This document shows positions 1 through 49,629 of a stretch of DNA of 49,629 nt, in pieces. The notes under the pieces are model-generated. The model searched no databases and was not told the origin of the DNA. It saw nothing but the letters and a program-made list of their open reading frames with translations. Made by a program: the position numbers and the translations under genes. Numbering within the stretch: the first letter of the stretch is position 1; every line of letters begins with the position of its first letter. The DNA is from Thaumarchaeota archaeon casp-thauma3 (GTDB taxonomy: Archaea > Thermoproteota > Nitrososphaeria > Nitrososphaerales > Nitrosopumilaceae): contig LFEY01000027.1 in the NCBI GenBank assembly GCA_001510275.1, positions 1-49,629 on the forward strand. The letters run 5' to 3'.

Positions 1-514
1 CATATGCAGAATAGATGAGCATAACATGTCCATGTTTTAGTTCATAATCCCGTAGTGGCTTGAGTGTTTTCCTATATTCGTCTGAAATCTCTTGTAATGA
101 TTCTGCCATACTTTGAGATACTAGAATTTGATTGTTATTTGCAATATCCATTATTCTTTTTGCAATAATTATTCCAGACCCCCAAAATGATTTATTTTTA
201 TTAAAATCAATAAATGAAAAGCAATTTCCGTCATTTAGTCCGATTCTTATCTGAATAATATCTGAGGGTGCTTTTCCCATGTTAAATTCCTCAATTTTTT
301 TACACAATTCTATTGCAAGTCTTAATGGCTTGTCAATTCCTTGGAAAAATCCAATACACATGCCATCCCCTCCAGGAATCACAAAATATTCCTCTGAAGG
401 AATTTCTTGAAAGACTTTACATTCTTGCATTAATCTGTTAAAATCCTTGATTTTTTTTAACTGGATTTTAGTTGATAAATTTGGATCTGATGAACTAATT
501 GAATCTACAAACAT
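1..514 (-). CDS. Class III nucleotide-cyclase-like domain protein, partial (3' end outside the window)
   Basis: The minus strand is open from ATG at 514 (or TTG at 550) to the window edge, about 171 codons. The reading resembles an adenylate/guanylate cyclase homology domain. It starts with a strand carrying FVDSISSS, where cyclases have their first metal Asp. RIGLNDGNCF follows where cyclases have RIGIHxG, then WGSGIIIAKRIMDIA and ILVSQSMAE, which match the conserved helix and strand after the dimerisation arm. The end reads YELKHGHVMLIYS, close to the usual domain end, so little is probably missing. I infer a signalling or degenerate cyclase-like protein. The second metal Asp was not placed with confidence, so catalytic activity is uncertain. 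The upstream stop (563-565) limits the N terminus. Confidence 0.6.
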   Translation of the reverse strand, partial: MFVDSISSSDPNLSTKIQLKKIKDFNRLMQECKVFQEIPSEEYFVIPGGDGMCIGFFQGIDKPLRLAIELCKKIEEFNMGKAPSDIIQIRIGLNDGNCFSFIDFNKNKSFWGSGIIIAKRIMDIANNNQILVSQSMAESLQEISDEYRKTLKPLRDYELKHGHVMLIYSAY

Positions 515-646
515 GAAATTTGCATGAATTAGGTTTGGATTTTGGCTCAATGCTTTGATTTTTCAATATGTGAAATAAATGTGATCATCGAGCCTGATTT
601 GTGCTTGGTAGAAACTCTTTTAGAATAACATACTTGTTTTTTTACT

Positions 647-1087
647 ATGGGTATGGATTCTGAAAAGATTGCAGCAAGTTTTTTTGAACTATCAAGTGAG
701 CAAAGAATTCAGATACTTTATACAATTAAAGAAAAACCACTTACTCTTTCAAAATTAACAGAATCATTAGGTGCATCAAAATCTGAAGTTCATAGAAATA
801 TAACTAGAATGATAAAGTCTGGCTTGATTCAAAAAGATTCGGAATTGCATTTTCATTTAACACTTTATGGTAAAACTATTTGTGAACAAATTTCTTCTTT
901 GTTTTTTGTTCCTAACAATATACAGTTTTTCTCTAATCATACTTTTGGAAGAATCCTAAAATTATTCAAAATGACCATTATTAACGCTAGATATAACAGA
1001 TTTTTTATTTTTATATTAGTTAGTTCTATAATGATTGTTAGTTTTTCAAAGTCATCATTTAGTCAATTTACACCTAGTATTGGTTAA
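647..1087 (+). CDS. Short FilR1-like winged-helix transcriptional regulator, probably C-terminally truncated
   Basis: This 146-residue protein has an N-terminal winged HTH (about residues 5-75: helices around SSEQRIQILYTI, SKLTESLGASKSEVHRNITR, wing near LHFHLTLYG). An NHTFGRI segment follows at about 98-104. In full-length archaeal FilR1/methanogen-regulator-type proteins, as I remember them, a similar segment leads into a ligand-binding C-terminal domain, giving about 260-280 residues. Here that domain is absent. The tail is a hydrophobic stretch (about 118-134, FFIFILVSSIMIVSF) and the gene stops 50 bp before meaB. It may be a decayed regulator or a short membrane-tethered variant. Starts at 647 or 653 are both possible. 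Confidence 0.6.
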   Translation: MGMDSEKIAASFFELSSEQRIQILYTIKEKPLTLSKLTESLGASKSEVHRNITRMIKSGLIQKDSELHFHLTLYGKTICEQISSLFFVPNNIQFFSNHTFGRILKLFKMTIINARYNRFFIFILVSSIMIVSFSKSSFSQFTPSIG

Positions 1088-1137
1088 GTTAATAATATTA
1101 TACAAGATTTTATTGCACCTCTGAAACTTATTGTATA

Positions 1138-2055
1138 TTGACTCTACTTGGTGATTTAAAAAAAGGAAAACGTGGAGTAATTGCAAAAGCAATCTCTATT
1201 GTTGAAAATGATCCAAAGGAAGCAAAAAAACTGTTAAAGAAAATTTTCAAAGATTCTGGTAACTCTATAATCATTGGCATTACCGGACCTGCTGGTGCTG
1301 GAAAAAGTTCACTGATTAACAAAACTACAATTGCTATGAAAAAATTAGGCACAAAACCTGCCGTATTGGCAATTGACCCAACTAGCCATGTTACTGGCGG
1401 AGCAATACTAGGTGATAGAGTTAGAATGAGTGATTCTACTGATTCAGGTACATACATTCGAAGTATTGCATCACGTGGTTCCACTGGTGCAATATCGCAT
1501 TCACTTCGAAACAGCATTCGGATTTTAGAATATGCTGGATTCAATCCTATAATTATTGAAAGTGTTGGTGCAGGACAAACTGAAGTTGAAATCTCAAACA
1601 TTGCGGACATTACAGTTGTTGTGTTTAATCCTAATACTGGCGATAGTATTCAAACAATCAAAGCTGGTTTGACTGAAATTGGAGATATCTATCTTATAAA
1701 CAAAAGTGATCTTAGTGGAGCAAATCAATTATTTGATGCAGTACTAGACTTTATTGGAGATACAGAACGAAACCCAATAGTTCTAAAAACATCTGTGAAA
1801 AAAAATTCTGGAATTACGGTATTTGCAAAGACCCTCAAAGATATGATGGTATTAAAAAAGAAATCCAAGAAAGAAAAAGAACTAGAGCGACTTGAAGCAG
1901 AACTAAAAGATATTGTTTTAAACAACTTCAGAGAAAAGGTTGATGTTATGTTAAATTCTGATAAAGTATTTTCAAAATATCTAAAACAATTACAAACAAA
2001 AAAGATGGACCCATTTGAAGTAGGAGATAAAATTTCAAAATCTTTGTTAAAGTGA
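1138..2055 (+). CDS. meaB: Methylmalonyl-CoA mutase-associated GTPase MeaB/ArgK
   Basis: This 305-residue G3E-type P-loop GTPase protects and reloads the B12-dependent mutase encoded just downstream. Visible motifs are Walker A GPAGAGKSS at about residues 50-58, ESVGAGQ (G3 region) at about 141-147 and the NKSD guanine-specificity motif at about 188-191. The C-terminal helical part is rich in Lys and Glu, as in the dimerisation arm of MeaB. Translation appears to start at TTG 1138, because no ATG precedes the conserved N terminus. It ends 4 bp before the mutase large-subunit gene, so the two are almost certainly co-transcribed. Confidence 0.93.
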   Translation: MTLLGDLKKGKRGVIAKAISIVENDPKEAKKLLKKIFKDSGNSIIIGITGPAGAGKSSLINKTTIAMKKLGTKPAVLAIDPTSHVTGGAILGDRVRMSDSTDSGTYIRSIASRGSTGAISHSLRNSIRILEYAGFNPIIIESVGAGQTEVEISNIADITVVVFNPNTGDSIQTIKAGLTEIGDIYLINKSDLSGANQLFDAVLDFIGDTERNPIVLKTSVKKNSGITVFAKTLKDMMVLKKKSKKEKELERLEAELKDIVLNNFREKVDVMLNSDKVFSKYLKQLQTKKMDPFEVGDKISKSLLK

Positions 2056-2059
2056 TATT

Positions 2060-3658
2060 ATGGCAACAAAAAAAACATCAAAAGTAAAACCTGAAAAGAA
2101 ACTTTTCACTGATTCCTTGTTTACAGTAAAACGAATTTATCAAAAATCTTCTAAAAAGAAACCAATCGAAGATGCAGGAAAATATCCATTTACACGAGGT
2201 ATTCATCCTGAGATGTATCGTGAAAGATTTTGGACTATGCGTCAGTATTCTGGATTTGGTGATGCAAAACTTACCAATGAGCGATTCAAATTCATGCTTG
2301 AGAAAGGCCAAACTGGTCTTAGTATGGCCTTTGATCTTCCAACACAAATAGGGTATGATTCTGATTCTCCACAAGCAGAAGGTGAAGTAGGGAAAGTTGG
2401 AGTATCAATTACATCTATTAAAGACATGATGATTGCATTTGATGGAATCCCTCTTGGCAAAGTCAGCTCTTCTATGACGATTAACTCTACTGCATCAACA
2501 TTACTTGCATATTACATTGCAGTTGGCGAAGCACAGGGTTTCAAAAGTCATGAACTTCATGGAACCACTCAAAATGATATTTTAAAAGAATACATTGCAA
2601 GAAATACCTACATTTATCCTCCCCAACCCTCCATGCGATTAATTGGTGACATGATAGAGTACTGTGCAGAAAAAGTACCATCTTGGTATCCTGTTTCAAT
2701 ATCTGGATATCATATGAGAGAAGCTGGCTGTACTGCAACACAAGAAGTTGCATTTACTTTGGCAAATGCTATTGCATATATCCAAACTTGTTTGGATAAG
2801 GGATTAAAGATTGATGACTTTGCACCACGTCTTTCGTTCTTTTTTTGTTGTACTATAGAATTCTTTGAGGAAGCTGCAAAGTTTAGAGTTGCAAGAAAAG
2901 TTTATGCAAAAATTCTCAAAGAAATGTTTCATGCAAAAAACCCCCGATCAATTCAGTTAAAATTCCATACTCAAACTAGTGGTGAATCATTAACTGCTCA
3001 GCAACCTAATAACAATATTATCCGTGTTGCAATTCAGACCATGGCTGCAGTTATTGGTGGAACTCAATCACTTCATACAAACTCTAGAGATGAAGCACTG
3101 GCCCTTCCTACTCAAGAATCTGCAAAAATTGCCCTTAGAACACAACAAATTGTAGCCCATGAAAGTGGAATAACTAAAACTGCTGACCCTATGGGCGGTT
3201 CATACTACCTTGAAGAACTATGTGATCAAATCGAAGAAGGTGTCTGGAAATATCTCAAACAGATTCAAAAAATGGGTGGCTCTGTTAAAGCAATTGAGAA
3301 AGGATTCTTTCAATCAGAAATCAGGCAAAATGCATATCGTTTAAAGAAGGAAGCAGATAGTGGTGAGCGAATAATTGTCGGTGTAAACAAGTATGCAGAA
3401 GATGAAGAGCAACTAGAACTACTTCGAGTAGATGGTAGAATTGAAGTACAACAAAAAAAGGCACTCAAAGTATTACGTGTATCTAGAGACAAAAAGAAAT
3501 GGGAAAAAGCACTTTCTGCAATGAAAAGTGCAGCAGAGACTGAAGAAAATCTTATGCCTTACATAGTTACAGCTGCAAAAGCACTTGCTACAACTGGTGA
3601 GATTAGTAATACATTCCGAGAAGTATTTGGTGAATATCGTCCAAAAGAGGTCTTTTAG
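2060..3658 (+). CDS. mcmA1: Methylmalonyl-CoA mutase large (catalytic) subunit
   Basis: The 532-residue catalytic subunit carries the substrate-binding TIM barrel but no C-terminal B12 domain, which is usual for archaea that encode the cobalamin-binding subunit separately. Family signatures include YPFTRGIHPEMYRERFWTMR near the N terminus, GLSMAFDLPTQIGYDSD, the HGTTQNDILKEY stretch, and QTSGESLTAQQPNNNIIR around the active site. It interconverts methylmalonyl-CoA and succinyl-CoA. In thaumarchaea this is a step of the 3-hydroxypropionate/4-hydroxybutyrate cycle. It lies 4 bp after meaB, and the epimerase start codon follows its stop directly. The small B12-binding subunit gene is not in this window. 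Confidence 0.95.
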   Translation: MATKKTSKVKPEKKLFTDSLFTVKRIYQKSSKKKPIEDAGKYPFTRGIHPEMYRERFWTMRQYSGFGDAKLTNERFKFMLEKGQTGLSMAFDLPTQIGYDSDSPQAEGEVGKVGVSITSIKDMMIAFDGIPLGKVSSSMTINSTASTLLAYYIAVGEAQGFKSHELHGTTQNDILKEYIARNTYIYPPQPSMRLIGDMIEYCAEKVPSWYPVSISGYHMREAGCTATQEVAFTLANAIAYIQTCLDKGLKIDDFAPRLSFFFCCTIEFFEEAAKFRVARKVYAKILKEMFHAKNPRSIQLKFHTQTSGESLTAQQPNNNIIRVAIQTMAAVIGGTQSLHTNSRDEALALPTQESAKIALRTQQIVAHESGITKTADPMGGSYYLEELCDQIEEGVWKYLKQIQKMGGSVKAIEKGFFQSEIRQNAYRLKKEADSGERIIVGVNKYAEDEEQLELLRVDGRIEVQQKKALKVLRVSRDKKKWEKALSAMKSAAETEENLMPYIVTAAKALATTGEISNTFREVFGEYRPKEVF

Positions 3659-4057
3659 ATGAAAATTGATCACATTGCAATTGCAGTAAATGATGTAGAA
3701 GAATCAGCCAAAGTATACCAACAGGCCTTAGGTGTAGACAGTGTAGAATTTGAAACAGTAGAATCAGAAGGTGTTAAAGTTGCAATTATTCATTTAGAAA
3801 ATGGTCGTGTTGAGCTAATGCAGCCAACAAATGATGATTCTCCAATTAAAAAATTCCTAGATAAAAAAGGTCAAGGATTGCATCATATGGCTTTAGAGAC
3901 TGATAACATTGAAGGCGAAGTAGAAAGAATGGAGGGATGTGGAATTCAATTTCTAGGAAAAATAAGACCTGGCTCTGCAGGAACTAAAGTTACTTTTATT
4001 CACCCAAAATCACTTTACGGTGTATTGGCAGAACTTTGTTCTCATCCTAAAGAGTAA
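3659..4057 (+). CDS. mce: Methylmalonyl-CoA epimerase (VOC fold)
   Basis: This 132-residue glyoxalase/VOC-fold protein epimerises (S)- to (R)-methylmalonyl-CoA for the mutase upstream. Two beta-alpha-beta repeats are visible. Metal-ligand positions fit the family: His in KIDHIAIAV at the N terminus, His in GLHHMALETD near residue 78, and Glu in YGVLAEL near the C terminus. The ATG directly follows the mutase stop codon, so translation is probably coupled. Length is normal for the family. Confidence 0.93.
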   Translation: MKIDHIAIAVNDVEESAKVYQQALGVDSVEFETVESEGVKVAIIHLENGRVELMQPTNDDSPIKKFLDKKGQGLHHMALETDNIEGEVERMEGCGIQFLGKIRPGSAGTKVTFIHPKSLYGVLAELCSHPKE

Positions 4058-4615
4058 TCACTCCATCATTTTTAGAGTATCAGAAGCTGTAATAATTCCT
4101 ACAATCTTTGATTTCTTTGAAACTAGAATACACATAGAATATCTAATTAATTGAACAAGTACATTTGCTGGTGTATCATAGTCTACTATAGGTGGAACAG
4201 GATCCATGGTATCTGCTAGTTTTGCTTTTCTCAATCCGGCCTCTCCTAAATCTGCCAAGTGTTTTATAATTCCATTTTCAGATATTATACCAACAATCTC
4301 TGAATTATCAAAAACAGGAATCTGACTAATTGATAATTCATGCATCTTTTTGATTGCATCGTGAAGTGTATTTGTTGGCTTTAACTTTACAATATCTTTA
4401 CTGCAAAAATCCCCTGCAATATGTGATGATGACTCTCCTTCTAATTTTGCAAGATTCTCAAAAATCTTCTTTGCAGTATTATAGCTTGGCTGACTTCTCC
4501 CTGATTCAATCTGGTTAATCATTGAGGTGCTAACTCCTGTTATATTGGCAAGTTTTTTCTGGGTAATGCCTAACTTTTTTCTTATCTGCTTAATTGAATC
4601 AATTCTAGGTAGCAC
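4058..4615 (-). CDS. XRE-family HTH regulator with a CBS-domain pair
   Basis: This 185-residue protein has an N-terminal lambda-repressor-type HTH (about residues 5-60: IRKKLGITQKKLANITGVS, then MINQIESGRSQPS as recognition region). Two CBS motifs follow (about 70-120 and 130-185; signature stretches SISQIPVFDNSEIVGIISEN and CILVSKKSKIVGIITASD). CBS pairs usually bind adenine nucleotides or related ligands, so a ligand-responsive transcription factor is the natural inference. HTH-CBS fusions are common in archaea. It converges on mce with its stop directly abutting. Its target is not evident from the sequence. Confidence 0.85.
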   Translation of the reverse strand: MLPRIDSIKQIRKKLGITQKKLANITGVSTSMINQIESGRSQPSYNTAKKIFENLAKLEGESSSHIAGDFCSKDIVKLKPTNTLHDAIKKMHELSISQIPVFDNSEIVGIISENGIIKHLADLGEAGLRKAKLADTMDPVPPIVDYDTPANVLVQLIRYSMCILVSKKSKIVGIITASDTLKMME

Positions 4616-4727
4616 TTCGTTTAGAAATAGGGTTGATTGGTTTTAAAACATACTCTTTTGTAGATTGGATTCGTGTGCATTTCTTCAATTTCATCTATAA
4701 TGTGTAGTAGAAAAAAGAGTTTAGAAT

Positions 4728-4970
4728 CTAATCATCAGATGTGGAACTAACTTCCAAGATATAATCACATTTGTAGCCATATTTGTCATGATGTTTCTTA
4801 ATAGCTTCTTTGTCAGGAGCTTCTAAAAAACAGTACATCTTGTCTTCGTCCTCACTAAAAATTAAGTTTAGATGAGTTACACCAAATTCATCTTTTGGTG
4901 AATCCTGCAATTTTTTCAGAGTTTCTGGATTAGCACCTTTTAGAGGATGTGAATCTAGGAATTTTGGCAT
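4728..4970 (-). CDS. DUF4242-family (SCO4226-like, nickel-binding-type) small protein
   Basis: The protein has 80 residues with the ferredoxin-like pattern of DUF4242: MPKFLDSHPLKG at the N terminus, a central THLNLIFSEDEDKMYCFLEAPDKEAI and KHHDKYGYKCDYILEV at the end. SCO4226 of this family binds nickel; metal binding here is inferred from family only. The gene is divergent from the phasin-like gene. A TATA-like stretch at about 4993-5004, read on the minus strand, is roughly 28 bp from the ATG, so the mRNA is probably leaderless. The two genes share the repeat-rich region 5002-5051. Confidence 0.7.
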   Translation of the reverse strand: MPKFLDSHPLKGANPETLKKLQDSPKDEFGVTHLNLIFSEDEDKMYCFLEAPDKEAIKKHHDKYGYKCDYILEVSSTSDD

Positions 4971-5001
4971 ACGAAAAATATGTTATTACACATTTTATAT
5001 A

Positions 5002-5051
5002 TATTGGTGTTGATAACCAATAATTACCATTCATTACCAATAGTATATATA
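5002..5051. promoter_or_regulatory. Divergent promoter with three helically phased ACCAATA-like repeats and an inverted half
   Basis: Three direct 10-bp units lie head to tail: ACCAATAATT (5016-5025), ACCATTCATT (5026-5035) and ACCAATAGTA (5036-5045). An inverted copy, TATTGGT (5002-5008), forms a 7-bp dyad with 5016-5022. The TATA box TATATATA (5044-5051) of the plus-strand gene follows about 25 bp before its ATG (5073). On the minus side an A/T-rich TATA stretch (4993-5004) serves the DUF4242 gene. The 10-bp period places every repeat on the same DNA face, so cooperative regulator binding is plausible. Confidence 0.55.
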
Positions 5052-5072
5052 CCGGGTACGATTAAGCATGGT

Positions 5073-5510
5073 ATGAGCACACAATCACAAACAAGCAAGA
5101 GCACTCAAACTCCTGCAAACAATGTATATTCATTGTACACACAAAATGTTCAAAAATACTTTGAAAATATCTCAAAAATCACCCCGCAATATTTTCAATC
5201 TATTACACAATTGCAAGAAGAATGTATGAAAACATGCGAAAAAACAATCAATGCTTCAGTATCTATGCAACAAGAATTTGCAAAAAAAACTGGTATTTCA
5301 ACTGATATTCCAGAAGCTGCAAGAACTGTAATCACAGATACCAACAAGCAAATTGTTCAAGCAAGTACAATAAACAATCAATTGACAAAAACCACAGTTG
5401 ATGCAACAGTACAAAACATCAGAACATTCGGCGATAACGTAAACGCATTTGTTGAATTGAATAAAAATATTATCCAGTCATGGATAACCCCATTCACACT
5501 AAAAAACTAG
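5073..5510 (+). CDS. Phasin-like helical protein
   Basis: A 145-residue, Gln/Thr/Asn-rich protein without signal peptide or membrane segment. It reads as mostly amphipathic helix with long heptad-like stretches (for example NVQKYFENISKITPQYFQS and IRTFGDNVNAFVELNKNII). This composition and length resemble phasins, which coat polyhydroxyalkanoate granules. Thaumarchaea commonly encode PhaC/PhaE, but no such gene is in this window, so the call rests on general resemblance. ATG 5073 was chosen over upstream in-frame starts because the TATA box ends at 5051. A structural or stress protein remains possible. Confidence 0.45.
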   Translation: MSTQSQTSKSTQTPANNVYSLYTQNVQKYFENISKITPQYFQSITQLQEECMKTCEKTINASVSMQQEFAKKTGISTDIPEAARTVITDTNKQIVQASTINNQLTKTTVDATVQNIRTFGDNVNAFVELNKNIIQSWITPFTLKN

Positions 5511-5578
5511 TGTGATTGATTTTTTTTCTGATTTTTGTATGAACTTAAGGATTTAGATAAATAAGGAGATGAAAAGAA

Positions 5579-5944
5579 CTGAAAATTTTAGGAATTGATG
5601 ATAACGAGGATTTACTTCAACTGATGGAAATGGCTTTGAGCACCGGAGGACATGAATATGAATCCACTAACGGTGGAAAATATGGATTAGAATTAATTCG
5701 AAAACAAGATTTTGACGTAGTTTTGTTAGATCTTTCAATGCCTGATTTTAGTGGACTAGATGTATTAGATGCCCTTGTAAATGATGGTATTATTAACAAA
5801 CAAAAAATAGTAGTCTGTTCTGCTTCACCTCAATCAGAAGAAGAAACTAAATCTCTTATCGAAAAAGGAGTACATTCAATCTTGTCAAAACCTCTAGATC
5901 CAGATGTACTTTTGAACCATATGGAAAAAATAAATTCAGAGTAA
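5579..5944 (+). CDS. Single-domain response regulator (CheY-like receiver)
   Basis: A stand-alone receiver domain of about 121 residues. The acidic pair is in GIDDNEDLL, the phosphoacceptor Asp in VVLLDLSMP, the conserved Ser/Thr region in VCSAS and the conserved Lys in LSKPLD. No output domain follows. To include the first beta strand (KILGIDD) translation must start upstream of ATG 5624. The only candidate in frame before the TGA at 5570-5572 is CTG 5579, preceded by GGAG at 5565-5568. An out-of-frame ATG at 5569 opens a nine-codon frame. No histidine kinase is adjacent. Confidence 0.75.
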   Translation: MKILGIDDNEDLLQLMEMALSTGGHEYESTNGGKYGLELIRKQDFDVVLLDLSMPDFSGLDVLDALVNDGIINKQKIVVCSASPQSEEETKSLIEKGVHSILSKPLDPDVLLNHMEKINSE

Positions 5945-6016
5945 ATTATCTCATTTTCTCAGATTTTTGTCAATGTATAATCATAGTAAGATTATCTAGT
6001 TCTTTGGTATCTCACT

Positions 6017-8686
6017 TTATTTTTTCTTTAATTTTGTCTTTTTTGGTTGCTCTATTGCTGCTTGAGCTGCTGCAACAATTGCAATTGGAATTCTGTGTGG
6101 TGATGCACTTACATAACTAAGATCTTGACTGTGGCAGAACTTTATTGAATTTGGGTCTCCTCCATGCTCTCCACATATTCCAATCTCCATATTTGGTCTG
6201 GCTTTACGTCCCATACCAATACCTATTTTCATTAAGATACCAACCCCTTTTTCATCAATTGATTGAAATGGATTTCTTTCAAGTAGTTCTTTTTCCATGT
6301 ATTCTGGAAGGAATTTTCCTTCTACGTCTTCTCTGCTGAAACTAAATGTTCCTTGTGTGAGGTCATTTGTTCCAAAACTAAAGAATTCAGCCGTACTTAC
6401 AAGTTCATCTGCAGTTAATGCTGCTCTTACTACTTCAATCATAGTTCCAAAGTTAATCTTTAGTTTCATTTTGTGTTTTGATTCCATCTCTTTTTTAATC
6501 GAATCATAAATTTTCTTTATATGATTTAGTTCAGCAATACTGCTAATTTGTGGTATCATAATTTGTGGATGAGCTTTAACTTTTTTCTTTGTTAATTCTA
6601 CTAGTGCTTCAAAGACTGCTCTAATTTGCATCTCGTAAATTTCTGGGTATGTAATTCCAACTCTAACTCCTCTATGCCCCATCATTGGGTTTACTTCTGC
6701 AAGTTCTCTTGCTCTTTTTAGAATAATTTTTGCTTCTTTGATTTCACTTGTTGCATTTTTTAATTCTAATCTGTGAATCTTTTCTGATAGTTCTTCAGGA
6801 TTTGGCAAGAACTCATGTAATGGTGGATCTAATAGTCTAATTGTAACCTCATATCCTTCCATTGCTTGTAGGATTTCAATGAAATCACTCTTTTGTAATT
6901 CACCTAGTTTTTTTAGAATCTTACTTCTGTCTTCAATGTTTTCAGCCATAATCATATCTACAAACAAATCGATTCTATCTTTTCCATTAAACATTCTCTC
7001 TGTTCTACACAAACCAATTCCTTGACCTCCAAACTGTCTTGCAAGTTTTGCACCTTCTGGTGTGTCTGCGTTTGCTCTGATTCCCATCTTCTTTGCCTTT
7101 TGAGCCCATTCCAAAATTTGTGTAAAGTCTGATGTAATTTTGGGTTCTATTGTTGGAATGTCTCCAATGTATACAATCCCAGAACTTCCATCAATTGTAA
7201 TAGCGTCTCCTTCATGGACTATTTTTCCATCAACACTGCACTGTTTATTGTCATAATCTAATTTCAAATTAGAACACCCTACAATGCATGGCTTGCCCAT
7301 TCCTCTGGCTACCACTGCTGCATGAGATGTTTTGCCCCCTCTACTAGTTAGAATGCCTACTGACTCAAAGAATGCAGGAACGTCTTCTGGCTTTGTCTCT
7401 TCTCTAATTAGAATAACTTTGGCACCATTTTCTCCCATGGCTGTTGCCCTTTTAACATCAAATACTGCAATTCCACTTGCAGCTCCTGGTGATGCTGCAA
7501 TCCCCTTTACTAACTGTGTGAAGTTTTTAATGGCTTTAGGATCCATTGTTCTGTGAAGTAATTGTTCTAATTGCTCTGCCTGAAGTCTTGTTAATGCCTT
7601 GTTTTTATCAATTAATTTTTCTTTAACCATATCCACTGACGTCTTAATCATTGCGGCTGCATTCATCTTTGCATTTCTTGTTTGAAGTAAGTAGAACTTT
7701 CCTTGTTCAATTGTAAATTCAATGTCTTGTGGTTCTTTGTAATGTCTTTCTAATTTTTCACAAGTCTTTGCTAATTGTTTGTATGATTCAGGAAGTTCTT
7801 TTTTCATTCCATCTACTTGCTTTCCAGTTCTTACTCCTGCAACTACATCTTCGCCTTGAGCATTAATTAGATATTCCCCGTAAATATGACGTGCTCCATC
7901 TTCTGGGCTTCTTGTAAACACAACACCTGTTGCACTATCTTCTCCCATATTTCCAAATACCATGGATACAATGTTTACTGCAGTACCATCTGCAACATCT
8001 TTTGTAATGTTATTTTTCTCTCTGTACACTATAGCTCTTTCTCCCATCCAACTTCCAAATACTGCTTTAATTGCAAGCTCAACTTGTTCTGTAGGATTAG
8101 TTGGGAATTTTTTTCCAGTATGTTTTTCACAAATTTCCTTGTATTGTAAAACAATTTTTTTAAGAGAATCAACATTTAGTTCACTGTCTTCAGTTACTTT
8201 TTGTTTTTCTTTTGCAGAATTTAATACATCATCAAATTTTTTATCATCTACGCCAAATACAACTTTTCCAAATAACTGAATGAATCTACGATAAGAATCC
8301 CATGCAAATCTTTCATTATTACTTTTCTTGGATAGTCCAATTACTGTCTGATCATTTAGCCCTAAATTCAAAATGGTATCCATCATTCCTGGCATTGATA
8401 TTGCTGCCCCTGATCTGACTGAAACTAGTAATGGATTTTCATTTGAATTCCATTTTTTTCCTGTTCTTTTTTCAATTTTTACAATGTTCTTTTTTACATC
8501 TGCCATGAGTGTTTTTGGCAGTTTTTTGTTATTTTCATAATATTTTTTACAAACTTCAGTAGTAATTGTAAATCCTGGTGGAACTGGTAGTTTTAGTCTG
8601 GTCATCTCACATAGACCTGCTCCTTTTCCTCCTAGGAGTTTTTTGTTTTTGCCATCCCCTTCGTCATAAAAGTAAACTAGTTTCAT
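6017..8686 (-). CDS. ppdK: Pyruvate, phosphate dikinase
   Basis: This 889-residue enzyme interconverts pyruvate, ATP and phosphate with PEP, AMP and pyrophosphate, feeding gluconeogenesis from the carbon-fixation cycle. Domains in order are an N-terminal ATP-grasp nucleotide-binding domain (LLGGKGAGLCEMTRL near residue 18), a central swivelling phosphohistidine domain with GGKTSHAAVVARGMGKPC near residue 450 (the His accepts phosphate), and a C-terminal PEP/pyruvate TIM barrel with GLCRTERMF, MGHRGVR and FFSFGTNDLTQ. Length is normal. It is the last gene of a minus-strand run and starts 30 bp after tpiA. Confidence 0.96.
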   Translation of the reverse strand: MKLVYFYDEGDGKNKKLLGGKGAGLCEMTRLKLPVPPGFTITTEVCKKYYENNKKLPKTLMADVKKNIVKIEKRTGKKWNSNENPLLVSVRSGAAISMPGMMDTILNLGLNDQTVIGLSKKSNNERFAWDSYRRFIQLFGKVVFGVDDKKFDDVLNSAKEKQKVTEDSELNVDSLKKIVLQYKEICEKHTGKKFPTNPTEQVELAIKAVFGSWMGERAIVYREKNNITKDVADGTAVNIVSMVFGNMGEDSATGVVFTRSPEDGARHIYGEYLINAQGEDVVAGVRTGKQVDGMKKELPESYKQLAKTCEKLERHYKEPQDIEFTIEQGKFYLLQTRNAKMNAAAMIKTSVDMVKEKLIDKNKALTRLQAEQLEQLLHRTMDPKAIKNFTQLVKGIAASPGAASGIAVFDVKRATAMGENGAKVILIREETKPEDVPAFFESVGILTSRGGKTSHAAVVARGMGKPCIVGCSNLKLDYDNKQCSVDGKIVHEGDAITIDGSSGIVYIGDIPTIEPKITSDFTQILEWAQKAKKMGIRANADTPEGAKLARQFGGQGIGLCRTERMFNGKDRIDLFVDMIMAENIEDRSKILKKLGELQKSDFIEILQAMEGYEVTIRLLDPPLHEFLPNPEELSEKIHRLELKNATSEIKEAKIILKRARELAEVNPMMGHRGVRVGITYPEIYEMQIRAVFEALVELTKKKVKAHPQIMIPQISSIAELNHIKKIYDSIKKEMESKHKMKLKINFGTMIEVVRAALTADELVSTAEFFSFGTNDLTQGTFSFSREDVEGKFLPEYMEKELLERNPFQSIDEKGVGILMKIGIGMGRKARPNMEIGICGEHGGDPNSIKFCHSQDLSYVSASPHRIPIAIVAAAQAAIEQPKKTKLKKK

Positions 8687-8716
8687 TTTTACGAAACTAA
8701 TCCCAAAAAGGGGGTA

Positions 8717-9373
8717 TTAAACCATTGACTTGGCAAATTCTGAGATTATCTTATTCCAGTCTTTGTGTTTGATAATCCCACTTGCAACAAGAATACCCTT
8801 AGAGCCTAACTCTATTGCTTTTACAACATCTTCTCTAGAAACAATTCCTGCACCGCAAAGTAATTTTGTATTATTTTTTGCTCTCTTTATTGCATTTACA
8901 GCTTTTATAATTAATTCTGGTTTTTCTTTAGAAACTGCTTTTCCTGAACCAATTAGTTCTGGTGGCTCTATTGCAATATAATCTGGATTGAGTTTGACAT
9001 ATTTTTTAACTTCAGCAACATCTTTTACACACACAATGGATGTCATCTTTAATTCTTTTAACTTTAAAACTAATTTTTGAATCTCATCACTTGAAATTCT
9101 GTGTTCGCTATGATTAATTAGTGATCCTTTAACTTTGGATTTTTTTAATAATTCTGGAATTACAAAACCTGTAGTACTTCCTATTTTAGAATTATCTATG
9201 TGTTGTGCTAAAATTGGAATAGAACTGTTTGCAGCTACTCCAATAAGATGCTGTGGTGGTGCAATTGCAATTTTTACTTTGTATTTTTTAGAAACTTTTT
9301 CTGCAATTTTTACAAATTTGATTATTTTTTCTCCTGAAATCTCTTCATAATTTTTACAATTTATTACAAACAT
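8717..9373 (-). CDS. tpiA: Triose-phosphate isomerase (archaeal short form)
   Basis: This 218-residue TIM barrel, about 30 residues shorter than bacterial enzymes, is typical of archaea. Active-site pieces are visible: NCKNYEE at the N terminus (Asn/Lys), LINHSEHR carrying the electrophilic His, YIAIEPPELIGSG carrying the catalytic Glu and the start of loop 6, and GAGIVSREDV with KGILVASGI at the phosphate-binding end. It interconverts dihydroxyacetone phosphate and glyceraldehyde 3-phosphate. Its neighbour ppdK (30 bp downstream) is also gluconeogenic, which supports a shared transcript. Confidence 0.94.
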   Translation of the reverse strand: MFVINCKNYEEISGEKIIKFVKIAEKVSKKYKVKIAIAPPQHLIGVAANSSIPILAQHIDNSKIGSTTGFVIPELLKKSKVKGSLINHSEHRISSDEIQKLVLKLKELKMTSIVCVKDVAEVKKYVKLNPDYIAIEPPELIGSGKAVSKEKPELIIKAVNAIKRAKNNTKLLCGAGIVSREDVVKAIELGSKGILVASGIIKHKDWNKIISEFAKSMV

Positions 9374-9411
9374 ATTTCATTGAACCTTTCTGTATTCTAT
9401 TTAATCCTTGA

Positions 9412-9696
9412 TTAGTTTTTTTGTAATTGCTTGTCATATCTTTTCTTCATTGTTAGAACTATCATCATTAGGACTATTGCTGCAAGATTTGTGCCTATGA
9501 TAAATACATCTGATACTATAATTCCATAAATTAACCATAAAATTGCTCCAGCAGAGATGAAGATCATTAGAAATTTTGAAACGTCTCTTAGGCTCTTTGT
9601 TTTGTATCCTTTGTAAATTTGCTCTACCCAACCAGTCAGAATTAAAACTCCAGCTGCAGTTCCAAGTAGAGTTAATAGAATTCCATCAATTTCCAT
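9412..9696 (-). CDS. SemiSWEET-like (MtN3/PQ-loop) small transporter
   Basis: This 94-residue protein has three hydrophobic helices (about residues 6-25, 40-59 and 64-84), the size of prokaryotic SemiSWEETs. These dimerise to make a sugar or small-metabolite pore. A PQ-loop-like turn occurs in WVEQIYKGYKTKSLRDVS, where the usual PQ pair is replaced by EQ. The gene lies 8 bp after polB and 38 bp before tpiA on the same strand. The substrate cannot be told from sequence. Confidence 0.75.
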   Translation of the reverse strand: MEIDGILLTLLGTAAGVLILTGWVEQIYKGYKTKSLRDVSKFLMIFISAGAILWLIYGIIVSDVFIIGTNLAAIVLMMIVLTMKKRYDKQLQKN

Positions 9697-9704
9697 ATTT
9701 TACA

Positions 9705-12257
9705 CTAACTCCAAAAGAACTCGTCTAGTCCTGTTTGTTTTGGCTTTCCTAAAATTGTGTCAAAATCCATATCCATTGATGATGTTATCTGCTCTAATGT
9801 TGATTCTAGAAATTCCATATACTTTTTAGAATCGATCTCTTCTTTTTTTGCCAACTCTGCAGGCTTTACTCCTGGTTTATTTAGAATTTTGATAAAAGAA
9901 ATAATATCTCCTTTTTTTATCTCTCTGATTCGTTCTAATTGCTTTGCAGCCCTAATGTGTTGTGGTATTGTTTTTACGTATTCTGATGGCGCCTTGCTAA
10001 GCATTACATTAAATGTTAAATCTTCAATTGGTATTTCTTTTGCTTCTAGCTTTTTACCACATTTTGCAATCTTTTCTGAGATATCTCTTTTTGCTTTCAC
10101 AAAATCCTCCATTGTTTGAACTTTGGATAGTACATCAACTAGTTCATAAAATAATTTTTTGATAAATGCAGGAGTATGTGATTTTTTTCCTGTCAATCCT
10201 TTGACATCTACTTTTCCATCTTTTGTTACTCCAAGATAGTTTTTCTTTCTATTACTTAGTACACAGTATCTGTATACTTTGTCAATCTCTAAATCTACAC
10301 CGTGATCTTTTTTTGCTTGTTCTATTACTTTTTGAATTTGCTCGTCTGTTGGTTTTTTGATAAATAATGAATCTGTATCCCCGTAGAGAACCTCAATACC
10401 TATCTCTTCACATTTTTTAATTGTCTCTAAAATTGTATGTCTGCCAATTGCAGTTGTTGCTTCTGCTGCAGGAAGAAAATATAATGGAAATATCTCTGCC
10501 CCCATTACCCCATAACTTGCATTTAGAATCACCTTGAGTGCTTGGCTGGTTACTGTGTATTGCTGTCGTTGTTCATCAGTTAAGGTCTCTTTTTTTGATA
10601 GACTCTTGTAGTAATTTACTCTCAGGTCTCTTAGTGAGCCAATAATCATTGATGTAAGGCCATTTTTCTTTGTGCATGCCCAATGATTTGTTTGCGGAAT
10701 TGTATTTTTCTTACATTCTTCGTGAGAACACCTTACTGTCTCATATGAAATGTTTCTAACTTTGATGATACTGGGGTATAGACTTGCAAAGTCCATGACA
10801 ACTACATCAAAATGAATTCCTTCTTTGGGTTCAATAACGAGACCTCCTCTGTATTTTTTATCTTTTATTACTGCATCTGATAAAACTCCTTCTGATCTTC
10901 TTTCAAGCTCTTCTCTTTTTGGAATTAGACAATTTCTTTTTCTATGCTCAAAATACAACAGACTTCTAATCCATTGTGACACTCCCATTCTTGCAATATC
11001 ATCAATTGGCATTCTTCCAATTCTTGCAATAATTACAAGTAGATTCATCAACAAATTATTGTTAAAACTGGTAAGCTCGTATGTTAGAAGCGCATCATTA
11101 TAACAGTAATTTGCAGTTTGATACAGGGTTAGCTGATCAAATTCTACTCCATAGTCTATCTTTTCTTTACTCAGTAAAGCCTTTGAGACACTGTTTAGCG
11201 AAAAGTTTGTGTATTTTTGACTAAACGCATAGATTTGAAATGAGCGATTTGAAAAAGTTCTGTACAAATCAATATGAACTCCATGTTTTAGTGTTGCAGA
11301 ATTTTTCATCATGTAAAGTGGGTTCTCTGAGTTTTTGATTCCAAGTCTTTCTGCTCTGTTGTACAGGTATGGCAAATCAAATTCATCCCCATTGTATGTA
11401 ACCACAAATGGAAATTCTTCGATAATACCAAATGCATCTTGTATCATCTCTTTTTCTAAATCATAGAATGTCACTTTGATATTTTCGTCTAATTCGTTTA
11501 CTCCTTCTTCTGTATCCTCTGTTTTGAGCACAAAAATCTGATCAAATCCATCTGAACCTTTGAATCCTATTGCAGTTACTTTTTTTTCAGCAATTTTAGG
11601 GTCTGGAATTCTCCCAACCTCTGCTTCTACTTCAATATCTACACTGAGTCTTTTTATTTTTGGAATTGGCTGATTTAGTAAATCTGCCCATTCTGAAACA
11701 CATTTCTTGAATTCTTCTGCATCAACCATACTTTCACTGTCTACTTTATCCCACAACAAACTCTTCAATGCAATTTTAACTTCATCAGAAATTGCTAAAT
11801 CATGTGGCTTTAGTTCACCCTTTATGATTTCATAATACTTTCCGACAATTAGTTTACGATCATAAAGATAGTTTTCATAATATTTGATATCTGATTCCCA
11901 CGTTTCAATTATATTTCTAATACTTTTATCCCCTGCTGTTCCACCAATTGCTAGCGGGTCTGCTACTGTAATTTTTGACATGTCAATTTCTTTATCTTTC
12001 ATCAAATCATATCGCTGAACAGTTTTAATTTCAAGAACATCATCTCTTTCTTGAAGAAAATCTAATTCATCTGGTGCTAATCTTGAATAGCAGTAAGGTT
12101 TGTGTCCTGTTTCGTCTGTCCATAATATTAATTTCTGTGATTTTGGTTCATAGAATTTCAAGACAGCAGATTTTGAAATATTATCATATGCAGCAGACAC
12201 TAACATTGATGGTGGCATTGATTCAATTTTTTCAGTCTTTGCTACATTTACTTGCAT
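9705..12257 (-). CDS. polB: Family B DNA polymerase (replicative PolB)
   Basis: This 850-residue polymerase has an intact proofreading domain and polymerase domain. Exo I is LSVDIEVEAE (Asp near 207), Exo II VTYNGDEFDLPYL (about 287-299) and Exo III YCYNDALLTYEL (about 384-395). Polymerase motif A is DFASLYPSII (about 489-498), motif B includes LNASYG (about 578-583) and motif C is YGDTDS (about 625-630). The C terminus ends QTGLDEFFWS, a PIP box for binding the PCNA clamp. A dCMP deaminase gene ends 4 bp upstream, linking dNTP supply to replication. The complete exonuclease motifs argue for an active replicative enzyme. Confidence 0.96.
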   Translation of the reverse strand: MQVNVAKTEKIESMPPSMLVSAAYDNISKSAVLKFYEPKSQKLILWTDETGHKPYCYSRLAPDELDFLQERDDVLEIKTVQRYDLMKDKEIDMSKITVADPLAIGGTAGDKSIRNIIETWESDIKYYENYLYDRKLIVGKYYEIIKGELKPHDLAISDEVKIALKSLLWDKVDSESMVDAEEFKKCVSEWADLLNQPIPKIKRLSVDIEVEAEVGRIPDPKIAEKKVTAIGFKGSDGFDQIFVLKTEDTEEGVNELDENIKVTFYDLEKEMIQDAFGIIEEFPFVVTYNGDEFDLPYLYNRAERLGIKNSENPLYMMKNSATLKHGVHIDLYRTFSNRSFQIYAFSQKYTNFSLNSVSKALLSKEKIDYGVEFDQLTLYQTANYCYNDALLTYELTSFNNNLLMNLLVIIARIGRMPIDDIARMGVSQWIRSLLYFEHRKRNCLIPKREELERRSEGVLSDAVIKDKKYRGGLVIEPKEGIHFDVVVMDFASLYPSIIKVRNISYETVRCSHEECKKNTIPQTNHWACTKKNGLTSMIIGSLRDLRVNYYKSLSKKETLTDEQRQQYTVTSQALKVILNASYGVMGAEIFPLYFLPAAEATTAIGRHTILETIKKCEEIGIEVLYGDTDSLFIKKPTDEQIQKVIEQAKKDHGVDLEIDKVYRYCVLSNRKKNYLGVTKDGKVDVKGLTGKKSHTPAFIKKLFYELVDVLSKVQTMEDFVKAKRDISEKIAKCGKKLEAKEIPIEDLTFNVMLSKAPSEYVKTIPQHIRAAKQLERIREIKKGDIISFIKILNKPGVKPAELAKKEEIDSKKYMEFLESTLEQITSSMDMDFDTILGKPKQTGLDEFFWS

Positions 12258-12261
12258 TTTC

Positions 12262-12786
12262 TCACACAGAATTTTCGTACTTGTTTACTAGTTCTTTTGC
12301 CCATTTTGCAATATTGTTTTTCTCTAGTTGAACTATTTCTACTCCTGCCTCTTTTAGCAAACCATAATCTGTTTCTGGATAAGAGTCAAGACAAACAAAT
12401 TTCTTAATCCCAATTGTTATTGCCATTTTGGTGCATTCTAGGCATGGAACAAATGTTGTATACAGTATTGCACCTTTTATCCCTGCCTCAATTCCTAAAA
12501 TTGCACAATGCATTATAGCATTGGCTTCTGCATGATTACATAGGCATCTATCGAGTGCTGCACCTGACTCTATTTTTCCTTCCATTCTAAGTTGGCATCT
12601 TTTGCATCCTCCCTCAAAACAATTTTTAATTCCAGGTGGCGTTCCATTATATCCTGTTGCTAATTGTCTGTGATTTCTAACAATCACTGCACCCACTTGC
12701 CTTGTCATGCAATTTGAACGAAGTTTTGCCAATTCTGCCTGTAGCATAAAGTATTCATCCCAATTTGGTCTATCAAAAGTAGTCAT
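12262..12786 (-). CDS. dCMP deaminase-family zinc enzyme
   Basis: This 174-residue protein of the cytidine/deoxycytidylate deaminase fold has the zinc site in CNHAEANAI (His, catalytic Glu) and FVPCLECTKM (two Cys). The ATGYNGTPPGIKNC segment is typical of dCMP deaminases (ComEB-like), which make dUMP for thymidylate synthesis. An extra Cys-rich piece, CFEGGCKRC, may bind a second zinc, as in phage T4 and eukaryotic enzymes. It is the first gene of the minus-strand run that continues into polB with a 4-bp gap. Confidence 0.9.
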   Translation of the reverse strand: MTTFDRPNWDEYFMLQAELAKLRSNCMTRQVGAVIVRNHRQLATGYNGTPPGIKNCFEGGCKRCQLRMEGKIESGAALDRCLCNHAEANAIMHCAILGIEAGIKGAILYTTFVPCLECTKMAITIGIKKFVCLDSYPETDYGLLKEAGVEIVQLEKNNIAKWAKELVNKYENSV

Positions 12787-12860
12787 ACAAATCCTGTTTG
12801 GCTGTTCAATATATGGATCGCGTTAGTTAAAATTGAATTTGCGATCATAATCTGAAATAA

Positions 12861-12881
12861 CTATCATTTCATATATGATAG
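12861..12881. promoter_or_regulatory. Inverted repeat overlapping the TATA box of the 12900 gene
   Basis: CTATCAT (12861-12867) and ATGATAG (12875-12881) form a perfect 7-bp dyad with a 7-bp spacer that includes a CATATAT TATA-like core. Its centre is about 27 bp before the ATG at 12900, so a protein bound here should block TBP/TFB. Because the gene product has a winged-helix-like N terminus, autoregulation is a reasonable guess. Confidence 0.45.
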
Positions 12882-12899
12882 GCAAAAGATATCCATGCT

Positions 12900-13508
12900 A
12901 TGCAAATGATTTCTATTGATTATATTTTGGGGTGTATGACTAATGAAAAAAATTACTTTGTTGATATGTGGGAAACATGTGTAGATGATCATAAAAAAAG
13001 ATACAACAGAGTCAAGTTAAGAAATGTCTTAAAAAAAATGGAAGACTTTGGATATATCAAAAAATATGGTCACAAAAATGATGCATACTATGAAAAATCA
13101 TACCATCAATCCATTGAAGACACTGTTGGATTTATCAATAATGTGATTTTTACCTACGAGTCTAAACTTAAGACTGCCTTAAAACATCTGGAAAACAAAA
13201 ATATTTTTGTAGATATATCCAAGAATCTCAATTCATACAAATTAAGTAAATTTGCTAAAGATGATTACGAATCATTACTTGATGGAATGTCTGGCCTGTT
13301 TGAACTATCTTCTTCAATTCTTTGGGCTAAAGAAAGAAGTGATGATGATAAATTAAAAAAAGAATTAGCAAATTGTTTTAAACAAATTAAAGCATTCTTG
13401 GATGATACAAATCAGAAACTAATTAGATATAAAAAAACAAATGAAATAATATTGCTACAAAGAGATTTTGCCAACAAGATTCCTAAATTAGGATATCTGA
13501 AACTTTAG
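12900..13508 (+). CDS. Winged-helix-like hypothetical protein
   Basis: A 202-residue protein that I do not recognise as a named family. Residues about 5-70 look like a winged helix (helix YNRVKLRNVLKKMEDFGYI, followed by a basic wing IKKYGHKNDAYYEKS). The rest is strongly helical and charged, with coiled-coil-like stretches (YESKLKTALKHLENKN; DDDKLKKELANCFKQIKAFL) and no membrane segment. A DNA-binding sensor or repressor is the best inference. It has its own promoter with an inverted repeat over the TATA box. It stands between the PolB run and the Hef-like helicase gene. Confidence 0.6.
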   Translation: MQMISIDYILGCMTNEKNYFVDMWETCVDDHKKRYNRVKLRNVLKKMEDFGYIKKYGHKNDAYYEKSYHQSIEDTVGFINNVIFTYESKLKTALKHLENKNIFVDISKNLNSYKLSKFAKDDYESLLDGMSGLFELSSSILWAKERSDDDKLKKELANCFKQIKAFLDDTNQKLIRYKKTNEIILLQRDFANKIPKLGYLKL

Positions 13509-13592
13509 AAAGTAAATATCTGCATTTTTTTTGTATTTATAGGCACAAGTATTCCTGAAAGATCTATCTTTCTTTACAGATTTGAGCAGAAC

Positions 13593-13607
13593 GTAGTATT
13601 TTACTAC
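13593..13607. repeat. Short perfect inverted repeat upstream of the Hef-like helicase gene
   Basis: GTAGTA (13593-13598) and TACTAC (13602-13607) are separated by TTT. The repeat sits about 45-60 bp before the helicase ATG, between it and the wHTH gene. It could be an operator or a small hairpin; nothing else supports either reading. Confidence 0.3.
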
Positions 13608-13652
13608 ACGAAAGCATAAAATCAATAAATTCTATTTTGTGTGTGTATATTG

Positions 13653-15158
13653 ATGCAGTATCTTGAGAAAAAATATGTGAAAAAAGACTCTATAGAGAAA
13701 CGAGATTATCAGGTAAATCTTGCAAATCAGGCAATTGATGAAAACTGCATTGTAGTTTTACCTACTGGTCTTGGAAAAACAGCTATTGCACTACAGGTAA
13801 TTGCAGAATATCTATCAAAAGGAACAGGTAGTATTTTGTTTGTGGCTCCAACTAAAGTTTTGGTACATCAACATTATGAGTTTTTAAAAGAACATCTTAC
13901 TTTGGATGATATCTCATTAGTTACTGGTGAGGATCCAATTCAAAAACGAGGAAAACTTTGGAGTAATAGTGTAGTTTGTGCCACTCCTGAAATTGCTAGA
14001 AATGATCTAAATCGAGAAATTATATCTCCTAGTCAATTCAGCCTTGTAATTTTTGATGAGGTGCATAGAACTATTGGCGACTATGCATATTCAGGAATTG
14101 CAGAAAGATTTGAGAATTCTTCTACTAGATTAATTGGAATGACTGCAACTCTTCCAAGTGAAAAAGAAAAAGCAACTGAGATTCTAACAAGGCTTAAAAT
14201 TTCACGTGTGGCAGAAAGAACTGAAGATAGTCCTGATGTAAAACCGTACATCCAAGAAACTAACACTGAATGGATTAACGTTGAACTCCCTCCAGAATTA
14301 AAGGCAATTCAAACATTATTGAAATTAGCATTAGATGAAAGATATGATGTACTAAGAAAAAATGGCATTCGTCTAGCAGAGCAACAATCTCTTTCTGCAT
14401 TACTTAGAATTAGACAATTTGTATTAAATCAGAATAGACGTTCTGCAAAACCATTATTCACTGCAATCCGAATTCATTATGCATTAAATATTCTAGAGGC
14501 TCATGGAATCACCCCTTTTCTCAAATTCTGTGAGCGTGCACAAGCAAAAAAAGGCGTTGGAGTCAAAGAACTCTTTGAGGTTGATCCTAATTTTACTAGG
14601 GCAGTACATCTTGCCAAAGAAGCACAATCTAGAGGAATTGAACACTCTAAAATTCCAAAACTCAAAGAAATTATCAAATCTGTTACTGGAAAAACCCTGA
14701 TTTTTACTAGTTATCGAGATTCAGTTGATTTGATTTTCAATAAACTAACTGAGATGGGAATTTCTGCCGGAATTCTAATTGGCAAAGCAGGTGAAGCTGG
14801 ATTAAAACAAAAAAAACAGATAGAGACTGTACAAAAATTCAGAGATGGGGCTTTTCAAGTATTAGTTGCAACACGTGTTGGTGAGGAAGGACTAGATATT
14901 GCTGAAGTTAATCAGGTTATCTTTTATGATAATGTTCCAAGCTCTATTCGATTTATTCAAAGAAGAGGTAGAACGGGACGAAAAGATACTGGTAAACTCG
15001 TAGTATTAATTGCAAAAAATACTATTGATGAGACATATTATTGGATAGGAAAAAGAAAGATGACTTCTGCCAAATCTATGGGTGAGAAAATGACCAAAGT
15101 CTTGGAGAAAAATCAAGAAATTGAATCTCAAAAAACAGGACTAGATGCATTTCTTTAG
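13653..15158 (+). CDS. hef: Hef-like SF2 helicase (Mph1/FANCM type) without nuclease domain
   Basis: The 501-residue protein is an XPF/Hef-type superfamily 2 helicase for branched DNA at stalled forks. Visible motifs are Q/motif I VVLPTGLGKT near residue 35, Ia FVAPTKVLV, motif II IFDEVHR (a DEVH variant of DEAH), motif III GMTATLP, then the second RecA domain with TLIFTSYRD, VATRVGEEGLDI and motif VI FIQRRGRTGR. Euryarchaeal Hef continues into an ERCC4 nuclease plus HhH; here the protein stops after the helicase, as in other thaumarchaea and crenarchaea. The tail QKTGLDAFL is a PIP box. ATG 13653 is preferred to the GTG four codons upstream. Confidence 0.9.
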   Translation: MQYLEKKYVKKDSIEKRDYQVNLANQAIDENCIVVLPTGLGKTAIALQVIAEYLSKGTGSILFVAPTKVLVHQHYEFLKEHLTLDDISLVTGEDPIQKRGKLWSNSVVCATPEIARNDLNREIISPSQFSLVIFDEVHRTIGDYAYSGIAERFENSSTRLIGMTATLPSEKEKATEILTRLKISRVAERTEDSPDVKPYIQETNTEWINVELPPELKAIQTLLKLALDERYDVLRKNGIRLAEQQSLSALLRIRQFVLNQNRRSAKPLFTAIRIHYALNILEAHGITPFLKFCERAQAKKGVGVKELFEVDPNFTRAVHLAKEAQSRGIEHSKIPKLKEIIKSVTGKTLIFTSYRDSVDLIFNKLTEMGISAGILIGKAGEAGLKQKKQIETVQKFRDGAFQVLVATRVGEEGLDIAEVNQVIFYDNVPSSIRFIQRRGRTGRKDTGKLVVLIAKNTIDETYYWIGKRKMTSAKSMGEKMTKVLEKNQEIESQKTGLDAFL

Positions 15159-15184
15159 AAATTTGTGAATTCTCTGCAATAAAA

Positions 15185-15463
15185 TTATGCAAATCTTTTG
15201 ATGATGTGATATCCAAATTCTGTTTTAATGGGCTCTGACATTTCTCCAACTTGCAGTTTGAATGCAGCTTCTTCAAATGGCTTTACCATCATGCCCTTTG
15301 TAAAATAACCTAAATTTCCATCTTTTTTTCCACTACCTGTATCGATGGATAATTCTTTTGCCAGGGGTCCAAATTTTTCACCCTTTTTGAGTCTCTCTAC
15401 AATGGCCAATGATTCACTTTGTTTTGCGACCAGAATATGGGCACATTTTATCTTAACAGGCAA
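15185..15463 (-). CDS. Parvulin-type peptidyl-prolyl cis-trans isomerase
   Basis: This 92-residue protein is a single parvulin domain, the same architecture as the studied thaumarchaeal parvulins CsPinA and NmPin. The active-site pattern is present: CAHILVAKQ at the N terminus, [24 protein letters not shown] in the middle with the loop typical of small parvulins, and FGYHIIKRF at the C terminus with the second conserved His. There is no signal peptide, so it acts in the cytoplasm or at the inner membrane face. It converges with the Hef-like gene. Confidence 0.94.
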
Positions 15464-15508
15464 TACAATTTAGAATTTTCTCTGTTTCTTAATTGTTTTT
15501 CTTTTAAT

Positions 15509-15790
15509 TTATTGCTTGAAAATTTGTTCTCTTATCTCTGGAATGTATTTGTATATGATATCTCTAACTTTGATTTGGTCTTCTGCAGTTGGCATTTCTT
15601 TTTGTGCACTAAGAATTACACCACTCATACCAAGTGCCATCCCCATAACAATACCGAAAACAAATTCATGAGGATTTTCTACTTTGAATATCTCTTTATT
15701 TTCTTTAATTTCGTTTAGATAAGATGGAATTGTTGCCATTGCACCATTGATAGTTTGAGTTATTATCATCTCTAATTCTTCTTCACTCAT
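15509..15790 (-). CDS. Hypothetical small protein with one hydrophobic segment
   Basis: A 93-residue protein that I cannot place in a named family. It has an acidic start (MSEEELEMIIT), a Gly/Met-rich hydrophobic stretch around residues 44-63 (VFGIVMGMALGMSGVILSA) that could be a membrane helix or buried helix, and a charged helical end (VRDIIYKYIPEIREQIF). It starts 90 bp from the divergent DUF2203 gene. Its composition and codon use match its neighbours, so I take it as a real gene of unknown role. Confidence 0.6.
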   Translation of the reverse strand: MSEEELEMIITQTINGAMATIPSYLNEIKENKEIFKVENPHEFVFGIVMGMALGMSGVILSAQKEMPTAEDQIKVRDIIYKYIPEIREQIFKQ

Positions 15791-15879
15791 GTGTATGCTC
15801 TGAGGTAATTCTTAATAAATATGAATTATTGTCAATTTGAGCACCTAAGATTTTTAATTAAGACATTCTAAGTGGACAC

Positions 15880-16281
15880 ATGTTCTCATATTTTACTGCA
15901 AACGATGCAAATGCTGCACTTCCTGATGTAATAAAAAAATTTGAGTTTTCATTGGCTAAAAAAAATGAAGTAACAAAAATAGAACAACAATTACAACTTA
16001 GTCTATCTACTACAAACTCTTTTGAAGAATATGCTAATCTAAAACAACAGCTAAATTCTGCAATTACAAAATTTTACGAATCAGTTGAAATCCTAGAAAA
16101 TACTGGTGTAATGGTTAAAAGTATTGAACAAGGACTACTTGACTTTCCTTCAAAGAGATTTGATGAAGAAGTTTGGCTATGCTGGAAATATGGTGAGACT
16201 GAAATAAAATTCTGGCATGAAAAAGATTCTGGTTTTATGGGAAGAAAGCCAATAGAAGTAAGTGATGAATCCTTAGTATGA
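15880..16281 (+). CDS. DUF2203 family protein
   Basis: The protein has 133 residues. The opening FTANDANAALPDVIKKF and the end DFPSKRFDEEVWLCWKYGE, then KFWHEKDSGFMGRKPI match DUF2203. This is a widespread soluble family of unknown function with a helical N-terminal half and a conserved WHxxxxGFxGRxPI-like ending. The middle is a Gln-rich helical hairpin. It converges on the small zinc-ribbon gene 16286-16513 with a 4-bp gap. No functional hint comes from its neighbours. Confidence 0.8.
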   Translation: MFSYFTANDANAALPDVIKKFEFSLAKKNEVTKIEQQLQLSLSTTNSFEEYANLKQQLNSAITKFYESVEILENTGVMVKSIEQGLLDFPSKRFDEEVWLCWKYGETEIKFWHEKDSGFMGRKPIEVSDESLV

Positions 16282-16285
16282 TGAT

Positions 16286-16513
16286 CTAATGTTTCTCTAG
16301 TCTTTTCTTATCTCTACAAATTCCGCAGAGATAATTTTTCTTAAAATCCTTTAACTCTTTTTTGAATGTATCCGTTTGATAATATCTTTCTCCTGTTTTT
16401 AATCCTCCAGGCACTTTTTTACCACAACTAGTGCAATGAATCTCAATACTGAATTTTATCTTCTTTTCATTTTCTGAAATTTTACCAATAATCATAGGCA
16501 TGTTTTCTTTCAT
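16286..16513 (-). CDS. Small zinc-ribbon-like protein
   Basis: A 75-residue basic protein with two Cys pairs, CTSCGKK (about residues 28-34) and CGICRDKK (about 63-70), spaced like a zinc ribbon. The N-terminal half has a short beta-hairpin look (IIGKISENEKKIKFSIEIH). I do not recognise a named family. It may bind nucleic acid or a protein partner. It starts 68 bp from the divergent UbiA gene. Confidence 0.6.
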   Translation of the reverse strand: MKENMPMIIGKISENEKKIKFSIEIHCTSCGKKVPGGLKTGERYYQTDTFKKELKDFKKNYLCGICRDKKRLEKH

Positions 16514-16549
16514 TTTGATATAAACAATAGCCTGAAATCAAAACTCATG

Positions 16550-16557
16550 AATATTAT
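16550..16557 (+). promoter_or_regulatory. TATA box for the UbiA-family gene
   Basis: ATATTATA is centred about 28 bp before ATG 16582, which fits a leaderless transcript. It supports the ATG over the in-frame TTG at 16567. Confidence 0.45.
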
Positions 16558-16581
16558 ACTGAAAAATTGATACACTTTTTG

Positions 16582-17472
16582 ATGTTATCTGTCTGGCTTC
16601 GTGTGATTCGAGTAAGATTTCTTCTTGCATCTGTAATTGCAGTATCCGTTGGATTATCACTTAATTGGTGGCAAAATTTTTCAATAGATTTTTTTGATGC
16701 AATTTTGATATTTGCTGGGGTAATAGCACTTCATGCCAGTGTTGATCTACTAAATGATTTCTGGGATTTTAAAAGAGGAATTGACACAAAAACTAATCGA
16801 ACTAAGATGAGTGGTGGTACTGGTGTATTGCCAGAAGGATTACTCAAACCTTCTTCTGTGTATCGCGCCGGAGTTGCATTTTTAATAATTGGGGCTGTAA
16901 TTGGGAGTTACTTTGTAATTACAGATGGTATTATTATTGGAATTATTTTAGGATTTGCAATTTTATCAATCTATTTTTATTCAACTAAAATTGTTGATTC
17001 TGGTTTAGGTGAATTTTTTGTTGCAGTAAAAGGTTCTATGATTGTTATTGGTACTTTTTTTATTCAATCAGGGCAAATCAATATTGAAGCAATTCTTGCA
17101 GGAATAATTGTTGGGGTTTTATCCTCTATAGTACTTTTTATTACTTCTTTTCCTGATCATGATGCTGACAAGTCTCAAGGACGAAAAACTTTGGTAATTG
17201 TAGTTGGAAAAGAAAAAGCTGCAAAACTTTTTTGGGGTTTTCCACTAATAGTGTATTTTATAATAATAATCGGTGTATATGCAAACTTGTTTCCTCTACT
17301 ATCTTTGATTACGCTTCTTAGTATTCCTTTGATGATAAAATCGGGATTAGGATTGCAGAAAAACTATGATTCAACTGAGAATTTAGTTCCATTCATGTTC
17401 TCTACTTTGATGTTTAGTAGAATTACAGGAGCTTTGTTTGTTGTTAGTTTTTTGATTGGGCTTACACTCTAG
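16582..17472 (+). CDS. UbiA-family prenyltransferase (MenA-like)
   Basis: A 296-residue integral membrane protein with eight or nine hydrophobic helices. The first Asp-rich motif is in LLNDFWDFKRGIDTKTNR (about residues 55-73) and the second in FPDHDADKSQGRKTL (about 190-205). Together they bind the Mg-pyrophosphate of an isoprenoid donor. The pattern resembles 1,4-dihydroxy-2-naphthoate prenyltransferase, so a role in quinone side-chain attachment is plausible. Other UbiA enzymes, such as those making archaeal lipids, cannot be excluded from sequence alone. The aldo/keto reductase gene starts 30 bp downstream. Confidence 0.82.
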   Translation: MLSVWLRVIRVRFLLASVIAVSVGLSLNWWQNFSIDFFDAILIFAGVIALHASVDLLNDFWDFKRGIDTKTNRTKMSGGTGVLPEGLLKPSSVYRAGVAFLIIGAVIGSYFVITDGIIIGIILGFAILSIYFYSTKIVDSGLGEFFVAVKGSMIVIGTFFIQSGQINIEAILAGIIVGVLSSIVLFITSFPDHDADKSQGRKTLVIVVGKEKAAKLFWGFPLIVYFIIIIGVYANLFPLLSLITLLSIPLMIKSGLGLQKNYDSTENLVPFMFSTLMFSRITGALFVVSFLIGLTL

Positions 17473-17502
17473 ACATAAATTTAGCAATTTGTAAGAATTT
17501 GT

Positions 17503-18603
17503 ATGATTTCAGGCTTTGCAACTTCTGAAGGAACCAAAAAATTTGCTCAAAATTCAGGCGTAAATCAAGCTAATTTTAAAGAATTTGAAAATCTTACTCT
17601 CTCTAATGTTGGAATTGGAACTTATCTTGGTGATCCAGATGATAAAACTGATGAATTAGTTACAAATGCTGTAAAACAATCTGTAACATCTGGAATCAAT
17701 GTTGTTGATACAGCAATAAACTATCGAGCTCAAAAAGCAGAACGTTCTGTTGGAAAAGCTATTTCAGAATTAATTCAAGAAGAAAAAATTTCACGTGATC
17801 AGATATTTATCAGTACTAAAAATGGATATCTAACAAATGACGCTGATAGTAAGTTAGGTTTTTGGGAGTATGTCAAAGAAGAATACTCTCAAAAAAATAT
17901 CATCAAAGAAGGCGATGTAACATCGGGGTATCATTGTATGACTCCAACTTATCTCTCTGATCAATTAGATCGTAGTTTGAAAAATTTAAGTTTAGAATGT
18001 GTTGATTTGATGTATCTTCATAACGCTATAGAAGGGCAAATCAAAGACGTTTCCAAGGAACAATTATTGAAGAATTTACAAGACGTCTTTGAATTATATG
18101 AACAAAAACGTGAAGAAGTAAAGATCAAATTCTATGGAATGGCGACATGGGAATGCTTTCGAGTCCCAAGTGATAATCCTCAGTACTTGTCATTTGAAGA
18201 TACTGTTGCTATGGCTAAAAAAGTTGGGGGAGAAAATCATGGATTTCGATTTATTCAATTACCATTTAATTTGCATTATGATCAAGCGTTACTTGGAAAA
18301 AATCAATTATTTGGAACTGAAAATATATCTGTCTTAGAAGCAGCTGTAAGATTGAAAATAGGCGTGTTTACTAGTGTTCCATTTATGCAAGGTCGTTTAT
18401 TGACACCTGGTGTGATGCCTGATTTTAATGACCTAAAACCTTCTTTGCGTGCTTTGCAATTTATCCGTTCATCCCCTGGTGTTTTGTCTCCATTAGTAGG
18501 TCAGAAATCCCCTGAACATGTTTCTGAAAATCTTGAGATTATGAAAATTCCTCCTTTATCTGAGGATGAATTTCTAACACTAGTCAAAAAATTCACTTCT
18601 TGA
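17503..18603 (+). CDS. Aldo/keto reductase
   Basis: A 366-residue NADPH-dependent aldo/keto reductase-type TIM barrel. The catalytic tetrad can be read: Asp and Tyr in VVDTAINYR, Lys in FISTKNGY and His in LMYLHN. The cofactor-end segments SPGVLSPLVGQKSPEHVSE and the barrel strand FYGMATW are also typical. It is about 40-50 residues longer than usual, mostly an insert after the Lys motif (about residues 115-150) and a longer N terminus. Physiological substrate unknown. It follows the UbiA gene on the same strand by 30 bp. Confidence 0.88.
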   Translation: MISGFATSEGTKKFAQNSGVNQANFKEFENLTLSNVGIGTYLGDPDDKTDELVTNAVKQSVTSGINVVDTAINYRAQKAERSVGKAISELIQEEKISRDQIFISTKNGYLTNDADSKLGFWEYVKEEYSQKNIIKEGDVTSGYHCMTPTYLSDQLDRSLKNLSLECVDLMYLHNAIEGQIKDVSKEQLLKNLQDVFELYEQKREEVKIKFYGMATWECFRVPSDNPQYLSFEDTVAMAKKVGGENHGFRFIQLPFNLHYDQALLGKNQLFGTENISVLEAAVRLKIGVFTSVPFMQGRLLTPGVMPDFNDLKPSLRALQFIRSSPGVLSPLVGQKSPEHVSENLEIMKIPPLSEDEFLTLVKKFTS

Positions 18604-18630
18604 AGAATTAATTCTTAAATTAAAAACTCT

Positions 18631-19035
18631 GTGGAAAGATTAAATGAAGCTACTTATGGTAGGAATGAATTGTCTGGTAAAATTTATGATTACACCAAAG
18701 TCTGTGATTCAATTCTTGCAGTTGATTCTAAAATTAGATTTGCAGGTGTAATTAATGAGCGTGGTAGATTAGTCGCAGGTGGCATGAGACCAAATATCGA
18801 ACCCTTAGAAAGTGAAAAAGATGACGAAATGATTTTCATGGAACTTGCGTTACGTGTTAAAATGAGAAAAGAATTTGATAAACAACTAGGCTGTGTAAAT
18901 TTTGCTATGGCATCACGTGAACGTGCACTTGCAATTAGTGTACCTTTAGGTGAGGACATTTTGTATGTTGTATCTGAACCTGATACTGATTATCGTGTTC
19001 TTCCAAAAAAAATTATTGAAATAATTAATTCTTAG
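18631..19035 (+). CDS. DUF6659-like protein (copy 1)
   Basis: A 134-residue protein with a GTG start, related to the gene products at 40655 and 44765. The shared core is a helix with VDSKIRFAGVINERGRLVAGG (positions 32-52, cited here in part), a charged helix pair, then LAISVPLGEDILYVVSE, giving an alpha/beta layout that resembles roadblock/profilin-like folds. I recall this as a thaumarchaea-specific family of unknown function (DUF6659). It sits 28 bp after the aldo/keto reductase. A sensory or scaffold role is only a guess. Confidence 0.7.
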   Translation: MERLNEATYGRNELSGKIYDYTKVCDSILAVDSKIRFAGVINERGRLVAGGMRPNIEPLESEKDDEMIFMELALRVKMRKEFDKQLGCVNFAMASRERALAISVPLGEDILYVVSEPDTDYRVLPKKIIEIINS

Positions 19036-19083
19036 ATTTTTCTTTCTACATATCTATAAATAGAATTTAACTATGAAAAATTC

Positions 19084-19230
19084 ATGCCAGTAGATCCAGT
19101 TTGTGGAATTGAACTTGATGAAGATATAGCAGTACTTCATGAACATGATGGAAAAAAAATCTATTTTTGCTGTAACGGGTGTAGACAAATTTTTATCAAA
19201 AAACCTCGTAAATACAAAATCAAGTCTTAG
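19084..19230 (+). CDS. YHS/TRASH-domain mini-protein
   Basis: A 48-residue protein starting MPVDPVCGIELDED, then VLHEHDGKKIYFCCNGCRQI and a basic tail. This is the YHS pattern: a DPVCG metal-binding turn and a YFCCNGCR Cys cluster. Such domains bind copper or other soft metals and occur in metal ATPases and small chaperone-like proteins. Its TAG overlaps the convergent asparagine-synthase-like gene by 4 bp. In a copper-rich ammonia oxidiser a copper-handling role is attractive but inferred. Confidence 0.75.
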   Translation: MPVDPVCGIELDEDIAVLHEHDGKKIYFCCNGCRQIFIKKPRKYKIKS

Positions 19231-20243
19231 ATGGGAAACGCTCCACACATTCTACAAAATTTTGAATTTTTAACTTCATGTTTACAATAGGGACAGGCAT
19301 TCTCTGCATTACTATCTACAGGAGATCCAAATAGTTTTTTAAAAATTTCATAATAATGCATTGATTCTCTACTTCTAATAACTACGCTGTCTTCTTTTTC
19401 AGTGGTCAGTTTTTTTTCAACAAATATCTCTTCATTAATTATTGAATCAAACAAATTTGTCAGCCCTGCAGTTCCTGATCCATCTTGCATTGGTGATTTA
19501 TCTCTCCATGCAATCTGCGGTGGGATGTATTTTTCAAACGTCTTACGTAGAATCCATTTCCCATGTCGTTTTTCCTTTTCATTTTTAACTTTGAGGTTTG
19601 CTGGAATTGTTTCTGCTAATTTTATTACTGAATCATTTAGAAAAGGTGATTCAACGCTTATTCCTAGTGCTTTACCAATTTTTTGTGTTGGGAAATGCAT
19701 TACAGAGCAAACTCGCTTGATCTCCGATTCTAATTCATCTTCTGGCTTGTTAATTAGAAAACTATACCCTGCAAATAATTCATCAGCTCCATCTCCTGTA
19801 ATAATGGATTTCTCACCATTTTCTTTTGCCCATTTTATTGCCAGATACATTACTACATTATTGCGAATCTCAATATCGTTGAAATTTTTTAGAATTTTAA
19901 TCGTATCTTCAATTGCTTCAAGAATTATAGCAGTCTTGACGTTGTAAATTGATAAAGGTAATTGCATTTCTTTTGAAATCATCTGACAATATGTTAGATC
20001 CGTTGAAACAAAATCTTCAGTAATAATTGTAATAGTATCTGGTTTTCTTTGTTTTAGAAAATATGCTATAATGGAACTATCTAGCCCTCCTGATAATGAA
20101 ATTAAATTTGATTTACAAGACTTGCAGGACTCTTCTAAAACTTTGTAAAGATTCTTGGAAATTTCATCCAATGAAAACTCATTGTACTTGAAATTAAAAT
20201 ATCTATGCCTAATGGCTTTGAATGATTCTAATTCATATTGCAA
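19227..20243 (-). CDS. Asparagine-synthase-like ATP-pyrophosphatase with a C-terminal zinc ribbon
   Basis: A 338-residue protein of the asparagine synthetase C-domain type. The PP-loop is SLSGGLDSSIIAYFL at about residues 48-62 and the second signature ITGDGADELFAGYSFL at about 147-162. The usual N-terminal glutaminase (Cys2 Ntn-hydrolase) domain is absent. Instead the C terminus ends in a zinc-ribbon, CPYCKHE then FCRMCG. It may adenylate a carboxylate and use ammonia directly, which would suit an ammonia oxidiser, or modify another substrate. It converges with the YHS gene and is divergent from the HTH gene at 20277. Confidence 0.8.
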   Translation of the reverse strand: MQYELESFKAIRHRYFNFKYNEFSLDEISKNLYKVLEESCKSCKSNLISLSGGLDSSIIAYFLKQRKPDTITIITEDFVSTDLTYCQMISKEMQLPLSIYNVKTAIILEAIEDTIKILKNFNDIEIRNNVVMYLAIKWAKENGEKSIITGDGADELFAGYSFLINKPEDELESEIKRVCSVMHFPTQKIGKALGISVESPFLNDSVIKLAETIPANLKVKNEKEKRHGKWILRKTFEKYIPPQIAWRDKSPMQDGSGTAGLTNLFDSIINEEIFVEKKLTTEKEDSVVIRSRESMHYYEIFKKLFGSPVDSNAENACPYCKHEVKNSKFCRMCGAFPI

Positions 20244-20276
20244 ACTTTAAATTTGTTATAGAATTCTTGTGAATCA

Positions 20277-20693
20277 TTGCTACTCCCAGCTGAAATTGAA
20301 TCAAAAACTCTAATCCCTGCATTGCGTGCAATCCTTGCTAAAAAACTTGCTGAAGATCATAATATTAGAGAAGATGAAATTTCTAAAATGCTTGGAGTTA
20401 CTCAAGCAGCAATTAGTAATTACATTCGGGGAACAAGAGGTGATCCGGCATTGATTGTAAAACTTTTAGCAGAAAAAGAAGTTGCAACTATGATAAATGA
20501 ATTAAGTGATAGTCTTTCATCTGATATGGCTTACACCCCATCTAATCTTTCAAAATTCATTGGACTTTGTAATTACATTAAATCTAGTTTGTTAATATGT
20601 GAAATACATCACAATCTAGAATCAAACATTGATGAACAAGTTTGCAAAGAATGTGAAAATATGCTTCTTAAAGGTCCTGGAAGCGTTTACTAA
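20277..20693 (+). CDS. Archaeal HTH regulator (XRE-like, ThiR-type N terminus)
   Basis: A 138-residue protein starting at TTG 20277. Residues about 8-62 form an HTH with DEISKMLGVTQAAISNYIRGTRG, a pattern seen in archaeal ThiR/ThiN-linked regulators. The C-terminal half has an extra helix pair and CEIHHN then CKECENM, a possible metal site. It overlaps the convergent Alba gene by 4 bp. The fusion partner domain ThiN is absent, so any link to thiamine is not supported here. Confidence 0.7.
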   Translation: MLLPAEIESKTLIPALRAILAKKLAEDHNIREDEISKMLGVTQAAISNYIRGTRGDPALIVKLLAEKEVATMINELSDSLSSDMAYTPSNLSKFIGLCNYIKSSLLICEIHHNLESNIDEQVCKECENMLLKGPGSVY

Positions 20694-21004
20694 ATTTTAT
20701 TTAAAATAATCTCAATAGTTGATGTCATACTGCCAATCCCTGCAGCTTTCTCTGTGTCTAGAATAATTTTTTGAACTTTGGAATTACCATGTAGCATTTT
20801 TTCTGTAATAATATTTGCAACTGCTACTGCATTTGGAATTGAATTTCCCCTTGCTTTAAGAATAACTCGCTTTTTGTCTCCTAGTATGGATAAAACATCC
20901 ACAGCTGTTAGCATTACAGGATCATATCCAATATTTATGATGGTATCATCAGACTTTTCGGTCTGCTCTTGACCATACGGTTCAATTATCTCTTCCATGA
21001 GCAT
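20690..21004 (-). CDS. albA: Alba chromatin protein
   Basis: The protein has 104 residues. The segment VILKARGNSIPNAVAVANIITEKML is cited here in part (about residues 47-71): VILKARGNSIPNAV corresponds to the KARG...A.DVAE hallmark of Alba. An N-terminal VDVLSILGDKKR fits the preceding helix. Alba dimers coat DNA and RNA in archaea. The N-terminal extension (about 30 acidic residues) is longer than in crenarchaeal Alba. It ends within the convergent HTH gene and lies 50 bp from rpo6 on the same strand. Confidence 0.88.
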   Translation of the reverse strand: MLMEEIIEPYGQEQTEKSDDTIINIGYDPVMLTAVDVLSILGDKKRVILKARGNSIPNAVAVANIITEKMLHGNSKVQKIILDTEKAAGIGSMTSTIEIILNKI

Positions 21005-21055
21005 TATTCAACAATTAGAAATTTTTTGTTCTTTTAAGTTTTGTCGACCATTGAT

Positions 21056-21580
21056 TCATTTTTCAAAGTAATCAATTGGTATATTCTGGTAATCTCCGTT
21101 TGGAAGTACTCTTCTGATTGTAATTGGGATTACTCTTTGTTCTAATTCTTCCATTGAAATATCTAGTGAAATTCTTGCATTTTTTGGAATTGGAATAAAT
21201 GGTGGTGCTCCTAGAGACAACTGTAATGCTCTTGCACCCATAATTCTTGCCTTTTCAAATTTGGTTAATGTTGGTGGACCAATTGTGATTTTACCTTTTT
21301 CACAAGGAATCTCTACTGGGTCATGCTCTACTACCTCATCTATGATTTCTCTTTCTTCAATCTCTTTGATTTTATCTTCAAGACTTGCTTGTTGTTTTTC
21401 AGTTAATGGTTCTACTAGATCTTTTCTATCAATTAATTTTCGATAAGTATCAAGTGCTTTGTTTAATCCTGCATTTTCATCAACCTCTAAATCTACTACT
21501 TCATTTTCTGGAACTTCTACTAATTCAGTTTCTTTAGACAAGTAACGAAATTTTCTTAAAACGTTATATAATCTAATCAT
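21056..21580 (-). CDS. rpo6: RNA polymerase subunit Rpo6 (RpoK) with N-terminal extension
   Basis: A 174-residue protein whose C-terminal ~70 residues are the omega/Rpb6 core: LTKFEKARIMGARALQLSLG, APPFIPIP and RVIPITIRRVLPNGDY. Archaeal Rpo6 is often only 60-100 residues. Here about 100 acidic, helical residues precede it, which fits the longer tail of eukaryotic Rpb6. ATG 21580 was chosen because an upstream start would run through the promoter and start of the divergent gene at 21594. The subunit stabilises the largest RNA polymerase subunit. Confidence 0.9.
   Translation of the reverse strand: MIRLYNVLRKFRYLSKETELVEVPENEVVDLEVDENAGLNKALDTYRKLIDRKDLVEPLTEKQQASLEDKIKEIEEREIIDEVVEHDPVEIPCEKGKITIGPPTLTKFEKARIMGARALQLSLGAPPFIPIPKNARISLDISMEELEQRVIPITIRRVLPNGDYQNIPIDYFEK
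21564..21572 (+). promoter_or_regulatory. TATA box for the cyclophilin-like gene
   Basis: TTATATAAT is centred 26 bp before the TTG start at 21594, so a leaderless message starting at the TTG is likely. The box lies within the 5' end of the divergent rpo6 coding region. Confidence 0.5.
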
Positions 21581-21593
21581 TTTAAAGTACGAA

Positions 21594-21980
21594 TTGAGTG
21601 TATCTTCAGTCTCCAAAAAACATCTAATTTTGGAAATTCGAGACAAAGCAAAAATTTCTTGTGATCTTAAACGTCATCTCTCCCCAAGAACTGTTGGAAC
21701 TATAATGAGATCTTTGCCATTAGAAGGAAATGCTCATCTATTAGGAAAAAGTATTTTGTATTTTGAAACTACAATTGATTCTGGAACTGAGAGAGCTAGA
21801 TCTGAATTTAAAAAAGGAGATGTTGCGTTTTTACCATCAACAGGAAGCGTTTGTTTTTTTATCAATGATGTAACCTCTGGAAAAACTATGACTCCAATTG
21901 GAAAGTTAACTGGTAATATTGATGCATTAAAGGATGTTAAATCTGGAGATATATTTTGTATCTATGAAGAAACCACTTGA
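21594..21980 (+). CDS. Cyclophilin-like fold protein (TM1367/DUF369 type)
   Basis: A 128-residue protein starting at TTG. The pattern AKISCDLKRHLSPRTVGTIM, LPLEGNAHLLG, ILYFETTID, KKGDVAFLPSTGSVCFF and PIGKLTGNID fits the cyclophilin-like beta barrel of small archaeal and bacterial proteins such as TM1367. These lack the classical cyclophilin catalytic Arg, so isomerase activity is doubtful. It converges on the S25e gene and overlaps its 3' end by 19 bp. Confidence 0.75.
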   Translation: MSVSSVSKKHLILEIRDKAKISCDLKRHLSPRTVGTIMRSLPLEGNAHLLGKSILYFETTIDSGTERARSEFKKGDVAFLPSTGSVCFFINDVTSGKTMTPIGKLTGNIDALKDVKSGDIFCIYEETT

Positions 21981-22285
21981 TACAAATGGTGTCCTGAATA
22001 ACCACCAATTCGTTTTACAGTTCCTTTAGTTGCAGATTCTTTTAGAAATGCATTTGCTGCTGAAATTTTCGTTCCTGTCTGTCTTGCAAGATCTTGAGAT
22101 GTAACTACTTTAGAGTTTTGAATAATCTTCATTGCTTGTTGTTCATTTACCATAACTACGATCTCTGCTTTTTTTGGGCCACCTTCACCTTTGTCTTTCT
22201 TTGATTTTTTTGACTCTTTTTTTGGGTCTTTGGTGTTTCCAGATTTGTCTTTTTTCTCAGCTGTTGGTTTTTTTGCTCCACCCAT
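21962..22285 (-). CDS. rps25e: Small-subunit ribosomal protein S25e
   Basis: A 107-residue protein with a Lys-rich N-terminal tail of about 45 residues and a winged-helix C-terminal domain (SKVVTSQDLARQTGTKISAA, FLKESATKGTVKRI). This is the S25e architecture, found in eukaryotes and only some archaea including thaumarchaea. It has its own upstream gap of about 120 bp before the divergent gene at 22407. Confidence 0.93.
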   Translation of the reverse strand: MGGAKKPTAEKKDKSGNTKDPKKESKKSKKDKGEGGPKKAEIVVMVNEQQAMKIIQNSKVVTSQDLARQTGTKISAANAFLKESATKGTVKRIGGYSGHHLYQVVSS

Positions 22286-22406
22286 AATTTGAGAAAAAAA
22301 TATTCCTCTTATAAACGATGAATAACCTCCTTGAATACCTTTTACCCAAAGTTTAGAGAACTAAAATTATTTTCAAATATAAATAACATCTTGATTAATT
22401 GATTAT

Positions 22407-22619
22407 ATGGGAGTTATCTCAAAAGGTGCAAAATGTAATGTTGAAGGATGTGATCAGGATGGCACCCGCTCTCTTAATACTACCAAAGTTGAAAATGCAG
22501 GCCTTCGAGTAAATTCTACAGGCAAAAAATCAGTTCTTTGTAAAGAACACTACAAAGAATGGAAAAAAGAGTCTAAAGATGATAGAGACCTCGAACGTGC
22601 TAGATATAGCAAGTTTTAG
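22407..22619 (+). CDS. Small zinc-binding hypothetical protein
   Basis: A 70-residue basic protein with CNVEGCDQDGTRS near the N terminus and LCKEHYKEWKKE in the middle, giving a C-x4-C ... C-x2-H zinc motif as in some ribosome- or RNA-associated mini-proteins. The end is highly charged (DDRDLERARYSKF). It lies beside ribosomal protein S25e and overlaps the convergent deoxyhypusine synthase gene by 4 bp, so a translation-related role is possible but unproven. Confidence 0.65.
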   Translation: MGVISKGAKCNVEGCDQDGTRSLNTTKVENAGLRVNSTGKKSVLCKEHYKEWKKESKDDRDLERARYSKF

Positions 22620-23731
22620 TTTTTCTTTTTTGATTTCCTTGTCTTGTTTTCTGGATTTTTAAAATAATCTGTACTTAGTTTATCATACATTTCACCTAAT
22701 TTTTTGTAAAGCCGTTTTGGTTTTCTTGTTTTTTGATTACTTAGAACATATAATGCAAGAATTGGAAATGCAATTGTTGCATCAGCATAAACTGTTACTG
22801 CTCCTTGATGTGCATCTTGAATTTTACCCCAACTCTTTCCTTCTTGTAGTGTTGCACCAGACAACCCTCCAGTGTCTGGTCTTGCATCTGTAATTTGAAT
22901 AATGTAATCTTGCCCTCCATCATTTCTTTTTAGAATTTGATCTAATAGGGGACCTGTTTGCTGAGCTGTATTTTTTGGAACTCCTCCACCCAGTTCTAAA
23001 ATTCCTGATTTTTTTGAATCATAAAGAATTGCTGCTTGTTCTATAATTTCTCTAACAAAATCTAGATTGTATGTTTTACCTCGTAGTCTATGGATTACCA
23101 AATTCAATGCTAATGATGAATCTTTTAGTGTGGAAATGTATACTGGAACATCATAATCATATGCTGTTGTAACGAAACTTTTTTCAGGATGTTTTGCGTT
23201 TTCTTTACTAATTTTTCCCATTAAATTACAAAACTCTGCAGTTGTAAATGGTTTATCTGGAAAATCACCTCCAAACATTTTTTGTACAACTTGATCTTGT
23301 GCTTCTAGTGTTTCATAAAATTTAATGTATACATCTCTGATTCTAACAATTTCATTTTCATACAATTTCATATCATCAACATCAAAACTTCCTTGTTTGA
23401 TAGGCAAGCCCCATGCAAAATGATCTTCATGATATACATTAGCTCCTGTTGTAATAATCCAATCAACAAATCCTCGTTCAATTAATGTTTTAATTATTCC
23501 TCCAAATCCAACTGGTGCCATTGCACCAGATACTGTAAGACAAATTGTTGCATTTTCTTTGATCATTTTTGCATACAGTTTTGCTGCTTCTCCAAGACTT
23601 CTACCATTAAACCCTGAGCTTGCAAACACATCGACTAAATCCTCAATAGTCATCTTTGGGTCTAATTTTATGTGAGGGATATCTTTGCCATGAAATTTGT
23701 GTGGGTCCACTTTAGAAAAATAACTTTCCAC
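22616..23731 (-). CDS. dys: Deoxyhypusine synthase
   Basis: A 371-residue NAD- and spermidine-dependent enzyme that modifies a Lys of translation factor aIF5A. Family pieces are SGFNGRSLGEAAKLYAKM, CLTVSGAMAPVGFGGII, WIITTGANVYHED, LGGGVPKN and QITDARPDTGGLSGAT. The catalytic Lys is expected in EGKSWGKIQ, which corresponds to the EAVSWGKI region. Residues about 130-190 contain an insert or helical pair. An agmatinase gene at 27879 may help supply the polyamine. It starts 13 bp from the divergent gene's upstream region. Confidence 0.93.
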   Translation of the reverse strand: MESYFSKVDPHKFHGKDIPHIKLDPKMTIEDLVDVFASSGFNGRSLGEAAKLYAKMIKENATICLTVSGAMAPVGFGGIIKTLIERGFVDWIITTGANVYHEDHFAWGLPIKQGSFDVDDMKLYENEIVRIRDVYIKFYETLEAQDQVVQKMFGGDFPDKPFTTAEFCNLMGKISKENAKHPEKSFVTTAYDYDVPVYISTLKDSSLALNLVIHRLRGKTYNLDFVREIIEQAAILYDSKKSGILELGGGVPKNTAQQTGPLLDQILKRNDGGQDYIIQITDARPDTGGLSGATLQEGKSWGKIQDAHQGAVTVYADATIAFPILALYVLSNQKTRKPKRLYKKLGEMYDKLSTDYFKNPENKTRKSKKKN

Positions 23732-23815
23732 TGTACATAATACTTGCGCAAGAACTGTAATTTTGAATTTTCATGCAAACATTACTTATCTAGGATTGGC
23801 ATGAACTATTACTAC

Positions 23816-24151
23816 ATGAATATCATTGATCTACATGACCCACAGCGAGTAAAGAGGACTCCTGATGAGATTGAAGTTTTACTTTCCTCTGGAACTTTCA
23901 TTCAAGATGAGTTCATAATTTCTACAGTAGAACTGCGTTTGTATAATGAAAGAGTAGATGAAAAATTAGGCAATTACTCCCTGATTACTTCTTTTGTTGA
24001 GACTGACAAAGGATCTGTTGAAATGATTTATGATGAAGGATTCCGAGGTGAAGAATCTCTTTTAAGAGCAACTGCATTTCTTACTTCTAATTTAGGCATA
24101 TCTGGCCTAATTTTACGCTCTATTATTTCTCTACGTGAGAAAATAACATAA
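23816..24151 (+). CDS. Hypothetical protein
   Basis: A 111-residue soluble protein from ATG 23816 (ATG 23801 adds five residues). The sequence reads as alpha/beta: DPQRVKRTPDEIEVLLSSG, a central FIISTVELRLYNERV strand and SLLRATAFLTSNLGISG near the end. I do not recognise the family. A TATA-like stretch around 23779-23790 fits a leaderless start. It is divergent from deoxyhypusine synthase and is followed by the structured convergent gap 24152-24427. Confidence 0.55.
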   Translation: MNIIDLHDPQRVKRTPDEIEVLLSSGTFIQDEFIISTVELRLYNERVDEKLGNYSLITSFVETDKGSVEMIYDEGFRGEESLLRATAFLTSNLGISGLILRSIISLREKIT

Positions 24152-24280
24152 AAAATTTAGCATTTTACATTTTTAGTAAACATTTAATTCAATTGTGTTT
24201 TCTGTTTGAAATTATGCGCATACACAAATCAAAAAGTTTACAGTTAAAACGCGCCTAATTTTTTCACATTTTAAAATATT

Positions 24281-24341
24281 GGTACCGGCAACTTTTGTAC
24301 CTCTAACTGAACTTTTTGTGTTTAGTAGGGTGTTCAGTTAG
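24281..24341. repeat. Two consecutive inverted repeats in a convergent intergenic gap
   Basis: GGTAC (24281-24285) can pair with GTACC (24297-24301), and CTAACTGAAC (24303-24312) pairs perfectly with GTTCAGTTAG (24332-24341) around a 19-nt loop. The elements lie between two genes that run toward each other. They may be a two-way terminator or part of a small RNA. The rest of 24152-24427 is AT-rich with nothing else clear. Confidence 0.5.
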
Positions 24342-24387
24342 CTAAATCAAGTACATAGTTTGCAGTCTCATCAAAAAGATCAGCCAT
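24334..24387 (-). CDS. Possible 17-residue micro-ORF after the nitroreductase gene
   Basis: ATG at 24387, 40 bp after the nitroreductase stop on the same strand, opens MADLFDETANYVLDLAN, an acidic amphipathic-looking peptide. GAGG precedes it by about ten bases. Its TGA lies inside the 10-bp inverted repeat. It could be chance in AT-rich DNA; length alone gives weak support. Confidence 0.2.
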   Translation of the reverse strand: MADLFDETANYVLDLAN

Positions 24388-24427
24388 CGATGCTATTCCT
24401 CAATACTGGATAAAAATCATTACAGAA

Positions 24428-25405
24428 TCATTCAATGACTTTGATAAGCTCTTTGAGTTTTCTTCTTGACTTTGGAGGTTTTTTCTTGTCTGTATAACCA
24501 ATACACAGAATGGAAGAAGGCCGCAGATCAGTTCCTAGAATTGTTTTTACCTTTTCTTCATCAAACATTCCTATCCAAATTGTACTTAGTCCAACTCCAG
24601 ATGCTGCCAATAGTGAAAATGATGCTGCAATTGTTGCGTCTTGTAATGAAAATTTCTCCAAAATTTGGGGAGGAAATTTTAGTTTAACTCTAGAGGGATC
24701 CATGCAAAAGACCAAAACAACTGGAGCATTTACGTAAGGTTGTTTGTTTGCAGCCTCAACAAGTGCCTCTTTTGTTTTTTCATTTTTAATTAAAAACACT
24801 TGAAATCCTTGAAAGTTTCCAGCAGTAGGAGCAACATCTGCTGCTGATAAAATTTTGTCTACTTTCCAATCTTCCACTTTGGTTTTCTCAAATTTTCTAG
24901 TTGAACGTCTTGTTGCAAATACTCTAAACAAATCAGTTGGCAGGAGATCTTGTCTTATCTTTTCTGGTTCAGATGACAAGATAGCCTGTATTAGCGATTG
25001 TTTTGGATTTGTTTTCACATCTTTGGATTGTTTTTCATCATCTCTAATCCACACAGATGGATAGAATTCCTTAGTTGCAATGTGTACATATTGAGGTTCA
25101 TGAGGAACTTTGGCATATTCTAAAACTTGTTCTTGAATTTCACTAGTTTTTGCTTCAAGTAAACGATGATTTGTAAGTGTAAACTGAGTAACATCAGAAT
25201 TAACTCGAATGTAACTTGATTGGTCTTCAAGTTCAACTTCACCCATAGAGTTTTTTTTAAAAATTTCAACTAGTCGTTCTAATTCATTTTTGTTTAGAAT
25301 TACAACATCTATATCATCTTCATCTACACCTTTCCAGACTAATCTGCATCCATCTTTTGAGGTATAAGATGGTTCTACTGTTTGAAATTGCATGTTGTTA
25401 GTCAT
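24428..25405 (-). CDS. Nitroreductase-family flavoprotein with an extra N-terminal domain
   Basis: A 325-residue protein. Residues about 140-325 are a nitroreductase/FMN-oxidoreductase domain (FATRRSTRKFEKTKVEDW, SAADVAPTAGNFQGFQVF, DATIAASFSLLAASGVGLSTIWIG). The first ~135 residues are not part of the usual fold. They include DEDDIDVVILNKNELERLVE and a second half with YVHIATKEFYPSVWI, perhaps a regulatory or dimer domain. The substrate is unknown. The upstream side is the decayed interval with the Cas1-like fragment. Confidence 0.8.
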   Translation of the reverse strand: MTNNMQFQTVEPSYTSKDGCRLVWKGVDEDDIDVVILNKNELERLVEIFKKNSMGEVELEDQSSYIRVNSDVTQFTLTNHRLLEAKTSEIQEQVLEYAKVPHEPQYVHIATKEFYPSVWIRDDEKQSKDVKTNPKQSLIQAILSSEPEKIRQDLLPTDLFRVFATRRSTRKFEKTKVEDWKVDKILSAADVAPTAGNFQGFQVFLIKNEKTKEALVEAANKQPYVNAPVVLVFCMDPSRVKLKFPPQILEKFSLQDATIAASFSLLAASGVGLSTIWIGMFDEEKVKTILGTDLRPSSILCIGYTDKKKPPKSRRKLKELIKVIE

Positions 25406-25431
25406 AATGAATTATTATAAAAAAGAAAGTA

Positions 25432-25457
25432 TTGCTAGCCTAAGAGACCGCTAGCAA
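25432..25457 (-). terminator. Hairpin followed by T-rich DNA on the minus strand
   Basis: TTGCTAGC (25432-25439) and GCTAGCAA (25450-25457) are a perfect 8-bp inverted repeat with a 10-bp loop. Read on the minus strand it is followed by TACTTTCTTTTTT. It could end transcription coming from the Cas1-like relic before the nitroreductase gene, or be a remnant end of an element. Confidence 0.4.
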
Positions 25458-25506
25458 CAAAATATGCTCCTGCACCTCCTCCTATTTGATTAAGCAAGAA
25501 CTTCAG
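25435..25506 (-). pseudogene. Relic of a small Gly/Ala-rich reading frame
   Basis: On the minus strand a 23-residue frame (opening CTG 25506) ends LLNQIGGGAGAYFVASGLLG. A neighbouring frame reads SNEVYGWTLRQITEVLA just upstream. Both look protein-like but are short, lack good starts and are offset by a frame. They may be the broken end of a small membrane protein. Confidence 0.25.
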
Positions 25507-25559
25507 TTATCTGTCTTAGAGTCCACCCATAGACTTCATTACTTTTGTTTACAAGCGAA

Positions 25560-25862
25560 TTACATAAATGGTGACCGACCTTTGATTTCTGAGTGGTGTT
25601 TGTCTGACGAAAACCCAATTACAATTCCAATCACAATTAACTCATTTATCAGAGATAGCGCTTTAGTAGAGATGTATCCTTTTCCTGAGAGAACTGTTTT
25701 TTCATAAGGCATATTTTTGACAAACCATTCTTCTGTAGTTGGTTTTGAGAATGGGTCATGATTATCTTTGAGAATAATTTTAGACTCTTTGATAGATATA
25801 GAGTGGCCGTAGCCTTTGAGGAATTTTACGTTAAAGTGTGGTTTGTGACCTTTGAGAGTCAA
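25560..25862 (-). pseudogene. Cas1-like N-terminal fragment (casposase/Cas1-solo type relic)
   Basis: A 100-codon frame starting at TTG 25862. Residues about 9-82 resemble the N-terminal beta domain of Cas1 integrases: FNVKFLKGYGHSISIKESK, IILKDNHDPF, EEWFVKNMPYEKTVLSGKGY and ISTKALSLINE. This matches the pattern of YG..I.....L.I, then a partner of I.I.G.G.IS..A..L. After LINE the similarity stops and the frame ends with an unrelated tail. The whole catalytic alpha domain (Glu/His/Asp metal site) is missing. No Cas genes or repeat array lie nearby. Casposons with Cas1 are known from Nitrosopumilus-type genomes, so a dead integrase fragment is the best reading. The assignment rests on recall. 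Confidence 0.55.
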
Positions 25863-26009
25863 TTGTTAGAATTTAAAAACTCAGAATTTTCTTACATGAA
25901 GATAGAATTTAGGATTAAAAATTACCATTTAACTCAAATCTTTCAGGAAAATATTCAGGATTTAATGAATTCCCAAGGATTTTAAAGTGAAACTATTGGA
26001 TATGAACAC

Positions 26010-27875
26010 ATGCGCATATTGCAACTACACTGTGATAGCATAGAGTACACTCCAACAAAAAAGGAGATAAAATCAGCTGAAGAGATTGAAAATCCTCAAA
26101 CTCAAAGACTAGAGGAAGTTGTAGTTGCATTTGTTGCAATAGAAGACGGTGATGATTCTTCAGTAGCACAAAATGCAATATCTCAAATAAAAAATTCTAT
26201 GGAAAAAATTGGTTGTAAAAAATTATTACTATACCCATATGCTCATCTTAGTTCTAATCTTGCAAAACCTTTTGTTGCAATTGCATTGCTAAAAGAGATG
26301 GAAGATGGTGCATCTGATCTTGAAGTGTCTCATTCTCCATTTGGTTGGACTAAATCATACAACCTAAAAGTAAAGGGGCATCCGTTAGCTGAAAGCTCCA
26401 AAGTTGTTACAAAGGATTCTACTGATTCAAAAGATACAGAACTTACATCTGAGGCTCTAAAAGGTGAATCTAAAATTCGTTCTTATTGGAAGATAATGTC
26501 TCCTGATGGAGTAATGAGTAACATTACTGATTTTGATTTTTCAAATTATAAAAAATTAGAAATTTTAGCAAAGTACGAATCCGCAAAAGTTCGTCATGTA
26601 GATGAACCTCCTCCACATGTTGCATTAATGAAAAAGATGGCAATTGCAGATTATGAACCTGCATCTGACTCTGGTAACCTGAGATTTTTCCCTAATGGCC
26701 GTTTGATAAAATCTTTGATTGAATGTTATGTCACTGATAGAGTAAAAGAATATGGTGGCAATGAAGTTGAAACTCCAATTATGTATGATTCAGAACATCC
26801 AAGTATGGTTAGTTACTTTAATCGATTTCCAGCAAGGCAATACAATATTGATTCAGATGGAAAGAAACTATTTTTGAGATTTGCTGCGTGTTTTGGACAA
26901 TTCCTAATGGCTAATCAATTTCAATTATCACACAAGAACTTACCCTACAGACTCTATGAGTTAACACGATATAGTTTCAGACGAGAGCAATCAGGTGAAC
27001 TTGTTGGATTAAGAAGACTACGTGCATTTACAATGCCTGATTGTCATGCATTCTGTAAAGATTTGGAACAAGCTGCAGACGAGATTAAGGTACGATTTGA
27101 TCTATCTCAAAGTGTTCTACATGAACTTGGAATTGATAAATCAGATTATGAGATGGCAATTAGATTTACTGAAGACTATTACAATGAAAATAAATCATCC
27201 ATTGAAGAACTAGTCAAAAAACATAACAAACCAGTCCTAGTTGAAATGTGGACAGAGAAGTTCTTTTACTTTGTTCTAAAGTGGGAGTTTAACTTTATTG
27301 ATAGTACGGGAAAAGCATCTGCATTATCCACTGATCAAATTGATGTAGAAAATGCTGAGAGATATGGAATTGAATTTGTTGATGAAAACAATACTGCACA
27401 ACATCCTATTATTCTGCACAATTCACCTAGCGGGGCAATTGAGAGAATCATTTACGTATTATTGGAAAAAGCTGCAAAAGACATCAAAGAAGGAAGAAAA
27501 CCACAATACTCACTGTGGCTTGCTCCAACACAAGTAAGAGTCATTCCACTAAAAGAAGAGTTTAATGATTTTTGTGAAAGTTTAGTTGATAAAATTTCTA
27601 GTAATGATATACGTGTAGATATTGATGATAGAAATGAAAGTATTGGAAAGAGAATCCGTGAAGCAGAAAAGGAATGGATAAGATACATTTTGGTAATAGG
27701 CGATAAAGAGGCCAATTCTGAGAATCTTAGCATTCGTGATAGAAAAACAGGTGATGTTCGGGAATTATCCTTTGATGATTTCTTGGATGAAATAAATAAA
27801 CAAACTAAAGATAAACCATTTACAGGTTTGAACTTGCCAAAATACCTCTCAAAGAGACCACAACTAATGGTGTAA
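26010..27875 (+). CDS. thrS: Threonyl-tRNA synthetase (archaeal type)
   Basis: A 621-residue class II synthetase. The first ~140 residues (MRILQLHCDSIEYTPTKKEI onward) are the archaeal editing domain, related to D-Tyr deacylases, instead of the bacterial TGS/N2 domains. The catalytic core has motif 2 in YRLYELTRYSFRREQSGELV and RRLRAFTMPDCHAF, and motif 3 in SGAIERIIYVLLEK. The C-terminal anticodon-binding domain includes YSLWLAPTQVRVIPL. A TATA-like ATTTTAAA at 25977-25984 suggests a leaderless mRNA. It is followed 3 bp later by agmatinase. Confidence 0.96.
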   Translation: MRILQLHCDSIEYTPTKKEIKSAEEIENPQTQRLEEVVVAFVAIEDGDDSSVAQNAISQIKNSMEKIGCKKLLLYPYAHLSSNLAKPFVAIALLKEMEDGASDLEVSHSPFGWTKSYNLKVKGHPLAESSKVVTKDSTDSKDTELTSEALKGESKIRSYWKIMSPDGVMSNITDFDFSNYKKLEILAKYESAKVRHVDEPPPHVALMKKMAIADYEPASDSGNLRFFPNGRLIKSLIECYVTDRVKEYGGNEVETPIMYDSEHPSMVSYFNRFPARQYNIDSDGKKLFLRFAACFGQFLMANQFQLSHKNLPYRLYELTRYSFRREQSGELVGLRRLRAFTMPDCHAFCKDLEQAADEIKVRFDLSQSVLHELGIDKSDYEMAIRFTEDYYNENKSSIEELVKKHNKPVLVEMWTEKFFYFVLKWEFNFIDSTGKASALSTDQIDVENAERYGIEFVDENNTAQHPIILHNSPSGAIERIIYVLLEKAAKDIKEGRKPQYSLWLAPTQVRVIPLKEEFNDFCESLVDKISSNDIRVDIDDRNESIGKRIREAEKEWIRYILVIGDKEANSENLSIRDRKTGDVRELSFDDFLDEINKQTKDKPFTGLNLPKYLSKRPQLMV

Positions 27876-27878
27876 ATA

Positions 27879-28748
27879 ATGAGCTTTCTTGATTTATACC
27901 TAAACAAAAATCCATTAATTACATCTTCAGAAGACTCTGATCCTGTAGCTACTGTAATTGGCATTCCTTTTGATTCAACTCATTCTTACAAACCTGGTTG
28001 CAGATTCGGCCCTGATGTAATTCGTGATTCATTTAACAACATTGAAGTCTTTCATCCTGATTTACAAGTGGATTTAGAGACTGTAAACATTGAAGATTTG
28101 GGAAATACTCGACACACTGTAGTTGCATCAGAAATGATTGATATGGTAAAAAAAATTACCCCAGAACTTGTAGCAAAAAATAGGCAACTCTTTGTTTTAG
28201 GTGGTGAACACTCTGTTACTTTTGGTACATACACTAGTTTTCCAAAAGAGACTGGTTATGTTGTATTTGATGCACACTATGATTTACGAGATGAATTTGC
28301 TGACATTAAACTAAGTCATGCATCATATCTGAGAAGAATAGTTGAAGATCGAGGCGCTGAAAATATTTTACATGTTGGGGCTAGAGCATTTGTAAAAGAA
28401 GAACTAGAATTTCTTAAAGAAAATAATATCAAAACAATTACAGATAAAGAGATTCGAGAAGGAAAGGGACCTAAACTATTACAAGACTATGTATCTACTT
28501 TTGATTCAATTTATTCTAGTTTTGATCTTGATGTATTAGATCCTGCATTTGCACCAGGTGTTGGTAATCCAGAGGCTGTAGGAATCACATCTAGAGAACT
28601 ATTTGATATGATTTCTTCTTTTAAAGAAACTAAAGTTACTGGTGTAGATATTGTAGAGCTAAACCCATATCATGATGATGGCTCTACTGCATCTTTAGCA
28701 GCAAAAATAATGTCTACAATGATTGCCATTAATTTATCACAAAATTAA
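27879..28748 (+). CDS. speB: Agmatinase/arginase-family ureohydrolase
   Basis: A 289-residue Mn-dependent ureohydrolase. Metal ligands are readable: His in LGGEHSVTFG, Asp/His/Asp in VVFDAHYDLRDEF and the Asp pair in SFDLDVLDPAF. The ending GVDIVELNPYHDDGSTASLA is typical of agmatinase. It would convert agmatine to putrescine and urea. This serves polyamine synthesis for deoxyhypusine formation and releases urea, a usable ammonia source. It follows thrS with a 3-bp gap. Confidence 0.9.
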   Translation: MSFLDLYLNKNPLITSSEDSDPVATVIGIPFDSTHSYKPGCRFGPDVIRDSFNNIEVFHPDLQVDLETVNIEDLGNTRHTVVASEMIDMVKKITPELVAKNRQLFVLGGEHSVTFGTYTSFPKETGYVVFDAHYDLRDEFADIKLSHASYLRRIVEDRGAENILHVGARAFVKEELEFLKENNIKTITDKEIREGKGPKLLQDYVSTFDSIYSSFDLDVLDPAFAPGVGNPEAVGITSRELFDMISSFKETKVTGVDIVELNPYHDDGSTASLAAKIMSTMIAINLSQN

Positions 28749-28846
28749 TGTCATTATTGATGAGCCTAGTTTTGTAAATTTTGACCTGTTTTTACCTCAT
28801 TTTTGTTCCTGTTCACTTTATTAGCTAGTGACGTTGGGGTTATCAC

Positions 28847-29419
28847 GTGTTAAATAATCTGCGTGAAACACTAGCACCTACACTTGAAAAGATTGGCAAG
28901 GGATTTGCATCAACAGGGCTATCTCCAAACTTTTGGACTTGTATTGGTCTTGTCTTTGCATTTATCTCTGCAATTGTATATGGTTTAGGAATTGAATTTG
29001 GATTAATTATTGGAGGTGTCTTGTTACTTGTTTCAGGATTCTTTGATATGGTTGATGGACAAGTAGCTCGAGTTACAGGCAAGACATCAAAAAAAGGTTC
29101 TTACTTTGATTCAATGTTTGATAAAATTGCTGAGGTTTCAATATTTTTAGGAATTTTAATTGGTGGATATGCAGAGCCATACTTGGTACTTTTAGCAATA
29201 ACTTTATCATTACTAGTCAGTTATGCTAGAGCAAAATCTGATGTCCTTAACATAAAACTTCAAGGAGTAGGTATTGGTGAAAGGGCAGAAAGGCTTTTGG
29301 TAATTGCAATTATTGGAATAATTGGTTACATGGATATTGCAGTATTAATTGTGGTAATAATTGCTGGAATTACTTTGATTCAAAGAATGATTGTAACTGC
29401 AAAAAACATTAAAGAATAA
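28847..29419 (+). CDS. CDP-alcohol phosphatidyltransferase (archaetidylinositol-phosphate synthase-like)
   Basis: A 190-residue membrane enzyme starting at GTG. The family signature DMVDGQVARVTGKTSKKGSY, then FDSMFDK (about residues 67-92) gives the DG..AR........G...D...D metal site. Five or six hydrophobic helices follow. It joins a CDP-activated archaeal lipid with an alcohol such as myo-inositol phosphate. The head group is inferred from archaeal homologues. The S26e gene converges 2 bp downstream. Confidence 0.85.
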   Translation: MLNNLRETLAPTLEKIGKGFASTGLSPNFWTCIGLVFAFISAIVYGLGIEFGLIIGGVLLLVSGFFDMVDGQVARVTGKTSKKGSYFDSMFDKIAEVSIFLGILIGGYAEPYLVLLAITLSLLVSYARAKSDVLNIKLQGVGIGERAERLLVIAIIGIIGYMDIAVLIVVIIAGITLIQRMIVTAKNIKE

Positions 29420-29421
29420 TA

Positions 29422-29709
29422 CTATCGTAGCTTTCCACGTTTTCTTCTACTATCTTCAGATCTGATTTTTAGAATCTTGAAATGAATTGCACATGAAATA
29501 CAATATGTTTTCAAAACTGTTGGTGATGCAATGTATGCTCCTTGTGCACGTAGCTCTTTAGCTAGTGTATGCTCTACTAGATTTAATTTAGATGTGACTT
29601 TTTTTGCTTTGTCTTTTGGAACTGTTTGTCCACAGTTTGTACATTGGACTGTTCCAGATGATCCTTTACCTCCTTTGGTACGGCCTCTACTTGCACGCTT
29701 TAATGGCAT
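29422..29709 (-). CDS. rps26e: Small-subunit ribosomal protein S26e
   Basis: A 95-residue basic protein with the S26e zinc site: CTNCGQTVPKDKA near residue 23 and TYCISCAIHFKILKIRS near residue 68, ending in a run of Arg and Lys. S26e is limited to eukaryotes and some archaea, including thaumarchaea. It binds at the mRNA exit channel of the small subunit. Confidence 0.93.
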   Translation of the reverse strand: MPLKRASRGRTKGGKGSSGTVQCTNCGQTVPKDKAKKVTSKLNLVEHTLAKELRAQGAYIASPTVLKTYCISCAIHFKILKIRSEDSRRKRGKLR

Positions 29710-29744
29710 GAACGTAAAACTAATTTGCCTACTTATAATCTTGC

Positions 29745-29751
29745 GTATAAT
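29745..29751 (+). promoter_or_regulatory. TATA box for the small CxxC protein at 29772
   Basis: GTATAAT is centred about 24 bp before ATG 29772. A second TTATAAT at 29733-29739 is farther away. Both are compatible with archaeal promoters. Confidence 0.35.
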
Positions 29752-29771
29752 TCAAAAAAACTGGTAAATTT

Positions 29772-29945
29772 ATGCCTAAATCAGGATCAAAAATTCTTCA
29801 TCTTTTAATTCTAGATGGAATTATTCTAATGATAATGGTGCATGGTCTTTGTCATGTGTGTTTTACTTCAGGCGTCGAAATTTTAATATCTAAAGGAAGG
29901 ATACTATGTCAGGATTGTCTTAATAAAATCAATGCAAAAAACTAA
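29772..29945 (+). CDS. Small Cys-pair (CxxC...CxxC) protein
   Basis: A 57-residue protein, below the length most gene finders keep. It begins with Lys/Ser residues and a hydrophobic LLILDGIILMIMVHG, then HGLCHVC and ILCQDCLNK. The two Cys pairs are spaced for a zinc ribbon whose first half may be buried. A TATA box about 24 bp upstream and normal codon use support it. Family unknown. Confidence 0.5.
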   Translation: MPKSGSKILHLLILDGIILMIMVHGLCHVCFTSGVEILISKGRILCQDCLNKINAKN

Positions 29946-29970
29946 ATCTGTTATTTTAAGATAAAGAGAA

Positions 29971-30840
29971 ATGAAATTAGCAGTTTTTGGTCATTGTGCA
30001 ATTGATTCTATTACAATTGCTGGTTCTAATTATGAACAAATTGGTGGCTCTGCCTGTTATTGTGGAATTACTGCAAGACAGTTCAAATTTGATGTAGACT
30101 TGATTACAAAATTTGGCCCTGACTTTCCAAAACAATATCTTACTGAAAACAAAATAAACTTTCCAAATTCAGAGTCTGAAAAAAATACTACCAAATTTGC
30201 AATTTCTGTTACTGGTTCTGATAGAACTCTGAAACTTGAAAATGAATGTGAGCAAATAGATTATTCTACTGTTGATGCTGATGGGCATATAGTTAGTCCA
30301 ATTTATCATGAAATTACTAATGATGTTTTTAGAAAAATAAAAAATGATTCTACTTTTCTCTTTGTTGATCCTCAAGGTTTTTTGAGACAAAAAGATTCTC
30401 AAAATAATATTGTTTTAGAAAATAATAATCTTGATTTATCTGATGTTAATGCAATCAAGGTTAATCCTGAAGAAGCACAACAAATCGTTAATGGCACTCA
30501 TGATGAAATGATGTTAGCACTGCAGAAAAAAGGGGCTGAATATGTATTGTTAACTAACAAAGCTGATGTGTCTTTATTGGTAAAAGACATAGTTTACTCC
30601 ATTACATTACCCAATAAGCAAATTCATGATACAACTGGAATTGGTGATATTTTCTGTTCTGCGTTTACTTGTACTATGCTTAAAGAAAAGGACTTTTTGT
30701 GGGCACTCTGCTTTGCTGGTGGTGCTGCTCAGGCAGCCCTTGACTCAAAGAATATAGGGTTACAAAAAATTCCAAAAAAAGGAACAATTCAAACAAATGC
30801 TTCTTATTTTTACAATTTGGTAAAATTTCGAGATTTGTAA
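29971..30840 (+). CDS. PfkB-family sugar or nucleoside kinase
   Basis: A 289-residue ribokinase-like protein. GGSACYCGITARQF near residue 26 fits the substrate-binding Gly pair. IHDTTGIGDIFCSAFTCTML near residue 218 is the anion hole with the catalytic Asp (TGIGD in place of the usual GAGD). Substrate cannot be assigned; archaeal members act on ribose, nucleosides or sugar phosphates. It lies 40 bp before NAD kinase on the same strand. Confidence 0.82.
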   Translation: MKLAVFGHCAIDSITIAGSNYEQIGGSACYCGITARQFKFDVDLITKFGPDFPKQYLTENKINFPNSESEKNTTKFAISVTGSDRTLKLENECEQIDYSTVDADGHIVSPIYHEITNDVFRKIKNDSTFLFVDPQGFLRQKDSQNNIVLENNNLDLSDVNAIKVNPEEAQQIVNGTHDEMMLALQKKGAEYVLLTNKADVSLLVKDIVYSITLPNKQIHDTTGIGDIFCSAFTCTMLKEKDFLWALCFAGGAAQAALDSKNIGLQKIPKKGTIQTNASYFYNLVKFRDL

Positions 30841-30880
30841 TACATTATTCTTTTATTGCCCTGAATATCTTAATTCTTTT

Positions 30881-31879
30881 GTGCAAATAGGCATTTACGG
30901 TTCTGGAACTACAGACACTGCAGCAAAGACAATTAAAAAAATTCTAGATGATTCTGGAATCAATTCATTTACCATAACTAAATCAAAGAGCAAACAAGCT
31001 GATTGCATTATTGTTTTAGGTGGAGACAAGGGAGTTAGGAATTATTTTCATAACACCTTTGATACTATTTCTCCAGTATTAGGAATTAGCGAAGGTGAGG
31101 CAAGTGGATTTTTGGCTCAAATTGATCTTCGAGAATTTTCTTCTTATGTTAACATCTTAAAAAAACAAAACTATACAATTGAAAAAGTCCCACGACTAGG
31201 TGTAAAAATTGATGGTAAAAATGTCTACCCTGTGTTAAATGATGTTGCAGTGTTTTCCTCAAAGAGTGCAATACTCATGGAGCATACACTGCGAGTAAAT
31301 GGAGAAGAGGTTTGGCACGATAACAGTGATGGAATAATTGTATCTACTCCAATTGGGTCATCTGCATATTCAATGTCTGCAGGTGGACCTGTACTATTTC
31401 AAGATTCAGCAGTATTTGAAATAATTTCTGTAAATTCCCTTGATGTAACACGACGACCAATCATTGTATCTAATGACAGCTCAATTGAGATATCTGATAT
31501 CTATTCAAGACTACATTGTGAAGCTGTTTTAGACGGTTTGGAGCGATATAATGTGAAGAAAACTGTTGAATGCACACAGTTCTTTCCTCCTGCACAAATT
31601 ATCCGACTCAGAAAAGACTCTACTGCAATTTCTGCTCTTGCAAAAAAGGTACATCTTGCTGGAGAATTACTTAGTATGCCTCCAAGCTCAAAATTGCTTT
31701 TAAAAACATTAGAGTATGAAGGGGCGTTAACACAAAAAGACTTGGCAAACAAAACTTTGTTACCTGATAGAACAGTTAGATTGGCACTAAGTCATCTTTT
31801 GAAAAAAGGATATGTCAAAAAGAAAGTCTCAATTCGTGATGCAAGACAGAAAATCTATGAAATCTCAAAGACGAAATAA
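30881..31879 (+). CDS. nadK: NAD kinase fused to a C-terminal winged-helix domain
   Basis: A 332-residue protein starting at GTG. The kinase has IIVLGGDKGVRNYF near residue 45 (GGDG motif with the last Gly replaced by Lys), VLNDVAVFSSK near 117 and SDGIIVSTPIGSSAYSMSAG near 150. From about residue 262 it continues into a MarR/LysM-like winged helix: LLLKTLEYEGALTQKDLANK, TVRLALSHLLKKGYVKKK. It makes NADP from NAD. The HTH suggests an added regulatory role. Its stop abuts the convergent pyrG stop. Confidence 0.9.
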   Translation: MQIGIYGSGTTDTAAKTIKKILDDSGINSFTITKSKSKQADCIIVLGGDKGVRNYFHNTFDTISPVLGISEGEASGFLAQIDLREFSSYVNILKKQNYTIEKVPRLGVKIDGKNVYPVLNDVAVFSSKSAILMEHTLRVNGEEVWHDNSDGIIVSTPIGSSAYSMSAGGPVLFQDSAVFEIISVNSLDVTRRPIIVSNDSSIEISDIYSRLHCEAVLDGLERYNVKKTVECTQFFPPAQIIRLRKDSTAISALAKKVHLAGELLSMPPSSKLLLKTLEYEGALTQKDLANKTLLPDRTVRLALSHLLKKGYVKKKVSIRDARQKIYEISKTK

Positions 31880-33481
31880 TTATTTCTCTGATGCAGCTTT
31901 GATAAATGCTGCAAAGGATTCTTCAGGAAATCCTGGTCTACTGTTAAATTCAGGATGAAATTGCACTCCTAGATAGAATTTATGTGATGGAATCTCTAGT
32001 ATCTCCATTCTCTTTCCACCATCACTTTCAGCTGAAAATATTAGCCCATTTTTTTCAAATGCAGGAATGTACTGTTTGTTAATTTCATATCTGTGTCTAT
32101 GTCGTTTATTGATAGTCAAATTATTGTAGATTTTTTGGGCATTTGTGTTTTCTTTAATTGTTATTTCATTTGCACCTAGTCTCAGTGAACCCCCCATATC
32201 TGAAACATCTTTTTGTTCTGGAAGTAAATCCACAATTGGATTCTTTGCGTCTGCTTTAATTTCAGCAGAATTTGCATCCTCTAACTTCAAAACATTTCTT
32301 CCAAATGCAATTGCAGCTAGCTGAAATCCAAAACATATTCCAAGATATGGTATATTTTTTTCACGTGCATAATCTGCAGTTGCAATAATTCCCTCAGAAC
32401 CTCTAGTACCAAATCCTCCTGGCACTAGAATTCCATCATATTTTGATAGTATAGAATAATCTGTTATTGATTCAGAATCTATCCAGTCAATTTCTACTGA
32501 TTTTCCGATTTGTGCACCTGCATGTTTTAGTGCATGATTTACGCTCACATAGCTATCTGCAAGTGAAACATACTTTCCAATCATTGCAATCTTTATTTTT
32601 TGATCTTCATGATTCACCATATTTTCTGCAATCTTGTTCCATTTGTCCCAATTAGCTGAAGCATTTACCATTCCAACTTTACCAAACTTTCTAAATATTG
32701 AATCCATAATTCCTTGTTCGTATAACATCTGTGGTACTTCAAAGATTGATTTTGCATCATGACATGAGAGCACATCTTTTGCAGTTACATTTGTAAACAT
32801 TCCAATCTTTTTCTTTGTTTTTTCTTCTAATGGTAATGTACATCTAACTGCCAAAAAGTCTGGTTGAATTCCTATTCTTCTTAATTCCTGAACACTGTGT
32901 TGTGTTGGTTTTGTTTTTTGTTCTCCTACCACATCCAAAGATGGGGCTAGTGTCACATGGACAAAGATTACTCCTTCAGAGCCTTCTTCTACTCTCATCT
33001 GTCTGAGTGCTTCTAAAAATGGCAATGATTCTATATCTCCTACTGTTCCTCCACATTCTACTATCAAAAAGTCTAGTTTTTCATCTTCAGTAATCTTTCT
33101 GATTCTTCTTTTAATCTCATCAGTTACATGTGGAATTATCTGAACACATACTCCTAGATATTCTCCCTTTCTTTCTGCCTCAATTACTTTGGAGTATACT
33201 TGGGCAGTTGTAATGTTGTGACTTTTTGGAATATTCTGATTTAGGAATCTTTCATAATTTCCAATATCCATATCGCATTCGCCTCCGTCTTCTGTTACAA
33301 AGACCTCGCCGTGTGCAACTGGATTCATTGTTCCTGCATCATAATTCAGATAGGGATCTATCTTTACACAAGAAACTCTTTGATCTGCTAATTGTAATAA
33401 TTTTGCAATCGAGGAAGTAGTTACGCCTTTTCCAAGGCCAGACATCACACCACCTGTGACAAAAATAAACTTCGTCTGCAC
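31880..33481 (-). CDS. pyrG: CTP synthase
   Basis: A 533-residue enzyme with an N-terminal amidoligase ([20 protein letters not shown] at residues 10-29; [20 protein letters not shown]) and a C-terminal class I glutaminase ([12 protein letters not shown] nucleophile Cys; FHPEF with His/Glu). It makes CTP from UTP, ATP and glutamine. Length and motifs are complete. It ends exactly against the convergent nadK. Confidence 0.96.
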
Positions 33482-33553
33482 ATTAAGGAAATGAGTAACT
33501 GTCTTTTGTATGTTTTGTCTAAGTTGAAATAGAACCTAGCATGATATTTTGAT

Positions 33554-34372
33554 ATGAAGATACCTCTTTTTGTTTTACCTTTACTTGCAGTAATAATACT
33601 AGGCTCAAGTACGCTTGCCTTTGCTGCTACTAACTATGAGATTAAAATTCCATCTGGTGCATCAGATCCCAGTGCTCCCTACTCTTGGTCTGAAAAATCA
33701 ACTGGAGTAACTACTGGAGAAATTACTGTATACCCTGGTGATTCAGTTACTTGGTTTAATGCCGATACTGCATTTCATACCATTACATCAGTAACACAAT
33801 CCGGTGAGGAAGATGATACCTTTGATAGTGGGTTATTTGCTTCAGGCAAATCTTATACTAGACAGTTTGATGATCTTGGTGATTTTTACTATTACTGTAG
33901 TCTTTATCCTTGGATGAATGGGATAGTTCATGTAGTTAAAAATCCTGGAAGTGTTCAATCAATTGATAGAGTTGCATCAGGGTATAGTGATGATGGGCTA
34001 GGCTTTAGAGTCAAATACATCTTAGATACCAATCTTGCAAATGCAGTTCATGTAAATCCTGATGAGCGGACATTGACTTTTACAATTTCAGGAGTAAGTG
34101 AAAACGAACAAATTACATTGATTTTACCTCCCAAACTAATTGAGAATCCAAATACTGTCTGGGTAGATGGTATAATGACTGATTTTGAAATTAGTGATAC
34201 ATCTACTGGAGTAAAATTAGTCATTCCAATTGATACTGATTCAAGGGAAATCAAAGTCATGGGTGCATATGTGATTCCAGAGTTTGGATTCTTGGCTGTA
34301 GGAATTCTTAGTGCTGGATTGGTATCTGTGTTGTTTTTAGCTAGAACCAAATTTTCTACTCTGAATTTTTAA
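33554..34372 (+). CDS. Secreted cupredoxin-like protein with a PEFG-CTERM-type anchor
   Basis: A 272-residue protein with a signal peptide (about residues 1-25, ending FAA), a plastocyanin-like domain (about 40-125) and a second beta domain. The C-terminal tripartite signal is VIPEFGFLAVGIL, a hydrophobic helix and ARTK, as in PEFG-CTERM proteins cut by archaeosortase. The copper site keeps His (TAFHTI), Cys and Met (YYCSLYPWMNG). The usual second His of CxxHPxM is Tyr here. Extracellular electron transfer or copper handling is likely for the family. Confidence 0.85.
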   Translation: MKIPLFVLPLLAVIILGSSTLAFAATNYEIKIPSGASDPSAPYSWSEKSTGVTTGEITVYPGDSVTWFNADTAFHTITSVTQSGEEDDTFDSGLFASGKSYTRQFDDLGDFYYYCSLYPWMNGIVHVVKNPGSVQSIDRVASGYSDDGLGFRVKYILDTNLANAVHVNPDERTLTFTISGVSENEQITLILPPKLIENPNTVWVDGIMTDFEISDTSTGVKLVIPIDTDSREIKVMGAYVIPEFGFLAVGILSAGLVSVLFLARTKFSTLNF

Positions 34373-34425
34373 CGATCTGTACAACTGTAAAAAAAATTCT
34401 TTATTTTTAAACAACTTTACGAGAT

Positions 34426-34542
34426 CTATACCGTGACTTTTTTATTTTTCTTTGTGTATAGTACTGTGAGAACATCTAGTCTAGTGGCCACAACTGAAAT
34501 AAAGCTACCTTCCATTGCGATATGTATACTTGACCACCTCAC
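34426..34542 (-). CDS. Possible micro-ORF following trpA
   Basis: GTG 34542 lies 13 bp after the trpA stop on the same strand and opens a 38-codon frame (29 from ATG 34515). The central segment SVVATRLDVLTVLY is hydrophobic and the tail is Lys-rich. The opposite strand is also open here with a protein-like reading (SSLVATTEIKLPSIAICIL), so one of the two is a shadow and I cannot choose. The interval also holds the palindrome GTGGCCAC at 34484-34491. Confidence 0.22.
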   Translation of the reverse strand: MRWSSIHIAMEGSFISVVATRLDVLTVLYTKKNKKVTV

Positions 34543-34555
34543 TATGACGTATCTC

Positions 34556-35362
34556 TTATTTTTTTGATATAGTTTGTTTTTTGAGACTTTTTGTAAATGA
34601 TGATACTTTTTCTTCTAATTTGTTTTGAGGAGTCTTTTCAATTAATTTCAGATATGCGCTACCAACAATTACAGCATCAGCCCCTGCATTGATGTATTTT
34701 TTTACATCTTCAGGTGTTGAGATTCCAAATCCCACTCCTACTGGAATCTTTCCCTTGGTTTGTTTTTTGACATTTTTTATTGCTTTAATTGTGTAATTTT
34801 TAATTCCTGTTTTTACTCCTGTAGTGCCATAAACTGCAACAAGATACAAGAATCCAGTTGATACTTTGGCAATCTTTTGTATTCTTGTTTTACTAGTGTT
34901 TGGAGATATCAGAAATATTGTGTCTGCATTACTTTTTGTTGCTTTAAGATACTCTTTTGATTCCTCAATTGACATATCAGGAAGGATAAATCCATCAATT
35001 CCTGCTTTTTTAGCCTCTGCGATAAATTTTGGATATCCTTTGTGATAAAGAATGTTAGTATAAGTCATTAGCACTAGTGGAATCTCTGTCTCTTTTCTAA
35101 TTTTTTTTACAATATTGAAAAATTTTGAAATTTTGGTACCTTTGTTTAGTGATATGGTACTTGCATTTTGAATTACTGGACCATCAGCTATAGGATCAGA
35201 AAACGGAAATCCTAATTCTATAATATCAGCTCCTCCCTTTACTAGACCTCTTACAATACTTACTGTATCTTTTTCATTTGGATATCCTACCATGATGTAT
35301 GATATCAGAGCCTTTTGATTTTTGGCCTTTAGTTCGGCAAACTTTTTCTTAATTCTTGACAT
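34556..35362 (-). CDS. trpA: Tryptophan synthase alpha chain
   Basis: A 268-residue TIM barrel that releases indole from indole-3-glycerol phosphate. Catalytic Glu is in [18 protein letters not shown] (about residue 48), catalytic Asp in that same FSD segment, and the phosphate site in [11 protein letters not shown] and VIVGSAYLK. It overlaps trpB by 14 bp, so the two subunits of the complex are made together. It is the last recognised gene of the operon. Confidence 0.95.
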
Positions 35363-36536
35363 TTTTATTTAAATAATTTTGTACTTCTTCGACGTCTTTA
35401 TCTCCTCTTCCAGAAAGTGTTACAACTATGGATTCTGATCTCTTTGATTTTTTTGCAACTTTGATTGCCTCTACTATTGCATGAGCTGATTCAAGTGCTG
35501 GAATAATTCCTTCTTCTCTTGTTAATAATAGAAATGCGTCAATTACTTCTGCATCAGTAGCTGAGTGATATTTTATTCTCTTTGTATCTTTATAGTAAGC
35601 ATGCTCTGGACCTACTCCTGGATAATCTAATCCTGCTGAAATACTATGTGTTTCTGTAATTTGTCCTTCTTTGTCTTGAAGTAAATATGTCATCATACCA
35701 TGTAGTACTCCTTTGCTTCCAGCTGATAATGTTGCTGAATGCAATTTTGATTTTAATCCTTTACCTGCAGCTTCGACTCCAATAATTTCTGCATTAGAAT
35801 CAACTAGTGGATAAAATGTTCCAATTGCATTTGATCCTCCACCAACACATGCAATTACAGTATCTGGTGTTTTGTTTATTTTTTTCATTTGCATTTTTAT
35901 TTCATCACCAATTACTCGCTGAAAATCTCTAACCATTACAGGGTATGGATGCGGTCCAACTGCTGATCCCAGAAGGTAATATGTTGATTCTACATTAGTA
36001 ATCCAGTCACGAATTGCTTCATTAATTGCATCTTTTAGTGTCTTAGAACCAGAATATACTGGATGAACTTTGCAACCAAGCAAATCCATTCTAAATACGT
36101 TTAGCTTTTGACGAATTGTATCTTTGTATCCCATGTATACTTCAGCTTTTAATCCCAAAGCAGCACACGCCATTGCAGTAGCAACACCGTGTTGTCCTGC
36201 ACCAGTTTCTGCAATGATCCTTTTCTTTTTCATCTTCTTTGCTAAAAGTGCTTGACCTAGTGTATTGTTGATTTTGTGTGCTCCCCCATGGAGTAAGTCT
36301 TCTCGTTTAAGATAGATTTTACCTCCTCCAAGTTTTTCTGATAAATTTTTTGCATAATACAATGGTGTGGGTCGTCCTGCATACACTTTGAGGTAATAAT
36401 CTAATTCCTTTTTGAAATTTTTATCATTTTTGAATTTTAGATAATTCTCTTCTAACTCTTCAATTGCTGGAACCAGAGTTTCAGGAATATACTTGCCACC
36501 AAATTCTCCAAATCTACCATTACTAGGATACTTCAA
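35349..36536 (-). CDS. trpB: Tryptophan synthase beta chain
   Basis: A 395-residue PLP enzyme joining indole and serine. PLP Lys is in [16 protein letters not shown] (about residue 87), the Gly-rich phosphate loop in [12 protein letters not shown], and the ammonium or indole channel region in [13 protein letters not shown]. The TrpB1-type N terminus ([15 protein letters not shown]) partners with TrpA, which is encoded next. It overlaps trpC by 4 bp. Confidence 0.96.
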
Positions 36537-37309
36537 TATGTGTTCACCAATTTCCTTACTTGTTCTTCGATATTATCGCTTTTCATAATGCTTGAGCCTA
36601 TCAGAAATGCATCAGCTCCGCACTTTTTTAGATATGCAATATCATCAGGAGTCTCAATTCCACTTTCTGATAATATTGGTCTAGTCTTTTCATATCCTTT
36701 TAGAACTGATTCAGTAGTTGTTAAATCAATTTCTAATGTATCAAGATTTCTATTATTAATTCCAATAAGATCAGCTTTACTCTTTAATGCATTCTCAAAT
36801 TCTTGTTTTGTATGAACTTCTAGCAGTATCTTTAATTCTTTTTTGTGAGCATAATTAATGAATTCATCAATCTCTTTGAGATATCCTTGATCAAATAGTG
36901 ACTGAATTAGTAATATGTAATCAGCCCCAATTTTTTGAGCAGTATCTATCTGAATATTATCAATCATGATATCTTTCATTAGTAATGGAATATCTACTGC
37001 TTCTCTTACCTTGATAAAATATTCAGGTGATCCATGAAATAGGTTGGGCTGAGTCAGTATTGATAGTGCTTTTGAGCCTCCTGAAATCATCTGTTTTGCA
37101 ATACTAGCAGGGTCTGTTAGAGTTCTAATTTTTCCTAAAGAAGGAGATGCGAATTTTATCTCAGTTAGTAATGTTGGATGAGGATTTGTATTAATAATTT
37201 GAATAAAGTCTTTGCTTGATTTTTGCAGCTTTACATCTACATCATACACTCCATCATCAATTGCCATTTGAGAATTATTTACCAATCTCTTTAGAATATT
37301 TTCAGTCAT
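36533..37309 (-). CDS. trpC: Indole-3-glycerol-phosphate synthase
   Basis: A 258-residue TIM barrel. [14 protein letters not shown] carries the catalytic Lys (about residue 49), LLMKDIMID a second active-site Lys and [14 protein letters not shown] the binding loop. Strand ends [11 protein letters not shown] and [11 protein letters not shown] bind phosphate. There is no fused TrpF domain. It overlaps both neighbours by 4 bp, leaving no room for a separate trpF in the operon. Confidence 0.95.
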
Positions 37310-38349
37310 TCCACTAACTCCTCTAATTTTGAAATATCTCCTACATCAGTAACAAAGTCTTCTAAAAGCCTGAATGCTTTTCCATTATTTATTGTGTTTA
37401 GTGCTAGTTCCACTCCTTCTTCAAAATTATTTACAATGTTTCCAACAATTAATCCTCCTGCTGCATTAAGGACTGTAGTCTCAATCATTGCCTGATTTGC
37501 AGTATTATTTAACACACCAACAAATGACTCTATCGCATCTTGTTTTGTTTTAATTTGAATATCTTCTAGTTTTGATTTGTGTAATCCTACAACTTCAGGA
37601 TCAATTGCATTCATCAACACTTTATCATTTCTTAAAATGCATACTCGATTAACTGCACTAGTAGAGAATTCATCCATTCCATCATCAGAACGCACAGTCA
37701 TTATATTTTCTCCACCTTTTCTTTTTAGAATTGCAGGTAATCTATCTAAATACTCATTTGAAAATACGCCAATTAGTTGATTTTTTACTCTAGCTGGATT
37801 GGATAGTGGCCCTAAGAGATTAAAAGCAGTTCTTGTTCCTAGTTGTTTTCTTGCAGGAGAGACATATTTCATTGCTGGATGAAACTTTTGTGCAAACATA
37901 AAACAGATGTTATGTTGTTCTAAAATATCTGCAATTGCAGCTGGTTCTTGTTCTAAATCATATCCAAAGTATTCAAAAATATCTGCACTTCCAGAGACTC
38001 CAGAACTAGAACGATTACCATGCTTTGCTACAATTCCGCCAGCAGCAGCTACTACAAAAGATGCTGTAGTTGAGACATTAAATGTCTGGAGTTTATCGCC
38101 CCCAGTTCCGCACATATCAATAATGGTTCCTTGGTTTTTAGGCTCAATTTTCAGAGATAATTCTTGCATTTTATCAAGCATCCCTAATAGTTCATCATCA
38201 GTTTCTCCTTTCTCAGCTAGAGCAGATAGAAAATCTGCATTTTCTTGGATGTTTGTATTTCCTGAAAGAATCTCTGTCATGACATTGTTCATCTCTTCAT
38301 ATGTCAAGTCAGTTTTTTCCTGTAGTTTTTTAATAAAATCTGAAATCAT
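37306..38349 (-). CDS. trpD: Anthranilate phosphoribosyltransferase
   Basis: A 347-residue enzyme. The signature IDMCGTGGDKLQTFNVST (about 81-98) binds PRPP, followed by VAKHGNRSSSGVSGSADIFE with the conserved anthranilate-site residues. The metal-binding DDGMDEFS is seen near residue 225. It moves phosphoribose from PRPP to anthranilate. Four-base overlaps with trpC and trpG suggest coupled translation. Confidence 0.96.
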   Translation of the reverse strand: MISDFIKKLQEKTDLTYEEMNNVMTEILSGNTNIQENADFLSALAEKGETDDELLGMLDKMQELSLKIEPKNQGTIIDMCGTGGDKLQTFNVSTTASFVVAAAGGIVAKHGNRSSSGVSGSADIFEYFGYDLEQEPAAIADILEQHNICFMFAQKFHPAMKYVSPARKQLGTRTAFNLLGPLSNPARVKNQLIGVFSNEYLDRLPAILKRKGGENIMTVRSDDGMDEFSTSAVNRVCILRNDKVLMNAIDPEVVGLHKSKLEDIQIKTKQDAIESFVGVLNNTANQAMIETTVLNAAGGLIVGNIVNNFEEGVELALNTINNGKAFRLLEDFVTDVGDISKLEELVE

Positions 38350-38936
38350 TTTGCTTCCACCTGTTTTATGAAATTTGCAAGAATCTTTTTTCCATCTTCA
38401 GTCATTATTGATTCAGGATGAAATTGCACTCCTTCAATTAGATATTTCTTGTGTCTTATTGCCATTACTTCTCCATCGTCTGCAGCTATTGCAGTAACTT
38501 CTAGTACATCTGGAATTATTGTTTTATCTCCAACTAGACTATGATATCGAGTTGCCCTAAATGGATTCTTTACATCTTTGAATAATTCTGAATTAGTATG
38601 ATTAACAGGACTAGTCTTTCCATGTCTTACACACCCAGCATTTGTAACTTTGCCACCAAATGCTGCAATAATTCCTTGATGTCCAAGACATACTCCAAGA
38701 ATTGGTGTAGTTGGTCCCATGTTAGTAATTACATCTGAACATACTCCAAAGTATTTCTTTTCTTCTGGAGTGCCAGGACCTGGAGAAATAATTATTGCGT
38801 CATAGTTTTTTTCTTTAATTTCATTTAATGTGATCTTGTCATTTCTAATAACGTCACATTCTACACCTAACTCTCCAAGGTATTGTGCTATATTGTACAC
38901 AAATGAATCATAATTATCTATGATTAGAAATTTCAT
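38346..38936 (-). CDS. trpG: Anthranilate synthase glutamine amidotransferase subunit
   Basis: A 196-residue class I glutaminase. The nucleophile Cys is in LGVCLGHQGIIAAFGG (about residue 83), the oxyanion loop in SPGPGTPEEKK, and His/Glu in VQFHPESIMT. It supplies ammonia to TrpE. RYHSLVGDK is the usual TrpG-type segment. It overlaps trpE and trpD by 4 bp each. Confidence 0.95.
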   Translation of the reverse strand: MKFLIIDNYDSFVYNIAQYLGELGVECDVIRNDKITLNEIKEKNYDAIIISPGPGTPEEKKYFGVCSDVITNMGPTTPILGVCLGHQGIIAAFGGKVTNAGCVRHGKTSPVNHTNSELFKDVKNPFRATRYHSLVGDKTIIPDVLEVTAIAADDGEVMAIRHKKYLIEGVQFHPESIMTEDGKKILANFIKQVEAK

Positions 38937-40282
38937 GATGTTGCATCCTTTAATGCTTGAAGCATTGCCCCTGCTTTGTGCTCTGTTTCTTTAAATTCAT
39001 TTTCTGCAATGGAATCTGAAACTATACCAGCTCCTGATTGTACAAATCCCTTGTCTCCATCAATGAATATACTTCTAATTGCTATGGCAAAATCACAGCA
39101 TCCATTGTATGAGAAATAGCCTACAGCACCTGCATATGGGCCTCTAGATTCTGTCTCTAAATCATCAATAATTTCCATGGCTCTAACCTTTGGAGCACCA
39201 GAGACAGTTCCAGCTGGAAATACTGCTTTAAAGGCATCAAACATGTCTTTTTCAGGCGCCAAATTACCTACTACATGAGTAACTATATGCTGAACATGAC
39301 TGAATCGCTTTATCTGCATTAGAGACTCTGGATGAACTGTTCCGTATTTGCAAACTCTGCCAATATCGTTTCGCCCCAAATCAACTAGCATTGTATGCTC
39401 TGCTAATTCTTTTTCATCATGGAGTAACTCTTCAGCTAGTCTGTTATTTTCTTCTTCATTATCTGTAATTTTTCTAGTTCCAGCAATTGGAAAAGTCTCA
39501 ACTTTATCATTAGTGATTCTAACTAGCATTTCTGGTGATGCTCCAATGATTGTTTTGGAGCCTTGTTTTAAATGATACATGTATGGTGATGGATTTAAGT
39601 TTCGCAGTGTTTTGTATAAAGTTAGATTATCTCCATTAACATCAAATGCAAATTTCCTAGATAGTACCACTTGGAATATATCTCCATCATGGATTAATTT
39701 TTTTGCCTTGTTTACAATTTCAGAATATTTTGTTTCATCCATGTTTGGAGTAACTTCACTAGAGTAGAAATCTCCAAATATATCTTCATTCATTATTAAT
39801 TTATCAAATTTATTCTCATCATGATAAAAGTAAAATAATTTCTTGTGTATATTATCATAAATAATTCCATCATCATAAATTCCAAACTCCATTAGCGGTT
39901 GTGGAGAATTGTGAGTATCTGCAATATTTTCCACTAATCTGATTGCATCATAATTAACAACTCCTACTGCTCCACCAAGATATCGATAACTTTGATCATT
40001 TGAATTTCCTAGTAATTTTTTTAACTCTTTTAATGGGTCTGTGGTTTGAATGGTTTTTGTTTCTTGGCTAGTAATAATTTCTACTTTATCTGAATATCCT
40101 TTGAGGATTATTTTAGGATCAAAACCCATTACTGATGTTTCAGCTAGTACTTCAGGACCAGTTAGTGATTCAAATAAAAATGAATGTGAATAGTTTCTTG
40201 AAATTTTATTGTAAATTTGAAATTGATTTTCAGATAAATCTAGGGGTATTACTTTCGCTTGAGAGTTTCCAAATGTATCCAC
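38933..40282 (-). CDS. trpE: Anthranilate synthase component I
   Basis: A 449-residue chorismate-binding enzyme starting at GTG 40282. Chorismate-site segments are QVVLSRKFAF, FPIAGTRKITDNEEENN, LVDLGRNDIGRVCKYG, FPAGTVSGAPKVRAMEII and GAVGYFSYNG. The N-terminal SFLFESLTG fits the LLES-type tryptophan feedback site with its Ser kept, so end-product inhibition is likely. It is the first gene of trpEGDCBA. The upstream T/A-rich box at 40306-40317 fits a leaderless start. Confidence 0.95.
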   Translation of the reverse strand: MDTFGNSQAKVIPLDLSENQFQIYNKISRNYSHSFLFESLTGPEVLAETSVMGFDPKIILKGYSDKVEIITSQETKTIQTTDPLKELKKLLGNSNDQSYRYLGGAVGVVNYDAIRLVENIADTHNSPQPLMEFGIYDDGIIYDNIHKKLFYFYHDENKFDKLIMNEDIFGDFYSSEVTPNMDETKYSEIVNKAKKLIHDGDIFQVVLSRKFAFDVNGDNLTLYKTLRNLNPSPYMYHLKQGSKTIIGASPEMLVRITNDKVETFPIAGTRKITDNEEENNRLAEELLHDEKELAEHTMLVDLGRNDIGRVCKYGTVHPESLMQIKRFSHVQHIVTHVVGNLAPEKDMFDAFKAVFPAGTVSGAPKVRAMEIIDDLETESRGPYAGAVGYFSYNGCCDFAIAIRSIFIDGDKGFVQSGAGIVSDSIAENEFKETEHKAGAMLQALKDATS

Positions 40283-40305
40283 CCATAGACAAAATTTTGG
40301 CAGGT

Positions 40306-40317
40306 TATTATTTAAAT
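40306..40317 (-). promoter_or_regulatory. TATA-like box of the trp operon
   Basis: On the minus strand TTTAAATAATAA is centred about 29 bp before GTG 40282. No attenuator is expected in an archaeal leaderless message, and none is visible. Confidence 0.45.
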
Positions 40318-40400
40318 TGATGAGAATGCTTTGATCGTACTATTTTTGTCTAAAAGATCTTATTTGCCAGGCATGAATAATTACGGTATAGTACGGTACC

Positions 40401-40407
40401 TTTATAG
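40401..40407 (+). promoter_or_regulatory. TATA box for the 40433 gene
   Basis: TTTATAG is centred 29 bp before ATG 40433. This picks ATG 40433 over longer in-frame starts that would place the promoter inside the coding region. Confidence 0.45.
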
Positions 40408-40432
40408 TCTAGATGATCGTATACTGTGTATC

Positions 40433-40630
40433 ATGCAGGGAACAAATCAAACAATCATGCAGGATTTTCAGATTTTAAGAAAATCTGGCAATGTACAATC
40501 CTCAGTTAGTAAAGTAGAATGCTATGTCTGTGGTAAGGGAATACAGGATGGCCATAGTATTACTGCAAAGACTTTACCTCATGGAATAGTATTATTTTGT
40601 GACGTTCATTATTCATTACAAAACCCCTAA
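40433..40630 (+). CDS. Small zinc-binding hypothetical protein
   Basis: A 65-residue protein with ECYVCGKGIQDGHS and LFCDVHYSLQ, a C-x2-C ... C-x2-H motif like a small LIM or treble-clef finger. The N-terminal half is a polar helix. It sits divergent from the trp operon and 24 bp before a DUF6659-like gene on the same strand. No named family recognised. Confidence 0.55.
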   Translation: MQGTNQTIMQDFQILRKSGNVQSSVSKVECYVCGKGIQDGHSITAKTLPHGIVLFCDVHYSLQNP

Positions 40631-40654
40631 TAGTTATGATGACTAGAACAATTA

Positions 40655-41017
40655 TTGGATTACGAAAGGTTCTGCTCACAAATTTTAGAAACAGATCCTA
40701 AAATCAGATTTGCTTCCGTTTATGATGAATGGGCTGTTCGTCTTGCAGGAGGAATGAGAGAAGGATTAGAAAGCCTGCTTTCAGAGCATATGGAAAATGA
40801 ATTGGTTAATCTCTCCGTTCTTGATTGGAAGTCACGTAAAGATACGGCAAAAATGCTTGGTAAAACAAAATATAGCATGGCTGAATATGATACGATTAAG
40901 CGCTTTTCCTTTTATCTGGGTAATGATAATTTACTTCTTATAAGTACTGAAAAAGAAGCTGACACTGATGTAGTGGTAGATGAAATTATCGAACTCTATA
41001 ACAAAAACCAAAACTAA
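40655..41017 (+). CDS. DUF6659-like protein (copy 2)
   Basis: A 120-residue protein starting at TTG. ETDPKIRFASVYDEWAVRLA, then GGMREGLESLLSEHMENEL and FSFYLGNDNLLLISTEKE align with the copies at 18631 and 44765 (DPKIRFA...GG, later LGxxxLLxIS). The compact alpha/beta pattern suggests a roadblock/profilin-like fold. It forms a likely transcript with the zinc mini-protein just upstream. Function unknown. Confidence 0.7.
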   Translation: MDYERFCSQILETDPKIRFASVYDEWAVRLAGGMREGLESLLSEHMENELVNLSVLDWKSRKDTAKMLGKTKYSMAEYDTIKRFSFYLGNDNLLLISTEKEADTDVVVDEIIELYNKNQN

Positions 41018-41130
41018 ATGATTCGAGTTAAATGATGATTATCTAAATACAGAAAAGAATTAATTTTTTGGCAAATTTTGCCATTTTAGAAAATTTTATT
41101 AATTATATTTGCGTATTAATTCTTAGAAAA

Positions 41131-41212
41131 ATCGAGAATCTTGGTGATGCCAAATAGAGAGATGCCATTCTGTCCCTGATGATTTCGATTCTCTTCAGGG
41201 ACACCTTTTTTA
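41131..41212 (+). ncRNA. Candidate small RNA with promoter and terminator-like hairpin
   Basis: A TATA-like TTATAT (41103-41108) lies about 26 bp before 41131. The next 80 bases contain a perfect 9-bp hairpin, TGTCCCTGA (41171-41179) with TCAGGGACA (41195-41203), followed by CCTTTTTTT. GAGAATC (41134-41140) matches GATTCTC (41187-41193) in the hairpin loop, so a pseudoknot or alternative fold is possible. No open frame of note covers it. It occupies the middle of the 379-bp gap 41018-41396. Confidence 0.5.
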
Positions 41213-41226
41213 GATTCTACTTCTAG

Positions 41227-41255
41227 TGCCATACATTCTATAGAACATACTGGCA
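41227..41255. repeat. Dyad element after the candidate RNA
   Basis: TTCTATAGAA (41236-41245) is a perfect 10-bp palindrome flanked by TGCCA (41227-41231) and TGGCA (41251-41255). It could be a protein-binding site. The rest of 41213-41396 shows TATA-like stretches (41266-41274, 41304-41311) but no convincing gene. Confidence 0.35.
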
Positions 41256-41396
41256 TAAGAAAACTAATATTATATCGGAATAGTTCCAAATTACTAATTG
41301 TTCTTTTATACTAGATTGAGATTTTTACAAAAAACTGCCTAGTTCTGCATAGTTACCATGGATCCAAAACCATGGGTGCTAAACTCTTTTTTCATT

Positions 41397-42230
41397 TCAC
41401 TTCAGATTCTCATTAAAAAATCTCAAAGTTTTACTCCATGCATCTGCAGTTTCTATAGGTGCATATCTCTCACCAGTAGGATTTGCAAAGGCATGGTCTA
41501 CTCCAGGATATACTATAATCTCATTATTAATTTTCAGCTGATTCAACACTTTTTCAAATTCACTTACTTGTGATACTGGAATTCCTTTGTCAAGTTCTGC
41601 AAAAATTCCAAGTACTGGCCAGTCAATCTTTGATAGTTCATCTGAATCAGTTACTAATTTTCCATAATAAATCACAGATGCATCAAGATCACTATTTAGA
41701 GCCAAATTCAATGATTGTCCTCCTCCAAAGCACCATCCAATGGAACCTACTTTTTCAACTGAATGATTATGCAAATATTCCACTGCACTATTCATGTTAA
41801 TAATTCCACTAGCTTGATCAAATTCTGAGATCATCTGGGATGCCTTTTGAGCATCAGTTGCAACATCCCCAAACAAGTCAACTGCTAATACCACATATCC
41901 ATGAGATGCAAGTTTTTGCGCAGTATCTTTGATGTTATCATTTAGTCCCCACCATTCATGAATCATGACAATCCCTGGAAAATTCTCAGAAGAATTAGGT
42001 TTTGCTAAAAATCCTTGATGATTGCTATAACTTACTGATTCAATTTCAACATCATATTTGCCAAATTCTGTAAACTCTGAATTTGAAAATTCATAGGAAT
42101 CAGAATCTGGCAATTCATGGATTGGGGGTTGATCTTCAAACTCTGGTACATGCCCTCCACCACCAATTAACACCATGATAATTAGTACTGGAATGCCAAC
42201 TCCTATTCCAATGATTAGATCTTTTTTCAC
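41397..42230 (-). CDS. Dienelactone-hydrolase-family alpha/beta hydrolase, membrane-anchored or secreted
   Basis: A 277-residue protein with an N-terminal hydrophobic helix (about residues 6-26) and then a dienelactone hydrolase domain. GIVMIHEWWGLND has the conserved Glu, GSIGWCFGGGQSLNL the nucleophile Cys and YPGVDHAFANP the catalytic His. Asp is expected in FAELDKGIP. The linker after the helix is rich in acidic and Ser residues, which suggests an outside location. Substrate unknown. Confidence 0.85.
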   Translation of the reverse strand: MKKDLIIGIGVGIPVLIIMVLIGGGGHVPEFEDQPPIHELPDSDSYEFSNSEFTEFGKYDVEIESVSYSNHQGFLAKPNSSENFPGIVMIHEWWGLNDNIKDTAQKLASHGYVVLAVDLFGDVATDAQKASQMISEFDQASGIINMNSAVEYLHNHSVEKVGSIGWCFGGGQSLNLALNSDLDASVIYYGKLVTDSDELSKIDWPVLGIFAELDKGIPVSQVSEFEKVLNQLKINNEIIVYPGVDHAFANPTGERYAPIETADAWSKTLRFFNENLK

Positions 42231-42310
42231 ATTAATCCTAATTCTATCTTAACAAAAAGTCTTTTTTTACAATCATCCAATTAAAATAACCCAAATAATA
42301 TAGAACATTC

Positions 42311-42391
42311 ATGGGATTTCTCAAAAACCTAAGTAAATACTGTATTCTCAAAAAAGTCCGAGATAGAGCAGATGATACTGAAGAAAAATAA
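42311..42391 (+). CDS. Possible 26-residue basic micro-protein
   Basis: ATG 42311 opens MGFLKNLSKYCILKKVRDRA with a short acidic end, stopping at 42391. A TTAAAATA (42281-42288) is centred about 27 bp upstream, which fits a leaderless transcript. It converges on the 42401 gene. A short amphipathic peptide is plausible but chance is not excluded. Confidence 0.3.
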   Translation: MGFLKNLSKYCILKKVRDRADDTEEK

Positions 42392-42400
42392 AATCTGTAA

Positions 42401-42598
42401 TTATCTCTTAGAGCATCCACATTCTACATAAACTACTTTGAACTCTCCATCTGATTTGATATTATGTGATAATGGTCTACGACATTGCTGACATTCTACA
42501 AACCCATGGTATTCTTCAACTTTGATCATTTTATGATCCCATGATTTTTTTGCTTCATTCCAAAATACAGAATTAATTTCAGTTGGATTATCACTCAT
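42401..42598 (-). CDS. Small zinc-ribbon-like protein
   Basis: A 65-residue protein with ECQQCRRPLSHNI and VYVECGCSKR, giving C-x2-C ... C-x-C. The N-terminal half has FWNEAKKSWDHKMIKVEEYH. It resembles other single-finger mini-proteins of this region but no named family was recognised. Confidence 0.55.
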   Translation of the reverse strand: MSDNPTEINSVFWNEAKKSWDHKMIKVEEYHGFVECQQCRRPLSHNIKSDGEFKVVYVECGCSKR

Positions 42599-42723
42599 AG
42601 ATTATCTAGCATTAATCAAAGAATTAAGTTCATACTAATTTTGATCGCAATTAATCTAGGCATAAAATAATAAACATTTCTTTACCAAAATGTAATTATT
42701 TTTTATTCTGGTTTTTTAACATA

Positions 42724-42853
42724 AACACCGTTCTTAATCATTTCATTGAGTCAGAGACATCTCGCGGTGTTAGCTGGAAGAGCCCAAATGCTCACATAAA
42801 CTAGTTTAACACATTAACAAAGTCTCCAAAGCAAAGGAGACTGACTTTTTTTC
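42724..42853 (+). ncRNA. Candidate structured RNA with mutually exclusive helices and a terminator-like end
   Basis: AACACCG (42724-42730) pairs with CGGTGTT (42765-42771). The same right arm, as GTGTTA (42767-42772), can instead pair with TAACAC (42807-42812). A final perfect hairpin, AGTCTCC (42821-42827) with GGAGACT (42836-42842), is followed by a T run. GAGAC near 42754 could also pair with the GTCTC of that hairpin. The element occupies the 317-bp gap before the SPFH gene but ends before that gene's TATA box (42881-42888). A stand-alone RNA is therefore more likely than a leader. Confidence 0.45.
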
Positions 42854-42880
42854 CGTGGAATAAAATCCAAATACCGATGG

Positions 42881-42888
42881 TATAATTA
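42881..42888 (+). promoter_or_regulatory. TATA box of the SPFH gene
   Basis: TATAATTA is centred about 31 bp before ATG 42916, giving a very short or absent leader. Confidence 0.45.
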
Positions 42889-42915
42889 TGGCAATTAACC
42901 TCATTATTTTGTAAC

Positions 42916-43779
42916 ATGTCAAGATACGAAAGCCCAAAAATTAATGTGAATATGGGAGCTGCAAAAGCAGTTTTAATTGGGATTATACTATTAATTGTAA
43001 TTGGAGTAGTAACTGCATCTGCAGTACAAATTGTAGATGCAGGACATCGAGGTGTTTTGTTACATTGGAGTGCAGTTGATACATCAGTTCCACCACTAGA
43101 TGAAGGACTACACTTTGTAGTGCCATTTCAAGATAGTGTGGTGAATATGGAAGTCAGAACACTAAAATATGTAAAATCTACATCTTCAGCTTCTAAAGAT
43201 CTTCAGACTGTATCTACTGCAGTAACAGTCAACTATCAACCATCTCCAGAGTCAGTTCATCGCTTGTATAAACAAGTTGGTCTTGATTATGAGAATAGAA
43301 TTATTCAACCAGCAATAGAAGAAGTTGTTAAACAAGTAACTGCAAAGTATAATGCAGAAGAATTAATCACAAAAAGACCCCTTGTAAAGTCTGACATTGA
43401 ATCAGAAATTACCATTCGTCTGAATGCATTTAATATACTTACTGAAGTCGTCTCAATTACAGACTTTCAATTCTCAGATTTATTTGCACGAGCCATTGAA
43501 GATAAAGTAGAAGCAGAACAAAAAGCGCTTCAAGCAGAAAATGATCTTAGAAGAATTGAAGTAGAGGCAAGACAACATGCAGCAGAGGCAGAAGGTATTG
43601 CAGCAGCAAACATTGCAGAAGCCAATGGAGAAGCTGCAGCAATTAGAATTATTAATGAAGCACTAGCAAACAATCCTCACTATTTGGAATGGCTAGAAAT
43701 ACAAAGATGGGATGGAAAATTACCACTAGTAGTTGGTGAAGGCGGAACACCATTTATTTCAATACCTACAGAAAAATAA
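42916..43779 (+). CDS. SPFH/prohibitin-like membrane protein
   Basis: A 287-residue protein with an N-terminal membrane helix (about 18-36, VLIGIILLIVIGVVTASA). A PHB/SPFH domain follows (VDAGHRGVLLHW, LDEGLHFVVPFQDSV, VNMEVRTLKY), then a long Ala/Glu-rich coiled coil (about 195-245, EAEQKALQAENDLRRIEVEA) and a C-terminal cap. Prohibitin-like proteins form large rings that organise membranes and control FtsH-type proteases. No protease or NfeD partner is adjacent here. Confidence 0.9.
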   Translation: MSRYESPKINVNMGAAKAVLIGIILLIVIGVVTASAVQIVDAGHRGVLLHWSAVDTSVPPLDEGLHFVVPFQDSVVNMEVRTLKYVKSTSSASKDLQTVSTAVTVNYQPSPESVHRLYKQVGLDYENRIIQPAIEEVVKQVTAKYNAEELITKRPLVKSDIESEITIRLNAFNILTEVVSITDFQFSDLFARAIEDKVEAEQKALQAENDLRRIEVEARQHAAEAEGIAAANIAEANGEAAAIRIINEALANNPHYLEWLEIQRWDGKLPLVVGEGGTPFISIPTEK

Positions 43780-43785
43780 TTAATT

Positions 43786-44136
43786 TTATTTTAAATTACT
43801 AGTATCTGATTTGTCTCTAATTGTGTCATACATTGCAAGAAATTGTTCTGGCTCATGTTGTCTGTAGTGTTTTTGTAGATGAATAATTTCTTTTTCTGAC
43901 ATTTTTTCTCCCTTGATTTCATTATATTCTTTAATGATTTGATATTGGGTTTTTTTAATTTTGAATTCTCGAAGTGTATCATTAACTGATTTGTTACAGA
44001 CATAATCATTAATTACAAAACGATATAGTAAATAGGCAACAATTCCTGCAATAGCAACTACTGTTAAGGGAATAATGATAAAGACTACCATATTTTTTAT
44101 TAATTTACTTGGTATTTCATTGTATATATCAATCAT
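43786..44136 (-). CDS. Single-pass membrane hypothetical protein
   Basis: A 116-residue protein with one strong membrane helix (about residues 16-39, VVFIIIPLTVVAIAGIVAYL), and a basic, helical cytoplasmic tail ending in EIIHLQKHYRQHEPEQFLAM. No catalytic motif seen. It converges on the SPFH gene with a 6-bp gap. A partner relation is possible but untested. Confidence 0.6.
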   Translation of the reverse strand: MIDIYNEIPSKLIKNMVVFIIIPLTVVAIAGIVAYLLYRFVINDYVCNKSVNDTLREFKIKKTQYQIIKEYNEIKGEKMSEKEIIHLQKHYRQHEPEQFLAMYDTIRDKSDTSNLK

Positions 44137-44222
44137 TTTAGCCTCGCAAAAAATTAGACCCAGCTAATTAGTTACATCTAATTTTCAAGCTGTTTAAATC
44201 CATAATCTAATACATGATAAAC

Positions 44223-44396
44223 ATGAAAGATAATTCATGTAGACAATGTGGAGAAGGATTAGAAGTAAACAAGAATTGTAAAATCTGTTCTCAAGCAAAT
44301 CAATTCTTTTGTCACAATTGTGGATATGTAACTGAAGAACAAATTCATTCTCAATGTATAATGATAAGCCTTGGTCATACATTACTAAGTGCCTAG
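44223..44396 (+). CDS. Cys-rich double zinc-knuckle mini-protein
   Basis: A 57-residue protein from ATG 44223 with SCRQCGEGLEVNKNCKICSQ followed by FFCHNCGYVTEEQIHSQC. Four Cys pairs or Cys/His pairs make two zinc knuckles. A TTTAAA box near 44192-44197 is about 28 bp upstream, which favours this ATG over 44214. The next gene starts a few bases after or overlapping its stop. Confidence 0.55.
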   Translation: MKDNSCRQCGEGLEVNKNCKICSQANQFFCHNCGYVTEEQIHSQCIMISLGHTLLSA

Positions 44397-44403
44397 GTAT
44401 TTC

Positions 44404-44631
44404 ATGACTGAAACTGATTCTTTTGAATCTGACCAATTTGTAACTGAATTCCCAAAAAATGGCTATTCTATTGTAGATTATCTTCAAGGAAGAGTGCATT
44501 TTGCTTTACTTGATCAAATGAAATTAATGACTAGCTCTGGAATGTCAAAAGATCAAATCAAAATTACAATCATTGATACAGTAACTGAAATTATAGATAA
44601 TTTTGATCCTAAAGAATCAAAAAGTTCTTGA
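44404..44631 (+). CDS. Small helical hypothetical protein
   Basis: A 75-residue acidic protein from ATG 44404 (a GTG at 44389 would overlap the gene before). It has VDYLQGRVHFALLDQMKLM and ITIIDTVTEIIDNFDP, two amphipathic helices with no Cys motif. It is probably co-transcribed with the zinc-knuckle gene. Not recognised. The 133-bp gap after it contains no convincing gene. Confidence 0.5.
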   Translation: MTETDSFESDQFVTEFPKNGYSIVDYLQGRVHFALLDQMKLMTSSGMSKDQIKITIIDTVTEIIDNFDPKESKSS

Positions 44632-44764
44632 TTCCATTTTCCCAGACTCTGTCATGATTATTTTGTGACACATACAATAGCAGTTACTATGCGGCATATC
44701 GTTATCGTTTCTGTATTTGCATTCTTTAGTGTGCTTTAGCATTGACAATTTTTAGAACCTTATA

Positions 44765-45160
44765 CTATGCTTTTGTTGGGTCGCCACTCAATATGTTTAG
44801 CACATGCTCTACTATCTGTTTTTGGCCTCCTTCATGAAGGTCCATTCGTACAGTATCTGAACCCATACTAACAAAGATTAGATTCTCATCTCCTAGGGGG
44901 AAAGTTATTCTTGTAATCTTTTCATATGCTGCTACTGCATACAATCCTTTTCCAATTTTTGGACTCACCTCTTTTCTTGCTTTCCATGCACTAGCAGATC
45001 TTTTTAGTGAGGCTTCAGTCTCTTCTGGAGTTAGATAATTTGTAATTCCCTCTCGATGACTTGTAGCAAGTATGTTTCCTTCAACATCAGAAACTATACT
45101 GTGTCTGATGTTTGGGTCTGAATCCATTATTCTCTTTAAGAGATTCTTAAAATCCATCAT
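44765..45160 (-). CDS. DUF6659-like protein (copy 3)
   Basis: A 131-residue protein. IMDSDPNIRHSIVSDVEGNI, ATSHREGITNYLTPEETEAS and ITRITFPLGDENLIFVSMG follow the same order as in copies 18631 and 40655. The helix between carries SASAWKARKEVSPKIGKG. It is a stand-alone gene here. The family seems restricted to this archaeal lineage as far as I know, function unknown. Confidence 0.7.
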   Translation of the reverse strand: MMDFKNLLKRIMDSDPNIRHSIVSDVEGNILATSHREGITNYLTPEETEASLKRSASAWKARKEVSPKIGKGLYAVAAYEKITRITFPLGDENLIFVSMGSDTVRMDLHEGGQKQIVEHVLNILSGDPTKA

Positions 45161-45224
45161 ATCTATTACTGCAAAATATTACTTAAGGGATCCTCAAATT
45201 ATCACGTATGAAAAATTCCCAGAC

Positions 45225-45695
45225 TTATTTTTCTTGGGAATTTGCAGTTTTTTCATAAAAAAATTCTTGTTTTTTTAAATCTTTTTCAGAAATAATTCTG
45301 CATTTTCTCATTGGAACTAGTCTAGAAATTTGCTCATATGTCTTCATGTCTCTAATGTCTGCAGCATATGCAATTTGTAAGAGCGGTGGTTTTTCTTCAA
45401 TCATTGGTTTTGCTTGTTCATATCCGCTACTTTGTCTCATTCCTGTTCGAAATAATCCAACATGATTGCTACTTTTTGATACTTGTGGATCTTGATAACA
45501 ACAAATTGCAAACTCGTCATCATCTTTTTCAATAATAGTTAATCTAGTGAATTTATCACTCCACTCTTCTATTTCTTTAGCAATAACAATTGCCTCTTTT
45601 TTATCCTCATATACCATTGAAACTACTAATCTATCTTTTTCATATGCCCATGAAAGTCCAAAAAAATCTTTATGCCAATTAATTTCATACGACAT
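45225..45695 (-). CDS. Hypothetical soluble protein
   Basis: A 156-residue acidic alpha/beta protein with a Trp-rich start (MSYEINWHKDFFGLSWAYEK), strands LVVSMVY and FTRLTIIEKDDDEFAICCY, and a charged helical end. No named family, signal peptide or membrane helix recognised. It starts 59 bp after the 45754 gene's stop on the same strand. Confidence 0.55.
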   Translation of the reverse strand: MSYEINWHKDFFGLSWAYEKDRLVVSMVYEDKKEAIVIAKEIEEWSDKFTRLTIIEKDDDEFAICCYQDPQVSKSSNHVGLFRTGMRQSSGYEQAKPMIEEKPPLLQIAYAADIRDMKTYEQISRLVPMRKCRIISEKDLKKQEFFYEKTANSQEK

Positions 45696-45753
45696 GTATT
45701 ACATCAAAGAAATTGTTAAATTAATGCTTTCGAATTAAATAAAAAAATAGAGA

Positions 45754-46113
45754 CTAGCAGTGTTTTCCACATTCACAATTTCGACCAAAAACAAGATTAC
45801 GTACGAATCCTGCAATGCCCTTTGTTGGTGCAATTTTGTGAATCTGATTATCTTCTTCGATTATAGGTTTATTCTTTCCAACTATTCTAAATAGTGAAAT
45901 ACCTGTTTCGGCGCTAGTTCCTTTTAATGCCCACGAGCCATTTTTCATAAGATATGGTTGTGGATTTTGCATGGCCACTTTTTTTCGTGCCTTGATATCA
46001 TATGCAAGTATTGTTGACATTGAATCTAATTGCAAATTTTCTATTACAAAACAAGAGTCAATTTTTTTGTAGCCTTTAGGTGAAAAATAATTTTCATAAT
46101 GTAATTCCAACAA
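45754..46113 (-). CDS. Hypothetical protein with Cys-rich C terminus
   Basis: A 119-residue protein starting at TTG 46113. It contains YFSPKGYKKIDSCFVIENLQ, a middle of short strands and a C-terminal NCECGKHC cluster that could bind a metal or sit near a membrane. Family unknown. The 140-bp upstream side carries the candidate RNA at 46195 and the broken gene at 46254. Confidence 0.5.
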   Translation of the reverse strand: MLELHYENYFSPKGYKKIDSCFVIENLQLDSMSTILAYDIKARKKVAMQNPQPYLMKNGSWALKGTSAETGISLFRIVGKNKPIIEEDNQIHKIAPTKGIAGFVRNLVFGRNCECGKHC

Positions 46114-46194
46114 TTAACTGATTTTTTTATCTGAATCAAACAAATGTTTGAAAAATGAGATTAATTCTTTTATATCTTGAGCCTGACATACTTT

Positions 46195-46252
46195 TAGCGT
46201 CTTCGTTTAGTAGTCTCGGCATGCTATAAAGGACTACTACTCCAAGACGTTA
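46195..46252. ncRNA. Candidate hairpin RNA with internal loop (strand uncertain)
   Basis: TAGCGTCTT (46195-46203) pairs with AAGACGTTA (46244-46252) with one G-T pair. After a 4-by-4 internal loop, TAGTAGTC (46208-46215) pairs perfectly with GACTACTA (46232-46239), leaving a 16-nt loop with GCATGC. On the plus strand a TTTATAT box (46168-46175) is about 26 bp upstream and a T run follows at 46260-46265. On the minus strand the structure would be the 3' untranslated region of the broken gene 46254-46400. It lacks a T-arm, so it is not a tRNA. Confidence 0.5.
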
Positions 46253-46253
46253 G

Positions 46254-46400
46254 TTATTGTTTTTTCAATAGTGCTTCTTCAGGTGTTTTTTCTTTATTTG
46301 ATTCCCAATGCCAATTGTGGTGCTTCTTCCAGTGTTTATCTAATTCATCTGTAGTTGGTTCTTTTCCAAGTGGAACTCCTCATATTTTACATTGTTTCAT
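46254..46400 (-). pseudogene. Small Cys/His-rich gene interrupted by an in-frame TGA
   Basis: From ATG 46400 the frame reads MKQCKI, then TGA (46380-46382), then GVPLGKEPTTDELDKHWKKH and on to TAA at 46254, 49 codons in all. The segment after the TGA looks like real protein (HWKKHHNWHWESN). In context CKI-stop-G strongly suggests CKICG, so the TGA would replace a Cys codon by one base. A nonsense mutation is the simplest reading; recoding is the exotic alternative. The hairpin at 46195-46252 lies directly after its stop. Confidence 0.5.
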
Positions 46401-46479
46401 TTTTTGATTTCGCTGATTTTTTCTTTTTTGGTTTAATTACAGGATGGCATTGTACGGGGTAATTTTCATCATTATCCAT
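46387..46479 (-). CDS. Possible 30-residue Lys-rich micro-protein
   Basis: ATG 46479 shares its A with the stop of the 46479-46823 gene (TAATG overlap). It opens MDNDENYPVQCHPVIKPKKK and stops at 46387, overlapping the start of the broken gene in another frame. The overlap arrangement is typical of translationally coupled genes, which is the main support. Confidence 0.35.
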   Translation of the reverse strand: MDNDENYPVQCHPVIKPKKKKSAKSKNETM

Positions 46480-46823
46480 TATTTGCTCGTGTCTTTTGGT
46501 TTGGGTTTTTTATTAAATGAATTATATTTCTCTCTTCTTCTCTTTCTTTCTAAATCCAAAATATGGTATGTTTCTCCAGCTTCACAAAGTTTCATCTCTC
46601 CTGTCTTTTCATCATGGATTGATTCTAATGAGCCATCAGATAGTATCTCCCCTACAATATCCCATGCTCTGCTTTCTGAAATTTCAAATTTATATGGAAT
46701 TGTTAAAACTTTGGTGAAAAATCCATTTTTTGAATTTCTTATAATGAACTCTTTAATTTTTTCTTCTATTGGTAGAGATGGTTCTCTTTTTTTGAATCTA
46801 CGAAATGGTTTTCTTTCTGACAA
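46479..46823 (-). CDS. Winged-helix-like basic hypothetical protein
   Basis: A 114-residue basic protein. EEKIKEFIIRNSKNGFFTKV, then FEISESRAWDIVGEILSDGS and a wing-like EKTGEMKLCEAGETYHIL suggest a winged helix. Both ends are Lys/Arg-rich. It may bind nucleic acid. It is followed by two tiny overlapping frames on the same strand. The upstream neighbour on the same strand is 46860. Confidence 0.55.
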   Translation of the reverse strand: MSERKPFRRFKKREPSLPIEEKIKEFIIRNSKNGFFTKVLTIPYKFEISESRAWDIVGEILSDGSLESIHDEKTGEMKLCEAGETYHILDLERKRRREKYNSFNKKPKPKDTSK

Positions 46824-46859
46824 TCTTTTTTACTAATATTTTCTAGTATTTTAGCTAAA

Positions 46860-47450
46860 TCATTTGGCATGCAATGTGTCAGGATCGTTATTTTCAGTCA
46901 AGTACTTATCCCCAAGTTTTAATTTCATTTTTTCATCAAATTCTTCTTGCAATCGTATAAGATACATTTCAGCTTCTGTCTCATCATCTGGAATTCCAGT
47001 ATCTACATCATAATTAAAACCCGTAGCTAAATGATAAAATTCCTCAAAGAATTCTTTGCAATCAATTACATCTGCATTTTTATCTAATGATATTACCAGA
47101 CAATCATTCTCAATTCTAAAGTTGAGGCAAATTTCTTCATCAATCATGGCATCTACCATTACTGCCATGAGATATGGCACATGTTTTTGCTCTAATTTGC
47201 CTTGCCCCTTACTTGCAATCCATAATTCATAATCATCCTCAAAATAGTCAATAATCCTCTTTATCATATCTCTGATATCTGAATCAGGAAATCCTAGTTT
47301 TGAGTTCCAGGCTCCTTTTTCATAATTTCCTGGTTCTACGTACAATGCATCAAATCTCAAATTTTCATTTATTTGATCAAATTCCCATACCTGTTTGTTA
47401 GTCCACATTGGTGAAAAATTGGCTATTGTTTTTCTTGTTATTTGATCCAA
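46860..47450 (-). CDS. Hypothetical acidic protein
   Basis: A 196-residue soluble acidic protein starting at TTG 47450. It contains DIRDMIKRIIDYFEDDYELW, LMAVMVDAMIDEEICLNFRI and a helical acidic end (MYLIRLQEEFDEKMKLKLGD). No family, membrane segment or signal recognised. It lies 41 bp after the zinc-repeat gene 47492 on the same strand, so both may share a transcript. Confidence 0.55.
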   Translation of the reverse strand: MDQITRKTIANFSPMWTNKQVWEFDQINENLRFDALYVEPGNYEKGAWNSKLGFPDSDIRDMIKRIIDYFEDDYELWIASKGQGKLEQKHVPYLMAVMVDAMIDEEICLNFRIENDCLVISLDKNADVIDCKEFFEEFYHLATGFNYDVDTGIPDDETEAEMYLIRLQEEFDEKMKLKLGDKYLTENNDPDTLHAK

Positions 47451-47491
47451 TGAATATTGATGATTTGACTATAGTTTAATCCTATCTTGAG

Positions 47492-47698
47492 TTAATCATT
47501 GATTCCTGATTTTAGAAATTCTAATGTACATTCAGCAAGTTCTTTGCTAGAGTGCTTTTTGATTTCATGTTTACAACTAGGGCAAATGTCTGGCTGTTCT
47601 TCTGTAAATTCATCTCCCACCTGCTTCATACAACATTCCATTAATTCTGTTGTTGAATGAGATTCCATTGCAAGTTTGCAAGTAGGACATATTGTCAT
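47492..47698 (-). CDS. Two-repeat CPxCK...H zinc mini-protein
   Basis: A 68-residue protein made of two near-identical units: CPTCKLAMESHSTTELMECC and CPSCKHEIKKHSSKELAECT. Each has a C-x2-C pair, a His and a C-terminal Cys. This internal duplication suggests two zinc sites. It is divergent from the 47757 gene across a shared AT-rich promoter. Confidence 0.65.
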   Translation of the reverse strand: MTICPTCKLAMESHSTTELMECCMKQVGDEFTEEQPDICPSCKHEIKKHSSKELAECTLEFLKSGIND

Positions 47699-47725
47699 TG
47701 TAATTATTTGTCTAAATTAGTAACA

Positions 47726-47733
47726 ATATATAT
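47726..47733. promoter_or_regulatory. Shared palindromic TATA region between divergent zinc genes
   Basis: ATATATAT is centred about 27 bp before ATG 47757 (plus) and about 31 bp before ATG 47698 (minus). Being symmetrical, it could serve both genes. Confidence 0.4.
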
Positions 47734-47756
47734 TTCATTTTTTGATTTTTTTTGAT

Positions 47757-48008
47757 ATGAATATCACTATATTCAAAAATAAATTACAATGTATTTGTAA
47801 TGATGATATAATTTTTGAAATCATTGAGGATGTAGAATGTGATTGGGGGGCTCATACTGTAATTCAGTGCCCTAATTGCGAGGAACTTTTTTCAGTTGAT
47901 AAAAAGTGCTCTGCATTTCAAAATATTTTTGAATTATTAAAAAACAATACAGAATTGTATTCTGAATCTGAAAAATCTGATTATTTGTTAAATTCTCATC
48001 CGTGTTAG
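47757..48008 (+). CDS. Small zinc-ribbon-like protein
   Basis: An 83-residue protein from ATG 47757. It has QCICNDDIIFEIIEDVECDW, then IQCPNCEELFSVDKKC and a helical end closing with HPC. The Cys pairs suggest a zinc-ribbon. The TATA position favours ATG 47757 over a TTG five codons upstream. It is divergent from the two-repeat zinc gene. Confidence 0.55.
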   Translation: MNITIFKNKLQCICNDDIIFEIIEDVECDWGAHTVIQCPNCEELFSVDKKCSAFQNIFELLKNNTELYSESEKSDYLLNSHPC

Positions 48009-48027
48009 ATTATTGCTAAGCGATGAA

Positions 48028-48105
48028 TTATCCAAACAATATAGTAAATCCAATAGCTAAGGCTATTATTGAAATCCCCATGGTGATGTAAAATTTCATG
48101 TTCAT
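48028..48105 (-). CDS. 25-residue single-helix membrane micro-protein
   Basis: ATG 48105 opens MNMKFYITMGISIIALAIGF followed by five more residues (TILFG) and TAA at 48028. The peptide is almost entirely one membrane helix with a short basic start. An A/T-rich box around 48126-48136 is about 26 bp upstream on the minus strand. Such mini-membrane proteins are often missed. The short antisense frame here is less convincing. Confidence 0.45.
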   Translation of the reverse strand: MNMKFYITMGISIIALAIGFTILFG

Positions 48106-48147
48106 CAAGATTTAGTAAAATTATCTAAAATTAATAGTTTAAAATGA

Positions 48148-48231
48148 GGAAAACAAGCAAGTTGATATCTTATTGCATCGACTCTTTGGGAGTTACGGAC
48201 AGATATCAAACTAGCAACCGATCTTGTTTCC
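48148..48231. ncRNA. Candidate three-stem structured RNA
   Basis: An outer stem GGAAAACAAG (48148-48157) pairs with CTTGTTTCC (48223-48231) with one bulged A. An 8-bp stem TTGATATC (48162-48169) pairs with GATATCAA (48202-48209). An inner ACTC (48181-48184) pairs with GAGT (48190-48193). These nest into one long hairpin of about 84 nt. It lies in the 350-bp gap 48106-48455; the remaining 48232-48455 is AT-rich with nothing I can assign. The strand is uncertain. Confidence 0.45.
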
Positions 48232-48455
48232 AATTTTTGTAATATCTAGTATCATCAAAAATTCTTAAAATAAAACATGTCTTGATATTTGATCAAAAAG
48301 GGTTGAAAAAACTAGTCTGGATTAATTTAGAAAAATTGAGCCTGTGTTTTTATTCAAAATATCATTTAGGTGTGAATTGAATATGATCAAATGACTTATT
48401 TTTACAATAATTAAAAATCTCAATAATTTTATTCTCATGATGAATACAAAAGATC

Positions 48456-48992
48456 ATGGTTGAGAATGAGGTTATAGTTTGGGAAAAGAACTCTTTTCTT
48501 ACTTGGTCTGATTTTAAAGCCGAATCAAATCCTGCAGTATTTGAGGACTCTCATGGTGTCACAAAATATCGGTATACGTGGACTGTAAATTCTGATGAAA
48601 TAAAAGATCAAGTTTTATTTTTTATTGAGAATATTCAACTCTCCGTTGAATTTCACCCCATCTTATCTTGGGTTAGAATTTCACATACTAGTGATGATTT
48701 GCTAAAACATGAGCAAGGACATTTTGATCTAGCTGAATTAATCAAACGTGAAAATCTAAAAGAATTACAAAATAAATTTCATGGAAAACGATTTCCTACA
48801 AGGGGTAAAAATAATGAACAAAGAAAGCAGCTTGCAAAAGAAGATTCTGGTAAAATAATTGCAGAAGAAGTTGAAAAACTAGAACTAGTTTTATCTAATA
48901 GAAATCATGAATATGATGAGCAAACAAATTTTGGTCAAAATCTAACAAAACAATTAGAGTATAACTTAACATTTAATAAATTAAGATCATAA
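48456..48992 (+). CDS. DUF922-family putative zinc protease
   Basis: A 178-residue protein with an N-terminal beta-rich part (VIVWEKNSFLTWSDFKAESN, KYRYTWTVNSD). The motif KHEQGHFDLAELIKREN near residue 88 is an HExxH zinc-protease-like site as found in DUF922. The C-terminal half is a long charged helix (KIIAEEVEKLELVLSNRNHE). No signal peptide is visible, unlike many bacterial DUF922 proteins. Activity is inferred from the motif. Confidence 0.75.
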   Translation: MVENEVIVWEKNSFLTWSDFKAESNPAVFEDSHGVTKYRYTWTVNSDEIKDQVLFFIENIQLSVEFHPILSWVRISHTSDDLLKHEQGHFDLAELIKRENLKELQNKFHGKRFPTRGKNNEQRKQLAKEDSGKIIAEEVEKLELVLSNRNHEYDEQTNFGQNLTKQLEYNLTFNKLRS

Positions 48993-49046
48993 TTAGTCTT
49001 GCACTGCAAACTGATTTGTTATAACCCTGTTTTTTGGTGTTAGTTC

Positions 49047-49190
49047 ATGAAAACTGCAAAATTATCTAAATTCAAGTGGGGTGATTTATCCGAACTCAAT
49101 TCAGGTCATACGCCAGAAGAATGGGGAATACAAAAGAAAAGATCTATACCTAGAACTTTTGTGTCTTATACCGTTGTATGGGATAATTAA
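49047..49190 (+). CDS. Small hypothetical protein
   Basis: A 47-residue protein: MKTAKLSKFKWGDLSELNSG, then HTPEEWGIQKKRS and a strand-like end RTFVSYTVVWDN. Basic, without Cys. Too short for most length cut-offs, but codon use looks normal. It abuts the convergent gene 49191 directly after its stop. Confidence 0.4.
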   Translation: MKTAKLSKFKWGDLSELNSGHTPEEWGIQKKRSIPRTFVSYTVVWDN

Positions 49191-49457
49191 TTATTTTTGA
49201 ATAATTTTATTTTCTGGAAATAAATTAATGAAATTTACTAGACCTCTATAATATTTCAAATGAAAATCTAAATCTCTGATTTCTGTTTGTTTTAACTCTT
49301 CAAGTTCTGGACCAAAATCTCTTTTGTCTGTTTGAATTTGATTTAATGTATTTTCATTTACTTCAATCATGTGAAAAAGACTATGAAGTACTTCTCCTTT
49401 TGTTAGTGTATTATCGCATGATTTTTTTAATAATGTCTCAACCCAATCCATATCCAT
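49191..49457 (-). CDS. Small hypothetical helical protein
   Basis: An 88-residue protein (82-86 if an inner start is used): VETLLKKSCDNTLTKGEVLH, then KRDFGPELEELKQTEIRDLD and a hydrophobic end. It reads as a helical bundle. A GATATAAC TATA-like box (49472-49479) is 25 bp before the second in-frame ATG (49451), so the start could be 49451. A palindrome AATCCGGATT (49462-49471) lies between box and start. Family unknown. Confidence 0.5.
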   Translation of the reverse strand: MDMDWVETLLKKSCDNTLTKGEVLHSLFHMIEVNENTLNQIQTDKRDFGPELEELKQTEIRDLDFHLKYYRGLVNFINLFPENKIIQK

Positions 49458-49461
49458 TTAT

Positions 49462-49471
49462 AATCCGGATT
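49462..49471. promoter_or_regulatory. Perfect 10-bp palindrome at the promoter of the 49191 gene
   Basis: AATCCGGATT is self-complementary and lies between the TATA-like box (49472-49479, minus strand) and the start codon. The position fits a repressor site. ATCCG recurs at 49477-49481. Confidence 0.35.
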
Positions 49472-49532
49472 GTTATATCCGCTCCTGAACTTGATAAATT
49501 CTAACTTTTACTCTATTTTTTTTAATTTAGGC

Positions 49533-49629
49533 TTAACTCTTTAATTTTTTTTGACTGTTTTTTTTCTTTTGGTCCATAATTTCCTGATTTCTTTCAATAT
49601 CAGAATGAACCTCGACATGATCGTATAAC
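49533..49629 (-). CDS. Partial C-terminal coding region at the window edge
   Basis: The minus strand is open from the window edge to TAA at 49533: LYDHVEVHSDIERNQEIMDQ followed by a Lys-rich tail, 31 residues visible. It looks like the soluble end of a gene that starts beyond the window. An overlapping frame from ATG 49619 reads MSRFILILKEIRKLW and cannot be excluded. Confidence 0.35.
   Translation of the reverse strand, partial: LYDHVEVHSDIERNQEIMDQKKKNSQKKLKS

Follow-up and report, generated by a model that had tools for sequence, protein, structure and literature searches.

A short open reading frame (ORF) whose product resembles the N-terminal part of Cas1 lies beside the essential gene thrS in a marine ammonia-oxidising archaeon, and raises the question of whether it marks a casposon at this site, as a preliminary description had suggested, or came there by another path. 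We compared the contig of 49,629 nucleotides that carries it (hereafter the window) with related genomes.

A casposase gene fragment beside thrS

The ORF (25560-25862, minus strand) begins with TTG and runs for 100 codons to a stop. Over residues 1-74 it gives a gapless alignment with a 337-aa Cas1 from a related genome, in which 57 of 74 positions are identical (77%, E = 2e-41), and identity to the N-termini of full-length family 1 casposases of the same genus is also 77%. Similar sequences occur in 23 of the 100 genomes searched, the window's own among them, with E values reaching 3e-37 per genome. Given this gapless identity, the E value and the many further matches, the resemblance to Cas1 is not a product of chance. 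The relatives that bear a name are Nitrosopumilus and Nitrosarchaeum MAGs, and none was found in viral contigs.

The match breaks off sharply at codon 74, which bears out the earlier reading of a Cas1-like frame over about 74 residues. The 26-codon tail that closes the ORF has no convincing relative, and none of the relatives compared carries it; a gene conserved over all 100 residues, tail included, would have spoken against a fragment, and none was found. The catalytic domain with its E/H/D/D residues is missing, again as first described: the Pfam match of a full-length relative covers residues 143-289, past the point at which the ORF leaves Cas1. The absence of a CRISPR array was also confirmed, since none was found within the window. 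When the entire assembly (96.6% complete) was searched with full-length Cas1, the stub was the only piece found.

Searched alone against Pfam, NCBIfam, PADLOC and PDB, the stub has no match, so that a profile search of the fragment, proposed at the outset as a check, formally gives no Cas1, the outcome named there as a refutation. This is because the fragment is short; its full-length relatives, 77% identical to it, do match the Cas1 profiles PF01867 (2e-42) and TIGR00287 (4e-41). Their best solved match is 6opm, named as Cas1 endonuclease, which we take to be the Aciduliprofundum boonei casposase. With 77% identity over 74 aa to proteins of PolB- and terminal inverted repeat (TIR)-bearing elements, the ORF is related to casposon Cas1 (Cas1-solo group 2) as a gene fragment.

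Casposons and truncated cas1 genes in the genus

The elements that contain the full-length cas1 relatives also carry a PF03175 PolB gene together with two conserved small genes, and several directly adjoin the 3' end of ef-2. In these respects they match family 1 casposons as described (PMC4046053, PMC6563490). Nitrosopumilus casposons of this family include NitAR1-C1, NitAR2-C1 and NitNF5-C1/C2 (PMC4046053, PMC6563490), and the N. koreensis casposase has been studied in vitro (PMC6614799). The relatives of the stub share with them the casposase, PolB, TIRs and insertion at the ef-2 3' end, whereas the window has 74 cas1 codons only, without TIR, PolB, catalytic domain or ef-2 site.

Within the genus, reading inward from the left casposon repeat, cas1 comes first or second among the genes, and a variable gene often precedes it. 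The repeat TAAAAATAGAATGCCCCC lies at most 3 kb upstream of 21 of the 37 cas1 stubs and of 16 of the 18 full-length or half genes, where control loci give a chance expectation of 0.0066 per 3 kb. We identify it as the casposon TIR because it abuts ef-2 and recurs inverted at the opposite end. The TIRs of the full-length relatives' elements are poly-C, and most paired units have direct repeats of 15-20 bp; published casposon target-site duplications range from 1 to 27 bp, with a median of 15 (PMC4046053). The cas1 start itself was rejected as an element end, as intact casposons contain no inverted second copy of it. Two further peculiarities of casposase frames were seen: at L067 / L027 a full casposase is frameshifted into overlapping frames of 194 and 153 aa, and at L019 and L028 (G077) an in-frame NUMOD-like EETRRKLSEA sequence lies upstream.

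A whole-Cas1 search of 95 genomes yielded 53 truncated pieces that we sorted into the casposase group. Among these, 42 start at cas1 codons 1-6, whereas only 4 extend to the C-terminus (two-sided binomial p = 5e-9, shared ancestry ignored). The stubs end anywhere between codons 25 and 178, several contain frameshifts or stops, and N-terminal-only Cas1 ORFs of 130-180 aa occur elsewhere, ending at different places. The DNA 5' of the cas1 start is mostly unrelated among copies. A different gene often ends at this start (HAD hydrolase, GNAT acetyltransferase, AbiV-like HEPN and sugar dehydrogenase families), and at 25 of 55 loci its TGA lies inside the cas1 start, a 4-nt overlap. This overlap is partly forced, because the start sequence TTGACT/ATGACT supplies TGA in one of three frames; an integron-like cassette tag at the cas1 start was rejected for this reason. 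The chromosomal flank of many stubs is either the ef-2 3' end or the 3' end of an isocitrate/isopropylmalate dehydrogenase gene; at these two flanks the gene that separates TIR from cas1 differs from genome to genome.

A patchwork insertion at the thrS start codon

In many relatives the gene order is deoxyhypusine synthase (DHS), a 135-aa gene, about 60 bp and then thrS. The window carries an insertion at the thrS start codon, flanked by direct copies of ATGCGCATA (Table 1). The repeat is exact over 9 bp and extends to 16 bp with 3 mismatches (24207-24222 and 26003-26018), compared with 15-20 bp for intact elements of the genus and with the published range of 1-27 bp.

Table 1. Features of the thrS locus in the window, followed by the casposon-derived units compared with it
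Feature	Position or size	Strand	Remarks
Abandoned thrS leader/promoter, of the type directly before thrS in relatives	24152..24213	+	83-96% identity to leaders of L109, L144, L113 and others
Left 9-bp direct repeat ATGCGCATA (cut-off thrS codons 1-3)	24214..24222	+	
Insertion of 1,787 bp between 135-aa gene and thrS	24223..26009	.	Extra relative to the order DHS - 135-aa gene - ~60 bp - thrS
Displaced block: nitroreductase (24428-25405), its upstream region, first ~16 codons of HTH regulator (24341-24427)	24341..25499	-	
26-codon unrelated tail and stop closing the ORF	25560..25640	-	No relatives beyond low-complexity/short matches
5' stub of family 1 casposase (cas1) gene, codons 1-74	25641..25862	-	77-78% identity to full-length casposase N-termini
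Piece of ~60-bp dispersed repeat NPEYFPERFELN	25906..25966	-	76-92% identical copies
Replacement thrS leader, second type	25967..26009	+	Matches thrS leaders of L120, L110, L117 and others
Right ATGCGCATA copy, present thrS start	26010..26018	+	
thrS, threonyl-tRNA synthetase, intact	26010..27875	+	PF08915, PF00587, PF03129
Unit L197	2,064 bp		15-bp target duplication
Unit L070	2,837 bp		Two TIRs and duplication
Unit L226	2,650 bp		Near-perfect 16-bp repeat
Unit L195	1980-5692, 3,713 bp		Perfect 20-bp duplication; two left ends back to back
Unit L064	4,085 bp		Full cas1 kept, without PolB

The nitroreductase of the displaced block is 84-92% identical to nitroreductases sited away from thrS in relatives, its flanks align with theirs too, and the HTH regulator is the usual neighbour following it in other genomes. 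Because the insertion includes the nitroreductase, nitroreductase-thrS is not an ancestral interval. The comparison of this interval with related genomes, also proposed at the outset, gave a mixed answer: there is an insertion bounded by a short direct duplication, but the TIRs of an intact element are missing and the nitroreductase falls inside it. The dispersed repeat has four copies in the window's genome and many in relatives. For the stretches 24223-24340 and 25500-25640 a source was sought, and no clear relatives were found. The insertion is a patchwork in which the Cas1 piece lies between the displaced nitroreductase block and a partial copy of the dispersed repeat.

From the 135-aa gene to thrS, the interval varies across the genus from 60 bp to more than 12 kb, and the region upstream of thrS is an insertion hotspot. 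We considered whether one conserved family of elements inserts at the start of thrS, and rejected this because the same remnant of the left leader could not be traced in those genomes whose leader is of the second type.

Some smaller observations concern the leaders and the dispersed repeat. The old leader, together with the first 9 thrS bases, is stranded 1.8 kb upstream of thrS. The thrS leaders of the genus are of at least three types, unrelated or strongly diverged, and in L113 (G038) the leader contains a 4.6-kb insertion with about 31 bp of leader repeated on either side. The ~60-bp dispersed repeat reads NPEYFPERFELN(D/G)DF, and its copies, L253-L259 among them, lie mostly in non-coding surroundings.

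Could the whole 1.8-kb insertion be a decayed casposon at the thrS start, with eroded TIRs and with the 9-bp or imperfect 16-bp repeat as its target-site duplication? A Cas1 piece within an insertion that has a direct repeat at both ends would fit, as would the variability of the thrS interval in the genus. Yet the window contains no casposon TIRs: nothing TIR-like lies at the ends of the insertion or close to them, and there are no paired ends in 24190-26040, whereas intact elements of the genus have poly-C ends and the longer duplications given above. The insertion moreover contains displaced chromosomal pieces and ends in a second-type thrS leader. Casposon-type PolB is absent from the window's genome, where only an 859-aa frame gives a sub-threshold PF03175 match, and thrS is not among the recurrent casposon sites, which are the two 3' ends named above. 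We consider a decayed casposon improbable. From the initial proposal of a dead or excised casposon beside thrS, what survives is a dead piece of a casposon integrase; the interval as an excised or degraded casposon in place is not supported.

That the 100-aa ORF instead encodes a small protein with a function, the N-terminal domain of Cas1 having been domesticated, seems more doubtful still. Its Cas1 part is open without stops, and pN/pS to relatives is low, about 0.2 (0.11-0.22 for the closest full-length pairs), with synonymous sites near saturation. The other N-terminal-only ORFs of 130-180 aa might be counted in favour, but they differ in end point, the tail of the window ORF is common to no relative, and stub ends in the genus are scattered, with several interrupted frames; most likely the window ORF has no function. 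Cas1 is also common to casposons and CRISPR-Cas, and the stub might on that ground have been left by a CRISPR-Cas adaptation module. With its closest relatives in TIR- and PolB-bearing elements, 6opm as their best solved relative, no array in the window and no further Cas1 in the genome, we give this origin almost no credence.

We regard it as highly probable that the 5' part of a family 1 casposase gene survives here as a dead stub, which arose as in related genomes and was brought to its place by recombination. For the manner of its origin, we infer from those genomes the following course. A left casposon end would comprise the TIR, a variable gene whose stop codon often overlaps the cas1 start, and then cas1; deletion of the casposon interior would leave this left end with the start of cas1. 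The resulting short element would still lie between TIRs and may be mobilised by a casposase from elsewhere. The window stub would then have lost its TIR and variable gene, and a later recombination would have put the stub, the nitroreductase block and the new thrS leader in their present place. Illegitimate recombination that joined casposon debris and a displaced gene at the thrS start is the plainest reading. At the window stub the TIR, the variable gene and a casposon-sized duplication are all absent, so that its own passage via a short non-autonomous element is conjectural.

Short casposons that carry cas1 stubs

The window's own genome has five TIR-like sites, and none was found with the reversed control pattern. 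Two of them, L235 (G000:C23:6923) and L238 (G000:C7:7164), are casposon TIR remnants, the latter abutting the target sequence of the short unit L197. Five such sites, with one at the L197 target, indicate that casposons have been in this genome.

Four units (L197, L070, L226, L195) have both TIRs and duplications, lack PolB and contain only the start or the N-terminal half of cas1; L064 is also listed in Table 1. L195 has a casposon left end (TIR, gene, cas1 stub) on each side, and the TIRs of the two belong to different types. The empty site of L197 is found as a single TTACCAAACATCATC in a relative with 97% identical flanks, and the flanks are contiguous in further genomes; this insertion is therefore recent. 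The L197 element likely moved after it had lost most of cas1, though the loss could have followed insertion instead.

Non-autonomous deletion forms, such as Ds-like and MITE-like derivatives, are known for other transposons. L197, L070 and L195 resemble them in retaining ends and duplications and not the catalytic part of the transposase; they differ in that the transposase is a casposase and that the retained left end has variable genes, and the window differs further in having no ends. We slightly favour the view that marine ammonia-oxidising archaea harbour casposons that are short (about 1-4 kb; TIR, variable gene, cas1 5' stub, TIR) and non-autonomous, with neither PolB nor the catalytic part of the casposase. 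A casposase would have moved them in trans, depositing variable genes at a small number of sites used repeatedly (ef-2, the dehydrogenase gene and others), and the window stub would be a footprint of them. A search of the open-licence literature, not exhaustive, found no description of non-autonomous casposons.

On its own the window fragment is a fossil; taken together, cas1 5' stubs are a genus-wide record of the sites at which casposon-derived units inserted. Movement of the deletion forms in trans would show that in nature the family 1 casposase also handles other DNA as long as this is bounded by the right ends, and nature would thereby offer a parallel to the step that led from transposon to spacer insertion. 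The variable genes suggest that casposons have delivered genes to these archaea.
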